DNA of 64,000 nt from Azorinus chamasolen (taxonomy: Eukaryota; Mollusca; Bivalvia; Cardiida; Solecurtidae): assembly GCA_963576725.1 (NCBI GenBank), contig OY755242.1, positions 21,201,315-21,265,314 on the forward strand. The letters are read 5' to 3'. Within the stretch, counting starts at the first letter, position 1. Each line of letters opens with the position of its first letter. The notes below the pieces were generated by a model. That model was not told the DNA's origin and made no database searches. It worked only from the letters and a program-made list of their open reading frames with translations. Position numbers and translations under genes: made by a program. This document shows positions 1 to 64,000 of the stretch, in pieces.

Positions 1-32
1 AAATGAATGACCGCTTTAGACAGGGTATACTG
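1..32. mobile_element. Right end of TA-flanked palindromic MITE (cut by window edge)
   Basis: The sequence ends in TATACTG followed by TA and aligns with 33,470-33,501, the right end of the complete element at 33,313-33,501. Confidence 0.6.
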
Positions 33-324
33 TATTCTTCAACTTGCTAGGATACTGTGTTCTTGTCCAACATTTCGCTTTCTGACTCGCACTTACAAAC
101 AGTTTAGTTCCAGAGGAGACACGAAATAATCCGGCGTCTTATCAGATCTGTTTGAAACTCGTTCAATAATTTCTAAATTTCACCAGATATAAATTTGAGC
201 ATGTTTCATTTAGTCAAAGTTTGGTAAGTTTTGTGATAAACGTATCATACAGAGTTGGAATTATATACAATAAACATCTCTAAACCGGGCAATCAAGTAA
301 GTATAAATACCGGTGTTGAAGCTC

Positions 325-415
325 CTCGGGATTATTATTATTATTCCAACACATATATATATAGCGTTCTTTTCACACCGGATATGCACATTCAAAAGCG
401 CTTCAAATGGATGAC
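325..415 (-). mobile_element. SINE or LINE 3'-tail fragment with (TAA)n end
   Basis: The reverse complement reads GAAGCGCTTTTGAATGTGC..., then GTGTGAAAAG, AACGCTATATA and a terminal AATAATAATAAT run. The same tail occurs on the plus strand at about 1,208-1,278, 33,134-33,205, 34,748-34,822 and 62,566-62,628, and on the minus strand at 33,783-33,890. A conserved tail plus a trinucleotide microsatellite is typical of L2/CR1-type LINEs and SINEs that share their tails. The family name is inference. Confidence 0.5.
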
Positions 416-587
416 ATCACTAACCGGAACGAACCGCATAATTATGTATCCAGTCAATGAAAGATATACACTAGATATGAAATCATTTGAAAAATCATGG
501 AACCACACGATTGTCTATGCGGTCAATGAAAGATATCCAGGAGATATACAATAGACATAAAATCACTAACCGGAAGGAACCGCATAA

Positions 588-735
588 ACTGTATTAACAA
601 ACTCGATACATACAAGTTGACATGAAAGCCATGCTCATCAATATCATAAATTAGAATACTCTGTATTAACAAACTTGATACAGACAAGTGGACTGAAAGC
701 CATGCTCATCAATATCATAAATTAGAACAAACGGG
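588..735 (+). repeat. Tandem repeat, ~73-bp unit, 2 copies (3 in copy B)
   Basis: The unit begins GTATTAACAAACTCGATAC and contains TGACATGAAAGCCATGCTC. There are two units here and three at 34,068-34,262. A diverged inverted copy of this neighbourhood lies at about 32,680-33,110. Confidence 0.7.
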
Positions 736-1207
736 CTGACTGAAAAGCATTGCATTTATATGACTATTGGTCGACTGTTAGCTTAATATGATGACTGAAA
801 GCCATTCCTATCCTGAGCTTAATTGCCACTGTACATGACTGTTGGGTCTTTCATCCTGCATTAAGCAGCCACTGGCTAAAGTATCGAACTTATTATGTAC
901 TAGAATTCCGGTGTAGAGGAATTTTACTGTATCATTGTAGAATGTATATCTGAGAATAGAGTGTTGTATGCCAAATATGTACCCAAGTCTGTTGGTTCTG
1001 GGTCATTACTGTGTTACGTACTGACACTGTGCATAGAATGTAACATTCAAGTTGTGTTTTTTATTGTGATCAGAGAGCGGTGACACAATATAATAGAGTA
1101 TACTATGACATTATTCTTATCTATATATAAGTATTAAATATATTTTATTTTAAATGTTCTATAATTATGCATTGAATATACCCTGTTTTGTACATAAATG
1201 TATCTAT

Positions 1208-1278
1208 GTGAAGCGCGTTTGAACGCACATATCCTGTGTGAAAAGAGTGCTGTATAAATGTGGTATAATAATAATACG
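1208..1278 (+). mobile_element. SINE or LINE 3'-tail fragment
   Basis: Carries the tail GAAGCGCGTTTGAACGCACA, then GTGTGAAAAGAGTGCT and GTGGTATAATAATAATA. Same family as 325-415. The copy B equivalent is 34,748-34,822. Confidence 0.5.
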
Positions 1279-1279
1279 G

Positions 1280-2223
1280 TATAGTCCCTGTAAAGGGACA
1301 ACATGATGAGAGTATTTTTATATTAAAACAACAAGTGGTTACTGAATGCACGAAGACAATGGTGCAGAACATTCAAAGACACCTTTATGGGGAACGCATC
1401 AGAGGAGTTTTACTTTATATGTCGAATGACAATGTTAGTAAAATGTTTTGCCTGTCACCATATACAGTGTACAATGTGTGTTGTTGTTCATGGTGTCACT
1501 TTACGAACCTACTACAAATCACGAGGCGAGTGCATTTCTTTCACAGTGTTCACAATGTGCATATTTCAACCTGTAACATTAATAATAATTATGTTTGATT
1601 TAAACAGATCTGAAGACAGTTTTACACATTATATTTTGGACTCGTTGAAAAATGCTGATGCCGAGTATCAAACAACTTAGATCCTGATTAGAAGTCGAGC
1701 TATTCGATGAGTTCATCTAGAACAAACTGTTTGCAAATATCAGTGAGGCCACTCTTAGCATAATAAGAGGTAATGTGGTTTGTGCAATGAGTAAACAAAT
1801 ACCATTGAGGCCATACTTAGAATGATAAGGTGTAATGTGGTTTGTGCAAATAGTAAGAAACACTTTTCTTAAAACATGTTTAAGACAGTTGAAGCAGAAT
1901 CTGTCTAAAGCGGCCATCAATCAAGGTCTAATTATGGGTCTGTAAGACAGGTGGTAGCTTAATTAAAGAGCTTTCTTCATTAAATTTGCCCTTCATCAAG
2001 CAACCATCTGCTTTTTAGATGTCTATGTACAATAAATGATTGACCGCTTAAGACAGGTTTTACTGTATGTCGTGTACGAAAAATTGGTTTGTAAAAATAT
2101 GCATATACATGTAGAAAACACTATGATAACAGACTGTTTCTTCACATGCATTAAAATAAAAAACACATCATTAGTATAACATATTGTTTTTGTTGCAATT
2201 CGAGACAGAGTGCAGATAAAATG
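1280..2223. other. Non-coding; one palindromic MITE at about 1,897-2,065
   Basis: No open reading frame here keeps its frame in copy B in a coding-like way. At about 1,897-2,065 a palindromic element is visible: CTGTCTAAAGCGGCCA on the left is mirrored by GACCGCTTAAGACAGG and ACTGTA on the right, with the arm AGGTGGTAGCTTAA in between. The copy B equivalent is 35,434-35,604. Nothing else is recognised. Confidence 0.5.
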
Positions 2224-2426
2224 CAGTAAACCCCCGCTAAACCGAATGTTAAATTTAGTATAATTATCGGTTTTGGAGATCGGTGGCAGCTTTATGCAGG
2301 GTGAAAGTCATGCAGAATGTTCCTCTGGGGACTTTCGGCATGACTTTCACCCTGCATAAAGCAGCCAACTGCCAAAGAGTATCTAAATATTTCTCTACTA
2401 GAATCACGGTTTAGAGGGTTTTACTG
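2224..2426. mobile_element. Palindromic pogo-like MITE
   Basis: The terminal inverted repeat is CAGTAAACCCCCGCTAAACC, mirrored by GGTTTAGAGGGTTTTACTG. The internal arms are GGTGGCAGCTTTATGCAGGG and CCTGCATAAAGCAGCC. Non-autonomous, with no ORF. The copy B counterpart is 35,762-35,965. Confidence 0.65.
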
Positions 2427-2932
2427 CATATGAAGTCATTACTGCGCATTGGAAAACGCACAAATCAGTAATTTGCTCCACTCTCTGGGTACAAAAGTTT
2501 TATGACATTGCAAACAGCGTCTCCAACGCTGCGACTGACCTGACTATCAACAGACTATGTAGTAATTCACCATCTATCTTTGCACTTTACCGTAAAGCTT
2601 GGTCAGAATAGACGTGATTTCTGATCTTGATCAACATTTTTGCAATGCAATAAGACACGTTTGCCTCCGATAACTATAAGGTTAAGTTTCCTTAATAAAA
2701 CACAATACGCTGGATAACATTTACTATTTATTACCATACCAACAAACGTTTTTGTTTTTAATAATATATACTTTCTCAGTTTAACAGTATAATCGACCAC
2801 TCAAAACTAGAATATTTCTGGATTTTTAAAATAGGCTGTGGGTCAATGCAGGGTAAATATTTATGCAGAAAATTCCTATAAAACGAATGCCCTTTCCTAG
2901 ACTTATGTATAAAACAGCGGATATTAGAAATA

Positions 2933-3231
2933 CAGTGCTCCCTCCCTACAACGGCCCCCTCAATAACGATTCCCTCCTTACAGCAACGCATGTCACTGTT
3001 TCCGAAACAACAAGGCTCCAGACACAGCTTTTTACCATCGTATTTTCTTTATGCCTCAATCAAACCCTAAGTTGTGACCACTCTTTTTAATCGTCACTTT
3101 GTGACGATTCTAAAGAGTGGTCACAACATAGGGTTTGATTGAAGCACAACGGTTTTAGTTCTCGAAATACACCTTATCTGGGGATCTGAAAACAAGCTAA
3201 TTATATTTGATTTTCCCTCTGAACAACACAT
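2933..3231. mobile_element. 361-bp MITE family, right-truncated copy
   Basis: Begins TA then CAGTGCTCCCTCCCTACAAC and contains the central hairpin CCCTAAGTTGTGACCACTC...GAGTGGTCACAACATAGGG. The right terminal repeat is missing, and so is CCTATAACAACTCC near position 3,215. Full-length relatives are at 19,157, 50,454 and 62,828. The copy B equivalent is 36,487-36,810. Confidence 0.7.
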
Positions 3232-3516
3232 ACAATATGCATTATTATCTTGCATTATTTCATACGAGTAATATCCCTTTAAACATACCAGCAAACAGGA
3301 TAGACCGTTTTCAGATTGTGATCAAATCGTTTACGAGACCTGTTCATGCAGATGACCTCTTAATACTGAGTGAAAGTCGTGAGAAAAAACTCCCAGAGGA
3401 GCTTTTACCCTACTTAACCTGCACCAGTCTTTTAATTCTTCATCTTATAAAGATTAACATAATGCATTTGTGAAATGATCAATTCATGCATAAATATTTA
3501 TTAAAAATGTGTAAAA

Positions 3517-3740
3517 AAACCCATTCTCTCATATTGACGACATTTGACGACTCTGTTAAAGTCATTTTGTGAAACCATTGTGATAAATAGAGCATTTGCT
3601 CCTATAGGAGCAAATTCTCTATTTATCACAATGGTTTCAAACTACAAAATTCTAAAAGTTTCCTTTTCTCTAGTTAATGCTCCTTTAAGATAGATTTATT
3701 CAAAGAGGTTGGATCCAAAAATAGCCTATGAGGTAAAGGG
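3517..3740. mobile_element. TTAA-flanked palindromic MITE (GTGATAAATAGAG family)
   Basis: The centre is a near-perfect hairpin: CATTGTGATAAATAGAGCAT, TTGCTCCTATAGGAGCAA, and the mirror arm. The right edge is GGTAAAGGG followed by TTAA; the left edge ACCCATTCTC has lost its TTAA. The TTAA sites and CCC-type ends suggest piggyBac-type mobilisation (inference). Relatives are at 18,452, 37,462, 49,818, 52,566 and 61,701. Confidence 0.65.
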
Positions 3741-3763
3741 TTAATTAAAGACCGTTAATGATA

Positions 3764-3966
3764 CAGTTAAAACGTCAATACTACGAACACTCAAATAGGT
3801 ACCATAATTGATCTTTTACACAGGTGGCAGCCTAATGCAGGGTGAAAGTCATGCAGAAAGATATTCTAGGAACTTTCTGTGTGAATTCCAGCCTGCATTA
3901 AGCATCCACCTGCCTACAAAAACATAAATTCATTACTAAAATCTTGTAGAATCGAGATTTTTACTG
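3764..3966. mobile_element. Palindromic pogo-like MITE
   Basis: Terminal repeats CAGTTAAAACGTCAATACTA and AATCGAGATTTTTACTG enclose the arms AGGTGGCAGCCTAATGCAGG and CTGCATTAAGCATCCACCTG. The copy B counterpart is about 37,707-37,908. Confidence 0.6.
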
Positions 3967-5600
3967 CACTTCATTCACGTGCGCTGAGTATCGAGCATTT
4001 ACAGTCAAACTGGGCTTAAGCCATCAGCACAGAAACTGAGAAGGCAGATTACTGCTCAATGCAAGACCATATAACAATTGCAGTTTAGTGCTTCCTTAAC
4101 CCTTAACTTCATATGGCGAGCTTAACTCAAAATTAGCTTATTAATAACTACATTCTTTAATATCTACAACAATTTGTTAAAATTTTCTTCTTTTGTTCTG
4201 AATGCAATGGTTTCTTCATTTTAAAGTGTCAAGCATTTTGGATCCTGATGAGAAGCCGAATTACCCGGGGTCTCGCTTAGATCAGCATTGCTTTAATAAT
4301 TGTGTTGTGTTTAATAGTTGTGTACAAGGTCATCCCTATATACTGATAGAGCAGATTCAGACTAGATATCTCTGTCTGATCAGGGTCTACTCTGTTTGCT
4401 TTGATAGCATTATAAATATATTTCTACACTATCTTATGGCGGCACTCGTGTTTTATGTGTTATGATAATCATTTTATTAATAATCATCATGTCATAATTC
4501 TTAAATATTAATGAAAATGTAGACATGAAGCAGATTTTACTTGATCGATTGACTGGTGTGGGTGCTGTGATACGCTGGCACTTAATGGTTAATACATACT
4601 GCCAACAAACCATGAGAGAATGATTGCGATGATGACTTTGGCTAATCAGAAGTGCTACAACGTATACAAATATATACATGCGTCATTCTGTTTAGAATTT
4701 GTTAGAACTAATACCCATGATGTCTATAGTTCTTGCACGAATATTCCTTGAGTAAAGATTTAATCATTTAGACGAATCAAAATGTACAAATAATTAACAA
4801 TAATTATTGTAACATATCAGGCATATCACATTTTTGATATGATAGGGGTTCAATTCAACAACCGTGACAGAGTAGAAAAGAATATGATGAACAAAACGAA
4901 CGAAGTATTCAACTAAAACACGTAAACGCTTCGCCCATTAAGATACAAGTAGAAAGGACAGCAATATTTGCCGCTTTATTTGTTTTTTGTATTCTTTGAG
5001 AAGCAATAGATACGATGGTGGCATTCCACAGCCTAACCCATGAACCCTCGCCGATCTGACAAAATAGTGCAAATTACTGACCTGCATTCGATGGATACAA
5101 AGGGTGTTTAATAACATGGCATCCGGAACCAATCATGGTATACTATATCTGACATGAAAATGCTTCGTAACATAAACTTCGGCTTAGTATGTGCAAAAAT
5201 TAACAAAAGCGACAAACTATAACAATGTGTAAGAAGGGCGCACGGATATTCAAATATCAGTCACATGAAGAAATCACGTATTCATAACATGAATGAAAAT
5301 ACTCAATGAATAAAGAAGCGCGAGTCGGATGACCTTATGCAAGCGATTAGGTAATCGCGCCCAAAACTGCGATTGGTCAGTGTGATAATAAGCATAGTGG
5401 GAAACGGCTGAAGTGTCAGCTGCAACTGTATCAGTGTTAATGCCTTCCCTTATAGATACGCAATTCAATGCCCAAGCGAGCTTATTCGATATAAGATTGA
5501 TACCATGCAAAGGATACTGCAGGGTCTACAACGCTTTGATTGGAAATGTTTTCAAGAGTAGAAAATCTGGATGAATCGCAGATGACTGTTTAGAAGCAGC
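3967..5600. other. Non-coding, no recognised gene
   Basis: No protein family or RNA gene is recognised. A weak palindromic remnant (GATCCTGATGAGAAGCCG, then AGACTAGATATCTCTGTCTG) lies at about 4,240-4,400. The block is conserved in copy B (37,910-39,565), with indels that break the short ORFs. Confidence 0.5.
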
Positions 5601-7710
5601 GTTAAGTTGGCTGCAAGTTCGCAGTTCGTTATGCGAATAACGAACTGCAAAATATTTCGCAGTTCGTTTTTCGAATAATGAACAACGGAATAGTTCACAG
5701 TTCGTTATTCGCATGCGAATAACGAAATAGTTTGCAATTCGACTTACGGATAACGAAATGGTCATTAAAAGCTATAATTAGCAGTAATTATATGTGCATT
5801 GTAGACATTGTGGAACCGATTCATCGTGGATGGTCGGGCCATTTTGCGGTTTTTCATTTGAATAAAGAAACAGTTCGCACTTCAATATCACACTATATTT
5901 AAGACACTGTAGACCCAACTCATAGCTTGGTCAAATCTTATACAGTAGAACCCCTCTAATTCGACCACTTAATGAATACACATGGGTGTCTTTGTAACCC
6001 AGGTTTAGATCCCCTGTACCGTTGCCAGCGTTTATCTTGAAACAGACTATAGCATTGTTGAATTCCGCTTGCTATAGCCCGTTTCATTACTTATGCTTAT
6101 TTACCTGTATATGTCCGTGGTTGGAAAGAGAGAGTGAACCGGTTTGGGAGTGTCTGATATATGCGTGCGAGGATAATGTGGTTACTTTAGTCACGTGACA
6201 CGAATTGACGTGCAACATCTCCTTTAGCTCCCGTTCTCGTTCTGGCTCTAACTCATCTAGCGAAGACATCTACTTATATAAATATTTACTTCACTACTTT
6301 AATTATTAAGCAGACTTCACATTCCGACCAGCTGATCCTATTCATCAATATACTTCTATTCGATTCTACATTATTGTTGGAGAATATACACAACGAACTC
6401 CACTGGGGTTTTGTCGTTATTTACAACCCTGGTTACATATTTATAAGCAGGTGGTTGCTTAATGCAGGACGAAAGTAATGCAGAAAGTTCCTCTATAAGT
6501 ATTCTGCATTACATGTGTCCTGCATTAAGCTATCTACTGCATCTACCATCCATAATTATACCTCTTTTAGGTGGTCGCATTAGAGTAGTTTCACTGTTCA
6601 ACCTTCCAATAACGAAACTGTCAAAATAAGTCATAAACGCGCAGTGATTATGATATTCTAGACACTGTATACCCTACTCAGTGTGGATTCAAAGCTTCAA
6701 TATAAAACCATGGGTCATTTCGCAGGTCGACGATCGAATAACGAAATATTTCTCAGTTCGCCATTTGAATAAAAACTATTTCACAGTTCAACGAATAACG
6801 AAATGGTCAAAACAAGTTAAAATGCACAATGTTGATATTCTCCAAACTGTAGACCCAAACCAATGTTGATTCAAGTGTTGTATATAAAATAGATTGCCAT
6901 GTCTCAGTTCCACATTCGATAACGATATAGTTCGCAGTTCAACCTCTGAATAACGAAATGGTCAAAGTAATTTATCAATATTCAATGATATTTTATACCC
7001 TGTAGACCCCAGTCATAGTGAATTCATAGATTTATATATTAGTTCCAGAGCCATTTTGCAGTTCGTTATTCGAATAACGAAATATTTCGCAGTTCGCTAT
7101 TCGAATAACGAAATTATCAAAATAAGTTAAAAAAAAAAGCAAATATAATATTTAAGACATTGCAGACACCAGTCAAAGTGAACTCAATTATTTATATATC
7201 AAATCTGGAGCCATTTTGCAGTTCGTTATTCGAATTATGAAATATTATCGGTTCATCCTCCGAATAACGAAATGGCAAAATTTAGATATAAATGCGCAAT
7301 GATGATATTTTGAACAAACTAGTCATCAATGTTATATATAAAATTCGGAGCAATTTTGCAGTTCGTTATTCGAATAACGTAATATATCGCTTTTCGACCT
7401 GCGAATAACGAAATGGCCATATTAAGTTATAAAGACACAGTGATGTTATTTTAGACACACTAGACCTCAGTCATGGTGGAATCAATTATTTATGTATATA
7501 ATCCGGGGCCATTTCGCATTTCGTTATTCGAATAACGAACTACGAAATGGCGCATTTGAATCCACTATGACTGGGGTGTAGTGTATCTTAAATATTATAA
7601 TTTGCCCATTTACAGCTGATTTTGGCCATTTTGTTATTCGGAGGTTGAACTACAAAATATTTCGATATTCAAATAACGAACTGCGAAATGGTCCCGGATT
7701 TACTTCGTAC
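5600..7710. repeat. Foldback-type array built on TTCGTTATTCGAATAACGAA
   Basis: The 20-bp perfect palindrome, or mutated forms of it, recurs at roughly 24- to 175-bp spacing within a longer unit containing CCATTTCGCAGTTCG, GTTATAAATGCGCAATGATG and AGACCCCAGTCATAGTG. At about 7,545-7,700 the unit is inverted, so the block folds back on itself. A MITE is nested at 5,943-6,596. The copy B equivalent is 39,565-41,955. No coding potential is seen. Confidence 0.75.
5943..6596. mobile_element. TA-flanked MITE with an internal 295-bp block absent from copy B
   Basis: Starts TA then CAGTAGAACCCCTCTAATTC and ends GGTGGTCGCATTAGAGTAG followed by TTTCACTG. The internal arms GCAGGTGGTTGCTTAATGCA and CTGCATTAAGCTATCTACTG are present. 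The copy B version (40,487-40,842) is 356 bp because it lacks 6,118-6,412. That extra block carries a short minus-strand ORF of no known family. Confidence 0.6.
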
Positions 7711-8075
7711 GCCAGAAATTAACGCAAGTTCCATAATATGACAATCGCAACTACATGTTGAGCAAATTGTTTGACACACAAATTAACTAGTTCTCTTACA
7801 AGGGTCCGAACTGTTTGAAACAATAATCATGGATGTAGAAGCAGATAGGAAGTTTGTCAAAGCAAGTTACAAGTTGAAGAAAACGACACTATTTGTAAAC
7901 GTTAATATGTGGCCGAAACTTCATCATTTGCCGTATGAATAATTATGCAAGACGTTCTGATATAATAATATTAATTAGATGATTTTTTAAAATGGCATAT
8001 GATTTAGGTCTATGTTATTCCATAAGCAAACAGACCAGACCCTGGTCAGACGGCTCCAAGAGGGGCCTTCTGGGT

Positions 8076-8215
8076 CCATGCTTATAAAACTTTTAGTTGA
8101 GTCTGAGTTCGTTCTCAAGTTTTAGATTGGTCTGATTTGAGCCTGCGGCTCAAATCTGACAAATCAAAAGCTTGAGAACTTAAATCTGACCAATCAAAAG
8201 CTTGAGACCCAGATC
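8076..8215. repeat. Imperfect palindrome, CTCAAATCTGACC family
   Basis: The arms GTTCTCAAGTTTTAGATTGG and CCAATCAAAAGCTTGAGAAC flank a centre TTTGAGCCTGCGGCTCAAA. Related sequences are at about 24,820-24,905 and in copy B at 42,320-42,460. No ORF. Confidence 0.55.
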
Positions 8216-8734
8216 TGGGCCTACTGCCTTTGCATTAGCGTGAAAGGGTGGTTGTATAAGGAAAAGGGTTGATTAGACAATCGGACAATATCAGAAACTA
8301 TATATTATGTGTCTTTAGAGGTACATCTAATGTATACTAAGAGTTGCAAGTAACCTGGCCGAAGACTGATTTTAAAGGATAAGTATATTGATTCACCTGT
8401 ATTGTTAAAGTATAAATACGCTGGCAGAGTAGATCGTGGCATGGCAGTTAGGCGTTGATGTGTAATAAGGTACAACACAACGTCCGACGTCCATAAACAT
8501 TTCGATTATACATAATACATTGGTACCTTGAGACAAATATGTGATCATGTCGAATAACTCATCAGTTTTCTTCAGCAGTATTCCTCAATGCGCCGATGTT
8601 TATATAAATATACAAATAACATTAATCAACAGTGTGAAGCTATGAGCTGGTGTTGTCTTCATTAACCAACTTCATTGATGCATATACTATTTGTTGAATG
8701 GGGTGTGCATCAAACATATATTAAGCTGTTTGAT

Positions 8735-9959
8735 TTCAACAATATTTTATTCAATAAAGAAACGGATTGGACAACAGGCATAGCCTATGTAAGTCCTCTC
8801 CAGTGGTACAAGGTAATTACATGTCGTACCTGCTAGAAATATATAAATATATACAGCGATTAACATGTAAGTAATTACATCGTTCATATATACATATGCA
8901 ATGGTCTTATTAAATAACAATTAGTCAGTATTACCTGGGTCCGATTGCAAAATCACTAATTAGATCAATCCATTTCCCCCAACGTTATTTGGAACAAATT
9001 TCGATTATGAATCGATCATTCTAATTAACTTAGCACAGCGGATGTTTAGGATTGTATGTACATATACGCAGTATATACGCCTATATACGATTGAGATACA
9101 ATCTATAATACATAGCTTTCCAACTTAAAATAAAAGGTTAGTGACTTTGAAACCGGGTCCGGTAATACAGATTAATTATCTTAATCATTATATAGTTCAA
9201 TGTAAAGCAATTGATATGTAATGAATATGTAGTTGAACGTTTCATCAATCATTTTTTTTAACAAAGAAAAACCGTCAATCGAGTGGTTAACTTTCTCAGT
9301 CAAATCTCCTGGTACTCCTGATATATGTGTGTACTATATCGTTAAGTGCTTCTACAGACTCCACGCTCAGACCGCTGCCTCCGAACAATAGTGTATTTAG
9401 GGTTACCTCCCCTAATTCGGGTATTTCCCTCAATGCTGTAAGCATGTTTCGTCTATGTACAGTGAATGATGAACAGACAAAGAAGAAGTGGTAATTATCT
9501 TCGGGTATGTCCGTGCAATTTGAGCACGAGGGCGATTCTGATAGAAAATGGTTAAAAAGATGCTTATTGAGTGAACTAGCGTTGTTACGCATTTGACAAA
9601 GAAGAATATTTTCTTGTCGCCTGCCTAGATTGTAATAAATAGGAGGTCTCGTTCTGCTTTTAATTGACGATAGTTTAGTTTTGAATTGGTGAACGGAAGT
9701 AGCAGACTTAACTGTATCTGGAAGGGCATTCCATGCTCTTATCGTGCTAGGTATAAAGCTATTTTGATATGAAGATTTTCTACAACGTGGGATTTGGAGA
9801 TTTTGACCGCGAGATCGGAGGTTATATTCTGCTTCTACAGGTAAAAAGGGAGAAATAAGATCCGTTAAATATTGCGGACACATACCATGTAAGATTTTGA
9901 AGATAATTGTTAGTTTGTGGTTTTCTCGTCTTTCAGACAGAGTATCTATACCTAATTCT
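8735..9959 (-). mobile_element. 5'-truncated non-LTR retrotransposon (LINE), present only in copy A
   Basis: The block is absent from copy B, where the left flank AAGCTGTTTGA continues at 42,976 and the right flank GTGGTTACGATGTTGCTGG lies at about 43,930. It encodes the C-terminal end of a LINE reverse-transcriptase ORF on the minus strand (9,296-9,958). Beyond that comes about 560 bp of 3' UTR ending, on the minus strand, in TTGAATAAAATATTGTTG, a typical LINE end. The 5' truncation falls at about 9,959, within the coding sequence. Confidence 0.75.
9296..9958 (-). CDS. LINE ORF2 C-terminal fragment (reverse transcriptase tail)
   Basis: The open frame runs in from the truncated 5' edge at 9,958 without a start codon and ends at 9,296, giving about 220 residues. 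The first in-frame ATG, at 9,883, lies inside the conserved region and is not a true start. The pattern is typical of the tail of jockey/CR1/RTE-type ORF2 proteins: LGIDTLSERRENHKL, a segment ending in MCPQYLTDLISPFLP, YNLRSR, NSFIPSTIRAWNALP, and a terminal zinc-like C-x2-C...DNYHFFFVC motif followed by an aliphatic tail. The endonuclease and polymerase core domains are missing, so the fragment is dead. The frame itself carries no stop, which suggests a fairly recent insertion. The clade is not resolved. Confidence 0.75.
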   Translation of the reverse strand, partial: ELGIDTLSERRENHKLTIIFKILHGMCPQYLTDLISPFLPVEAEYNLRSRGQNLQIPRCRKSSYQNSFIPSTIRAWNALPDTVKSATSVHQFKTKLSSIKSRTRPPIYYNLGRRQENILLCQMRNNASSLNKHLFNHFLSESPSCSNCTDIPEDNYHFFFVCSSFTVHRRNMLTALREIPELGEVTLNTLLFGGSGLSVESVEALNDIVHTYIRSTRRFD

Positions 9960-10250
9960 GTGTGGTTACAATGTTGCTGGGTTTTTTGTTGTTACGATGT
10001 TGTTGTTGTTGTTGGTGGTGGTGGTGTTACAATGTTGTTATTGGTGGTGGTGTTACGATGTTGTGTTGGTGGTGGTGTTACGATGTTGTTGTTGGTGGTG
10101 TGGCTGTTGTTTGAGGTTACGACGCTATTGGTGATAGTGTCGTTACGATGTTGTTGGTGGTGATGTGGTTGTTGGTTGAGGTTACGATGGTGTTGGTGGT
10201 GCTGGTGTTACGATGCTGTTGGTGATGGTGTTGCTGTTGTTCGTTTGATT
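9960..10250 (+). repeat. GTTACGATGTTGTTGGTGGTG minisatellite
   Basis: Irregular units of about 18-30 bp made of GTTACGATG plus TTGTTGGTGGTGGTG. Apparent Val/Cys/Trp-rich ORFs come only from the repeat. Longer arrays are present at 43,735-44,220 and 45,700-46,113. Confidence 0.8.
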
Positions 10251-11494
10251 TTTAAAACTAAATGAAAAAAAGGTTGGCAACAAGTTAAGCGACCACCAAG
10301 AAGAGGTTATACATTTGGGTGTTAATGGTAGGTGGTAGCTTATTGCACGGCAGTTATGCAACAAACCCCATTCCGTTCGTCCTGCAACCACCTGCTTCTA
10401 TCTCTTTACTCCATAAATATGTCTCTCTACACCATAACAAACGATGTAGACCCAGCACCTAAAGGATATGAGTGATGTTAACCATTTACATGTATTCTAT
10501 GAACATTCATGTAAGAAATTATGACATGAATATCAAATTTAATTATTGCCTTAATGGCATATAAAAACAGGTCACCGTGGCTTGAACAGAAATTAATCGT
10601 GCGATTAGATCTATATTATACCATGAACAAACAGCAGATCCTGATCAGACGGCTCCAATAGCAGCCGTCTTATCTTGGTCTACTCTATTTTTCAAAGGCA
10701 TAGAAAGGCGTATAGCGGAATAAGCCGAGAAACATTATAAGGGAGACTACTGCAATGTATTTCCAATAGAGTCTTGACTCTCTTACCTGTCGTTGTGAAC
10801 GAAGCCATCAGATACGTGGTTAGGTGAAGCCGAATCTAATTGGTCTTTATCCCTTTCCTTAATGAATATTCATGTAAGACATGATGACACAACAAATATT
10901 ACTTTGTTAGATATGAATGCAGGAAAATTTGGACATGACAGAACTGTATAATCAGATCTCGATTATTCGTATTCTATAAGGAAAGAGAGCAGACGCTGAT
11001 ACATGGAAGACTGTCCTACAGGGAGCCGTCTAATTTGGATGTACTCTGTTTGCAACGGCGTGAGAAATACATGTTTATGTGTATATGAAGGAATCATTTA
11101 AATATATAAAACAATTCATTGGTAATTGTAATTGGTTTCAGAACTGTTTTACTGAAATACAATATTCATTTGATCTAATTAATTCACTTGACTCATATGT
11201 ACAGAGAAACTCAAATGCCATTAATTGTTTACGGTGCATGATAATTGCAACCGTTTTTGTTTTTGTCATTTGCACATTTGTCACTCGTCATCTCACCAGG
11301 AATCAAACTGTTTGACATCCAAGCAATATTTATTTTCACAAAGGCTCGAAGGCTTGAGAGAACTGGATGAGCGTTGTAACATTTGATAAAGCTTAACCCT
11401 GCGCATTTGCAAACATAGTAGACCGAGATCAGACCACTAGACCACTCCAGTAGGAGCCGTCAGATGAATGTCGGTTCTGTTTGCTTATGAAATA
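10251..11494. other. Non-coding, MITE remnants only
   Basis: A hairpin AGCAGATCCTGATCAGACGG...AGCCGTCTTATCTTGGTCTA lies at about 10,620-10,690, and a related one at 10,990-11,060. A 78-codon ORF at 11,079-11,315 is broken in copy B and looks non-coding. Copy B homology (44,200-45,357) stops at about 11,470. Confidence 0.5.
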
Positions 11495-11698
11495 CAGTAA
11501 AACCTCGATTATCCGAACACTAAAATACGTATTATTATCGATCGCTAAGACAGATGGCAGCTTAATGCATGGTGAAATTCATACAGAAAGCTCCTCTAGG
11601 AGCTTTCTGCATGACTTTCATCTTGCATTAAGCAGCCACCTTCCTAAAAGGGTCTAAATTCGTTTATAACGAAAATTCGAATAATCGAGATTTTACTG
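11495..11698. mobile_element. Pogo-like MITE, 204 bp, TA target duplication
   Basis: TA flanks both ends. The terminal repeats are CAGTAAAACCTCGATTATCC and CGAATAATCGAGATTTTACTG. Internal arms GGCAGCTTAATGCATGGTG and CTTGCATTAAGCAGCCACC surround the centre AAAGCTCCTCTAGGAGCTTT. A second 204-bp copy is at 51,444-51,647. TA duplication plus CAGT-type ends fit the Tc1/mariner-pogo group (established for that superfamily). Confidence 0.8.
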
Positions 11699-11945
11699 TA
11701 ATATAGACACGATGCTACAATTTCTGTCATGGCCAAAACATCCTGTGTCCACTTGTCATTACAAAAAATAATATCCATGATGATTTTATTTCGTACATGA
11801 TGATCATGGGGTAAATAGGTACAGCTCCATAAATGACGAGCATTTGTGTGAAATGTTAGTCAATCGCAAAGGCCTTTGCCAAAACGACTGCCGTATTTGA
11901 CCTAAACACACGACTATCATACTCAACTGGAAATGACTAACCAAT

Positions 11946-12178
11946 CTTAATCATTTCCCTCCTAGACTATTTTTAAACTCAACCTCTTTGAATAAATCTA
12001 CCGAACATGAGCATCTACTAGAGAAAAGGAAACGTTTATAAGTGTACAGTTTTAACCATTGTGATAAATAGAGTATTTGCTCCTCTGAAACAAATGCTCT
12101 ATTTATCAAAATGGTTTCAAAAATGACTTTTACAGAGGCGTCAAAAAGGCGTCAGTAGTAGAGAATGAGTTAACCCTT
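11946..12178. mobile_element. TTAA-type palindromic MITE (GTGATAAATAGAG family)
   Basis: The centre is CCATTGTGATAAATAGAG...CTCTATTTATCAAAATGG with a degenerate apex. The right end AGAATGAG abuts TTAA, and the left end CATTTCCCTCCTAG lies after TTAAT. Confidence 0.5.
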
Positions 12179-12294
12179 TCCTTCGTAAATATTCATGTGA
12201 GAGGTAATATACGTATGGATACTGTTCTGCTGAATTTTATAATGGACTCATAAAGAAAATAATTTAGCCATGGCAAAAACTGTAGAATCATATA

Positions 12295-12417
12295 CAGTAA
12301 AACCTCTCTATAACGGCCACTAAATTATGTTAATTAGTTGGTATTTAGGGCAGGTGCCTTACTTTTTACACAAAATACTTGATGTAATTTATGGGCCGTT
12401 ATAAAGAGGTTTTACTG
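12295..12417. mobile_element. Internally deleted pogo-like MITE, 123 bp
   Basis: TA-flanked ends CAGTAAAACCTCTCTATAAC and GGCCGTTATAAAGAGG followed by TTTTACTG. Most of the central palindrome is lost, leaving only GGCAGGTGCCT. Confidence 0.7.
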
Positions 12418-13934
12418 TATACATAGCCCCATAAGCAAACTGGAAGACCCTCGCCACACGGCTCTTATACGAACCGTCCGATTCAGATCTTCCCTGTTAA
12501 AAGACGTCTCCATCAAGGAAAGGGTCTAATGTACTTATTTCTGGCTATGAATTTACTTACGTATATACACTGTACACAACCAGTTCATCATCTGCTCAAA
12601 ACTGCTCAGCACTAACACGCAGCTATACTGCCCTTCCCTAAATTTCTTACTGATTACAAAGAATATTGTAACGTCTGGCGACATGTATACTCGGCATCTG
12701 ATCTGGATCAAAATTGTTTACAAAAGTGATAACTACTTATCATCCCTTTCCCTCATATAGACAACTTTTGGCACCTTTGCAAACAGAGTAGACCCAGATC
12801 AGACGGCCACTATAGGAGTTGTCTGATCTGTGTCTGCTCTGTTTGTCGATGGGATTATATAATTCTGAGCCAAGTATAAACATGCCATGCTCATTTGGAC
12901 CCAAGCTGTTTGCAAATGGTAGACTGGGTTAACTTGCAATCGGCAGCATAAAGGTTATATTTGGTTACCGTATGTCGATTACAATGTCTAAATTTAACTC
13001 AATGATGAAGAGTATCAAATTCCGGAAGTCACAATTAAAGATCTCTATCTAAACGACTTAGTCAGTATATTGACTAAAGGCACGTGGTTCTTCTTCACGT
13101 TTACCCATCGAACACACGATTTCGATGCAGCAAATCAAATGACCGTCAACACGCAACGAGCGAATCTATAAGGTTAACATAGGTTTGCAAACTATGTCTT
13201 GTTTGGACCGATGCTAGACGTGGGGAAAAAAGTAAGACATTTCTATCGACGAAAATATAGATCCAGCTTATAATATTATATGAACAGGGAATGTTTTGTC
13301 CATGACAGAAACTGTATAATAAGATCTATATATTTCCATAAGCAAGCAGAGCAGACTTTGATCAGACGGCTCCTACAGGAGCTAGCTAGGCGTCTGATCT
13401 GGGTCGGTCCTAATTGTAAAAGACGTTTCTATCAGGTAAAGGGTTATTAAAATATATGTAAATAGTTGTGGTCATCGTACAAATAGTGTACTCTGCACCA
13501 CAGGTGCCAGGCGCGTGACAATTTCATAAGTACTACTAATAAACATCTTCAAATACGTTTAGAAATCATACTTTGGCAGCAGTATAGTATTATACTATGC
13601 GAAAAAAAACCCACACATTTTTTTCTGAGTACAGTATTTAAGAAATGGTCACGCACCTGGTACCTTTGCTCTGCACTGCCGAGATTTTACCATGACAACG
13701 GTCGCTAAAAAGTGCTGATGTCATTGTAAGGTCGCTGTGGTGCTCTCTCTGCATGAAACACTCACTGATTGGTAATAATTATCACATATCGATTAAGGAT
13801 ATCTCCCTCCTCTATTCCTCGCTTTCTTTCCCTCTCTCCTTCACACACGAACACTCTTTCTATCTTTTTTCTCGTCCTTTTTACATTATTCTCGCTCGTT
13901 TGATCGCTATATACATATTTTTGTCTCTATCCCC
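12418..13934. other. Non-coding with several TTAA/hairpin MITE remnants
   Basis: Hairpins of the GATCAGACGG family are at about 12,430-12,510, 12,770-12,850 (GTAGACCCAGATCAGACGG and its mirror) and 13,350-13,430. No gene or RNA is recognised. The whole stretch is missing from copy B. Confidence 0.5.
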
Positions 13935-13959
13935 ATCTCTCTCTCTCTCACTCTCTCTC

Positions 13960-14003
<44 letters not shown>
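13935..14003 (+). repeat. (CT)n microsatellite
   Basis: Almost pure CT dinucleotides with two CA interruptions, about 315 bp upstream of the epimerase-like start codon. Apparent Ser/Leu ORFs here are artefacts of the repeat. Confidence 0.95.
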
Positions 14004-14005
<2 letters not shown>

Positions 14006-14317
14006 ATTTCTTGCCAACGCACCTTCCTCAAGAATTCCGATTCAAACATGGCATTTGGTTATTCGTGTAGCGAAGTGGTCCATGAAACCGGATACCACGC
14101 AAACATAGGCGCAGACTACACACGTGAACTTTACAGTGGAACTAACACAGGTTAATGTACGACAGTACTTGCACACACCATCATCTTTCTTGGACAAGCT
14201 AATTGCATATTGTTGATGTAATTTGCCAATCATGTAACAACTTAGACCTCGCGGTATCTATCCCTTGGATAATAGCAATCTGTGTACATGCAGGTGAATA
14301 CACGACAAAAAGTGGTA

Positions 14318-15550
14318 ATGGATAGTTTGTATACAGCGAGTTTCTACAGCTTATCTCGCAAACATGCAGCACTAATATTTCTACTCTGTGCACACGTAGT
14401 ACACTCTACTCCGAAATTTAGCGAGACAGAGAAGACGGAGACGAAAACTATTCTTGTATTTGGTGGAAATGGGTTTATTGGTACCGCAACTGTGGAGAAA
14501 CTGCTACACGCAAATCACACTGTTGTGATTGTGAATCGAGGTAATTGGTACTGGGATTCTGCCGAAACTGTGAAACCATTTGTGAAGCATTTACAGTGTG
14601 ACCGCATGCAGTCATTACAGAAATGTTCAGACCTACAACATTACATCTGGAGTGAGAATTCTCCATCACATTTTGATGCAGTTGTGGATTTTAGTGGATA
14701 TCACCTTTTCGAAATATCAGATGCACTGGGAATACTGAAAGGAAAGTTAAAACGCTACATATTCATTAGCAGTGACTCTGTATATGAGGTTTGCAACAAA
14801 ACTCACAGTGAATTCACACGAGAAGAAGATGCAAAACGACCAGAATCACCCGAAGACATGGCAATGTTTAGTGCCCGTGATGATTATGGAAACCGGAAAT
14901 TGAAATGTGAAGAGGAACTCCAAAAACAGACAGGAAGTGACGACAGTGTTCCATATATCGCATTCAGACTTCCGGATGTTGTTGGTCCTCGAGATAACAC
15001 ATACAGGTGGTGGATATATCAGTTATGGATTAAATTGAGTAACTATTTAGACAAGCACCTGTCTGTTCCACGTGACTTCTTGGATAAGCCAATCAGTTTT
15101 GTATTTGTAGATGACGTTGCTGACATAATCACCGACGTAATAGACTACGGAGATGACGTTTACAACCAAGCATACAACCTCGCAAACAGCGAGCACCCAA
15201 CACTGGTCGAATTTCTACACGATTTAATGGATACTTTAGACGTGGAAGACATCGAGATTTTGCCCGACGATGACGGACGATTTCGGTTATTTCCATCTGT
15301 TAAGCTTGGTCCGGTTGACACTTCGAAAGCTAGGCGTGTTCTCCGATGGAACCCAACTTCATGGATTGATATTATGGAATCTACTACCATGTTCTATGAG
15401 ACTGCGATCTCAAATCAGAGTTACGACGCCGCACGTCGACAAGTTGTCAAAACAATGCAAGACTACTTTTCCGAAAACCCGGTTAAAGTGAATCATGGCT
15501 TAAGAGACATTTATGATGTAACGCTAGCAAGCTCTCACGATGAACTGTGA
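14318..15550 (+). CDS. NAD-dependent epimerase/dehydratase-like protein (extended SDR), secretory signal
   Basis: An intact 410-codon intronless frame starting at the ATG of MDSLYTASF. An ATG ten codons upstream (14,288) is also possible, but this start places a hydrophobic segment (ALIFLLCAHVV, residues 18-28) as a plausible signal peptide or anchor. The Rossmann NAD(P)-binding motif GGNGFIG begins at about residue 49. A VVDFSGYH segment follows, then FISSDSVYE, which supplies the catalytic Ser region. The Y-x3-K motif is YGNRK at about residues 190-194. Further on are RLPDVVGPRDNT and FVFVDDVADI, as in extended short-chain dehydrogenases (UDP-sugar epimerases, dTDP-glucose dehydratases, CSP41-like proteins). 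The substrate is unknown. The lack of introns could mean an old retrocopy. The partial duplicate at 46,115-46,942 carries a stop codon, which argues that only this copy functions. Confidence 0.85.
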   Translation: MDSLYTASFYSLSRKHAALIFLLCAHVVHSTPKFSETEKTETKTILVFGGNGFIGTATVEKLLHANHTVVIVNRGNWYWDSAETVKPFVKHLQCDRMQSLQKCSDLQHYIWSENSPSHFDAVVDFSGYHLFEISDALGILKGKLKRYIFISSDSVYEVCNKTHSEFTREEDAKRPESPEDMAMFSARDDYGNRKLKCEEELQKQTGSDDSVPYIAFRLPDVVGPRDNTYRWWIYQLWIKLSNYLDKHLSVPRDFLDKPISFVFVDDVADIITDVIDYGDDVYNQAYNLANSEHPTLVEFLHDLMDTLDVEDIEILPDDDGRFRLFPSVKLGPVDTSKARRVLRWNPTSWIDIMESTTMFYETAISNQSYDAARRQVVKTMQDYFSENPVKVNHGLRDIYDVTLASSHDEL

Positions 15551-15753
15551 CCCATCAAATTGCATAAACCTGAAATCATGACAATATATGCTGTTTTGTT
15601 CCTCAGCCAATTACGATATGATTTAATGTAATGGTTTGAAACCATTTTGCCACACATTCAGTGGTAAAAATCATACATTAACGTCTCGTAAATGCGTAAC
15701 GCTACCCCATATTTTATTAACATCGGAGTGTGTACAAACAAGCAGTTGCTTAA

Positions 15754-15991
15754 CCCTTTCCCTGTTCTATGTTAATTCCAAATTTCAGTACCTACTGATT
15801 ATTTAGGCTATGGACAAAATGAAATATGGGAGATGGAGCATTGTAGCCATTTTAGAAACTAAAGACACAGGCCTATCAAATTTCATTAGCAAACAGAGTA
15901 GACCCTGATCAGACGGCTTCTCTATGAGCCGTCTGATCTGGGTCTACACTGTTTGCAAATGCGTGAAAACACGTTTGTATGAGGGAAAGGG
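15754..15991. mobile_element. piggyBac-like MITE, TTAA target duplication
   Basis: TTAA on both sides, with ends CCCTTTCCCTG and TGAGGGAAAGGG. The hairpin GTAGACCCTGATCAGACGGC...GCCGTCTGATCTGGGTCTAC lies in the right half. TTAA duplication and CCCTTT ends fit the piggyBac superfamily. The copy B equivalent is 47,146-47,382; diverged relatives are at 24,554-24,806 and 51,840-52,081. Confidence 0.75.
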
Positions 15992-16843
15992 TTAATGCAG
16001 AGCTATTAAAGTGATACAGAAACCTGTAGGAGCTTTCTGTATAACTTTTTTGTCCTGCATTAAGCTATCACCAGTTTAAGAAAATCCAGAATTAAACTTC
16101 GTTTGAATGGTCGTATTAGCCAGACTATACTGCGCTGGGTTTGCACATTTTGTATTTTATACATGCGATTTCTAAGTGCCAAAGTATTTCACACTAATGA
16201 ACGGGTATTCGTGTATTGGATTAGACTGAGTATTTCAAATAATCCAGTTATTGAAGCGTAGCCCGTACAGCAGAACTGCTTTAAAACTACCACTTAATCC
16301 TTTACTCCATGAAAATTCATGTAAGAAATATTAAAATAAAGACTATATATTAGATCGTTTTTATAATGGAATATGGACGAAATACATTTTAACTCTGGCA
16401 GAAACTGTATATGAAACACTAAGCAAACAGAGCAGACCCTGATCAGATAGCTCCAATAGGAGCCGTCTGGACTTGGTCTACTCTGTTTGAAAAGGCGTAG
16501 AAAGGCGTTTTAGTATGAGGGAAAAGGCTAAATGGTCGCTATGGAGGCTTTACTGTACTGTCTAAATATAAATATCAAAATACTCTCTTCCATGCAGTGT
16601 GGCAGTTCACGTGCACTACAGAATTGTCCTTATCCCTGAGAATGCGGGAAGGAAATGTCTTGGTATTTATAAACAGTAAAGACTCGGATCAGCGTGCTTC
16701 TAGAGGAGTCCTTTGATTAGAATCTGTACTGTTTGTTTTCAAATATCATGTAATAAACTAAAGACTTTTCACACTGTGTGTGCTCATTCCAATTTAAACA
16801 TTCAGCATTCAAAGGATTCTTGCTAAACTATCTACCAATAAAT
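15992..16843. other. Non-coding with MITE remnants
   Basis: Half of a palindromic element (TGCAGAGCTATTAAAGTG ... CCTGCATTAAGCTATCACC) lies at about 15,995-16,075. A GATCAGATAGCTCC hairpin of the piggyBac-like family is at about 16,420-16,500. Conserved in copy B at 47,383-48,232. No gene is seen. Confidence 0.5.
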
Positions 16844-16957
16844 GTCAAATAGTGGGGCTAGATTGTCAAATAGAGGGGCTAGATTGTCAAATAGAGGGGA
16901 TAGATTGTCAAATAGTGGGGCTAGATTGTCAAATTGTGGGACTAGATTGTCAAATAC
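16844..16957 (+). repeat. 21-bp minisatellite, 5 units (4 in copy B)
   Basis: The unit GTCAAATAGTGGGGCTAGAT plus T is repeated five times with small changes. The copy B array (48,233-48,324) has four units. Because 21 is a multiple of 3 it reads as a 7-residue repeat, but nothing supports a gene. Confidence 0.9.
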
Positions 16958-17002
16958 AGTATAACCTGCGGCCTTTCATTGTTTTGAACTTAGGAGTCTT
17001 AA

Positions 17003-17243
17003 CCCTTTGCTTGCTATTCACGTCAATATACCTACCTGTAAAAAGTGAAGACCCAGATGAGACAGCTCCTGCAGGAGATGTCTCATCAGGGTCTGCACTA
17101 TTTACAAGTTGATTGTGCAACCAGTGCACTCCACAGCAGTGATTGCACCGCGAAATACTTGTACACAGTGAAGATATATGTAATTATACACAGGGCATGG
17201 GTAAAGAAGGAGAAATGTATTTTAAAATTCAGCAAGAGAAGGG
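17003..17243. mobile_element. TTAA-flanked MITE, CTCCTGCAGGAG centre
   Basis: TTAA on both sides with ends CCCTTTGCTTGCTATTC and GCAAGAGAAGGG. The hairpin AGATGAGACAGCTCCTGCAG...TCTCATCAGGGTCTGCAC is off-centre. Copy B has 48,371-48,612, and a third insertion occurs only in copy B at 36,854-37,095. Confidence 0.8.
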
Positions 17244-17873
17244 TTAATAATACAAGGCAAAGGTAATGCAGAATGTTCCTTTTGATGGCCTTCTAAGACA
17301 GATTCCACTGTAATGGATTTTGAATAAGGTATAAAATATTTTGAATCCAATATAATCCATTTGTATACCTGTTAATAGTGTTAAATAAACTGTCTAGATG
17401 TCTGTAGACCCAGACTAATGGAACTCTGATGGAGCCCCTGCAGGGTATTCATCACAACAAAATATTTTCGAAAAGTCAGGTCAACACATAAATGTAGACA
17501 AATTCATTAACCATTTATTCTATGGAGACACCCATGACACCTTTGCAAACAGAGACGACCAAGACCAAACGGCTTCTGTCTGCAGGGTCCGCTCTGTTTG
17601 CTGATGGAATAACATAGATCTGATTCTACAGTTTCTTCGACACTTGCCAAACATTTTCTTGTTCATATGCAATTATAAAAAACTGCTAAGTGATATTTGT
17701 ACCTGCATTAATTAGTTACATGAATATTCAATGAGTAAAGGGTTTACCATTTCCCTGTTCGGTATTCATGCAACAAAACATGATATCATGAATATTTTAA
17801 GCTGATTTTTTATAATGTAACCCTGATGAGACGGTTCATTTACTAGACGTTAAAATGTATGTACATTAAAACC

Positions 17874-18066
17874 TCTCTATAACGGCCACTAAGTTACATC
17901 AAGTATTTTTTGTTAAAGGCAGGTGGCTGCTTAACGAAAGTGAAAGTACAACGGAACGCTCCTATAGGAACGTTCTGTTTTACTTTCACCTTACTTTAAG
18001 CAACCACCTGCCCTAAATACCAACTAATTAACACAATTTAGTGGTCGTTATAGAGAGGTTTCCTTG
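17874..18066. mobile_element. Pogo-like MITE (CTATAACGGCCAC type)
   Basis: Ends CATTAAAACCTCTCTATAAC and GTCGTTATAGAGAGG followed by TTTCCTTG. The inner arms are GGCAGGTGGCTGCTTAACG and AAGCAACCACCTGCC, with centre ACGCTCCTATAGGAACGT. The copy B equivalent is 49,228-49,432. Confidence 0.7.
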
Positions 18067-18121
18067 TAGTGGTACATGTAAACATGATCGTTTGACATAG
18101 GCAGGAGCTTATATGTGTATA

Positions 18122-18273
18122 CAGTAAAACCTCTCTATACCGATCATTAAATTGTGTTAATTAGTTCGTATTTTGAGCGTTCTGTTTTACTTTCACTTTG
18201 CTTTAAGCAGCCATCTGTCCTAAATACCAACTGATAAACACAATTTAGTGGCCATTATAGAGAGGTTTTACTG
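18122..18273. mobile_element. Pogo-like MITE, internally deleted
   Basis: Ends CAGTAAAACCTCTCTATACC and GCCATTATAGAGAGG followed by TTTTACTG. The left half of the central palindrome is missing. The copy B equivalent is 49,498-49,639, with the same deletion, so the deletion predates the A/B split. Confidence 0.7.
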
Positions 18274-18451
18274 CAAACTTTTCAAGGGAATATTTTGTCT
18301 TTGCAGAAGCTGTTGACTCATATGTATATTATTCCATAAGTAAACAGAGCACACCCTGATCAGACGGCTCCTACAGGAGCCATATGACCTGGGTCTACTC
18401 TGTTTGCAAATGCATCAATAGGCGTTTGTATGAGGGACATACGGGTATTAA

Positions 18452-18672
18452 CCCATTACCTCATAGGGTATTTTTAGAAACAACCTCTTTGAATAAATTT
18501 ACCGAATAGGAGCATTAACTAGAGAAAAGGAAAATTTTAGAATTTTGTAGTTTGAAACCATTGTGATAAATAGAGCATTTGCTCCTATAGGAGCAAATGC
18601 TCAATTTATCACAATGGTTTCACAGAGTGACTTTTACAGAGTCGTCAAAAGTCGTCAATATGAGGGAAAGGG
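18452..18672. mobile_element. TTAA-flanked palindromic MITE (GTGATAAATAGAG family)
   Basis: TTAA on both sides with ends CCCATTACCTCATAGGG and TATGAGGGAAAGGG. The central hairpin runs from GAAACCATTGTGATAAATAG through CTCCTATAGGAG to its mirror. The copy B equivalent is 49,818-50,038; another close copy is at 52,566-52,783. Confidence 0.8.
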
Positions 18673-18751
18673 TTAAGACATACGGGTATAATCAGTATGG
18701 GGCAAAATAGATATTGCTTTGTAATCACCACACTAGGCTGTGAGTCAAAGT

Positions 18752-18970
18752 GGACTGAAGGAATTATCAGCTGAAAATATGTACCTGGCACAAAGTAGCT
18801 TGAAGGAATTACCAGCTGCAAATATGTACCTGGCACAAAGTAGCTTGAAGGAATTACCAGCTGCAAATATGTACCTGACACAAAGTGGCCTGAAGGAATT
18901 ATCAGCTGCAAATATGTACCTGGCACAAAGTGGACTGAGGGAATTACCAGCTGCAAATATGTACCTGACA
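18752..18970 (+). repeat. 45-bp minisatellite, ~5 units
   Basis: The unit starts GGCCTGAAGGAATTATCAGC and ends ACCTGACACAAAGT. Five units are present here and also at 50,122-50,340 in copy B. It is open in several frames on both strands only because 45 is divisible by three. Confidence 0.9.
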
Positions 18971-19156
18971 TTAATTAACAATTTCCATCATATAAACGCC
19001 TTTTCATGCATTTACAAACAGGGTAGACCCAGATCAAACGGTTCCAACCGCAGCTATCTGATCAGAGCATGAACTGTTTGCTATTGACTAATATATATCT
19101 GTGCTCATTGCCAAAAGTCATATGTTCAAGTGGCGTTATAAACTATCATCTAATTA

Positions 19157-19517
19157 CAGTGCTCCCTCCCTACAACGGCCCTCTCAATAACGATTCCCTC
19201 CTTACCTCAACGCATGTCACTGTTTCCGAAACAACAAGACTCCAGAAACAACTTTTTACATCGTATTTTCTTTATGCCTCCATCAAACCCTATGTTGTGA
19301 CCACTCTTTAGAATCGTCACTTTGTGACGATTCTAAAGAGTGGTCACAACATAGGGTTTGATAGAGGCATAACGATTTTAGTTCTCGAAATACACATTAT
19401 CTGGGGATCTGCAAACAAGCTAATTATGTTTGATTTTCCCTCCCTATAACAACTCCCTCTGAACAACACATACAATCTTCGTATCCCAAAGGATGTCGTT
19501 GTAGAGAGGGAGCACTG
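19157..19517 (+). mobile_element. 361-bp TA-flanked MITE, full length
   Basis: TA on both sides. The terminal repeats are CAGTGCTCCCTCCCTACAAC and GTTGTAGAGAGGGAGCACTG. The centre is a long hairpin, ACCACTCTTTAGAATCGTCA with its mirror. There is no ORF. The left flank matches copy B (up to about 51,138) and the right flank matches sequence after 63,188, so this copy sits at a recombination junction. Confidence 0.85.
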
Positions 19518-19715
19518 TAGTCTGTTTGCAAAAGCGTGAAATTGCGCTTCTATCAGCTAAAATATTAACTTGTTGTTTCGTTATCTGTTATAAAACTGGT
19601 ATGTTTTAAAACGTGGCCAAAAACTATAAATTCAGAGACTTGTTATCAATAGGTGATTTACAGGTGATGTTTTCCCATCTGCCAAAATTCAGTCCAGAAA
19701 AAAAACAGTATTTAA

Positions 19716-19910
19716 CCCATTCCCTCCTACTGGTGCATTTTTACGCCTCTGTAAATGCCATATTTTGAAACCATGGTGATAAATAGAGCATTTGCACCTA
19801 TGGTTTCAAAATTAGACAATTCTTAACTTTTACTTTTCTCTAGTAAATGCTATTTTTCGGTAGATTTATACAAAGATTCTGTGTCTAAAAATAATGAAGA
19901 AAGGAATGAG
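19716..19910. mobile_element. TTAA-flanked palindromic MITE, apex-deleted
   Basis: TTAA on both sides with ends CCCATTCCCTCCTAC and GAAAGGAATGAG. GAAACCATGGTGATAAATAG is present, but most of the mirror arm is lost. The duplicate is 63,385-63,581. Confidence 0.7.
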
Positions 19911-20118
19911 TTAATAGATTCATTACATTCATGTTCATGTGAGAAATAGTGACTGTATGACTATTGATAAGATTAATTTTATCATGACATAACGTATATA
20001 CAGGGGCCGTTTCGATGTCAGAAACAACAATCTGAATTGCGATCCTATTCAGATGGATCCTACAGGAGTAGTCCAATCTGGATCTATTCTATTTGAAAAT
20101 GTGCCACAGGTCGCTTAA

Positions 20119-20367
20119 CCATTTACTCCATGAATATTCGTTATGACATCATGACTATTAATTAACTTAATTGTTATAATCGCACATGGATACTGGACGT
20201 TTGGCCATGCAACAACTTTAGAATCAAACTTACATTACATCATATAAGCAAGCAGAGCAGACCCTGGTCAGACGGATCCTATAGGAGGGCTCTTATAGGA
20301 GCCGAGCCGTCTGATCTGGATCTACTGTTTGTGGAGGCATAGAAAGGCGTATTTATGGAGTAAAGGG
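20119..20367. mobile_element. piggyBac-like MITE with double hairpin apex
   Basis: The left side is TTAA followed by CCATTTACTCCATGAATATT; the right end is TATGGAGTAAAGGG followed by TTAC. The apex contains GGATCCTATAGGAGGGC and then GGCTCTTATAGGAGCCG, a duplicated apex that is also present at 63,950-63,982. Confidence 0.65.
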
Positions 20368-21354
20368 TTACAGTCGTATCATAGGAAAAAAGTATGTTAA
20401 AGAGCGCATCTATGAAGTAAAGGGTTAACTTTGAGAAAATGTAAATTAAATATAAATCAATTATCGCCAGTTTTAGTTGCCAGAAAGCATGCGATATTGT
20501 AGGAACGTGCGGGTACAGTGTATGACCCGCTAAGTAGATATACAGCAGATCCCCTCTAAAGTAACCACTTAAGAGACATTGTCGTCATTTGAATAAAGTT
20601 GTTGCTTAGCGCAGGACAAAGGTAATGTATAAAACTCATGTAGGAGCCTTCTGCATATATTTCGTCCTGCATTAAGCTACCCCTCCTTTACGACTCAGTA
20701 TTAGACCTCTTAAGTGGCTAACAAAAATAAGTCTAATTATGGGTCTGTTAGGCAGGTGGTAGCTTAATGTATGCCAGAAGCAATGCAGGAAGCTCCTATA
20801 GGAACTGTCTGCATTACTTTTGCCCTGTATTAAGCAACCACCTGTCTTTCAAGACTTCCATGTCCAATAATTGAGTGGCCGCTTAAGACACATTCTAGTG
20901 TATTCACTTGTGAAATATTTATTATGAATATTAATTAGTTGAATCATTCATAAGGTGGATCAGCTCGAGCCAGCAATTAGTGCAGCCGCTGTAAAGACTC
21001 TCATATGGGCCTACACTATATTCAAATATAATTGCGCAAACAGTCGTTTATAAAAAGGAAAGGGCTGAGCCAATATCGAAATTAAACTGATCCGTTATTT
21101 CGCTGCAAATGTCGCCTCTGTAATTACCTATGCAGACAGTTTTGACACAGATAAGACGCTGAGTGATTCGGCGTCTCACCAGATTTATAGCTGTTTGTTA
21201 CTGTGATTATATCATAGAAAAATGAGTAGATGACAAAATCTAGCAGTGAAAGGGTTTAGGTTATCGTCCATTAACAAGAATGTTATGACTTGCAAAATTA
21301 CATTGCATCTTGTAAAACTGCTGTACAGTTAAAAAAGCTGCACTTCGAAGTACC
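20368..21354. other. Non-coding; composite palindromic MITE at about 20,548-20,900
   Basis: Two palindromic modules (GCTTAGCGCAGGACAAAGG..., then GGCAGGTGGTAGCTTAATG with its mirror TTAAGCAACCACCTGTC) share outer ends CCCCTCTAAAGTAACCAC and GTGGCCGCTTAAGACAC. This looks like one element nested in another. No gene is seen in the rest of the stretch. Confidence 0.5.
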
Positions 21355-21838
21355 ATAAAACCCTTCAACGGGGACCTCCATCAAGACGTCTACAACTGGG
21401 TGTTAAAACCCTTCAATAGGGACCTTCAGCAAGAGGTCTACATCTGGGTGTTAAAACCCTTCAACAGAGACCTCCAGAAAGAGGTCTGCATCTGGGTGTT
21501 AAAACCCTTCAACAAGGACCTCCAGCAAGAGGTCTACATCTGGGTGTTAAAACCCTTCAACGGGGACCTCCAGCAAGAGGTCTACATCTGGGTGTTAAAA
21601 CCCTTCAACGGGGACCTCCAGCAAGAGGTCTACATCTGGGTGTTAAAACCCTTCAACAGGGACCTCCAGCAAGAGGTCTACATCTGGGTGTTAAAACCCT
21701 TCAACGGGGACCTCCAGCAAGAGGTCTACATCTGGGTGTTAAAACCCTTCAACAGGGACCTCCAGCAAGAGGTCTACATCTGGGAGTTAAAACCCTTCAA
21801 CAGGGACCTCCATCAAGAGGTCTACATCTGGGTGTTAA
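21355..21838 (+). repeat. 48-bp minisatellite, ~10 units
   Basis: The unit contains TTAAAACCCTTCAACAGGGA, CCTCCAGCAAGAGG and TCTACATCTGGGTG. The 48-bp period makes a 16-residue in-frame repeat (VLKPFNRDLQQEVYIW) over 21,400-21,870, but there is no signal peptide, no ATG context and no known homology. I treat it as non-coding. Confidence 0.95.
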
Positions 21839-22060
21839 CTGTAAATGGTAGCTTTATGCAGGACGCATAATGTAGACATGATTCCATAGTTGTTGCCATA
21901 CTCAAACATTTAACTGTTCAAATGCTGGTCTAAAATTACTGACAGCCAATCACATGTTATATTCATAGTCATTAGTTCTTACATTGGAAGCAATCTTAAA
22001 CAATAGTTCATCTAAAATTGGTATGGATGGCGTTTAGATTGATGAATATGTTTGAATTAC

Positions 22061-22462
22061 GGGGCCGCAACAACACTGAATATAGTGCCTTAATTACCCT
22101 GAGTACAGGGGCCGCACCACTGAATATAGTGCCTTAATTACCCTGAGTACAGGGGCCGCAACACTGAATATAGTGCCTTAATTACCCTGAGTACAGGGGC
22201 CGCACCACTGAATATAGTGCCTTAATTACCCTGAGTACAGGGGCCGCAACACTGAATATAGTGCATTCATTACCCAGAGTACAGGGGCCGCAACACTGAA
22301 TATAGTGCCTTAATTACCTTGAGTACAGGGGCCGCAACACTGAATATAGTGCCTTAATTACCCTGAGTACAGGGGCCGCAACACTGAATATAGTGCCTTA
22401 ATTACCCTGAGTACAGGGGCCGCAACAACACTGAATATAGTGCCTTAATTACCCTGAGTACA
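22061..22462 (+). repeat. 44-bp minisatellite, ~9 units
   Basis: The unit is GGGGCCGCAACACTGAATAT followed by AGTGCCTTAATTACC and CTGAGTACA. One unit varies in the CAACAA spacer. The period is not divisible by three. Confidence 0.95.
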
Positions 22463-23114
22463 ATACAACATGTGTTATCCGGCTATTCATTTATTGAACT
22501 TAGAAGTCTTATAAACAGGACAGGTGGTTGCTTAATGCAGGGCAGAAGTAATGCAGATAACTCTTATATGGACGTTCTGCATTACTTTTGTCCTGTATTA
22601 AGGTACCACCTGATTATAGACCTATAATTATACCTACTTTTGATGACCGCTTAAGACAGGTTCGTCTGTAATCTGACACCAAATATTCCCTCTCCGTGAG
22701 TTTGTACAGCTTAAGGATTTAATGTGGTACCATTTTGTTAACTTTAAATTAGACTGACATAGTAGCAAATAGCGAAGGTCCTCATAAAACTAAACTTCTC
22801 CTTAAGGAGCATTTTAACCTTTACTGTGCTGGATACGAGTCACTAATGTCCTTTGCAAACAGTGTAGACCCAGATGAGAGGGGTCCTGTAGGAGCCCTCT
22901 CACCAGGGTCTGCACTGTTTGTCATATTACATTTTCTCTAGAAAAATCTCTTAATATTCACCATATGCTTAACCGGTTTGAATTTTGTAACAGTCCATTT
23001 GAAAATTCAGCGTTGTTATGGTTAATATGTGCCTTTACTATTTCCTTAATGTCTTCTGTCCGAATATATGGAACAATTAGGGCAAGATAGCACCGATACA
23101 GAAATTGTTAGTAT
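22463..23114. other. Non-coding with MITE remnants
   Basis: A palindrome GGACAGGTGGTTGCTTAATG...TATTAAGGTACCACCTG lies at about 22,515-22,610. A GATGAGAGGGGTCCTGTAGG hairpin lies at about 22,865-22,920. No gene. Confidence 0.45.
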
Positions 23115-23868
23115 CAAAGGTGCCCGACGCATGCATGCTTGGACTCACCCATAGAACCCCCCCCCCCCCCCACTCCAAAAAAATGTGATCGAAGTATGTT
23201 CAACTACATGTAGCCTAAAACTATCTATTTGAACCCTAAACCACTCCGAAAAACAAGATAAAAACACGACCCAATATCGAAAATATTTGGGGAAAGAAAA
23301 CTGGCGCCTCGTAGCAGACTGGAAATAATAAGCGCCGTTTTAATTGCGGTGAGTTTAATGTTTTTCGATAGTGTTTCATCATAATTTCTGTTTTTGTTGA
23401 AAAGATTAACTAATACAGATCCCCCTATATACGTCTATGCATCCAGGCGGGAGTCACATCGTTTCGCTCTAGCGTTTTTTTCAAATTTGCGGTCTTGCAG
23501 CGACAAGACGGAGCAATATTTAAGGGAAGCACTAACTGTGCCGCTTAATATATGGAATTTGGAACGGATCAAGACCAAAATGATTGAAATCGGTGTTGAA
23601 TTGGCTTTGCTGTAAGACTTTGAAAAACATGACTGTTGAGTTTTCCGCCGTTGATCTGACGTAGTTACATGTAGGTACCTTTCAATACATATATAGACCC
23701 GAAAGGATTTTTTTCCCGGGTCGTGTTTTTCTTGTTTTTCGGAGTGGTTTAGGGTTCAAATAGATAGTTTTAGGCTAGTTGAACATACTTCGATCACATT
23801 TTTTTGGGGGGTGGGGGTGGGGGGTGGGGGGTCTATGGGTGAGTCCAAGCATGCGTCGGGCACCTTTG
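23115..23868. mobile_element. hAT-type non-autonomous transposon, 754 bp, 8-bp TSD
   Basis: The 8-bp target duplication GTTAGTAT is at 23,107-23,114 and 23,869-23,876. Terminal inverted repeats start CAAAGGTGCCCGACGCATGC and extend as near-perfect arms of about 170 bp that include a G/C homopolymer tract and AACTATCTATTTGAACCC. An 8-bp TSD with CAAAG-type ends is diagnostic of the hAT superfamily. Between the arms, about 23,300-23,690 holds an open stretch (73 codons, 23,394-23,615, without ATG) that resembles no transposase I know. Confidence 0.8.
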
Positions 23869-24047
23869 GTTAGTATAACCTGTAGTTAGACTAGGTGCGA
23901 GTCAAGTACGAGTACGTATCTATATCTGAAAGAACAATCATAAACCTTTCAATGACGAATATTTAAAGTGAAACGGTTTAACAGTGTTTAATCTTTAACC
24001 TGCTATGGCCGGATGGGTGATTATCTTTGCAAACAGTTTGGATCCAG

Positions 24048-24550
24048 ATTACTGCTTTGCTGGTTATCATCATCATCGTTATCATCATTATTGTTATCAA
24101 TATATGTGTGGAGAGTGATAGGATGATTAGAAAAAATTAAGCTAACCTAATTAGTGTGGTGGCTTTGTTCTGTTGTTTTGACGACAGCATTACTGCTTTG
24201 CTGTTTAGTTTGCTGTTTACAACATGATAATCATCGTCATCATCATCGCCATCATCATCATCGTCATCATCATTATTGTTATCAACATATGTGTGGTGAT
24301 AGGATCATTGGATAAAGTTAAGCAAATCTAATTAGTGTTGCAGCTTTGTTCTGTTGTTTTGACAACAGCATTACATCTTTGCTGGTTAGTTTGCTGTTTG
24401 CAACAATAGTCATCGTCATCATCGTTGCCGTCATCATCGTCATCATCATGTGACATGTATGGATACCCATGACATCATTAGTGTTATTCACATGATGGAA
24501 AAGGAAAACGGTTGGCAAACCTAATTAGTGTGGTTGTTTTGTACTGTTGA
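24048..24550 (+). repeat. ~180-bp tandem repeat with (CAT)n cores, 3 units
   Basis: Units at about 24,048, 24,189 and 24,370 each contain TTACTGCTTTGCTG, a CATCATCGTCAT microsatellite, ATATGTGTGGTGATAGGAT and CTTTGTTCTGTTGTTTTGAC. Confidence 0.75.
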
Positions 24551-24553
24551 TTT

Positions 24554-24806
24554 AACTCTTTCCTTGTTCTTTGTTGATTACAAATGTCTTAACTACTAAA
24601 TATTCATGGATAAATTAGTGCTGATGAAATATGGTAGGTGGAACATTGTACACATGTTAGACAGCATAGAAGCAGATCTATCAAATTCTTTTAGCAAACA
24701 GAACACTTCAATAGACCCTGATCAGATAGCTCCTGTAGGAACCATCTGATCTTGGTCTACTCTGTTAACATATGCATGAAAACATGTTTACATGAAATAA
24801 ATGGGT
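24554..24806. mobile_element. Diverged piggyBac-like MITE
   Basis: TTTAA, then CTCTTTCCTTGTTC at the left. The hairpin AGACCCTGATCAGATAGCTC...CATCTGATCTTGGTCTAC lies to the right. Homologous to 15,754-15,991 over its length. Confidence 0.5.
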
Positions 24807-25019
24807 TCCATGCTTATAAAACTTTTTAGTCGGCTCAAATCTGACCAATCTTTAGTTTGAGAACAAACTCAGACTCAAATAAAACGCTTTATAAGCATGG
24901 ACCCAGGGTCCAGATGAGACGCCGAGTAACTCGATGTCTCATCGGAATTTAAACTGACATCCAGCCAAGTGTTTTTTCAAAAGCATGGTTGAAGTGGAAG
25001 TAGTCAAAATTGCACTGTA

Positions 25020-25191
25020 CAGTAAATCTCTGTATAACGGCCACTACATTGTGTTGATTAGTCAGTATTTAGGGCATGTGGCTGCTCTATAGGAGCGTTC
25101 TGTTTTACTTTCACCTTGCTTTAAGCAGCCACCTGCCTTTTACACAAAATACTTGATGTGATTTAGTGGCCGTTATAGAGAGGTCTTCCTG
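25020..25191. mobile_element. Pogo-like MITE, left arm deleted
   Basis: Ends CAGTAAATCTCTGTATAACG and GTGGCCGTTATAGAGAGGTC. Only the right arm of the central palindrome is complete (GGAGCGTTCTGTTTTACTTT, AAGCAGCCACCTGCC). Confidence 0.65.
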
Positions 25192-26399
25192 TATTCAAAT
25201 TTGAACAGATATTACTTTTTACCGTGTGGGCGTGTATGATAGAAGGGGGGGGGGGGGTTAAAATACAAAATGTCTGCTTAAATTCTGTTATTTTACAGGG
25301 TTGACTTACTTTAGAATCGCTTAAATTTTAAAGAAATTAATGACCGAGTGTCAAACAACCTAGATCCAGACGAAAAGCCGAAATACCCGACCTCTCACCC
25401 GGATGTATCCTCTCATCCGGGTACAATCTGTTTGCACGTGCTATCCAGGTCGGGTTTAATAGGCGAAAGGTTCAAACACTGTTCCAAGAAATTCGTTATG
25501 CTGTCGATAAAACAAATAGGATACGAGATACTTAGCCAATTCAGTCTTGATAAACAGTTGGCCACAACGAACTTGGATATGCATGGTGAAAATGAAGTCT
25601 GGGGTAAGCACGATCTTCGTATACAAATATAACGCATGACTGGGTATGACGAACATTAACTCTTATCATGCTAAACATGACATGACTCACATTTGTAAAC
25701 TGTTTGGATCCAGGGAAGACGCCGAGTAACTCGGAGACTAATCAGGATCCAACCTGTTTGACATCGATTAATAAATGTCTTAAATGGTTGATTGGTTAGG
25801 AAATATTCAAAATTGCAACATTTCACATTTGAGCAGACATTTTAATTTTTTACAGCAGGGTAAAGTTAAAACTGAATTTTATTTCATAATTCAAAGACAC
25901 GTCGTCATGATATCGATAAAACAAATATAGCAATAAGATAACTATCATCATTCCATCTTTCCAAGTTGGAAAACAATTTGACCATAGAGATGTTAGATAT
26001 GCTCTGGAATAACAAAGAGCTATACAAATAAATATATTGCTCGACTGTGTAAAACCAACAGTAGTCCTCCCATGCTATGTAGGACCAGACTAATACTTTC
26101 AAACAGCTTGGATACAGATGAAACTCCGAGTTCTCGACGTGACATCTGGACCCAAGCTGTTTTATAATGTCAGATGTACAAGAGAAGAGTTAAACGTTCG
26201 GCTAAATGTGATTGGCAGCAAGGTAGGGTTTGGCGGAGAAACAAGAGATTTTGATAGATCAGAACCTATATTATTTACAGCTGCACTATTGGACCCTTGT
26301 TCTCAGACATTTGTTTGGCAGAGACAAAGTGGAAATTGCCAATTACTGCTCGGTATAACCATTTCTCTGCCAATGTCACAGCTGTGAGTACCTATACAA
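25192..26399. other. Non-coding; weak palindromes only
   Basis: A GATGAGACG-type inverted pair (GACCTCTCACCCGGATG, then CTCTCATCCGGGTAC) lies at about 25,385-25,430. Another, GACGCCGAGTAACTCGG, lies near 25,717. Several 65-95 codon ORFs show no recognisable family. Confidence 0.4.
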
Positions 26400-26900
26400 A
26401 CAGCTGGATTCCAATCGTGTACGATTGGTATTGCGGGGCGATCGGGATCCATTCGCGTTAGGTTGAGGGTTCTACGGATGCCAGATGATGGTTGGAGTCC
26501 GACCATGTTAGATCAAGGGCTCAACAGATCTTAAAGAATGAATGGAATCTGGTAACAGTAGCTCAAAGGGCTAAACAGATCGCAAGGGATGATTTGAATC
26601 CGATCACTTCGGTTCCAGAGCTCAACAGATATATGATTTAAGTCAGTCTGAGGGCTCAATAGATCTGTAGGGATGACAAGAGTACGATCGTGTTGGCTTG
26701 ACAGCAAACAAGATCATTGGGAATTGTTGGCATCAGATCGCGTTAGCTCGATGGCTTACCAAATCCTACATATTTCGAGAGACAGTTGAAGTACGATCGC
26801 TTAGCTCTAGAGCTCGTCCGATCATGAAGGATATTTAGGGACCAATCACATTATCTCAATGTATGCAAATACCACGTAGGATGGTTCGAGTATGATCGTG
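26400..26900 (+). repeat. Degenerate tandem repeat, ~65-80 bp unit (block 1)
   Basis: Recurrent phrases GAGGGCTCAACAGATC, GGATGGTTGGAGTCCGATC and CGTGTTAGCTCGAG appear in the same order about seven times with heavy divergence. Block 2 is at 28,890-29,580. Confidence 0.6.
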
Positions 26901-27404
26901 TTAGATGGAGGTGATATATTCAGAAAATTAACAGAAACCCCTGGGAAAGTCACAACTACAATATTAGATTCAAAACGATCATTATTGGTGTATTCAGTAA
27001 TACAGCAGAAATGCAAATGTCTACATGTATACATCATATACACAGCATACAACATAAGATTATTGCAGATGCGAGTTCATGCTTTCAGCTCCTATTTTAT
27101 AATAGCTTTCTGAAATTTAAAGGGGAATAACTCAGATGGGAATTTAGTTTGGCAGAACTCACTTTGCTGTGAGAGGCAACTAATCCCAATTAACTGCTGT
27201 TTGTATTTACAATAAAAACTATCCTTTTAATGGCACCCTTTCATGCCGCGCATCAAATAGTTTCACTGTTCTATTCTATTCCATTCTAATGTGACAGCTG
27301 GAAGCACAGACCTATTATATCCACATCCTACAACTATATTGATAATCAAGTACCTAAACACATTAAGTATTTATATTAAATACATGTATGGTAATTAAGG
27401 TCAT

Positions 27405-28000
27405 ACGATTAAAGTGTCGAGAGAAACTTATCATAGAAATAACTGTTTGTATCCAGATAATTGTAACATATCACAAATCGATATACAGTTCTCATGACAT
27501 TTCGATTCATATTCCACAAGTTTACATATCATGTTCACTGAAATAAATGTCTAGATAACAAAATACAGTTTGTACCCTGATACCATAGTTTGCGATAAAT
27601 GGCAGATTCTCATTAAAATAATAAGAATGTTATGATTGTCTTAATTTGTAAACAATGTTGACCATTAAATAATGTACACAATTTATACAGTAGTTAATTG
27701 CCATTATTTATATTAAAGTATCACGAGAACTTAATCTGGAAATAACTGTTTGTATCCAGATAATTGCAACACACACGTACCACAAATCAACATACTGTTT
27801 TCATAACTCATGATATTTCGATTCATATTCCACAAATCCAAACATCATGTTCACGGAAATAACTGTCTAGATAATAAAATACAGTTGGTACATTGATACC
27901 ATTGTTTGTGATAAATGGCAGATTCTCATTAACATATTAATAATGTGAATGCTATGTCTTAATTTGTAAACAATATTTACCATTAAATTAATGTACGCAA
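27405..28000 (+). repeat. Two-copy direct repeat, ~300-bp unit
   Basis: 27,410-27,687 and 27,715-28,000 share AAATAACTGTTTGTATCCAG, TTTCGATTCATATTCCACAA and GATAAATGGCAGATTCTCAT in order. A related flank pair, GGAAAGTCACAACTACAATA at about 26,943 and GAAAAGTCACAACTCCAATA at about 28,277, brackets the block. Confidence 0.75.
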
Positions 28001-28889
28001 TTCACATTTGATGTGCTTCAGCCAATTTATGGATCATGAAAAGTTCAAACAGAAACATTGGCAAGTATATAAGCAAGACATATGCTTTTTTGGCATTAAC
28101 ATAGAAGCTATTTCATACGATTTAGTATCATTGAGGCAAGACACTATGCATAACTTTGCTACTTTAAATTTTAAAAATTGCACTGAAGTTCAAAATTCAG
28201 TCTTAGATTTTGCTCTGACAGTCTTGCTTACATGTGTTCACATGAACAAAAATAGAGAAAGAAAATAACCTTACCTGGAAAAGTCACAACTCCAATATTC
28301 GATTCAAAACGATCTCTATTGAATGCAAGTGTAATGCTACTGCATTTTGCTGAAGTATATATGGGTGACTTTCCCGGTAGGTGCTAATTGTTTCCCGACT
28401 GGCTGTCCGACGTTCCCTACTTGACCAGACGTTCAGAGTTTTTGATCACAGCAATCTTAGCTTTATACTAATTATCCCCCAATAAATATTTAACGATTTA
28501 GTTGTGCAGCCTACTTTCAAGGCGCTATGGACACCCTAAGAGTTTTAAACATACTTGTGAGTGATACAGCAATCATTTATTTCATGTACTCAAAGGCTAA
28601 GGCGCTAACGGCTGTCCACTGATAATAAGTAACAGGCTTGTGCAATCTATTTCCATAGTTCACATATGTAGATCAATCTGTGGCACCAAGTAATACTTGC
28701 TGTTATGTTATATTCTCCAAATACCAGCCAGGCAAGACAAACTTTACTTTCAATGCGAGACTACGAATGTTATTTTACAGTAATAATTATTTGAACTAAA
28801 TTTGAGAATTCAGATTCGGTATAATTATTGTTGCAGGTTGTTATTATGTAATTGTTGTGTCATAATATTTGCAGACTATTTGCAGAATA
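28001..28889. other. Non-coding, unrecognised
   Basis: An 86-codon frame (28,008-28,268) has no recognisable family and lacks a convincing start context. The rest is low-complexity AT-rich sequence. Confidence 0.4.
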
Positions 28890-29580
28890 CCAGAGGTAAT
28901 GAGAGATGGTAGGAGTCAGATCGAGTCAAATCGACGGCTTAACGAATCTTGAAGGACCAGAAAGTATAACAACACAGAGAATGAAGTACCGTGTGACTTT
29001 TTACGGCCGCCACACAAGCAAGCGAGAGCTCAACAGATCCGAGGGGATGGTTGAAATCCGATAGTGTCAACTCTGTGTCTCAACTGATCACGAATGTTGA
29101 TTGGATTCCGATCGTGTCTCCTTTAATTCGAAGGCTGGTTGGGATCAAATCACGTTAGCTCGAGGGATTAGCGGATCTCGAGCGATGGTTACAGTCCGAC
29201 CATGTTAGATCGAGGGATCGGCTGATACTGAAGAATGATTTGACCGTTGGAGTTTGATCACGTCAGTTTGAAGGCTCAACAAATCTCTGGGGATGGAAAG
29301 ATTGTGTTAGCAAGAAAGCAATAAAACATAAGGGACGGTTTGTGCCCGGTCGCGTTAAAGGAGAATAGGGTGAGCACGACTGCTATAGCTTGAGGGCTTG
29401 TCAATTCTAAAATCTCGCTTTCCACGTTAGCTTGACAGCTAAACAGATAATGGGGTAGTTGGGGTCCAGTCGCGTTGGCTCACTGGCGCAACGTACCAGG
29501 ACGAATAGCTTGAGTCCAATCGCATTCTTAGTTCCTAATTTTAGATAGGCCTATTCACGAATCGATGGAGCTGAACAGAC
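28890..29580 (+). repeat. Degenerate tandem repeat, ~65-80 bp unit (block 2)
   Basis: The same phrases as block 1 (GAGCTCAACAGATCC, GGGATGGTTGAAATCCGAT, TCGCGTTAGC) recur about nine times. The two blocks flank the 300-bp direct repeat. Confidence 0.6.
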
Positions 29581-29756
29581 TAGTTAGGTATTTGATAATT
29601 CCTGCCCTTTAAGAGATTCTCAGTAAAATTATTATGAGAATAAAAAGAAAATATATACTATTTATCCGTTGATATTGTTGCTTCCTGACTTGGTTGTTAT
29701 CAAAACGCGTGGATTATGTTAATTAAACTGATAAATTAACAGAAATGATCGTCTTA

Positions 29757-29868
29757 GCCGCTGTGACGCAGTAGGTTAATTAGTCTAAAGACTCTTTTAA
29801 AAATTCACGTGTATGAATGTATTCCATGTATGATCTGACGTGGGTTCGAATCCACCAATGGCAATTTT
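29757..29868 (+). mobile_element. tRNA-derived SINE-like unit with pol III boxes
   Basis: The A-box-like TGACGCAGTAGG is at 29,764-29,775, the perfect B box GGTTCGAATCC at 29,843-29,853, and a T6 terminator immediately downstream. The ends GCCGCTG and CAATGGC pair at 6 of 7 positions including a wobble. The box spacing is too long and the T stem is imperfect for a working tRNA, so a SINE head or tRNA pseudogene is preferred. Confidence 0.5.
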
Positions 29869-29965
29869 TTCTACCTATATTTTTTTTCTTTTCTCTTATT
29901 TCTCTTATTCTAGTGGGGAATTATCTGTTATACCGTCAACATATGCATATGTATGAATATGTAGA

Positions 29966-30146
29966 AAAATAAAATAGTGTCATGGATATAGAATCATTAC
30001 ACCCTAGAAGCGTCTACTCACCTAATAAACCTTCAACTACCGGAAGTAACCAAATAAATTAAAATAGTTCCATGGTTATAGAATCAGTACGCCTTAGAAA
30101 CGTCTACTAACCTAATAAACCTTTTACTACCGGAAGTAACCCAATA
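29966..30146 (+). repeat. ~90-bp direct duplication
   Basis: AAATAGTGTCATGGATATAG and AAATAGTTCCATGGTTATAG start two units that both contain GAAACGTCTACT or GAAGCGTCTACT and end with CTACCGGAAGTAACC. Confidence 0.75.
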
Positions 30147-30910
30147 AACCTAAGTTTATCTTCCTCCTTTATTGCGTCACTAGAGAAGCCTGGTGACTGG
30201 ATAAAAACACATTGTCATGCCTTTGCAAACAGAGTAGATCCTATATGAGCCGTCTCACCAGGGTCTGCTCTGTTGAGTTATTGAACTGGTATGTAAATCT
30301 TATACTACATTTTCAGCCAAGGTAAATCAAATCCCTTGCTCAAGTAACATTATAAGTATTCGGCTAATACATGTTCGTGATGATATTACTACATTATTAC
30401 ATTCATATTAAACAGGGAAAGGGTTAAAGACCGGTGATAGCTTACAGTACAATGCAGGACGAAAATAATGAATCAGGGCAAAATTTATGCAGAAAGCCTT
30501 TTCGAGACATTCCTGCATTAGTTCCGCATTAAGCAACCACGTACATGAATTTATAGACACGTATTCATAAAATGGCCATTTAAGAGGAGTGTTACAATAT
30601 GTTTTGTTCAAGTAGTATTATAATGGTTGTTCTTCGAAAAAGGGCATTTGGACCAGACGAGCTTCTTGCAAATTCGCCACTTATATCATGGAGCCTGGAG
30701 AGGCTAGAAACATGCCAAGATAAAAGTCTACAGATGGCATTACGCATATATGTTTGGCGTGGTGGGAAGGGTTGTGTCTCAGAAAAACAACAACATTTTG
30801 AATATCGGTTTCAAACGTAAACATCAGAATATTTAGCGGTTGCTATTACAAAACTAATTTAAGTTTAAAAGCTGAACGGCGAAATATAAATTCAATAAAC
30901 AATTCAAACA
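30147..30910. other. Upstream region of lectin gene; MITE remnants
   Basis: A palindromic element (GGTGATAGCTTACAG..., TTAAGCAACCACG) lies at about 30,430-30,590, and a half hairpin GAGCCGTCTCACCAGGG at about 30,245. A weak TATA-like AAATATAAATTC lies about 30 bp before the start codon at 30,911. A 73-codon frame at 30,599-30,820 has no recognisable family. Confidence 0.4.
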
Positions 30911-31678
30911 ATGGATACTTGCATGCCATTGGCGATCTTGCTTATGGTTTTTCTTGTCCAGTTCATGGGTACAATAGGTAGTTTGGACTCTGACCTATCT
31001 TTGGACAATCGTTTAGACGGAAAGACTCTGCTCGATATGGGAAAAGATTTTAATAAACCGCTACTTAAACTTCTTGGAAAAGTCGTATTGAATAGTGAGA
31101 AAAACATTAAAAGGCTGTGTCGCTTCCATCCATGTACGGAATGGGGATCGTGGTCAGAATGTCCTATGGGTCCGGAATTTGGTATAGTGACCAGGTCACG
31201 TATGTGTAATGGAACAACTGAAATATGCAAGTTTGACAGTCAGACAAATTTTACAACAAATGAGTCTAAAATTTGTGAAGGTAAATGTCCTCCAGGCTAC
31301 AACAGGATCAACGGATACTGTCTAAAGTTTTCTCAGACGACATTGAAGCAAGCAGACGCGGAAGCTGATTGTCAAAAGGAAGGCGGTCACACGGTGAACA
31401 TTAACACAAAACACATATCTGACAGTGTGCATGCGCTTCTTAAGAATCAAAATTATACGGATTATATCTGGATTAATGGGAACAGGGCTAATGTCGGATC
31501 ATCCTGGACGTTTACCTATGGTGCCGCTCCTAATTTTGATAATTGGAAATCATCAGAGCCTTCAAACGGTTCGGACGAATTATGCAAGGTAGACGGAACT
31601 GTCACCAAGACGAGAACGAGATGTTGGTATGACCGAGAATGCATAAATACATACAAATTTGTTTGTCATATTGTTTAA
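30911..31678 (+). CDS. Secreted TSP1-like plus C-type lectin domain protein
   Basis: An intact 255-codon single-exon frame from ATG. Residues 1-24 form a signal peptide (hydrophobic LAILLMVFLVQFMG). Residues of about 70-115 form a thrombospondin type-1-like repeat, with WGSWSECP, SRMCNG and paired cysteines. From about residue 120 there is a C-type lectin domain: CPPGYNRINGYC opening, AEADCQKEGGH, WINGNR, WTFTYG, NWKSSEPSN, then a WYD variant of the WND motif and the closing FVCHIV. EPS replaces the usual EPN, so the Ca2+/sugar specificity is uncertain. Such proteins in molluscs usually act in extracellular recognition, often in immunity (family knowledge, not shown here). Several N-x-S/T sites are present. 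No clear AATAAA is visible just downstream. Confidence 0.85.
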   Translation: MDTCMPLAILLMVFLVQFMGTIGSLDSDLSLDNRLDGKTLLDMGKDFNKPLLKLLGKVVLNSEKNIKRLCRFHPCTEWGSWSECPMGPEFGIVTRSRMCNGTTEICKFDSQTNFTTNESKICEGKCPPGYNRINGYCLKFSQTTLKQADAEADCQKEGGHTVNINTKHISDSVHALLKNQNYTDYIWINGNRANVGSSWTFTYGAAPNFDNWKSSEPSNGSDELCKVDGTVTKTRTRCWYDRECINTYKFVCHIV

Positions 31679-31761
31679 CAGTTTACTATAAAAATAATCC
31701 TTTTAATGCATTTGCAAACAAACTGTTCTCTCTTTTGTGTTCTTACAAGTATAATTACTTA

Positions 31762-32629
31762 CAGTGAAATCTCGATGAGTCGACATACCATGGGAGATCG
31801 CCGATATGTCGAGTCAGCCCGCATGTCGACTCAACGCATTGAAAATCCATCGTGACTGCAGACGATTCCGATGGTAGACATGTTACTGTGTTCTGTGTAT
31901 TGAAATGATTTTCGGCGTTTATAATACTTACTTTTTCGTGAGATGTACTGTCTGGTAAATGACAAAATAACCGTTTGCTCATTTTATTCCTTACATATTC
32001 TACATGAGACCAAAATATAAACAAAAATAACACAAACCTATAAAAAAAATTAAATCAGTGCATACGAACAAACATGACAAATATCAACAGCATTACACCT
32101 AACGTTCATACATAAGTGCGTCATATAGATCTAAACAGTATGCATAATGCACAACACTGCATATGATTCATTTTAACAAAATGGATCCAGAATAAATAAG
32201 TATTTACTGATGTTTTCGATATATAGTCAAGATACATGTGTTTAGCATTGGTGGAAACTGCTGTTTTTATACAAAATAGTCATGTCAATCAAAATTTATT
32301 GAACAGTGTCAACACCGGCATATGTGTGAATAATTGCAGTCATTAACACAGTTTGCTTGTGTTTTGGCGTGATCACCGATAGAGGTGCGAAAATCTTCTG
32401 TCGGCTGATCAGTTTTTGATGTCGAGTCGGCGTGTTGTCAATTATAGTAATTACAATTATCGGGGCTGTGCACCTATGTCGAGTCAGCGTGTTTAACGAG
32501 TCACCGTGTTTCGAGTCAGTGTGGATAGTTTACATAGGGATTAGAAGGCAAGTTCTCGGGACCATTAAAGATTGTCGAGTCAGGCCGTAATGTCGAGTCG
32601 ACGCATGTCGACTCATTGTAATTTTACTG
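31762..32629. mobile_element. 868-bp TA-flanked pogo-like non-autonomous transposon
   Basis: TA on both sides. The ends are CAGTGAAATCTCGATGAGTC and GACTCATTGTAATTTTACTG. Subterminal ATGTCGAGTC/GACTCGACAT motifs occur several times at both ends, likely transposase-binding repeats (inference). No transposase ORF remains inside. Confidence 0.75.
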
Positions 32630-32679
32630 TATATGAATATTCATAGGGAAATGACGGAAAAAGATACAGTAGACGAAAA

Positions 32680-33110
32680 GGATACAGCGGCAACTAAGCT
32701 TTGAATAGGAATGGCGTTCAGTCAACCTAATAGCTAACAGTTGACCCAAAAGTCATGTACAGTGGCAACCAAGTTCAGGATAGGATGGCTTTCAGCCAAC
32801 CTATCAAGCTAACAGTTGACCCAATAGTCAAATAAATGGAATGCTTTTGTGTCAACCTGTTTATTCTAATTTATGATATTGATGAGCATGTTTTTCGGTC
32901 AACTTGTCTGTATCATTAGTTTATTAATACAGTTTATGCGATTCCTTCCGGTTTGTGATTTCATATCTATTGTATATCCTTTTGCACATCTTTGATTGAC
33001 CTGATAGACAATCATGTGGTTCCTTCTGGCTAGTGTTTTCATATATATTGTATATCTATTGTATATCTGTCAAGCCTGGATAGACAAGCATATTGCCTGG
33101 ATAGACAAGC
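32680..33110 (-). repeat. Inverted diverged copy of 510-850 / 33,980-34,390
   Basis: The reverse complement contains GGATATACAATAGATATG, GGAAGGAATCGCATAAACTG, GATGAGCAT-type sequence and CAACTGTTAGCTTGATAG, in the order seen at 510-850. With the direct copy at 33,980-34,390 it forms a wide inverted repeat around 33,500. Confidence 0.7.
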
Positions 33111-33133
33111 GTACGGCTAAATCCAGTTAGTGA

Positions 33134-33205
33134 AGCGCTTTTGAATGCAGATATCCAGTGTGTAAAGAGCGCTATATAAATGTGGTATAATAATAATAAT
33201 TCAGT
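33134..33205 (+). mobile_element. SINE or LINE 3'-tail fragment
   Basis: GAAGCGCTTTTGAATGCAGA, GTGTGTAAAGAGCGCTATAT and GTGGTATAATAATAATAATT. This copy has the fullest GCGCTATATAAATG motif of the family. Confidence 0.55.
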
Positions 33206-33312
33206 TATATATATCGTACCATGTTATTTTACGTATGTTGTACGGATAATTTGTTTGACATATAAACATAGAAAGATATATATGGATTAAAAAATCGATA
33301 CAGAATAGTGTA

Positions 33313-33501
33313 CAGTAGAACCTCTCCTAGGCGGCAATCAAAAAGAGGTCTAGTTCAGGGTATGTGAAACAGGTGGTAGCTCAATGCAGGTCACAAGTAA
33401 AGCAGTACTCTCCTATAGGAACGTTCTGTATTACTTTTGACCTGTATTATGCAACTACCTGGACCCCATAAATGAATGGCCGCTTAAGACAGGGTATACT
33501 G
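33313..33501. mobile_element. Pogo-like MITE, 189 bp, TA-flanked
   Basis: TA then CAGTAGAACCTCTCCTAGGC at the left; GCCGCTTAAGACAGGG and TATACTG then TA at the right. Arms ACAGGTGGTAGCTCAATGCA and ATTATGCAACTACCTGG flank CTCTCCTATAGGAACG. It lies on the apparent A-to-B boundary. Confidence 0.75.
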
Positions 33502-33782
33502 TACTGTTTAACTGGCTAGGATAATGTGCCCTTGTCCAACATTTCGCGTTCTGACTCGCAATTGCAGTTTGGTTCCAGAGGAGACACCAAATAATCCGGC
33601 GTTTCATCAGGATCCATTCTGTTTGAAACTCATTCAATACTTTCTAAATTGCACCAGATATAAATTTGAGCATGTTTCATTTAGTCAAAGTTTTGTGATA
33701 AACGTATCATACAGAGTTGGAATTATATACAATAACACTCTCTAAACCGGGCAATCAAGTAAGTATAAATACCGGTGGTGGA

Positions 33783-33890
33783 GCTCCTCAGGATTATTAT
33801 TATTATTAATATTATTATTCCAACACACACATATATATATAGCGTTCTTTTCTCACCGGATATGTACATTCAAAAACGCTTCAAATGAAT
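33783..33890 (-). mobile_element. SINE or LINE 3'-tail fragment (copy B of 325-415)
   Basis: Same tail as at 325-415, with a longer ATTATT microsatellite and an ACACAC/ATATAT run. Confidence 0.5.
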
Positions 33891-34067
33891 GACATCACTA
33901 ACCGGAACAAACCGCATAATTATCTATCCAGTCAATGAAGGATATACACTAGGTATGAAATCATTTGAAAAATCATGGAACCACACGATTGTCTATGCGG
34001 TCAATGAAAGATATCCAGGAGATATACAATAGACATAAAATCACTAACCGGAAGGAACCGCATAAAC

Positions 34068-34262
34068 TGTATTAACAAACTCGATACAGACAAGTTGACA
34101 TGAAAGCCATGCTCATCAATATCATAAATTAAAATACTCTGTATTAACAAACTCGATACAGACAATTTGACATGAAAGCCATGCTCATCAATATCATAAA
34201 TTAAAATACTCTGTATTAACAAACTTGATACAGACAAGTGGACTGAAAGCCCTGTTCATCAA
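34068..34262 (+). repeat. ~73-bp tandem repeat, 3 units
   Basis: Same unit as at 588-735, with one extra copy. Confidence 0.75.
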
Positions 34263-34747
34263 TATCATTAATTAACGGGCTGACTGAAAAGCATTGCATT
34301 TATATGACTATTGGTCGACTGTTAGCTTAATATGTTGACTGAAAGCCATTCCTATCCTGAACTTAATTGCCACTGTACATGACTGTTGGGTCTTTCATCC
34401 TGCATTAAGCAGCCACTGGCTAAAGTATCTAAATTATTATGTACTAGAATTCTGGTGTAGAGGATTTTTACTGTATCATTGTAGAATGTATATCTGAGAA
34501 TACAGTGTTGTATGCCAAATATGTACCCAAGTCTGTTGGTTCTGGGTCATGACTGTGTTACGTACTGACACTGTGCATAGAATGTAACATTCAAGTTGTG
34601 TGTTTTTTTGTGATCAGAGAGCGGTGACATAGTATAATAGAGCATACTATGACATTATTCTTATCTATATATAGGTATAAAATATATTTTATCTTAAATG
34701 TTCTATAGTTATGCATGGAATATACCCTGTTTTGTACATAAATGTAT

Positions 34748-34822
34748 CTATGTGAAGCGCGTTTGAACGCACATATCCTGTGTGAAAAGAGTGCTATATA
34801 AATGTGGTATAATAATAATACG
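34748..34822 (+). mobile_element. SINE or LINE 3'-tail fragment (copy B)
   Basis: Counterpart of 1,208-1,278 with a GTGCTATATAAATGTGG variant. Confidence 0.5.
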
Positions 34823-35761
34823 GTATAGTCCCTGTAAAGGGACAACATGATGAATGTATTTGTATATTAAAACAACAAGTGGTTACTGAATGCGTGAAGA
34901 CAGTGGTGCAGAACATTCAAAGACACCTTTATGGGGAACGCATCAGAGGAGTTTTACTTTATATGTCAAATGACAATGTTAGTAAAATGTTTTGCCTGTC
35001 ACCATATACAGTGTTCAATGTGTGTTGTTGTTGATGGTGTCACTTTACGAACCTGCTACAAATCACGAGGCGAGTGCATTTCTTTCACAGTGTTCACAAT
35101 GTGCATATATCAACCTGTAACATTAATAATAATTATGTTTGATTTAAACAGATCTGAAGACAGTTTTACAAATTATATTTCGGCCTCGTTGAAAAATGCT
35201 GATGCCGAGTATCAAAAAAATTTGATTAGAAGTCGAGCTATTCGATGAGTTCATCTAAAACAAACTGTTTGCAAATATTAGTGAGGCCGCTCTTAGCATA
35301 ATAAGAGGTAATATTGTTTGTGCAATGAGTAAACAAATACCATTGAGGCCACACTTAGAATGATAAGGTGTAATGTGATTTGTGCAATGAGTAAGAAACA
35401 CTTTTCTTAAAACATGTTTAAGACTGTTTAAGCAGAATCTGTCTAAAGCGGCCATCAAACCAAGGTCTAATTATGGATCTGTAAGACAGGTGGTAGCTTA
35501 ATTAAAGAGCTTTCTTCATTAAATTTGCCCTTCATTAAGCAACCATCTGCTTTTAAGACGGCTATGTACAATACATGATTGATCGCTTAAGACGGGTTTT
35601 ACTGTATGTCGTGTACGAAAAATGGTTTGTAAAAAAATGCATATACATGTAGAAAACACTATGATAACGGACTGTTTCTGCACATACATTAAAATAAAAA
35701 ACACATCATTAGTATAACATATTGTCTTTGTTGCAATTCGAGATAGAGTGCAGATAAAATG

Positions 35762-35965
35762 CAGTAAACCCCCGCTAAACCGAATGTTAAATTTAGTATA
35801 ATTATCGGTTTTGGAGATCGGTGGCAGCTTTATGCAGGGTGAAAGTCATGCAGAATGTTCCTCTGGGGACTTTTTGGCATGACTTTTACCCTGCATAAAG
35901 CAGCCACCTGCCAAAGAGTATCTAAATATTTCTCTACTACAATCACGGTTTAGAGGGTTTTACTG
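35762..35965. mobile_element. Palindromic pogo-like MITE (copy B of 2,224-2,426)
   Basis: Same ends. The arm CTGCATAAAGCAGCCACCTG is more complete than in copy A. Confidence 0.65.
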
Positions 35966-36486
35966 CATATGAAGTCATTATTGCGCATTGGAAAATGCAC
36001 AGATCAGTAATTTGCTCCAGTCTCTGGGTACAAAAGTTTTATGACATTGCAAACAGCGTCTCCAATGCTGCGACTGACCTGGTTTGCCCTAATTGACAAT
36101 CAACAGACTATGTAGTAATTCACCATCTATCTTTGCACTTTAGCGTAAAGCTTGGTCAAAATAGACCTGCTTTCTGATCTTGATCATCATTTTTGCAATG
36201 CAATAAGACACGTTTGCCTCAGATAACTATAAGGCTAAGTTTCCTTAATAAAACACAATACGCTGGATAACATTTACTATTTATTACCATACCAACAAAT
36301 GTTTTTGTTTTTAATAATGTATACTTTCTCAGTTTAACAGTATAATCGACCAATTCAAAACTAGAATATTTCTGGATTTTTAAAACAGGTTGTGGGTCAA
36401 TGCAGGGTAAATATTTATGCAGAAAGTTCCTATAAAATGAATGCCATTTCCTAGACTTATGTATAAAACAGCGGCTATTAGAAATA

Positions 36487-36810
36487 CAGTGCTCCCTCCC
36501 TACAACGGCCCCCTCAATAATGATTCCCTCCTTACAACAACGCATGTCACTGTTTCCGAAATAACAAGGTTCCAGACACAACTTTTTATCATCGTATTTT
36601 CTTTATGCCTCAATCAAACCCTAAGTTGTGACCACTCTTTTGAATCGTCACTTTGTGACGATTCTAAAGAGTGGTCACAACATAGGGTTTGATTGAGGCA
36701 TAACGGTTTTATTTCTCGAAATACACCTTAACTGGGGATCCGCAAACAAGCTAATTATGTTTGATTTTCCCTCCCTATAACAACTCCCTCTGAACAACAC
36801 ATACAATATG
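36487..36810. mobile_element. 361-bp MITE family, right-truncated (copy B)
   Basis: Counterpart of 2,933-3,231 that keeps the segment CCTATAACAACTCC lost from copy A. Both lack the same right terminus, so the truncation predates the A/B split. Confidence 0.7.
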
Positions 36811-36853
36811 CATTATTATCTTGCATTATTTCATACGAGTAAGATCCCTTTAA

Positions 36854-37095
36854 CCCTTCTCTTGCTGAATTTTAAAATACAGTTCTCCTTTTTTACCCAT
36901 GCCCTGTTGTATAATGACATATATCTTCACTGTGCACAAGTATATCGCTATGCAATCACTGCTGTGGAGTGCACTGGTTGCACAATCAACTTGTAAATAG
37001 TGCAGACCCTGATGAGACAGCTCCTGCAGGAGCTGTCTCATCTGGGTCTTCACTATTTACAGGTAGGTATATTGACGTGAGTAGCAAGCGAAGGG
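36854..37095. mobile_element. TTAA-flanked MITE inserted only in copy B
   Basis: TTAA at 36,850-36,853 and 37,096-37,099, with ends CCCTTCTCTTGC and GCAAGCGAAGGG. Copy A has a single TTAA at the equivalent site (CCCTTTAAACATACC near 3,281), a clean empty site. Same family as 17,003-17,243, in inverted orientation. Confidence 0.85.
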
Positions 37096-37461
37096 TTAAA
37101 CATACCAGCAAACAGGATAGACCGTTTCAGAGTTTGATCAAATCGTTTGCGAGACCTGTTCAGGCAGATGACCTCTTAATGCTGAGTGAAAGTCGTGAGA
37201 TAAAACTCCCAGAGGAGATTTTACCCTACTTAACCTGCACCAGTCATTATCATTTCCCTAATATAAACACTCTTATCAAACCCAGATTACACGGCTACTG
37301 TAGGAGTTGTCTGATTAGGGTCTGCTCTGTTTTCGCATGACCCTAAAGGTTCGTTTTAGCCAGAAATTCCCTTTTAATTCTTTATCTTATAAAGATTAAC
37401 ATTATTAATTTGTGAAATGATCAATTCATGCATAAATATTTATTTAAAAAGGTGTAAAAAA

Positions 37462-37679
37462 ATCATTCCCTCATATTGACTTTTGACCACTCTGTAAAAG
37501 TCACTTTGTGAAACCATTGTGATAAATAGAACATTTACTCCTATAGGAGCAAATGCTCTATTTATCACAATGGTTTCAAACAACAAAATTCTAAAAGTTT
37601 CCTTTCTTCTAGTTGATGCTCCTTTTCGATAGATTTATTCAAAGAGGTTGGATCCAAAAATAGCCTATGAGGTAATGGG
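37462..37679. mobile_element. TTAA-type palindromic MITE (copy B of 3,517-3,740)
   Basis: The central hairpin GTGATAAATAGAACATT, TACTCCTATAGGAGCAA and its mirror are present; the right end AGGTAATGGG abuts TTAA. Confidence 0.65.
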
Positions 37680-37909
37680 TTAATTAAAGACCGTTAATTA
37701 ATGATACAGTAAAAACGTCAATACTACGAACACCCAAATACGTACCATAATTGATCTTTTACACAGGTGGCAGCCTAATGCAGGATGAAAGTCAAGCAGA
37801 AAGATATTCTAGGAACTTTATGTGTGAATTCCACCCTGCATTAAGCATCCACCTGCCTACAAAAACATAAATTCATTACTAAAATATTGTATCGAGTTTT
37901 TGTTACGGC

Positions 37910-39564
37910 ACTTCATTCACGTGCGCTGAGTATTGAGCATTTACAGTCAAACTGGGCTTAAGCCATCAACACAGAAACTGACAATGCAGATTACTGCTCA
38001 GTGCAAGACCATATAACAATTGCAGTTTAGTGCTTGCTTAACCCGTAACTTCATATCGCGTGCTTAACGCAAAATTAGCTTATTAATAACTACATTCTTT
38101 AACATCTACAACAATTTGTTAAAATGTTCTTCTTTTGTTCTGAATGCAATGGTTTCTTCATTTTAAAGTGTCAAGCATTTTGGATCCTGATGAGAAGCCG
38201 AATTTCCCGGGGTCTCACTTAGATCATCATTGCTTCATCCTACAAATTATAGTGTGATATGATAATAGTTGTGTACAAAGTCATCCATATATACTGATAG
38301 AGCAGATTCAGACTAGATATCTCTGTCTGATTATGGTCTACTCTATTTGCTTTGATAGCATTATAAATATATTTCTACACTATCTTATGGCGGAACTCGT
38401 GTTTCATGTGTTATGATAATCATTTTATTAATAATCATCATGTCATAATTCTTAAATATTAATGAAAATATACACATGAAGCAGATTTTACTTGATCGAT
38501 TGACTGGTTTGGGTGCTGTGATACGCTGGCACTTAATGGTTAATACATACTGCCAACAAACCATGAGAGAATGATTGCGATGATGACTTTGGCTAATCAG
38601 AAGTGCTACAACGTATACAAATGTATACATGCGTCATTCTGTTTAGAATTTGTTAGAACTAATACCCATGATGTCTATAGTTCTTGCATGAATATTCCTT
38701 GAGTAAAGTGTTAATCATTTAGACGAATCAAAATGTACATATAATTAACAATAACTATTGTAACATATCAGGCATATCACATTTTCGGTATGGTAGGGTG
38801 ACAACCGTGATAGAGTAGAAAATTAAACAACCGTGACAGAGTAGAAAAGAATATGATGAACAAACCGAACGAAGTATTCAACTAAAACACGTAAACGCTT
38901 CGCCCATTAAGTTACAAGTAGACAGGAAAGCAATATTTGCCGCTTTATTCGTTTTTGTATTCTTTGAGAAACAATAGAATACAAAGGTGACGTTCCACAG
39001 CCTAACCCACGGTACCCTCGCCGGTCTGACAAAATAGTGCAAATTACTGACCTGCATTCGATGGATACAAAGGGTGTTTAATAACATGGCATCCGGAACC
39101 AATCATGGTATACTATATCTGACATGAAAATGCTTCGTAACATAAACTTGCAAAAATTAACAAAACCGACAAACTATAGAAATGTGTAAGAAGGGCACAC
39201 GGATATACAAATATCAGTCACATGAAGAAATCACGTGATCATAACATGAATGAAAATGCTCAATGAATAAAGAAGCGCGAGTCGGATGACCTTATGCAAG
39301 CGATTAGGTAATCGCGCCCATAACTGCGAATGGCCAGTGTGATAATAAGCGTAGTGGGAAACGGCTGAAGTGTCAGCTGTATCAGTGTTAATGTCTTTCC
39401 TTACATATACGCAATTTAATGCCAAAACGAGCTTATTCGATATATGATTGATACCATGCAAAGGATACTCCAGGGTCTGCAACGCTTTGATTGGAAATGT
39501 TTTCAAGAGTGGAAAATCTGGATGAATCGCAGATGACTGTATAGAGGCAACGTTAAGTTGGCTG
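37910..39564. other. Non-coding (copy B of 3,967-5,600)
   Basis: Collinear with copy A apart from short indels. No gene recognised. Confidence 0.5.
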
Positions 39565-39656
39565 CAAGTTCGCAGTTCGTTATGCGAATAACGAACTGCA
39601 AAATATTTCGCAGTTCGTTATTCGAATAACGAACAACGGAATAGTTCACAGTTCGA

Positions 39657-40324
39657 TTATCCATAATCGGCCCACGATCTTTTTCACGTGCAATGCGTTG
39701 ACGTTAGCAACATAGCTCTAGATCTAGATCTATTCAAACATGGCCGGAGAAAGGGGTTTGACGTCGTTGTCAAATCGTATTCTAGATCTGGAAATCTGTA
39801 AAGTTTATACAATCGTATAATTCTATTAAAAATCATTTTCTTTATTTGTATCGATCGGTACTACCTAACTTTGTTTATGTTATTCAAAAATGACAGTTAT
39901 GACGTCATAATTTCACGTCATCCATCGGAAGTTCTCAAACAAACTTATAAGTTAATACAGTGTAGTCAAAAGTAAAGTCATCGTTAGTGTTAGTGGTTAT
40001 TACGTCGGACTACATATTTTTCGACGGGGATTCGAATCCCCTTGAACGTATGACTATTCCTTCCTTATTTTTGCAAAATTATAGATCTCTAGATCTATGT
40101 CTGTGGTTTGTTGGGATGTTACATCTACTGTAGATTGTGTTGAAATGAATAGGTGGCATATAGATCTATCTAGTAAAATGTTTAAGGTATTCAATAAAAA
40201 GGTCAAAATATGGCCTGTGTGTACTTTCTGGCCATAATGGCACACCTGGTGTCACAATATTATGGCACCAGGTGTGCCATTATGGCCAGAAGGCACACCT
40301 ATTATTAGGCCATATTTTAACCTC
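39657..40324. other. Copy-B-specific block with large hairpin and B-box-like motif
   Basis: Replaces about 70 bp of copy A. At 40,196-40,320 a long inverted repeat (AAAATATGGCC, GGCCATAATGGCACACCTGG and mirrors) forms a hairpin. GGGGATTCGAATCCCC near 40,026 resembles a pol III B box and could mark a tRNA-derived SINE. Not further identified. Confidence 0.5.
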
Positions 40325-40486
40325 TTAGTAATTATATGTGCATTGTAGACATTGTGGAACCGATTCATCGTGGATGGTCGGACCATTTTGCGGTTTTTCA
40401 TTCGAATAAAGAAAGTTTTCGCACTTCAATACCACACTATATTTAAGACACTGTAGACCCAAATCATAGCTTGGTAAAATCTTATA

Positions 40487-40842
40487 CAGTAGAACCCCTC
40501 TAATTCGACCACTTAATGAATACACATGGGTGTCTTTGTAACCCAGGTTTAAATCCCCTGTACCATTGCCAGCGCTTTATCTTGAAACAGACTATAGCAT
40601 TGTTGAATTCCGCTTGCTATAGCCCGTTTCATTACTTATACTTATTTACCTTTATATGTCCATGGTTTACAACCCTGGTTACATATTTATACGCAGGTGG
40701 TTGCTTAATGCAGGACGAAAGTAATGCAGAAAGTTCCTTTAGAAGTTTTCTGCATTTTATGTGTCCTGCATTAAGCTATCTACTGCATCTACCATCCATA
40801 ATTATACCTCTTTTAGGTGGTCGCATTAGAGTAGTTTCACTG
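40487..40842. mobile_element. TA-flanked MITE, short form
   Basis: Counterpart of 5,943-6,596 without the 295-bp internal block. Confidence 0.6.
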
Positions 40843-41955
40843 TTTAACCTTCCAATAACGAAACTGTCAAAATAAGTTATAAACGCGCAGTGATGATGAT
40901 AATCTAGACACTGTATACCCTACTCAGTGTGGATTCAAAGCTTCAACATAAAAACATGGGTCATTTCGCAGGTCGACGATCGAATAACGAAATATTTCGC
41001 AGTTCGACATTTGAATAAAACTATTTCACAGTTCAACGAATAATGAAATAGCCAGAACAAGTTAAAAGTACGTAATGTTGATATTCTCCAAGCTGTAGAC
41101 CCAAACCAATGTTGAGTCAAAAGTTGTACATAAAATAGGTTGCCATTTCTCAGTTCCACATTCGATAACGAAATAGTTCGCAGTTCAATCTCTGAATAAC
41201 GAAATGGTCAAAGTAATTTATCAATATTCAATGATATTTTATGCCCTGTAGACCCCTGTCATAGTGAATTCAAAAATTTATATATTAGTTCCAGAGCCAT
41301 TTTGCAGTTCGTTATTCGAATAACGAAATATTTCGCAGTTCGTTATTCGAATAACGAAATTATCAAAATAAGTTTAAAAAATAGAGCAAAGATAATATTT
41401 TAGACACTGTAGACAGCAGTCATAGTGAACTCAATTATTTATATATCAAATCTGGAGCCATTTCGCAGTTCGTTATTCGAATAACGAAATATTCAGCAGT
41501 TCAACCTCCGAATAACGAAATGGCCACATTTAGTTATAAATGCGCAATGATGACATTTGTGACAAACTAGAACACAGTCATAGAGTAATCAATGTTATAT
41601 ATAAAATCCGGAGCAATTTTGCAGTTCGTTATTCGAATAACGAAATATATCGCAGTTCAACCTGCGAATAACGAAATGACCAAATTAAGTTATAAAGACA
41701 CAGTGATGTTATTTTAGACACACTAGACCTCAGTCATGGTGGAATCAATGAGTTATGTATATAATCCGGGGCCATTTCGCATTTCGTTATTCGAATAACG
41801 AACTACGAAATGGCGCCTTTGAAATCACTATGACTGGGGTGTAGTGTATCTTAAATATTATCATTGCGCATTTACAGCTGATTTTGGCCATTTTGTTATT
41901 CAGAGGTTGAACTGCGAAATATTTCGTTATTCGAATAACGAACTGCGAAATGGTC

Positions 41956-43338
41956 CCGGATTTACTTCGTACGCCAGAAATTATCGCAAGTTCCATAATA
42001 TGACGGTCGCAACTACACGTTGCGCAAAGTGTTTGACACACCAATTAACTAGTTCTCTTACAATGGTCCAAACTGTTTGAAACAATAATCATGGATGTAG
42101 AAACAGAGAGGAAGTTTGTCAAAGCAAGTTACAAGTTGAAGAAAACGACACTATTTGTAAACGTTAATATAAGGCAGAAACGTCATCATTTTCCGTATGA
42201 ATAATTATACAAGACGTACTGATATAATAATATTAATTAGATGATTTTTTAAAATGGCATATGATTTAGGTCTATGTTATTCCATAAGCAAACAGACCAG
42301 ACCCTGGTCAGGCCTTCTGGGTCCATGCTTATAAAACTTTTAGTTGAGTCTGAGTTCGTTCTCAAGTTTTAGATTGGTCAGATTTGAGCCTTTGGTTCAA
42401 ATCTGACCAATCAAAAGCTTGAGAACTCAAATCTGACCAATCAAAAGCTTGAGACCCAGATCTGGGCCTACTGCCTTTGCAATAGCGTGAAAGGTTGGTT
42501 GTATAAGGAAAAGGGTTGATTAGACAATCGGAAAATATCAGAAACTATATATTATGTGTCTTTAAAGGTACATCTAATATATACTAAGAGTTGCAAGTAA
42601 CCTGGCCGAAGACTGATTTTAAAGGATAATTATTTTGATTCATCTGTATTGTTAAAGTATAAATACGCTGTCAGAGTAGATCGTGGCATGGCAGTTAGGC
42701 GTTGATGTGTAATAAGGTACAACACAACGTCCGACGTCCATAAACATTTCGATTATACATAACACATTGGTACCATGAGACAAATATGTGATCATGTGGA
42801 ATAACTCATCAGTTTTCTTCAGCAGTATTCCTCAATGCGCCGATGTTTATATACAAATAACATTAATCAACAGTGTGAAGCTATGAGCTGGTGTTGTCTT
42901 CATTAACCAACTTCCTTGATGCATATACTATTTGTTGAACCGGGTGTGCAGCAAACATATATTAAGCTGTTTGAATAAAAGTGTATATATGTAAATATGT
43001 GTTTATTTGATACAAGAATAAATAGTATTAAAATTTAGAAAATTAAACAGCTTTTGTAATATTAAATATTAATATATACATTTGTATTGATAAGCTTTAA
43101 CATGTATAAATAAATAAATAAAAGAGGTTTGGTAAAGCAATGTCTAAATACACTGAAAAACATTAGAGCTGTGCAAAGACTAGGGTCCTACAAAGAAAGT
43201 AAATTACCCCCTTTAAGTGCCTACAATTGACAAAACGTCAGTAGTTGATTCGGTGATGTAAATAAAGAGGTCATTATACATTGTTCAGTCCCGTACTGAA
43301 ATCTATTGAACTCGTACACAGACATGAAAAGCTAAATA
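41956..43338. other. Non-coding; includes palindrome 42,320-42,460
   Basis: Counterpart of about 7,710-8,734 up to 42,975. From 42,976 the sequence (ATAAAAGTGTATATATG...) is AT-rich and absent from copy A, where the LINE sits. No gene. Confidence 0.5.
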
Positions 43339-43542
43339 CAGTAAAACCTCTCTATAACGGCCACTAAATTTCATCAAGTATTTTGTGTTAAAGGCAGGTG
43401 GTTCCATAAAGCAAGGTGAACGTAAAACAGAATGCTCCTATAGGAGCGTTCTGTTTTACTTTCACCTTGCTTTAAGCAGCCACCTGCCCTATATACCAGC
43501 TAATTAACTCAAATAAGTGGTCGTTATAGAGAGGTTTTACTG
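43339..43542. mobile_element. Pogo-like MITE, 204 bp, TA-flanked
   Basis: Ends CAGTAAAACCTCTCTATAAC and GTCGTTATAGAGAGGTTTTA, then CTG and TA. The centre is GAATGCTCCTATAGGAGCGTTC. Its right part is re-duplicated at 45,358-45,500. Confidence 0.8.
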
Positions 43543-43734
43543 TAGAAAGAAGCGGAGAAGAGTACAATATAGCTTTTCACGGATGTGTACGAGTCCAGAA
43601 TATAAACCTCATGGTAGTAAGCGCATATTTTTACAGTAAGACCTCTTAAAAATGACCACCAAAAGAGGTCTTAATTATTTGTCGTAACATTGTCCTGAAT
43701 CTTTATTGGCACCGAATAGCTAAGCTTTAAAGAG

Positions 43735-44220
43735 ATTACGACGCTGTTGTTGGTGGTAGTGTTACGATGCTGCTGCTGCTGGTGTTACGATGCTGTTAGT
43801 GGTGTTGTTGTTACGATAATGTTGGTGGTGCTGTTGTTACGATGTTGTTAGTCGTGCTGTTGTTACGATTCTGTTGGTGGTGGTGTTGTTACGATGCTGT
43901 TAGTGGTGTTGTTGTTACGGTGATGCTAGTAGTGGTGTGGTTACGATGTTGCTGGGTTTGTTGTTGTTACGACGTTGTTGTTGTTGTTGGTGGTGGTGGT
44001 GTTACAATGTTGTTATTGATGATGGTGTTACGATGTTGTTGGTGGTGGTGGTGTTACGATGTTGTTGGTGGTGGTGTGGCTGTTGTTTGAGGTTACGACG
44101 CTATTGGTGATAGTGTCGTTACGATGTTGTTGGTAGTGATGTGGTTGTTGGTTGAGGTTACGATGGTGTTGGTGGTGCTGGTGTTACGATGCTGTTGGTG
44201 ATGGTGTTGCTGTTGTTTGT
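43735..44220 (+). repeat. GTTACGATG/TTGTTGGTGGTG minisatellite (copy B)
   Basis: A longer form of the array at 9,960-10,250. It includes about 190 bp on its left side that the LINE replaced in copy A. Confidence 0.8.
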
Positions 44221-45357
44221 TTGATTTTTAAAACTAAATGAAAATAAGGTTGGCAACAAGTTAAGCGACCACCAAGAAGAGGTTATACATTTGGGTGTTA
44301 ATGGTAGGTGGTAGCTTATTGCATGGCAGTTATGCAACAAACTCCATTCCGTTCGTCCTGCAACCATCTGCTTCTATCTCTTTACTCCATAAATATGTCT
44401 CTCTACACCTGTACAAACAGTGTAGACCCAGCTCCTATAGGATATGAGTGATTACAACCATTTATTCTATGAACATTCATGTAAGAAATTATGACATGAA
44501 TATCAAATTTAATTATTGCCTTAATGACATATAAAAACAGGTCACCGTGGCTTGAACAGAAATAAATCGTGCGATTAGATCTATATTATACCATGAACAA
44601 ACAGCTGATCCTAATCAGACGGCTCCAATAGCAGCCGTCTTATCTTGGTCTACTCTATTTTGCAAAGGCATAGAAAGGCGTATAGCGGAATAAGCCGAGA
44701 AACATTACAAGGGAGACTACTGCAATTTTTTTCCAATAGAGTCTTGGCTCTCTTACCTGTCTTTGTGAATAAGGCATGATGACACAAAAAATATTACTTA
44801 GTTAGATATGAATGCAGGAAAATTTGGACATGACAGAACTGTATAATCTGATCTCTATTATTCGTATTCTATAAGGAAAGAGAGCAGACGCTGATACATG
44901 TAAGACTGTCCTACAGGGAGCCGTCTGATTTGGATGTACTCTGTTTGCAACGGCGTGAAAAATACATGTATATGTGTATATGAAGGAATCATTTAAATAT
45001 CTAAAACAATTCATTGGTAATTGTAATTGGTTTCAGAACTGTTTTACTGAAATACAATATTCATTTGTAATCAATTCTAATTTCACTTGACTCATATGTA
45101 CAGAGAAACTCAAATGCCATTAATTGTTTACGGTGCATGATAATTGCAACCGTTTTTGTTTTTGTCATTTGCACATTTGTCACTCGTCATCTCACCAGGA
45201 ATAAAACTGTTTGACATCCAAGCAATATTTATTTTCACAAAGGCTCGAAGGCTTGAGCGAACTGGATGAGCGTTGTAACATTTGATAAAGCTTAACCCTG
45301 CGCATGTGCAACCATAGTAGACCGAGATCAGATCACTCCAGTAGGAGCCTTCAGATG
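44221..45357. other. Non-coding (copy B of 10,251-11,470)
   Basis: Collinear with copy A, with hairpin MITE remnants at about 44,600-44,660 and 44,890-44,950. Homology to copy A ends at CAGATGA (45,357). Confidence 0.5.
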
Positions 45358-46113
45358 ATTCCATAAAGCAAGGTGAACGTAAAACAGAACGCTCCTATAG
45401 GAGCGTTCTGTTTTACTTTCACCTTGCTTTAAGCAGCCACCTGCCCTATATACCAGCTAATTAACTCAAATAAGTGGTCGTTATAGAGAGGTTTTACTGT
45501 AGAAAGAAGCGGAGAAGAGTACAATATAGCTTTTCACGGATGTGTACGAGTCCAGAATATTAACCTCATGGTAGTAAGCGCATATTTTTACAGTAAGACC
45601 TCTTAAAAATGACCACTAAAAGAGGTCTTAATTATTTGTCGTAACATTGTCCTGAATCTTTATTGGCACCGAAGAGCTAAGCTGTGATTTAAAGAGATTA
45701 CGACGCTGTTGTTGGTGGTGGCGTTACGATGCTGTTGCTGCTGGTGTTACGATGCTGTTAGTGGTGTTGTTGTTACGATAATGTTGGTGGTGCTGTTGTT
45801 ACGATGTTGATAGGTCGGTGTTGTTGTTACGATTCTGTTGGTGGTGGTGTTGTTACGATGCTATTAGTGGTGTTGTTGTTACGGTGATGCTGGTAGTGGT
45901 GTGGTTACGATGTTGCTGGGTTTGTTGTTGTTACGATGTTGTTGTTGTTGGTGGTGTTACAATGTTGTTATTGGTGGTGGTGTTACGATGTTGTTGTTGG
46001 TGGTGGTGTTAAGATGCTGTTGGTGGTGGTGTGGCTGTTGTTTGAGGTTACGACGCTATTGGTGACAGTGTCGTTACGATGTTGTTGGTGGTGATGTGGT
46101 TGTTGGTTGAGGT
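45358..46113 (+). repeat. Direct duplicate of 43,404-44,154
   Basis: Starts TTCCATAAAGCAAGGTGAAC, as at 43,404, and follows it through the MITE right half and the GTT-rich minisatellite to GGTTGTTGGTTGAGGTT. It then jumps into the epimerase sequence at 46,114. The duplicated segment is specific to copy B. Confidence 0.85.
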
Positions 46114-46114
46114 T

Positions 46115-46942
46115 GCACTGGGAATACTGAAAGGAAAGTTAAAACGTTACATATTCATTAGCAGTAACTCTGTATATGAGGTTTGCAACAAAACTCACAG
46201 CCAATTCACACGAGAAGAAGATGTAAAACGACCGGAATCACCCGAAGACATGGCAATGTTTAGTGCCCGTGATGATTATGGAAACCGGAAATTGAAATGT
46301 GAAGAGGAACTCCAAAAACAGACAGGAAGTGACGACAGTGTTCCATATATCGCATTCAGACTTCTGGATGTTGTTGGTCCTCGAGATAACACATACAGGT
46401 GGTGGATATATCAGTTATGGATTAAATTGAGTAACTATTTAGACAAGCACCTGTCTGTCCCACGTGACTTCTGGGATAAGCCAATCAGTTTTGTATTTGT
46501 AGATGACGTTGCTGACATAATTACCGACGTAATAGACTAGGGAGATGACGTTTACAACCAAGCATACAACCTCGCAAACAGCGAGCACCCAACACTGGTC
46601 GAATTTCTACACGATTTAATGGATACTTTAGACGTGGAAGACATCGAGATTTTGCCCGACGATGACGGACGATTTCGGTTATTTCCATCAGTTAAGCTTG
46701 GTCCGGTTGACACTTCGAAAGCTAGGCGTGTTCTCCGATGGAACCCAACTTCCTGGATTGACATTATGGAATCTACTACCATGTTCTATGAGACTGCGAT
46801 CTCAAATTATAGTTACGACGCCGCACGGCGACAAGTTGTCAAAACAATGCAAGACTACTTTTCCGAAAACCCGGTTAAAGTGAATCATGGCTTAAGAGAC
46901 ATTTATGATGTAACGCTAGCAAGCTCTCACGATGAACTGTGA
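46115..46942 (+). pseudogene. Epimerase/dehydratase-like pseudogene (5'-truncated, nonsense)
   Basis: Matches 14,723-15,550 at near identity with a constant offset of 31,392. The first 135 codons, including the signal peptide and the GGNGFIG cofactor motif, are gone and replaced by minisatellite. A TAC-to-TAG change makes an in-frame stop at 46,538-46,540. The catalytic YGNRK is still present upstream of the stop and the C-terminal frame reopens after it. Without the Rossmann N-terminus it cannot encode a working enzyme. Confidence 0.9.
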
Positions 46943-48232
46943 CCCATCAAATTGCATAAACCTGAAATCATGACAATATATGCTGTTTTGTTCCTCAGCC
47001 AATTACGATATGATTTAATGTAATGTTTTGAAACCATTTTGCCACACATTCAGTGGTAAAAATTATACATTAACGTCTCGTAAATGCGTAACGCTACCCC
47101 ATATTTTATTAACATCGGTGTGTGTACAAACAGGCAGTTGCTTAACCCTTTCCCTGTTCTATGTTTATTCCAAATTTCAGTACCTACTGATTATTTAGGC
47201 TATGGACAAAATGAAATATGGGAGATGGAGCATTGTAGCCATTTTAGAAACTAAAGACACAGGCCTATCAAATTTCATTAGCAGACAGAGTAGACCTTGA
47301 TCAGACGGCTCTCTATGAGCCGTCTGATCTGGGTCTACACTGTTTGAAAATGCGTGAAAACACGTTTGTACGAGGGAAAGGGTTAATGCAGAGCTATTAA
47401 AGTGATACAGAAACCTATAGGAGCTTTCTGTATAACTTTTTTGTCCTGCATTAAGCTATCACCAGTTTAAGAAAATCCAGAACTAAACTTCGTTTGAATG
47501 GTCGTATTAGCCAGACTATACTGCGCTGGGTTTGCACATTTTGAATTTTATACATGCGATTTCTAAGTGCCAAAGCATTTCACACTAATGAACGGGTATT
47601 CGTGTATTGGATTAGACTGAGTATTTCAAATAATCCAGTTATTGAAGCGTAGCCCGTACAGCAGAACTGCTTTAAAACTACCACTTAATCCTTTACTCCG
47701 TGAAAATTCATGTAAGAAATTAAGATAAAGCATATATACTAGATCGATTTTATAATGGAATATGGACGAAATACATTTTAACTCTGACAGAAACTGTATA
47801 TTAAACACTAAGCAAACAGAGCAGACCCTGATCAGATAGCTCCAATAGGAGCCGTATGGACTTGGTCTACTCTGTTTGAAAAGGCGTAGAAAGGCGTTTT
47901 AGTATGAGGGAAAAGGCTAAATGGTCGCTATGGAGGCTTTACTGTACTGTCTAAATATAAATATCAAAATAGTCTCTTCCATGCAGTGTGGCAGTTCACG
48001 TGCGCTACAGAATTATCCTTATCCCTGAGAATGCGGGAAGGAAATGTCTTGGTATTTATAAACAGTAAAGACTCGGATCAGCGTGCTTCTAGAGGAGTCC
48101 TTTGATTAGAATCTGTACTGTTTGTTTTCAAATATCATGTAATAAACTAAAGACTTTTCACACTGTGTGTGCTCATTCCAATTTAAACATTCAGCATTCA
48201 AAGGATTCTTGCTAAACTATCTACCAATAAAT
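46943..48232. other. Non-coding (copy B of 15,551-16,843)
   Basis: Contains the piggyBac-like MITE at 47,146-47,382 (TTAA on both sides) and hairpin remnants at about 47,810-47,880. No gene. Confidence 0.6.
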
Positions 48233-48324
48233 GTCAAAAAGTGGGGCTAGATTGTCAAATAGAGGGGCTAGATTGTCAAATAGTGGGGCTAGATTGTCAA
48301 ATTGTGGGACTAGATTGTCAAATA
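48233..48324 (+). repeat. 21-bp minisatellite, 4 units
   Basis: One unit fewer than copy A. Confidence 0.9.
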
Positions 48325-48370
48325 CTGTATAACCTGCGGCCTTTCATTGTTTTGAACTTAGGAGTCTTAA

Positions 48371-48612
48371 CCCTTCGCTTGCTATTCACGTCAATATACC
48401 TACCTGTAAATAATGAAGACCCTGATGAGACAGCTCCTGCAGGAGCTGTCTCATCAGGGTCTGCACTATTTACAAGTTGATTGTGCAACCAGTGCACTCC
48501 ACAGCAGTGATTGAACCGCGAAATACTTGTACACAGTGAAGATATATGTAAGTATACAACAGGGCATGGGTAAAGAAGGAGAAATGTATTTTTAAATTTA
48601 GCAAGAGAAGGG
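48371..48612. mobile_element. TTAA-type MITE (copy B of 17,003-17,243)
   Basis: The left TTAA is intact and the right is TTAG. The centre CAGCTCCTGCAGGAGCTG is a perfect palindrome here but mutated in copy A (GGAGATG). Confidence 0.8.
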
Positions 48613-49227
48613 TTAGTACTACAAGGCAAAGGTAATGCAGAATGTTCCTTTTGATGGCTGTCTAAGAGAGATTCCACTGTAATAGATTTTGAATAAGGTA
48701 TAAACTATTTTGAATCCAATCTAATCCATTTGTATACCTGTTAATAGTGTTAAATAAACTGTCTAGATTCCTGTAGACCCAGACTAATGGGATTCTGAAG
48801 GAGCCCCTGCAGTGTATTCATCACAAAAAAATATTTTCGAAAAGTCAGTTCAACAAATGTATACAAATTCATTAACCCTTTATTCTATGAGACACCCATG
48901 ACACCTTTGCAAACAGAGACGACCAAGACCAAACGGCTTCTGTATGCAGGGTCCGCTCTGTTTGCTTATGGAATAACATAGATCTGATTCTACAGTTTCT
49001 TCGACACTTGCCAAACATTCTCTTGTTCATATGCAATTATAAAAAACAGCTAATTGATATTTGTACCTGCATTAATTAGTTACATGAATATTCAAGGAGT
49101 AAAGGGTTTACCATTTCCCTGTTCGGTATTCATGCAACAAAACATGATATCATGAATATTTTAAGCTGAGTTTTTATAATGTAACCCTGATGAGACGGTT
49201 TATTTACTAGACGTTAAAATGTATGTA

Positions 49228-49432
49228 CATTAAAACCTCTCTATAACGGCCACTAAGTTACACCAAGTATTTTGTGTTAAAGGCAGGTGGCTGCTTAACG
49301 TAAGGTGAAAGTACAACGGAACGCTCCTATAGGAGCGTTCTGTTTTACTATCAGCCTTGCTTTAAGCAACCACCTGCCCTAAATACCAACTAATTAACAC
49401 AATTTAGTGGTCGTTATAGAGAGGTTTCCCTG
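49228..49432. mobile_element. Pogo-like MITE (copy B of 17,874-18,066)
   Basis: Same ends. The centre ACGCTCCTATAGGAGCGT is perfect here. Confidence 0.7.
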
Positions 49433-49497
49433 TAGTGGTACATGTAAACATGATCGTTTGACATAGGCAGGAGCCTATATGTGTATACAGTAAAACC

Positions 49498-49639
49498 TCT
49501 CTATACCGACCATTAAAGTGTGTTAATTAGTTCGTATTTTGAGCGTTCTGTTTTACTTTCACCTTGCTTTAAGCAGCCACCTGTCCTAAATACCAACTAA
49601 TTTACACAATTTAGTGGCCATTATAGAGAGGTTTTACTG
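49498..49639. mobile_element. Pogo-like MITE, internally deleted (copy B)
   Basis: Counterpart of 18,122-18,273. Confidence 0.65.
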
Positions 49640-49817
49640 CAAACTTTTCAAGGGAATAATTTGTCTTTGTAGAAGCTGTTGAATCATATGTATATTATTC
49701 CATAAGTAAACAGAGCAGACCATGATCAGACGGCTCCTACAGGAGCCATATGACCTGGGTCTACTCTGTTTGCAAATGCATCAAAAGGCGTTTGTATGAG
49801 GGACATACGGGTATTAA

Positions 49818-50038
49818 CCCATTACCTCATAGGCTATTTTTAGAAACAACCTCTTTGAATAAATTTACCGAAAAGGAGCATTAACTAGAGAAAAGGAAAA
49901 TTTTAGAATTTTGTAGTTTGAAACCATTGTGATAAATAGAGCATTTGCTCCTATAGGAGCAAATGCTCTATTTATCACAATGGTTTCACAGAGTGACTTT
50001 TACAGAGTCGTCAAAAGTCGTCAATATGAGGGAAAGGG
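49818..50038. mobile_element. TTAA-flanked palindromic MITE (copy B of 18,452)
   Basis: TTAA on both sides; the central hairpin is perfect around TTTGCTCCTATAGGAGCAAA. Confidence 0.8.
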
Positions 50039-50121
50039 TTAAGACATACGGGTATAATCATTATGGGGCAAAATAGATATTGCTTTGTAATCACCACACT
50101 ATGCTGTGGGTCAAAGTGCAT

Positions 50122-50340
50122 GGACTGAAGGAATTATCAGCTGCAAATATGTACCTGGCACAAAGTAGCTTGAAGGAATTACCAGCTGCAAATATGTACC
50201 TGGCACAAAGTAGCTTGAAGGAATTACCAGCTGCAAATATGTACCTGACACAAAGTGAACTGAGGGAATTATCAGCTGCAAATATGTACCTGACACAAAG
50301 TGGCCTGAAGGAATTATCAGCTGCAAATATGTACCTGACA
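50122..50340 (+). repeat. 45-bp minisatellite, ~5 units (copy B)
   Basis: Same array as 18,752-18,970 with different unit variants. Confidence 0.9.
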
Positions 50341-50453
50341 TTAATTAACAATTTCCATCATATAAACGCCTTTTCATGCATTTACAAACAGGGTAGACCC
50401 AGATCAAACGGTTCCAACCGCAGCTATCTGATCAGAGCATGAACTGTTTGCTA

Positions 50454-50814
50454 CAGTGCTCCCTCTCTACAACGACACCCTTTGGGATACGAAGATTGTA
50501 TGTGTTGTTCAGAGGGAGTTGTTATAGGGAGGGAAAATCAAACATAATTAGCTTGTTTGCAGATCCCCAGATAAGGTGTATTTCGAGAACTAAAACCGTT
50601 ATGCCTCAATCAAACCCTATGTTGTGACCACTCTTTAGAATCGTCACAAAGTGACGATTCTAAAGAGTGGTCACACCATAGGGTTTGATGGAGGCATAAA
50701 GAAAATACGATGGAAAAAGTTGTTTCTGGAGCCTTGTTGTTTCGGAAACAGTGACATGCGTTGTTGTAAGGAGGGAATCGTTATTGAGAGGGCCGTTGTA
50801 GGGAGGGAACACTG
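50454..50814 (-). mobile_element. 361-bp TA-flanked MITE, inverted, inserted only in copy B
   Basis: TA at 50,452-50,453 and 50,815-50,816. Ends CAGTGCTCCCTCTCTACAAC and GTTGTAGGGAGGGAACACTG. Copy A has the empty site TTTGCTATTGACTAAT near 19,077. Confidence 0.85.
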
Positions 50815-50856
50815 TATTGACTAATATATATATGTGCTCATTGCCAAAAGTCATAT

Positions 50857-51136
50857 GATCATGTGGCGTTATAAACTATCACCTGCTCATGTGGCGTTAT
50901 AAACTATCACCTGCTCATGTGGCGTTATAAACTATCACCTGCTCATGTGGCGTTATAAACTATCACCTGCTCATGTGGCGTTATAAACTATCACCTGTTC
51001 ATGTGGCGTTATAAGCTATCACCTGCTCATGTGGCGTTATAAACTATCACATGTTCATGTGGCGTTATAAACTATCACATGTTCATGTGGCGTTATAAAC
51101 TATCACATGTTCATGTGGCGTTATAAACTATCATCT
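50857..51136 (+). repeat. 28-bp minisatellite, 10 units
   Basis: The unit is GCTCATGTGGCGTTATAAAC plus TATCACCT, with exactly 280 bp of array. Copy A has one unit at 19,124-19,151. Confidence 0.95.
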
Positions 51137-51443
51137 AAATAATATCTATGTTGGCATTATAGTTTACATGAGTAATCTTGAAATAATAAATTTTGCTGTC
51201 CATGACAAAAAATGACAAAAAGTAAAAGTGTGATTGCTCATACTGTATTTTTATTTCTCTTTTTTTACCAGTATTAAAATATCATGGAAAGGTGGTTCAT
51301 ATCATTCCAGTCCATTGAACTCGTTACCTAATGAATATTCATTTAAGAAATAATGATATGAATATTAATCAGCCGAATGTTTAACAACAATATGAGCTTG
51401 GGAGGTTTTGATTGTGACAGAAACTGCAGAAAATGATTATCTA

Positions 51444-51647
51444 CAGTAAAACCTCGATTATCCGAACACTGAAATATGTATTATTATCGATCTTTAAGAC
51501 AGGTGACAGCTTAATGCATGGTGAAAGTCATGCAGAAAGCTCCTCTAGGGGCTTTCTGCATGACTTTCACCATGCATTAAGCAGCCACCTGCCTAAAAGG
51601 GTCTACATTCTTCTATACCGAAAATTCGAATAATCGAGGTTTTACTG
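51444..51647. mobile_element. Pogo-like MITE, 204 bp, TA-flanked
   Basis: Same family and length as 11,495-11,698. Ends CAGTAAAACCTCGATTATCC and CGAATAATCGAGGTTTTACTG. Confidence 0.8.
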
Positions 51648-51839
51648 TATGTTGTTATATAAGCACACCGAGCAGACCTTGGTCAGATGGATCCTATAAG
51701 AGCCGTCTAACCTGGCACTACTCTGCAAAAGCTTAGATAAGCGTTTATATTAAGGAACGGGTTAATTCAAACTAACATTGGACAGATAATGAATTGCGAT
51801 CGTCGTATGATCATGTCTGCCGTAGAACGTCAAGTGTAA

Positions 51840-52081
51840 CCCTTTCATCAATAAATACGCCTTTCTACGCCTTTACAAACAGTGTAGACCCAGATCAGAC
51901 GGTTTCTATAGGAGCCGAGTGATCGGGGTCTGATCTGTTTGCTTATAAAACAATACATGGCATCATATTCTTCTGTTTCTGCCATGGTCGTAATTATCTT
52001 CCTTTGTCCATGTACTAATTTAATTAATCTAATTAATATTCATGATGTCATTTTTTACATGAATATTCATGGAGTACAGGG
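51840..52081. mobile_element. piggyBac-like MITE, 242 bp
   Basis: Ends CCCTTTCATC and GGAGTACAGGG; the right TTAA is intact and the left is GTAA. The hairpin GACCCAGATCAGACGG...GAGTGATCGGGGTCTG has a TTTCTATAGGAG apex. Confidence 0.65.
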
Positions 52082-52565
52082 TTAACACTTGCACGCTAGA
52101 ATGCACGATCACTGGTCTGAGTAGCAGCTAGGGTCGTGAAATATGATGAGTTCGGTATTATGACAGGCATAAGGATCCTCTCACCATCTAGTCTCCATTC
52201 AAACATACAAATTGTTTAACCCTTGAATGCCTAATCCAGTGTACCTAGATCAGAATCTGATGCCGTCTACAGCACAGGTGCCAGGCGCGTGACCATTTAT
52301 TTCTGCTGTCAAAGTATGATGTCTAAACGTATTTGAAGATGTGTGTCAGTAGTATTTATGACATTGTCATGCGTTTGGCACCTGTGGTCTACAGTAGTCG
52401 TGTAACATGAGTATACTCTGTAAACAAATGTGTCAAACCAGCGAATATACAAAGCGTTATATAATGATGCAGTAAATGTATTCTACATCGACCAACAAGC
52501 AAGGATTCATTTATGTGTAAGTTAGGCATATGGTAGCGTTATGAAAGGCGTTCGTCCCCCATTAA

Positions 52566-52783
52566 CCCATTACCTCATAGGCTATTTTTATATACAGCCT
52601 CTTTTAATAATTCTACCGAAAAGGAGCATTAACTAGAGAAAAGGAAAATTTTAAAATTTTGTAGTTTGAAACCATTGTGATAAATAGAGCATTTGCTCCT
52701 ATAGGAGCAAATGCTCTATTTATCACAATGGTTTCACAAAGTGACTTTTACAGAGTCAAAAGCCGTCAATATGAGGGAATGGG
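52566..52783. mobile_element. TTAA-flanked palindromic MITE (GTGATAAATAGAG family)
   Basis: TTAA on both sides, perfect apex TTTGCTCCTATAGGAGCAAA, ends CCCATTACCTCATAGG and TATGAGGGAATGGG. Confidence 0.8.
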
Positions 52784-52977
52784 TTAAACAGCCACACGAT
52801 TTAATAGTTTACTGCATAAATATTGTGTAAGAAATAATGACGCCATGAAAATATTAATTAAATTAATTTTATGATAGTACATGGACACGGGACTTTTGGC
52901 CATGACAGAAGCATTATAATAATATCTAATATCATAAGTAAACAGAGTAAACCCTGATCAGACGTTTCCTACATGCT

Positions 52978-53440
52978 AGTAGACATAGACATAGACACAT
53001 TTTATTTCATGTCGGATAGTATATAACAAAGAAACATAAGCCCTGTAGGGCTTTTATTCCGATAAACATAAGTATATATAAACAGAAAACAAAACAAAGT
53101 AAAAATTTAGAACAGAATCACAGACATGCATGATTTTAATACAAAGCTAAAGCACATACAAAAGTTACAATTAAAGCAAAGGTTTAAGACCAGTTTAAAA
53201 CAAGCACATTTATTTAGCGGAAAGTTTGAATTAATTCAAACTTAAAACAAAACTAACTAAAAACTGCGTGAAAGGTGCTGATCTAGACCAGATGCGTAAA
53301 TACTGCCATCAAGAGGGAAAATGAAAAGCTGATAGACAAAAAGAACATAAAAGTGTGACATGTAAGAAAGTAATTAAGAACATATATCACCTCAAATCCG
53401 ATTTGAGAGGATCTGATCAGCAACTTACACACCACTAGGA
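52978..53440 (-). mobile_element. Probable LINE 3'-end fragment
   Basis: On the minus strand it ends in ATGTGTCTATGTCTATGTCT, a short tandem tail, preceded by AGCCCTACAGGGCTTATG, a small stem-loop typical of LINE 3' UTRs. It interrupts a GATCAGACG hairpin MITE. The 5' edge is uncertain and no coding part is seen. Confidence 0.4.
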
Positions 53441-53533
53441 GACGTTTATTCAAATCAAGAATATAACAGGAACTTATGTCTAAGCCTCGGTATAAAAACA
53501 ACCTTATTTACTTGTTTTCTATAGAAGTCCAAA

Positions 53534-53537
53534 GTTA
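53534..53537. other. Target-site duplication GTTA (left)
   Basis: GTTA directly precedes the 5' LTR and recurs at 61,659-61,662 after the 3' LTR. A 4-bp duplication fits Ty3/Gypsy integrases. Confidence 0.85.
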
Positions 53538-54642
53538 TGTGACAATTGGCTCCTTTTTGATAGTTTTACCCATTCCTCAACTTTTGTTTATTTGGGTTAT
53601 TTAGTAGTTTAGAGAGTATTTAGTGCCCTAAGGAAGCGGCTAACAATTAATGGAAAGAAACTACCCAGTAATGTGAGTAATTACATCGTATTTGCTAGTT
53701 ATAGTCTAAGACTTATTGGTTTATAATATTGAAACGATGCTTTGGTATATGTGTGCAATAAAAGGTATTGGAATGGCCAGCTACGTGATTCAAGAACGAC
53801 AACATGTGGGGACGAATAAGTTAAGCGTGGTACCAAGAATTAACAGGGTACCACTCATAAGTGTATATAAACAGTGATTTTCTATTGCATGGCGCATTTG
53901 CCTCTCGATCGACGTAGAGTTAACATCGTTGATAATAAATGCCATTATTGTTTTAACTTTGGTTAGTGTGCGGAAGGGGACACTCAGACCGGATTGTATG
54001 TTTATATATTTTATATAAACTGCGTTCCAACGTGCAGAGTCTCCTATACCAAATACACGATATACCGGGTTATAACAGCGCTTAACAGATAGGACTGAGT
54101 GTGTACTGAGTACATAGGACCGAGTCGGTGTTTGACTCAGTCGTTGGTAGACTCGGTGCTGGACCCATTCATAGGACCCAGTCAGTGACTGAGTCGGTCA
54201 TAGGACTGAATCATATTGCATGAGTCTCAGTGATCTATACGTTCACTGAACCCGTAGGTCTAGGGCTTGTATATCTGACCCGTGTTGGAATACCGGCCTT
54301 GGAGTTTATACTGTTTCTTACTATTTGGTATTAAACACTGCATTTAAAACTTAGTTATATTAGAACTGGTTAGACTGGGTAGTTTCTTACTGAGTAATTC
54401 TGTTTGATTCTGTATATATTAAATCATAGACCCAATCATTGTTTGATTAAGGGAATATCCCGACCCATTCATTCATTTAGTTTGTTTAATCACAGAAGCA
54501 GATAGCTTGAGGAAAATTATATTATATAGTTCTAGTGTATTTTGACCGAGTCATACATAAGCAAAGAAGCTCCAGGAATATTTGTATATATAGGGTACAC
54601 TTGGTCAGGGTACTGAGTGAGACACGCTCGAGACACGTTACA
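53538..54642 (+). repeat. 5' LTR, 1,105 bp
   Basis: Begins TGTGACAATTGGCTCC and ends CGAGACACGTTACA (TGT...ACA). A TATATAA box at 53,864-53,870 is followed by AATAAA at 53,934-53,939, plausible promoter and polyadenylation signals. Another AATAAA lies at 53,757. A cluster of GACTSAGTCGGT-like repeats at about 54,090-54,215 includes TGACTCA (54,133-54,139), an AP-1 consensus site. Confidence 0.95.
53864..53870 (+). promoter_or_regulatory. LTR TATA box (candidate)
   Basis: TATATAA within GTGTATATAAACAG, about 65 bp before AATAAA. A second TATA-rich stretch lies at 54,000-54,020, so the start site is not settled. Confidence 0.5.
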
Positions 54643-54718
54643 TAATTTGGTGGCAGCGGTGGGATGTTGAACAGATAGACACACATCTATCTTCTTACCC
54701 ATTAGTACTTGATACAGC
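54643..54718 (+). promoter_or_regulatory. Primer-binding site (tRNA-Leu) and leader
   Basis: Six bases after the LTR, TGGTGGCAGCGGTGGGAT (54,649-54,666) is complementary to the 3' end of animal tRNA-Leu of the AAG/UAG type, including CCA (tRNA sequence recalled, not searched). Use of tRNA-Leu is reported for the clam element Steamer. The remaining leader runs to the ATG at 54,719. Confidence 0.85.
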
Positions 54719-57700
54719 ATGGATACAGGCCTCGAACGTCGACTTAAGGCGTTAGACGAGAAATTAGAGAATATGTCCAGACGGAATGAAGCCAGTAGGC
54801 TAGAAGCAGAGATAAGCGTTCTTGAGCAGCAGCTGCTGACCTTTGATCAAGGAGACTATGAGAGACATGGTGCAAGTGAGCAACTCAGTAGCACCAGGAC
54901 GGATGGTCAGATTCATGTACCTACACCGAATCAGCAGCCTACCCAATCACATTGGTTTTCACCCAGGAAACACAAAGTTCATGAGACTGAGAACATTCCA
55001 GATCGGGTCATAGACAAAGTATGTACAGAACCAAAGTCATCATTTACTAGGAGACCGAAACAAAATGAACACAGCACTGGTTCAAAGGTTGGACCCAGTC
55101 ATGGAGTGAAGGTGAAACCAGCTACATATGACGGGACCGGGTCATGGGCAGACTACATTGCTCATTTTCAAGTCTGTGCGAACATCAATGGATGGAGTAA
55201 TGCTGACAAAGGCTTATACCTTGCTGTGTCACTGAGAGGACAGGCACAGGGTGTGCTTGGGAACATGACGAGTCAGTCAAATGACTTTCACAAACTCAGT
55301 ACCGCATTGCAGGAACGGTTTGCTCCACCGAATCAGACTGAGTTGTACCGGTGTCAGCTCAAGGATAGAAGACAAAAGGCCTCTGAAAGTTTGGCCGAGT
55401 TAGCACAAGACGTTAGGAGACTTACAAACTTAGCATACCCCAGTGCCCCATCAGATCTGAAAGATATTCTTGCTAAAGAACACTTTCTAGACTCATTACA
55501 TAGTTCAGAAATCCGAATAAAGGTTAAACAGGCCCGACCCACAAATTTGAATGATGCAGTCCAACATGCCATTGAACAAGAGGCATTCTACCGAACAGAA
55601 CAAAAGAGAGTGTCTGACAAAGGGCAGTTATACTCAACTTGTGCTCCAGACACAGATACTGGGACATGTGAGATGAAAGAACTTAAGGATGCACTGAGTT
55701 CATTGCAAAATGAATTCAAAAGCTGGACCAAGCGGAATGAGTCTAGGACTGAACCCAAAGGTACGCAGCACAACAGAACATGGCAGAAACCAGAGAGACC
55801 CAGGCACGATAGTAATGGGTTCAGAAATCGAGGCAGAACAGAACCAAGAAAATGCTATGAGTGCGGGTCTGAGCAGCATCTCAGGTACGACTGTCCCAAG
55901 CTGAAACAACAGTCAACCCAGTATGGAGGTGGTAATTGGAATGGACCCAGAGAGTATGAGAAGAAAAAGAAGAGCAATTGGAATGGCAACAATACAAAAC
56001 AATATGGTCATAACAAGGACGATGGGTCTGTGAACACATCTGGCTATAAAGGTTCAGGTCTATACTTGACAGGAGAGATAGCAGGTCGAGTCGTGGATTG
56101 TCTGGTTGACACCGGAGCTACATTGACTCTTATCTCGTCCAAGGTATGGAACAACATCAACGATGGCAGCAAACAGCTGAATACTTTTGACCGAAACATA
56201 GAATCAGCATCGGGTGATCTCATAAACAGCCAGGGGAAGACAAGAGAAACGCTGAATATAGATGGTACCCAGTACCAATGCGATGTTGTTGTAGCAGACA
56301 TTGAGACTGATATGATACTCGGTCTTGATTTCCTCAAGAAAGAAAGAGGAAAGCTGGATTTCGAAAACAACAGTCTGGTCTTAGGACAACAGAGTGTGAC
56401 CCTGTCATGCACAGGATCACTAGGCTGCTACAGGGTGGTAGTTACTGAACGGGCCGAGATACCCGCAAGATCTGAAATGATTATTAAAGGCAGAATTGAA
56501 AACAACAACTTGAGCAGGACTGAACCATGCCTTATTGAACCCATTCCGAAAGACTGCCATTCAGAAACAAATATAGCAAAATGTTTGGTTCATGCAAAAG
56601 ATGAAATACCGGTTCGGGTCATGAATCCAACAAATGAAAAGCAAGTTCTTTTCCCGGGAACACGGGTAGCAACTGCAAGCCAGGTATGCGAAATACAGAA
56701 GACCAAGTTTCAAACCGAACGGACAGGGAAAGGAACCTCAATACCCTCACATTTGCAAGACTTATACAATAGGACTGTTGTTGGGTTAGACCCGAAACAG
56801 AAGAAAGAAGTAGCTGTACTTCTGAACAAGTATGATGATGTATTTTCAGAATGTGAAAATGACATCGGGCGAACTGGTATCATTAAGCATAAAATCGACA
56901 CCAGTGATTCGCACCCAGTCAAACAACCAATGCGTCGTATACCCATGCACATGAACAGCGAAATTGACACACAAATTGACCAAATGCTAGAGAAAGACGT
57001 GATTCAGCCATCAAAGAGTCCATGGTCGAGTGGCATTGTGTTGGTCAAAAAGAAAGATGGAAGTACACGATTCTGCATTGATTACAGACGACTCAATGAT
57101 TTGACAGTGAAAGATGCATATCCTCTTCCGAGGATAGATGAATGTCTCGACCAGTTAGCTGGCAACCACTGGTTTTCATGTCTTGACTTGAATTCTGGGT
57201 ACTGGCAAGTGGAACTCGATGAAGCAGACCGCGACAAGACGGCATTCAATAGTAGGAAGGGATTGTTTGAGTTCAAAGTAATGCCGTTTGGTCTTTGTAA
57301 TGCACCTGCAACATTTGAAAGACTCATGGAGACTGTTTTGACCGGGTTACAGTGGGAGATATGTTTGATTTACCTAGACGATATCATCGTCACAGGTAAA
57401 AGCTTTGATCAGATGATCACAAACCTGTGTCAAGTGTTAGATAGATTCCGAGAGGCAGGACTCAAACTGAAACCGAAGAAGTGTCACCTCTTTGCCAAAG
57501 AAGTTGAGTTCCTGGGCCACATCATATCAGCCGACGGAATTAGAACCGATCCCAAAAAGACTGAAGCGATCAGAACTTGGCCAGAACCAAAATGCGTTAG
57601 AGATGTTCGATCATTTTTAGGTCTATGTAGTTATTACAGACGCTTCATATTCAATTTCGCAGACATAGCGAGACCACTACACAAATTGACAAACCTAGGT

Positions 57701-60397
57701 CAAAAGTTTGAATGGATCGAGTCTTGTGCTGAAGCATTTGAAATACTGAAACAGAAACTGACCGAATCACCCATTTTGACTCATCCAGACTTTAGCAAGT
57801 CATTTATACTGGACACGGACGCAAGTGACCAGTCCATTGGCGCAGTTCTGTCCCAGGTGACAGACGGGAATGAACAAGTGATAGCGTACGCGAGCAGAAC
57901 ACTGAGCAAGTCTGAGAGAAAATACTGTGTCACCCGAAAAGAGCTACTAGCGTTAGTTCACTTTGTTAAATACTTCAAACACTACCTGTATGGTAAACAG
58001 TTCCTGGTTCGGACCGATCACGGCTCCTTGACATGGTTGCTAAATTTCAAGAATCCAGAAGGACAAGTCGCAAGATGGCTTGAAGTCCTGTCATCATTTG
58101 AGATGAAAATTGAACATAGAGCTGGTAGGCTACACAAGAATGCTGATAGTCTCAGTAGACGAACATGCAAGCAGTGTGGACTTGATTGTGTAGTAGCAGA
58201 GAAAGAAAGATCAAATCCAACTGCAAGACAGTTACACGTCTCAGATGCTGAGACCAAGACAGATTCAGAGACATTGGAGCTGAAAACGGCTCAATACAAT
58301 GACAAAGACATAGAGTTGGTCAAGAGTTGGATCCAGCAAGGGTATAGACCGAAGTCAACAGAAGTATCGGAGGGAAGCTATTTCATCAAGTCACTGTGGA
58401 CACAGTTTGACAGGCTAGAAGTCAAGGATGAGATGTTAGTACGAAGATGGGATGTCCTCGGGACAAGCATAGTGAATTTGCAGGCCATAGTTCCTCTTTC
58501 ACAAAGAAGGAATGTTCTCAAATATTCGCATGACATCAGGGCATCGGGTCATTTGGGCATCAAGAAGACACTAAGTAGAATAAGACAGAAGTATTATTGG
58601 CCATGTCTTCAGAATGATGTAAAGAACTATGTGAATGGGTGCGAGATCTGTGCCAAGAGAAAAGGGCCAATGAAGACCAAAAGAGCACCGATGCAAGTGA
58701 CAAGGGCTGGATATCCTATGGAAAGGATCGCCGTAGATATACTGGGGGCGTTGCCTGAAACAGAAAATGGCAACAAATACATTTTGGTAGTAGCAGACTA
58801 CTTTACCAAATGGACCGAGAGCTACCCAATGCCTAATATGGAGGCATCGACCGTAGCCAGACTGATTGTGGAGCAACTAGTATGTCGTTTCGGTGTGCCT
58901 AGAAAGATACACTCAGACCAAGGGAGACAGTTTGAGAGCAATCTGTTTCTGGAAATGTGTAAATTGCTCCAAATTGAAAAGACCAGAACCACGCCGTACC
59001 ATCCTGAATCGGATGGCATGGTCGAAAGGTTCAATAGGACATTGTGTGAGATGTTAAGTGCATATGTGACCGAGAACCACAGAAGTTGGGACATGCACTT
59101 ACCCTATGTCATGATGGCATATCGCTCAACAGACCACGAGACAACGGGAATGAGTCCAAATATGCTGATGCTTGGGCGAGAAACTACAGCTCCACTAGAC
59201 ATCTTGTATGCAATGCCGACAAGCATAAAATCTATCCCGTCAGGTCAGTGGGTCTGGGAGTTACAAGAGGCATTAGAAGATGCACACAGCTTTGTCAGGG
59301 AATACACGGGTAGATCTGTTAGGCGTCAGAAACGGTATCATGATAGAAAGCTTAGTTATGAGACTCTAGATAAGGGTGATAATGTTTTTGTATTTTTTCC
59401 AGTTAGAAAGGTAGCAGAGTCATCGAAGCTGACTTCATACTGGAAGGGACCGTTCCAGGTGAACGAGAAATTATCTGAAGTTTTGTACAAAATTAATTGT
59501 GGCAGATCTGGTTCCTTTCAGGTAATTCATGTTGACAGATTAAAGAAAGCCAGGGACCAGTTACTGATCGGCGAAGAAATTGTACCACAAGCCGAACCAT
59601 TTTCTCCGGCTGGAGAAATTGACCCAGTCACTGACCCGGTTGAAGACGAAACTGTTGAAGACTTAGGGTCATGCAAACGCAAAAGAAGGAAGCCTGTGTG
59701 GTCTCATGACTATGTATTTTCTCTTTGCAGGGCTAACATGGCAAAGACGAAAACTACTCCTCGTACAATATGTGCCATATGCAAATGCTCAGTTCCCCCT
59801 GATCAGAGTTACCAGGACCATGTCGTTAGATGTGTCAACAGTAGATTGAAGTGTGAGGCCTGTGGCATGGACTTTAAGAACAAAGAATGCCTTAAACGGC
59901 ACATGAAGAAAAAGCATCCACAAGAAAGTGGCGATGATATACCTCACAGTGATCATGCAGATAACAGTGACTGGGACGAGGATCCTGCTATAGAGGTAGG
60001 AACCAGTGAGCTAGAAAGTGGGCGAGTCGTGAGAAAGCGAACCTCACCAACGCCTGTTATGGCACCTGCTAAAAAGGCAGCAACAGCATCAGCTGTTGAA
60101 AGCAAATCTGCTTGGGTTCAGGTTCAGACGGAACATGATCACAAGACAGTTCAAGCTGAACCAAATGTTTGCAACAAGAGTGTACAAGTTGATCTAGGAG
60201 AAGACACTGAAAGGAAATACACGTGTGAATACTGTGAGATCAAGTATGTGAATGAAGTTATGTATCACTTGCACATGGGATGCCATTCTGTGACGGATCC
60301 GTTTAGGTGCAATATCTGTGGTGCAGGCTGCAATGATCCAGTGTCGTTCCAGGTGCATGTCACCAGAGGGCACACAGTGCAGAATTATATTCATTGA
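54719..60397 (+). CDS. Gag-Pol polyprotein with C-terminal Ikaros-like zinc-finger module
   Basis: One 1,892-codon frame with no frameshift. An N-terminal coiled coil (about 1-45) is followed by a Gag capsid-like region (about 130-300) and a CCHC knuckle CYECGSEQHLRYDC (379-392). The protease active site is DTGA at 464-467. The reverse transcriptase has catalytic D823 and YLDD 885-888. RNase H has DTDAS with D1034. Integrase has an H1271/H1278/C1308/C1311 zinc domain, the D1340-D1400-E1436 triad (D-x35-E) and a GPY/F-like YWKGPF tail. All key residues are present, so it is probably active. Unusually, about 220 further residues hold four zinc fingers: C1685-C1706 (C2HC), C1713-H1734, C1836-H1856 and C1864-H1885. 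The last two carry the VMYHLHMGCH...DPFRCNICG signature of Ikaros/Hunchback C-terminal fingers. The linker is acidic, then basic (VRKRTSP, AKKA), possibly an NLS. The Gypsy lineage is not resolved. Confidence 0.95.
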   Translation: MDTGLERRLKALDEKLENMSRRNEASRLEAEISVLEQQLLTFDQGDYERHGASEQLSSTRTDGQIHVPTPNQQPTQSHWFSPRKHKVHETENIPDRVIDKVCTEPKSSFTRRPKQNEHSTGSKVGPSHGVKVKPATYDGTGSWADYIAHFQVCANINGWSNADKGLYLAVSLRGQAQGVLGNMTSQSNDFHKLSTALQERFAPPNQTELYRCQLKDRRQKASESLAELAQDVRRLTNLAYPSAPSDLKDILAKEHFLDSLHSSEIRIKVKQARPTNLNDAVQHAIEQEAFYRTEQKRVSDKGQLYSTCAPDTDTGTCEMKELKDALSSLQNEFKSWTKRNESRTEPKGTQHNRTWQKPERPRHDSNGFRNRGRTEPRKCYECGSEQHLRYDCPKLKQQSTQYGGGNWNGPREYEKKKKSNWNGNNTKQYGHNKDDGSVNTSGYKGSGLYLTGEIAGRVVDCLVDTGATLTLISSKVWNNINDGSKQLNTFDRNIESASGDLINSQGKTRETLNIDGTQYQCDVVVADIETDMILGLDFLKKERGKLDFENNSLVLGQQSVTLSCTGSLGCYRVVVTERAEIPARSEMIIKGRIENNNLSRTEPCLIEPIPKDCHSETNIAKCLVHAKDEIPVRVMNPTNEKQVLFPGTRVATASQVCEIQKTKFQTERTGKGTSIPSHLQDLYNRTVVGLDPKQKKEVAVLLNKYDDVFSECENDIGRTGIIKHKIDTSDSHPVKQPMRRIPMHMNSEIDTQIDQMLEKDVIQPSKSPWSSGIVLVKKKDGSTRFCIDYRRLNDLTVKDAYPLPRIDECLDQLAGNHWFSCLDLNSGYWQVELDEADRDKTAFNSRKGLFEFKVMPFGLCNAPATFERLMETVLTGLQWEICLIYLDDIIVTGKSFDQMITNLCQVLDRFREAGLKLKPKKCHLFAKEVEFLGHIISADGIRTDPKKTEAIRTWPEPKCVRDVRSFLGLCSYYRRFIFNFADIARPLHKLTNLGQKFEWIESCAEAFEILKQKLTESPILTHPDFSKSFILDTDASDQSIGAVLSQVTDGNEQVIAYASRTLSKSERKYCVTRKELLALVHFVKYFKHYLYGKQFLVRTDHGSLTWLLNFKNPEGQVARWLEVLSSFEMKIEHRAGRLHKNADSLSRRTCKQCGLDCVVAEKERSNPTARQLHVSDAETKTDSETLELKTAQYNDKDIELVKSWIQQGYRPKSTEVSEGSYFIKSLWTQFDRLEVKDEMLVRRWDVLGTSIVNLQAIVPLSQRRNVLKYSHDIRASGHLGIKKTLSRIRQKYYWPCLQNDVKNYVNGCEICAKRKGPMKTKRAPMQVTRAGYPMERIAVDILGALPETENGNKYILVVADYFTKWTESYPMPNMEASTVARLIVEQLVCRFGVPRKIHSDQGRQFESNLFLEMCKLLQIEKTRTTPYHPESDGMVERFNRTLCEMLSAYVTENHRSWDMHLPYVMMAYRSTDHETTGMSPNMLMLGRETTAPLDILYAMPTSIKSIPSGQWVWELQEALEDAHSFVREYTGRSVRRQKRYHDRKLSYETLDKGDNVFVFFPVRKVAESSKLTSYWKGPFQVNEKLSEVLYKINCGRSGSFQVIHVDRLKKARDQLLIGEEIVPQAEPFSPAGEIDPVTDPVEDETVEDLGSCKRKRRKPVWSHDYVFSLCRANMAKTKTTPRTICAICKCSVPPDQSYQDHVVRCVNSRLKCEACGMDFKNKECLKRHMKKKHPQESGDDIPHSDHADNSDWDEDPAIEVGTSELESGRVVRKRTSPTPVMAPAKKAATASAVESKSAWVQVQTEHDHKTVQAEPNVCNKSVQVDLGEDTERKYTCEYCEIKYVNEVMYHLHMGCHSVTDPFRCNICGAGCNDPVSFQVHVTRGHTVQNYIH
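59717..59730 (+). promoter_or_regulatory. Candidate 3' splice acceptor inside the Gypsy ORF
   Basis: TTTTCTCTTTGCAG followed by G matches the acceptor consensus, a pyrimidine tract then CAG. The next ATG (59,738) is in frame and begins MAKTKTTPRT, just before the first zinc finger. A spliced subgenomic RNA from an upstream donor could express the finger module alone. The donor was not identified. Confidence 0.5.
59738..60397 (+). other. Candidate accessory ORF: 219-aa zinc-finger protein
   Basis: The C-terminal part of the polyprotein frame, starting at M1674. It holds two N-terminal fingers (one C2HC, one classical C2H2), a linker of about 100 residues with acidic and basic patches, and two C-terminal fingers of the Ikaros/Hunchback dimerisation type that end six residues before the stop. 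The layout, DNA-binding-type fingers first and a dimerisation pair last, mirrors Ikaros proteins. Whether it is released by proteolysis, splicing or neither is unknown. Confidence 0.6.
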
Positions 60398-60553
60398 GAA
60401 TCAGGGAGAACATTTTGTTCAAGTTTTATCCAGTTAATATGAAACTGTTTACTGTTGTTTGTTTAGTGTTAGCTTAGAACTGTTCATTTGTTAAACTTTC
60501 AGGTTTTTTTATCATTGTGTTAAGCGGGACGCTTAAATCGGAGGCGTGGGTAA
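60398..60553 (+). other. Gypsy 3' UTR with purine-rich tract
   Basis: GGAGGCGTGGG at 60,540-60,550, three bases before the LTR, is the likely plus-strand primer (polypurine tract), though a C and a T interrupt it. The preceding AAGCGGGACGCTT can form a small hairpin. Confidence 0.6.
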
Positions 60554-61658
60554 TGTGACAATTGGCTCCTTTTTGATAGTTTTACCCATTCCTCAACTTT
60601 TGTTTATTTGGGTTATTTAGTAGTTTAGAGAGTATTTAGTGCCCTAAGGAAGCGGCTAACAATTAATGGAAAGAAACTACCCAGTAATGTGAGTAATTAC
60701 ATCGTATTTGCTAGTTATAGTCTAAGACTTATTGGTTTATAATATTGAAACGATGCTTTGGTATATGTGTGCAATAAAAGGTATTGGAATGGCCAGCTAC
60801 GTGATTCAAGAACGACAACATGTGGGGACGAATAAGTTAAGCGTGGTACCAAGAATTAACAGGGTACCACTCATAAGTGTATATAAACAGTGATTTTCTA
60901 TTGCATGGCGCATTTGCCTCTCGATCGACGTAGAGTTAACATCGTTGATAATAAATGCCATTATTGTTTTAACTTTGGTTAGTGTGCGGAAGGGGACACT
61001 CAGACCGGATTGTATGTTTATATATTTTATATAAACTGCGTTCCAACGTGCAGAGTCTCCTATACCAAATACACGATATACCGGGTTATAACAGCGCTTA
61101 ACAGATAGGACTGAGTGTGTACTGAGTACATAGGACCGAGTCGGTGTTTGACTCAGTCGTTGGTAGACTCGGTGCTGGACCCATTCATAGGACCCAGTCA
61201 GTGACTGAGTCGGTCATAGGACTGAATCATATTGCATGAGTCTCAGTGATCTATACGTTCACTGAACCCGTAGGTCTAGGGCTTGTATATCTGACCCGTG
61301 TTGGAATACCGGCCTTGGAGTTTATACTGTTTCTTACTATTTGGTATTAAACACTGCATTTAAAACTTAGTTATATTAGAACTGGTTAGACTGGGTAGTT
61401 TCTTACTGAGTAATTCTGTTTGATTCTGTATATATTAAATCATAGACCCAATCATTGTTTGATTAAGGGAATATCCCGACCCATTCATTCATTTAGTTTG
61501 TTTAATCACAGAAGCAGATAGCTTGAGGAAAATTATATTATATAGTTCTAGTGTATTTTGACCGAGTCATACATAAGCAAAGAAGCTCCAGGAATATTTG
61601 TATATATAGGGTACACTTGGTCAGGGTACTGAGTGAGACACGCTCGAGACACGTTACA
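60554..61658 (+). repeat. 3' LTR, 1,105 bp
   Basis: Reads the same as the 5' LTR throughout in a side-by-side comparison by eye. Confidence 0.95.
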
Positions 61659-61662
61659 GTTA
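61659..61662. other. Target-site duplication GTTA (right)
   Basis: Matches 53,534-53,537. Confidence 0.85.
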
Positions 61663-61700
61663 CATTGGATGGTGGATAAAGAAAGCAGATGCAGGCTTAA

Positions 61701-61897
61701 CACATTCTCTCCTAATGACGCATTTTGGCGCCTCTGTAAAAGTCAAATTAGAAACCATTGTGATAAATAGAGCATTTGCTCTATTTATCACAATGGTTTC
61801 AAAATTACACAATTCTAAAGTTTTTCTTTTCGCTAGTTAATGCTCCTTTTCGGTAGATTAATTCAAAGAGATTTGGTCTAAAATAGGATAGAATGAG
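61701..61897. mobile_element. TTAA-flanked palindromic MITE, apex lost
   Basis: TTAA on both sides. The arms CATTGTGATAAATAGAGCAT and its mirror meet directly at TTTGCTCTATTTATC, without the CTCCTATAGGAG centre. Confidence 0.7.
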
Positions 61898-62827
61898 TTA
61901 AAGCAGGATAAAGGCAAAGCAGAAACTTTAACTCGTTCCAAGCATACACCTGCCTCTTGATTGCTGGATATAGATACTGTAGATAAATGTGTGGCTAGTA
62001 ACTCCATACAGTGTGCCTTTGCAAACGCAGTAGATCCACATTAGAACGGTCTGATCAGGATCTGTTGTTTGATTATGACTTAAAATGGTTATGGCTGGTA
62101 GCCCATAATTTTGTGTGCATATGCCATTAAAAGAATGCACCCAGTTAAATTATATTCAAGATCTCATTATTTATTATAGAAGGAAAGGGTTAAGGAATAA
62201 GAAACAATTGTTAGGAGTTATAAAATGATAGGGTAGTAACATGCATCAAAATTATCAATAAAAACAAAAAAGAGAAAGCAAACAAAGATGCTACATCATG
62301 ATCTATCTGATCTGGGTCTACTCTGTTCGCAAAAAACGCATTTATTGTGGAAAGGTAAAGAACCTTATGTTCATTAATTAAGGTTCTATTGCACTTCTTG
62401 TGTAGATTCGTCCCATCCCCGCGTGGCTTTGAATGCAGTTTCTGATCAGGTCCTACACTGTAAACTCGTCTCATCCTCGTCTGGCTTTGAACACTGTAGA
62501 TATTGTAGACTCGACCCGCCTTACTTGAATTATCTGATCAGGTTCTACAATGTACAATGTACGCAGACGTTTTTTGAACGCACATATCCTGTGTGAAAAG
62601 AGCGCGATATAAATGTGGTATAATAAATAAATTAATCTTGAGATACATGTTGCAGTGTTTTGATAAATAATAAACCTCGCGCGGTAGATTATGCAGGTCG
62701 TAAGAACACATGATGTCTTGTCCGTGACAGAAACTATAGACTCGGATCTCTAATAACCTATAAACCCATAATCATACAGAACAAACCCTTATCAAACAGC
62801 TCCTACAGCAGCCGTCTGATAGAGGTA
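61898..62827. other. Non-coding; SINE/LINE tail at 62,566-62,628
   Basis: A TTTTGAACGCACATATCCTG...GTGTGAAAAGAGCGCGATATAA tail with AATAAATAAATT lies at 62,566-62,628. Half of a GATCAGACGGCTCC hairpin MITE lies at about 62,760-62,825 and is split by the 361-bp MITE; its other half continues at 63,191 (GTCTGTTTGCAAGAGCGTG). No gene. Confidence 0.5.
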
Positions 62828-63188
62828 CAGTGCTCCCTCCCTACAACGGCCCTCTCAATAACGATTCCCTCCTTACAACAGCGCATGTCACTGTTTCCGA
62901 AACAACAAGGCTCCAGAAACAACTTTTTCCATCGTATTTTCTTTATGCCTCCATCAAACCCTATGATGTGACCACTCTTTAGAATCGTCACTTTGTGACG
63001 ATTCTAAAGAGTGGTCACAACATAGGGTTTGATTGAGGCATAACGGTTTTAGTTCTCGAAATACACCTTATCTGGGGATCTGCAAACAAGCTAATTATGT
63101 TTGATTTTCCCTCCCTATAACAACTCCCTCTGAACAACACATACAATCTTCATATCCCAAAGGGTGTCGTTGTAGAGAGGGATCACTG
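62828..63188 (+). mobile_element. 361-bp TA-flanked MITE, full length
   Basis: TA on both sides. It is inserted inside a piggyBac-like hairpin MITE, whose two halves can be joined across it. The terminal G-to-T change in GGGATCACTG distinguishes it from the 19,157 copy. Confidence 0.85.
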
Positions 63189-63384
63189 TAGTCTGTTTGC
63201 AAGAGCGTGAAATTGCGCTTCTATCAGCTAAAAGATTAACTTGTTTTTTCGTTATCTGTTATAAAACTGGTCTGTTTTAAAACGTGGCCAAAACTATAAA
63301 TTCAGAGAATTGTTATCAATAGGCGTTTTACAGGTGATGTTTTCCCATCTGCCAAAATTCAGTCCAGAAAAAAACAGTATTTAA

Positions 63385-63581
63385 CCCATTCCCTCCTTCT
63401 GGTGCATTTTGACGCCTCTGTAAATGCCATGTTTTGAAACCATGGTGATAAATAGAGCATTTGCACCTATGGTTTCAGAATTAGACAATTCTTAACTTTT
63501 CCTTTTCTCTACTAAATGCCATTTTTTTCGGTAGATTTATACAAAGATGATGTGTCTACAAATAATGAAGAAAGGAATGAG
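63385..63581. mobile_element. TTAA-flanked palindromic MITE (duplicate of 19,716-19,910)
   Basis: TTAA on both sides, same apex deletion as the 19,716 copy. Confidence 0.7.
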
Positions 63582-64000
63582 TTAATAGATTCATTACATG
63601 CATATTCATGTGAGAAATAGTGACTGTATGACTATTAATTAGATTAATTTTATAATGACATAACGTATATACAGGGGCCGTTTCGATCATGTCCGAAACT
63701 ACAATCTGAATTACGATCCTATTCAGATGGATCCTACAGGAGTAGTCCAATCTGGATCTATTCTATTTGAAAATATGCCACAGGTCGCTTAACCATTTAC
63801 TCCATGAATATTTATTATGACATCATGACTATTAATTAACTTAATTGTTATAATCGCACATGGATACTGGATGTTTGGCCATGCAACAACTTTAGAATCA
63901 AACTTACATTACATCATATAAGCAAGCAGAGTAGACCCTGGTTAGACGGATCCTATAGGAGGGCTCTTATAGGAGCCGAGCCGTCTGATCTGGATCTAAT
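63582..64000. other. Non-coding to window end; piggyBac-like MITE cut by edge
   Basis: Matches 19,911-20,330. The TTAA-CCATTTACTCC element starting at about 63,792 is truncated by the window end within its apex. Confidence 0.6.

Follow-up and report, generated by a model that had tools for sequence, protein, structure and literature searches.

The domains fused behind the integrase of Gypsy elements are known chiefly as chromodomains. In chromoviruses, such a chromatin-factor-like domain is added downstream of the integrase, at the C-terminus of pol (PMC12440569, excerpt). LTR retrotransposons of bdelloid rotifers gained extra functions repeatedly, one ORF type at least twice, in the form of separate captured ORF3s (Env-like, DEDDy, GDSL; PMC5408684, excerpt), and in an orchid Ty3/Gypsy lineage a host-type domain, the AlkB m6A demethylase, has been fixed (PMC9289625, excerpt). 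In Ginger1 elements, a Gypsy-type integrase with a GPY/F region precedes a C-terminal domain that may be either OTU or Ulp1 (PMC2836005, excerpt). The element described here resembles the chromoviruses in the position of its extra domain; unlike them, it has zinc fingers and exchangeable cassettes, and no chromodomain was found after its integrase among the Pfam matches up to E 1 for the tail. Its cassette lies in frame after the integrase, unlike the ORF3s of the rotifer elements (the term zinc finger does not occur in the text of PMC5408684). The orchid domain is an enzyme, encoded by an additional ORF in plants, and Ginger1 elements, which have protease domains, belong to the DNA transposons rather than to the LTR retrotransposons. 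Among the papers listed in literature searches of open-licence full texts, none dealt with an Ikaros-type finger pair in a retrotransposon.

The window (the whole stretch of 64,000 nucleotides of the bivalve Azorinus chamasolen that was analysed) contains a Ty3/Gypsy element with one gag-pol-tail open reading frame (54719-60397, + strand, 1892 aa), flanked by two identical 1105-bp LTRs (Table 1). The element is a young, recent insertion. The Ty3/Gypsy (Metaviridae) domain order was present: gag (23.5 bits, cut-off 24.1), protease, reverse transcriptase, RNase H and integrase. A GPY/F region, TG...CA LTRs and a short target-site duplication were found as well. The putative primer-binding site reads as the complement of the 3' end of a tRNA-Leu. 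Troyka elements have an integrase without GPF/Y and LTRs of 100-400 bp (PMC12440569, excerpt), and membership was ruled out by the GPY/F region and LTR length of the window element.

Table 1. Features of the element, in positions of the window.
Feature	Position	Strand	Remarks
Target-site duplication GTTA	5' copy 53534..53537; 3' copy 61659-61662	.
5' LTR	53538..54642	+	1105 bp, TG...CA; same sequence as 3' LTR
Primer-binding site	54648..54665	+	putative, tRNA-Leu
gag (Retrotrans_gag)	55223..55429	+	Pfam 23.5 bits, slightly below cut-off 24.1
Aspartyl protease	56069..56341	+
Reverse transcriptase and RNase H	57134..58099	+	portion inside scanned piece
Integrase zinc-binding and catalytic domains	58490..59005	+
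Integrase GPY/F region	59438..59548	+	YWKGPF... motif; Integrase_p58_C, E 1.7e-10
MAKTKTTPR, conserved M-x-x-T-K-x-T-x-R	59738..59764	+	spacing as in histone H3 N-terminus
Module 1: C2HC and C2H2 fingers	59771..59917	+	common to both tail types
Conserved basic stretch GR..RKRT.P.PV.AP.K	60020..60076	+	possible nuclear localisation signal
Linker with VQ motifs KTVQAE and KSVQVD	60128..60205	+	LC8-binding-like
DZF, Ikaros/Hunchback-type C-terminal zinc-finger pair	60224..60373	+
Purine-rich tract	60540..60553	+	upstream of 3' LTR
3' LTR	60554..61658	+

As the preliminary description had stated, the frame stays open beyond the GPY/F region (Integrase_p58_C precedes the tail) into four zinc fingers. 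Finger 1 is a C2HC finger, not C2H2, and was counted as C1685-C1705; finger 2 was counted as C1712-H1733. The earlier coordinates were exact for fingers 3 and 4 (C1836-H1856 and C1864-H1885); they placed the last residue of finger 1, and finger 2 as a whole, one residue too far along. A single-chain structure model of the tail had a low pTM (0.25), with a linker of low confidence.

By their sequence, the last two fingers are Ikaros/Hunchback-type dimerisation fingers (DZF), as first proposed. A DZF profile was made solely from five host genes of the same genome that end in such a pair, the host pairs having been assigned to the family with IKZF1 and hunchback sequences. With this host-only profile, the window pair scored 71.4 bits and the top non-DZF C2H2 stretch 21.2 bits (2079 distinct frames); element pairs overall scored 42-79 bits. 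Alignment of the window pair to a human IKZF1 pair scored 158, compared with 35.6 +/- 11.5 and at most 78 for 2000 shuffles in which each C and H was held in place. The other searches would also suit ordinary DNA-binding C2H2 fingers that had come to look like an Ikaros pair by chance or convergence: for the pair, Pfam yielded generic zf-C2H2-type models only, the sequence search of solved structures ranked generic C2H2 proteins first, and the fold search of the A-type (DZF-bearing) tail gave generic C2H2 fingers, none reaching E <= 0.001. The DZF assignment therefore rests on profile comparison. Given the 50-bit gap and the shuffle scores, a chance resemblance is very improbable and was rejected. 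The NCBIfam search gave no useful match.

Like the DZFs of Ikaros, Hunchback and TRPS1, the element pair consists of two adjacent C2H2 fingers with HxGxH, DPF or DPY, and CNxCG, and retains family residues beyond the zinc ligands. It stands at the extreme C-terminus, with the stop 1-7 residues after it in the element and host frames that were read. Unlike those factors, it is joined to a retroelement integrase and not to the N-terminal fingers of a transcription factor.

Of 111 matches in the genome, we read 39 as DZF-like: 5 host genes and 34 retroelement-like places. The region from GPY/F to the fingers lay within the fetched stretch at 30 of these 34 places, and at 20 the frame was open from GPY/F to the stop. 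A one-off fusion, named in the preliminary description as a refuting outcome, was thus rejected, since the tail is found in many element copies. Capture from the host, as proposed earlier, would be the natural interpretation, given that pairs of this kind also stand at the end of five host genes; the finger-pair tree (12 rows of 52 residues, with 1 of 9 inner branches starred) names no donor, direction or number of captures.

Between groups, silent sites of the finger pair were near saturation in both comparisons: 24/32 silent and 33/130 amino-acid sites were changed between L001 and L006 (dN/dS 0.10), and 20.7/30 and 30.3/132 between L023 and L034 (dN/dS 0.13). The ligands were conserved and certain linker residues were invariant across groups. 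In the close pairs (L001/L004, L001/L005, L004/L005 and L034/L036), the finger pair had 1-3 amino-acid changes and zero silent ones, and therefore gives no demonstration of present-day selection. These close pairs, together with the 14 of 34 places that were not open from GPY/F to the stop with all ligands, would agree with a tail that is a functionless passenger arising from read-through or chance fusion. Such a passenger is nevertheless highly improbable, considering the 20 open places, the amino-acid sites far less changed than silent sites between groups, and the conserved ligands and linker residues.

Outside this genome, protein searches gave no match with the tail alone (28 candidates) or with the tail scored within the piece from reverse transcriptase to the end (147 candidates). 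A motif search found no tail among the best 120 of 7960 reverse transcriptase relatives, and GTDB genomes gave no match to the tail. The search of viral contigs gave a single 15-residue match (L070), and none with A6. Little follows from this absence, as such searches depend on short words in common or cover few animal genomes.

What the preliminary description overlooked is that one backbone occurs with at least two alternative end-modules, the finger pair being one of them. Other subfamilies have the same integrase end and first finger module, followed by a beta-rich end-module of ~80 aa (B type, 52 matches); the DZF cassette (A type) was present in 5 of the 12 subfamily groups examined. The tail is built of a fixed first part (H3-like motif, C2HC and C2H2 module, basic stretch) and an exchangeable end-cassette. 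In the tree of the shared part, the starred branches require at least two end-module changes, and the B' rows L050/L051 nest with the A rows L023/L026/L029 at 100/100. The end of L052 is a true B module (E 1e-12). The B' end of L050/L051 scored 12.0 bits with the B module, against 11.1 bits for a negative control (the A tail of L023) and 10.0 bits for the best of 1000 shuffles; as this barely exceeds background, its identification as a true B module is weak, and B' may be a third module. An alpha-crystallin identity of the B module was suggested by Foldseek and not supported by the other comparisons: VIA gave it no support, Pfam had no small heat-shock protein domain up to E 10 (3 B modules), and the hhalign score against 4 host sHSPs (13.6) was reached by 3 of 40 column shuffles. 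A viral-library fold search with the B module returned nothing at E <= 0.001.

Within subfamilies, 33 of 1434 silent sites differed upstream and 96.5 of 1244 in the tail (8 pairs, of which 5 contribute most), and the 500 nt downstream of the stop were 96-99.6% identical in the same pairs. This tail-specific excess, spotted post hoc like the two motif signals below, has the form that mosaic exchange would leave; it may also come from a local rise in mutation rate. The mosaicism, and a stable backbone with repeated module change, would be in keeping with end-cassettes that act as alternative tethers to chromatin or cofactors, comparable to chromodomains in chromoviruses, and that are swapped to alter target-site choice or evade host control, dimerisation being incidental. 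The conserved H3-like motif where the extension begins also speaks for this; its likeness to H3 spans few residues, came to notice post hoc and belongs to the shared part, not to the cassette. On balance, this tethering function seems rather improbable.

We hold, with about even confidence, that the end of the tail is a protein-interaction cassette, most likely one for tail-tail pairing. Homo- and heterodimerisation of DZF pairs have been described (PMC12506653, excerpt, citing McCarty 2003). DZF-DZF contact would pair two tails, perhaps with help from the dimeric hub LC8, and the paired tails would form a two-headed unit that seats module 1, together with the integrase attached to it, on DNA or chromatin. 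The DZF cassette would derive from a host transcription-factor gene, and cassettes could be swapped by template switching between co-packaged RNAs. Against pairing stand the following: the DZF of C. elegans HBL-1 does not homodimerise, so that homodimerisation is not universal in DZFs (PMC12506653, excerpt), and, were every cassette a dimeriser, the B module should dimerise too.

Alternatively, as the preliminary description suggested, the pair might heterodimerise with host Ikaros/Hunchback-type factors, which would tether the integration complex at their binding sites or turn the LTR on or off. The same genome has at least five host genes with a C-terminal DZF, heterodimerisation within the family is described (PMC12506653, excerpt), and the element pair has kept family residues outside the zinc ligands. 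Many copies of the same backbone carry another end-module, however, and host DZF partners are therefore dispensable for the lineage as a whole; moreover, HBL-1 showed no binding to any Ikaros-family member of C. elegans against which it was tested (PMC12506653, excerpt). We consider this partnership possible but unlikely. Capture of an animal transcription-factor dimerisation module, its conservation across diverged subfamilies and its exchange for a different module on one backbone would mean that the tails of retroelements evolve as interchangeable interaction cassettes. As A-type and B-type copies occur side by side in the same genome, they offer a natural experiment on how the end of the polyprotein affects insertion sites.

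The LC8-like and H3-like motifs are candidate leads. LC8a is an interaction partner of TRPS1, whose C-terminal fingers are Ikaros-like (PMC3972667, excerpt). LC8 clients are marked by motifs of the K-x-T/V/I/S-Q-T/V type in disordered sequence. Four A linkers contained 10 LC8-like words, compared with 3.5 in shuffles (2 of 2000 shuffles reached 10), and seven B linkers contained 1. LC8-like motifs stood directly before the DZF in the four A groups counted; the stricter LC8 pattern did not occur in L023. The VQ motifs of the window linker are 11 residues apart, and their central Q is invariant among aligned A-type tails.

Combined, these motifs might mark a lineage of chromatin-factor look-alikes, with an H3-tail mimic (possibly exposed by a protease cut before A-K-T-K), a finger module, LC8 sites and, as a plug-like exchanged end, a dimerisation module taken from the host, by which the element would pair with itself or with host Ikaros/Hunchback regulators; we regard this as speculative and improbable. 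The H3 register used for comparison was A-R-T-K-Q-T-A-R-K. Histone H3 was absent from the results of a phmmer search of PDB sequences with one tail segment as query. In the scan for H3-like words, 56 of 304,089 scored at least as high as H3 (16 distinct, all element-like), and this score was reached by 2 of 20,000 shuffles.

The Ty3/Gypsy element of the window (G000:C8:21201315-21265314), in a genome of 1.72 Gb, is bounded by identical LTRs and flanked on both sides by a 4-bp duplication (GTTA), and the insertion therefore looks recent. Its single ORF encodes gag, a CCHC knuckle (both scoring slightly below their cut-offs), protease, RT, RNase H and the zinc-binding and catalytic domains of integrase, then a GPY/F region matching Integrase_p58_C, after which a tail follows in the same ORF.

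Features of the Gypsy element and its surroundings (nucleotides of the window; residues of the ORF where lettered)
Feature	Position	Remarks
LTRs (2, identical)	53538-54642, 60554-61658	1105 bp each, TG...CA
Primer-binding site	54648-54665	fits 3' end of what we take to be tRNA-Leu
Single ORF	54719-60397	1892 aa
MAKTKTTPR	59738-59764	M-x-x-T-K-x-T-x-R-K motif before module 1, conserved in both tail types
Module 1 fingers	C1685-C1705, C1712-H1733	C2HC, C2H2
Glutamine words KTVQAE/KSVQVD	60128-60205	just before the final pair
Final finger pair	C1836-H1856 / C1864-H1885	7 residues upstream of stop
Tract before 3' LTR	60540-60553	CGGAGGCGTGGGT; resembles variable/T-arm of the same presumed tRNA-Leu
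Inverted repeat	50451-50816 / 62826-63191	366 nt, 99% complementary, arms 12 kb apart
Tandem repeats (28-bp and 45-bp spacing)	50795-51186 and 50121-50347	upstream of element
Epimerase-like ORFs	14282-15550, 46079-46540	
C-type-lectin-like ORF	30911-31678	

The tail beyond GPY/F is ordered as follows: acidic/basic linker, W..DYVFS, MAKTKTTPR, C2HC finger and C2H2 finger (together, module 1), then a ~100-residue linker that includes a basic stretch, and lastly the final pair; the four fingers of the preliminary description are present. In an AlphaFold model made from 10 aligned tails, both finger pairs reached pLDDT ~80 and the linker stayed below 50, as disorder would give; the tail model overall had a mean pLDDT of 58 and a pTM of 0.25.

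Pfam and PDB searches with the final pair returned C2H2 fingers only. Of 1738 candidates for the pair alone in its own genome, 150 were scored, giving at least 111 matches with E ≤ 0.01. The best 39 of the 111 (E ≤ 2.2e-5) read as DZF-like, i.e. as the Ikaros/Hunchback-type C-terminal dimerisation pair, and two loci fetched from the other 72 (L048, L049) scored as ordinary C2H2. Five of the 39 DZF-like places were judged by eye to be host genes (L021, L022, L037, L046, L047: long frame, at least one further finger upstream, no retroelement sequence seen, pair at the C-terminus). We take their pairs to be Ikaros/Hunchback-type by comparison with human IKZF1 and fly hunchback; the window pair scored 158 against that IKZF1 pair (C/H-keeping shuffles, n=2000: 35.6 ± 11.5). 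The family description in PMC12506653 also underlies this label. A profile built from the five host pairs only gave 42-79 bits for element pairs and 71.4 for the window pair, versus 21.2 for the top non-DZF stretch (background: 2079 distinct stop-to-stop frames of at least 45 aa, fetched loci and window). The proposed Ikaros/Hunchback likeness was thus recovered with the host profile, whereas Pfam saw generic C2H2 only.

The tail found at least 106 matches in its own genome at E ≤ 0.001 (150 scored of 1053); all copy counts are lower bounds from one genome. Thirty-four DZF places were element-like, and the GPY/F-to-module-1 region lay within the fetched stretch in 30 (unmatched in L035, L039, L042 and L043). 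An uninterrupted frame running from GPY/F through to the stop codon, with every ligand kept, was present in 20/34 and lacking in 14/34. These copies rule out a one-off fusion, an outcome named beforehand as refuting the proposal. Tails ending in the DZF pair (A-type) formed five groups, represented by L001, L006, L023, L034 and L024. In comparisons across these groups, the pair showed silent changes at 24/32 sites versus amino-acid changes at 33/130 (L001/L006, dN/dS 0.10) and 20.7/30 versus 30.3/132 (L023/L034, dN/dS 0.13), soft ratios because silent sites are near saturation (saturated in L006/L023). The close pairs L001/L004, L001/L005, L004/L005 and L034/L036 carried 1-3 amino-acid and no silent changes, which tells nothing in support of selection.

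In B-type tails the same backbone ends differently: the last ~80 codons of open tails (L050-L069) form a beta-rich module with 52 genome matches. A Pfam search gave no match to it, and Foldseek leans to alpha-crystallin domains.

Silent differences in eight within-group pairs numbered 33/1434 sites upstream (up to 300 codons; windows <15 codons dropped) versus 96.5/1244 in the tail (Fisher 5e-11, taking sites as independent and with the signal noticed post hoc). The pairs were picked by the author, excluding groups L055, L056, L052 and L024. The signal came mostly from L006/L018, L023/L026, L034/L040, L054/L065 and L050/L051, with little in L001/L005, L060/L069 and L053/L067; the 500 nt 3' of the stop were 96-99.6% identical. 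Since the divergent block sits between near-identical flanks, template switching among co-packaged RNAs could have left it.

Host-domain capture had also been suggested. A tree of the pair, from 52 residues in 12 rows, had a single starred inner branch, L023+L034. Because L024 with host L021 (90/93) and L001 with host L022 (88/84) lack firm support, the tree names no donor and is compatible with one or several captures, in either direction.

Two tail motifs are treated as leads. The M-x-x-T-K-x-T-x-R-K motif resembles histone H3's N-terminus in register; its first K and its R were invariant in 12/12 typed segments. The word score of H3 was reached by 56/304,089 words of fetched DNA (16 distinct, all element-like by their letters rather than by located position) and by 2/20,000 H3 shuffles. 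H3 was not among the matches of phmmer with one such segment. In the single member taken from each of four A-type groups (all but that of L024), paired linker glutamines lay 11 residues apart (KGVQAK/DKASQTSD in L006). LC8-like words numbered 10 in the four A linkers versus a shuffle mean of 3.5 (reached by 2/2000; overlaps counted), and the stricter pattern 5 versus 0.5 (0/2000; none of the five in L023); B linkers (n=7) had 1 versus 2.8. Similar words lay upstream of host pairs in L021 and, ~110 residues before the pair, in L047. LC8 motif examples in PMC5746249 include LDAGSQTS and VDKETNTE, and TRPS1, with Ikaros-like fingers, interacts with LC8a (PMC3972667).

From the reported action of DZF pairs, the LC8-like sites, the position past the finger module and the between-group conservation, we give roughly an even chance to the exchangeable end-module being a protein-interaction cassette that would primarily pair tail with tail. 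Against tail-tail pairing count the HBL-1 pair, which does not homodimerise (PMC12506653), and the B module, whose fold call is tentative. That the cassette pairs with host factors is less likely, and that the end-cassettes are alternative tethers is less probable still.

An extra domain behind a Gypsy-type integrase is of an already known kind, examples being a chromodomain (PMC12440569) and OTU/Ulp1 in Ginger1 (PMC2836005); elements that gained extra ORFs have been described as well (PMC5408684, PMC9289625). Among the papers listed by literature searches of open-licence full texts, none reported a DZF on a Gypsy backbone or two cassettes alternating on one.

The element may be nested within another mobile element, since the inverted repeat encloses it. 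The epimerase-like and C-type-lectin-like ORFs look like ordinary host gene pieces. Tail copies elsewhere are regularly spaced, 7029 bases apart at G000:C11 (74682607, 74689636) and three times 6987 at G000:C7 (51977477, 51984464, 51991451, 51998438); because these spacings are near the LTR-plus-internal length of the window element (7016), head-to-tail arrays, perhaps with shared LTRs, are possible. Close RT relatives P0010 and P0016 are labelled Candidatus Thiodiazotropha endolucinida MAGs, where a Gypsy RT is probably host-animal contamination.
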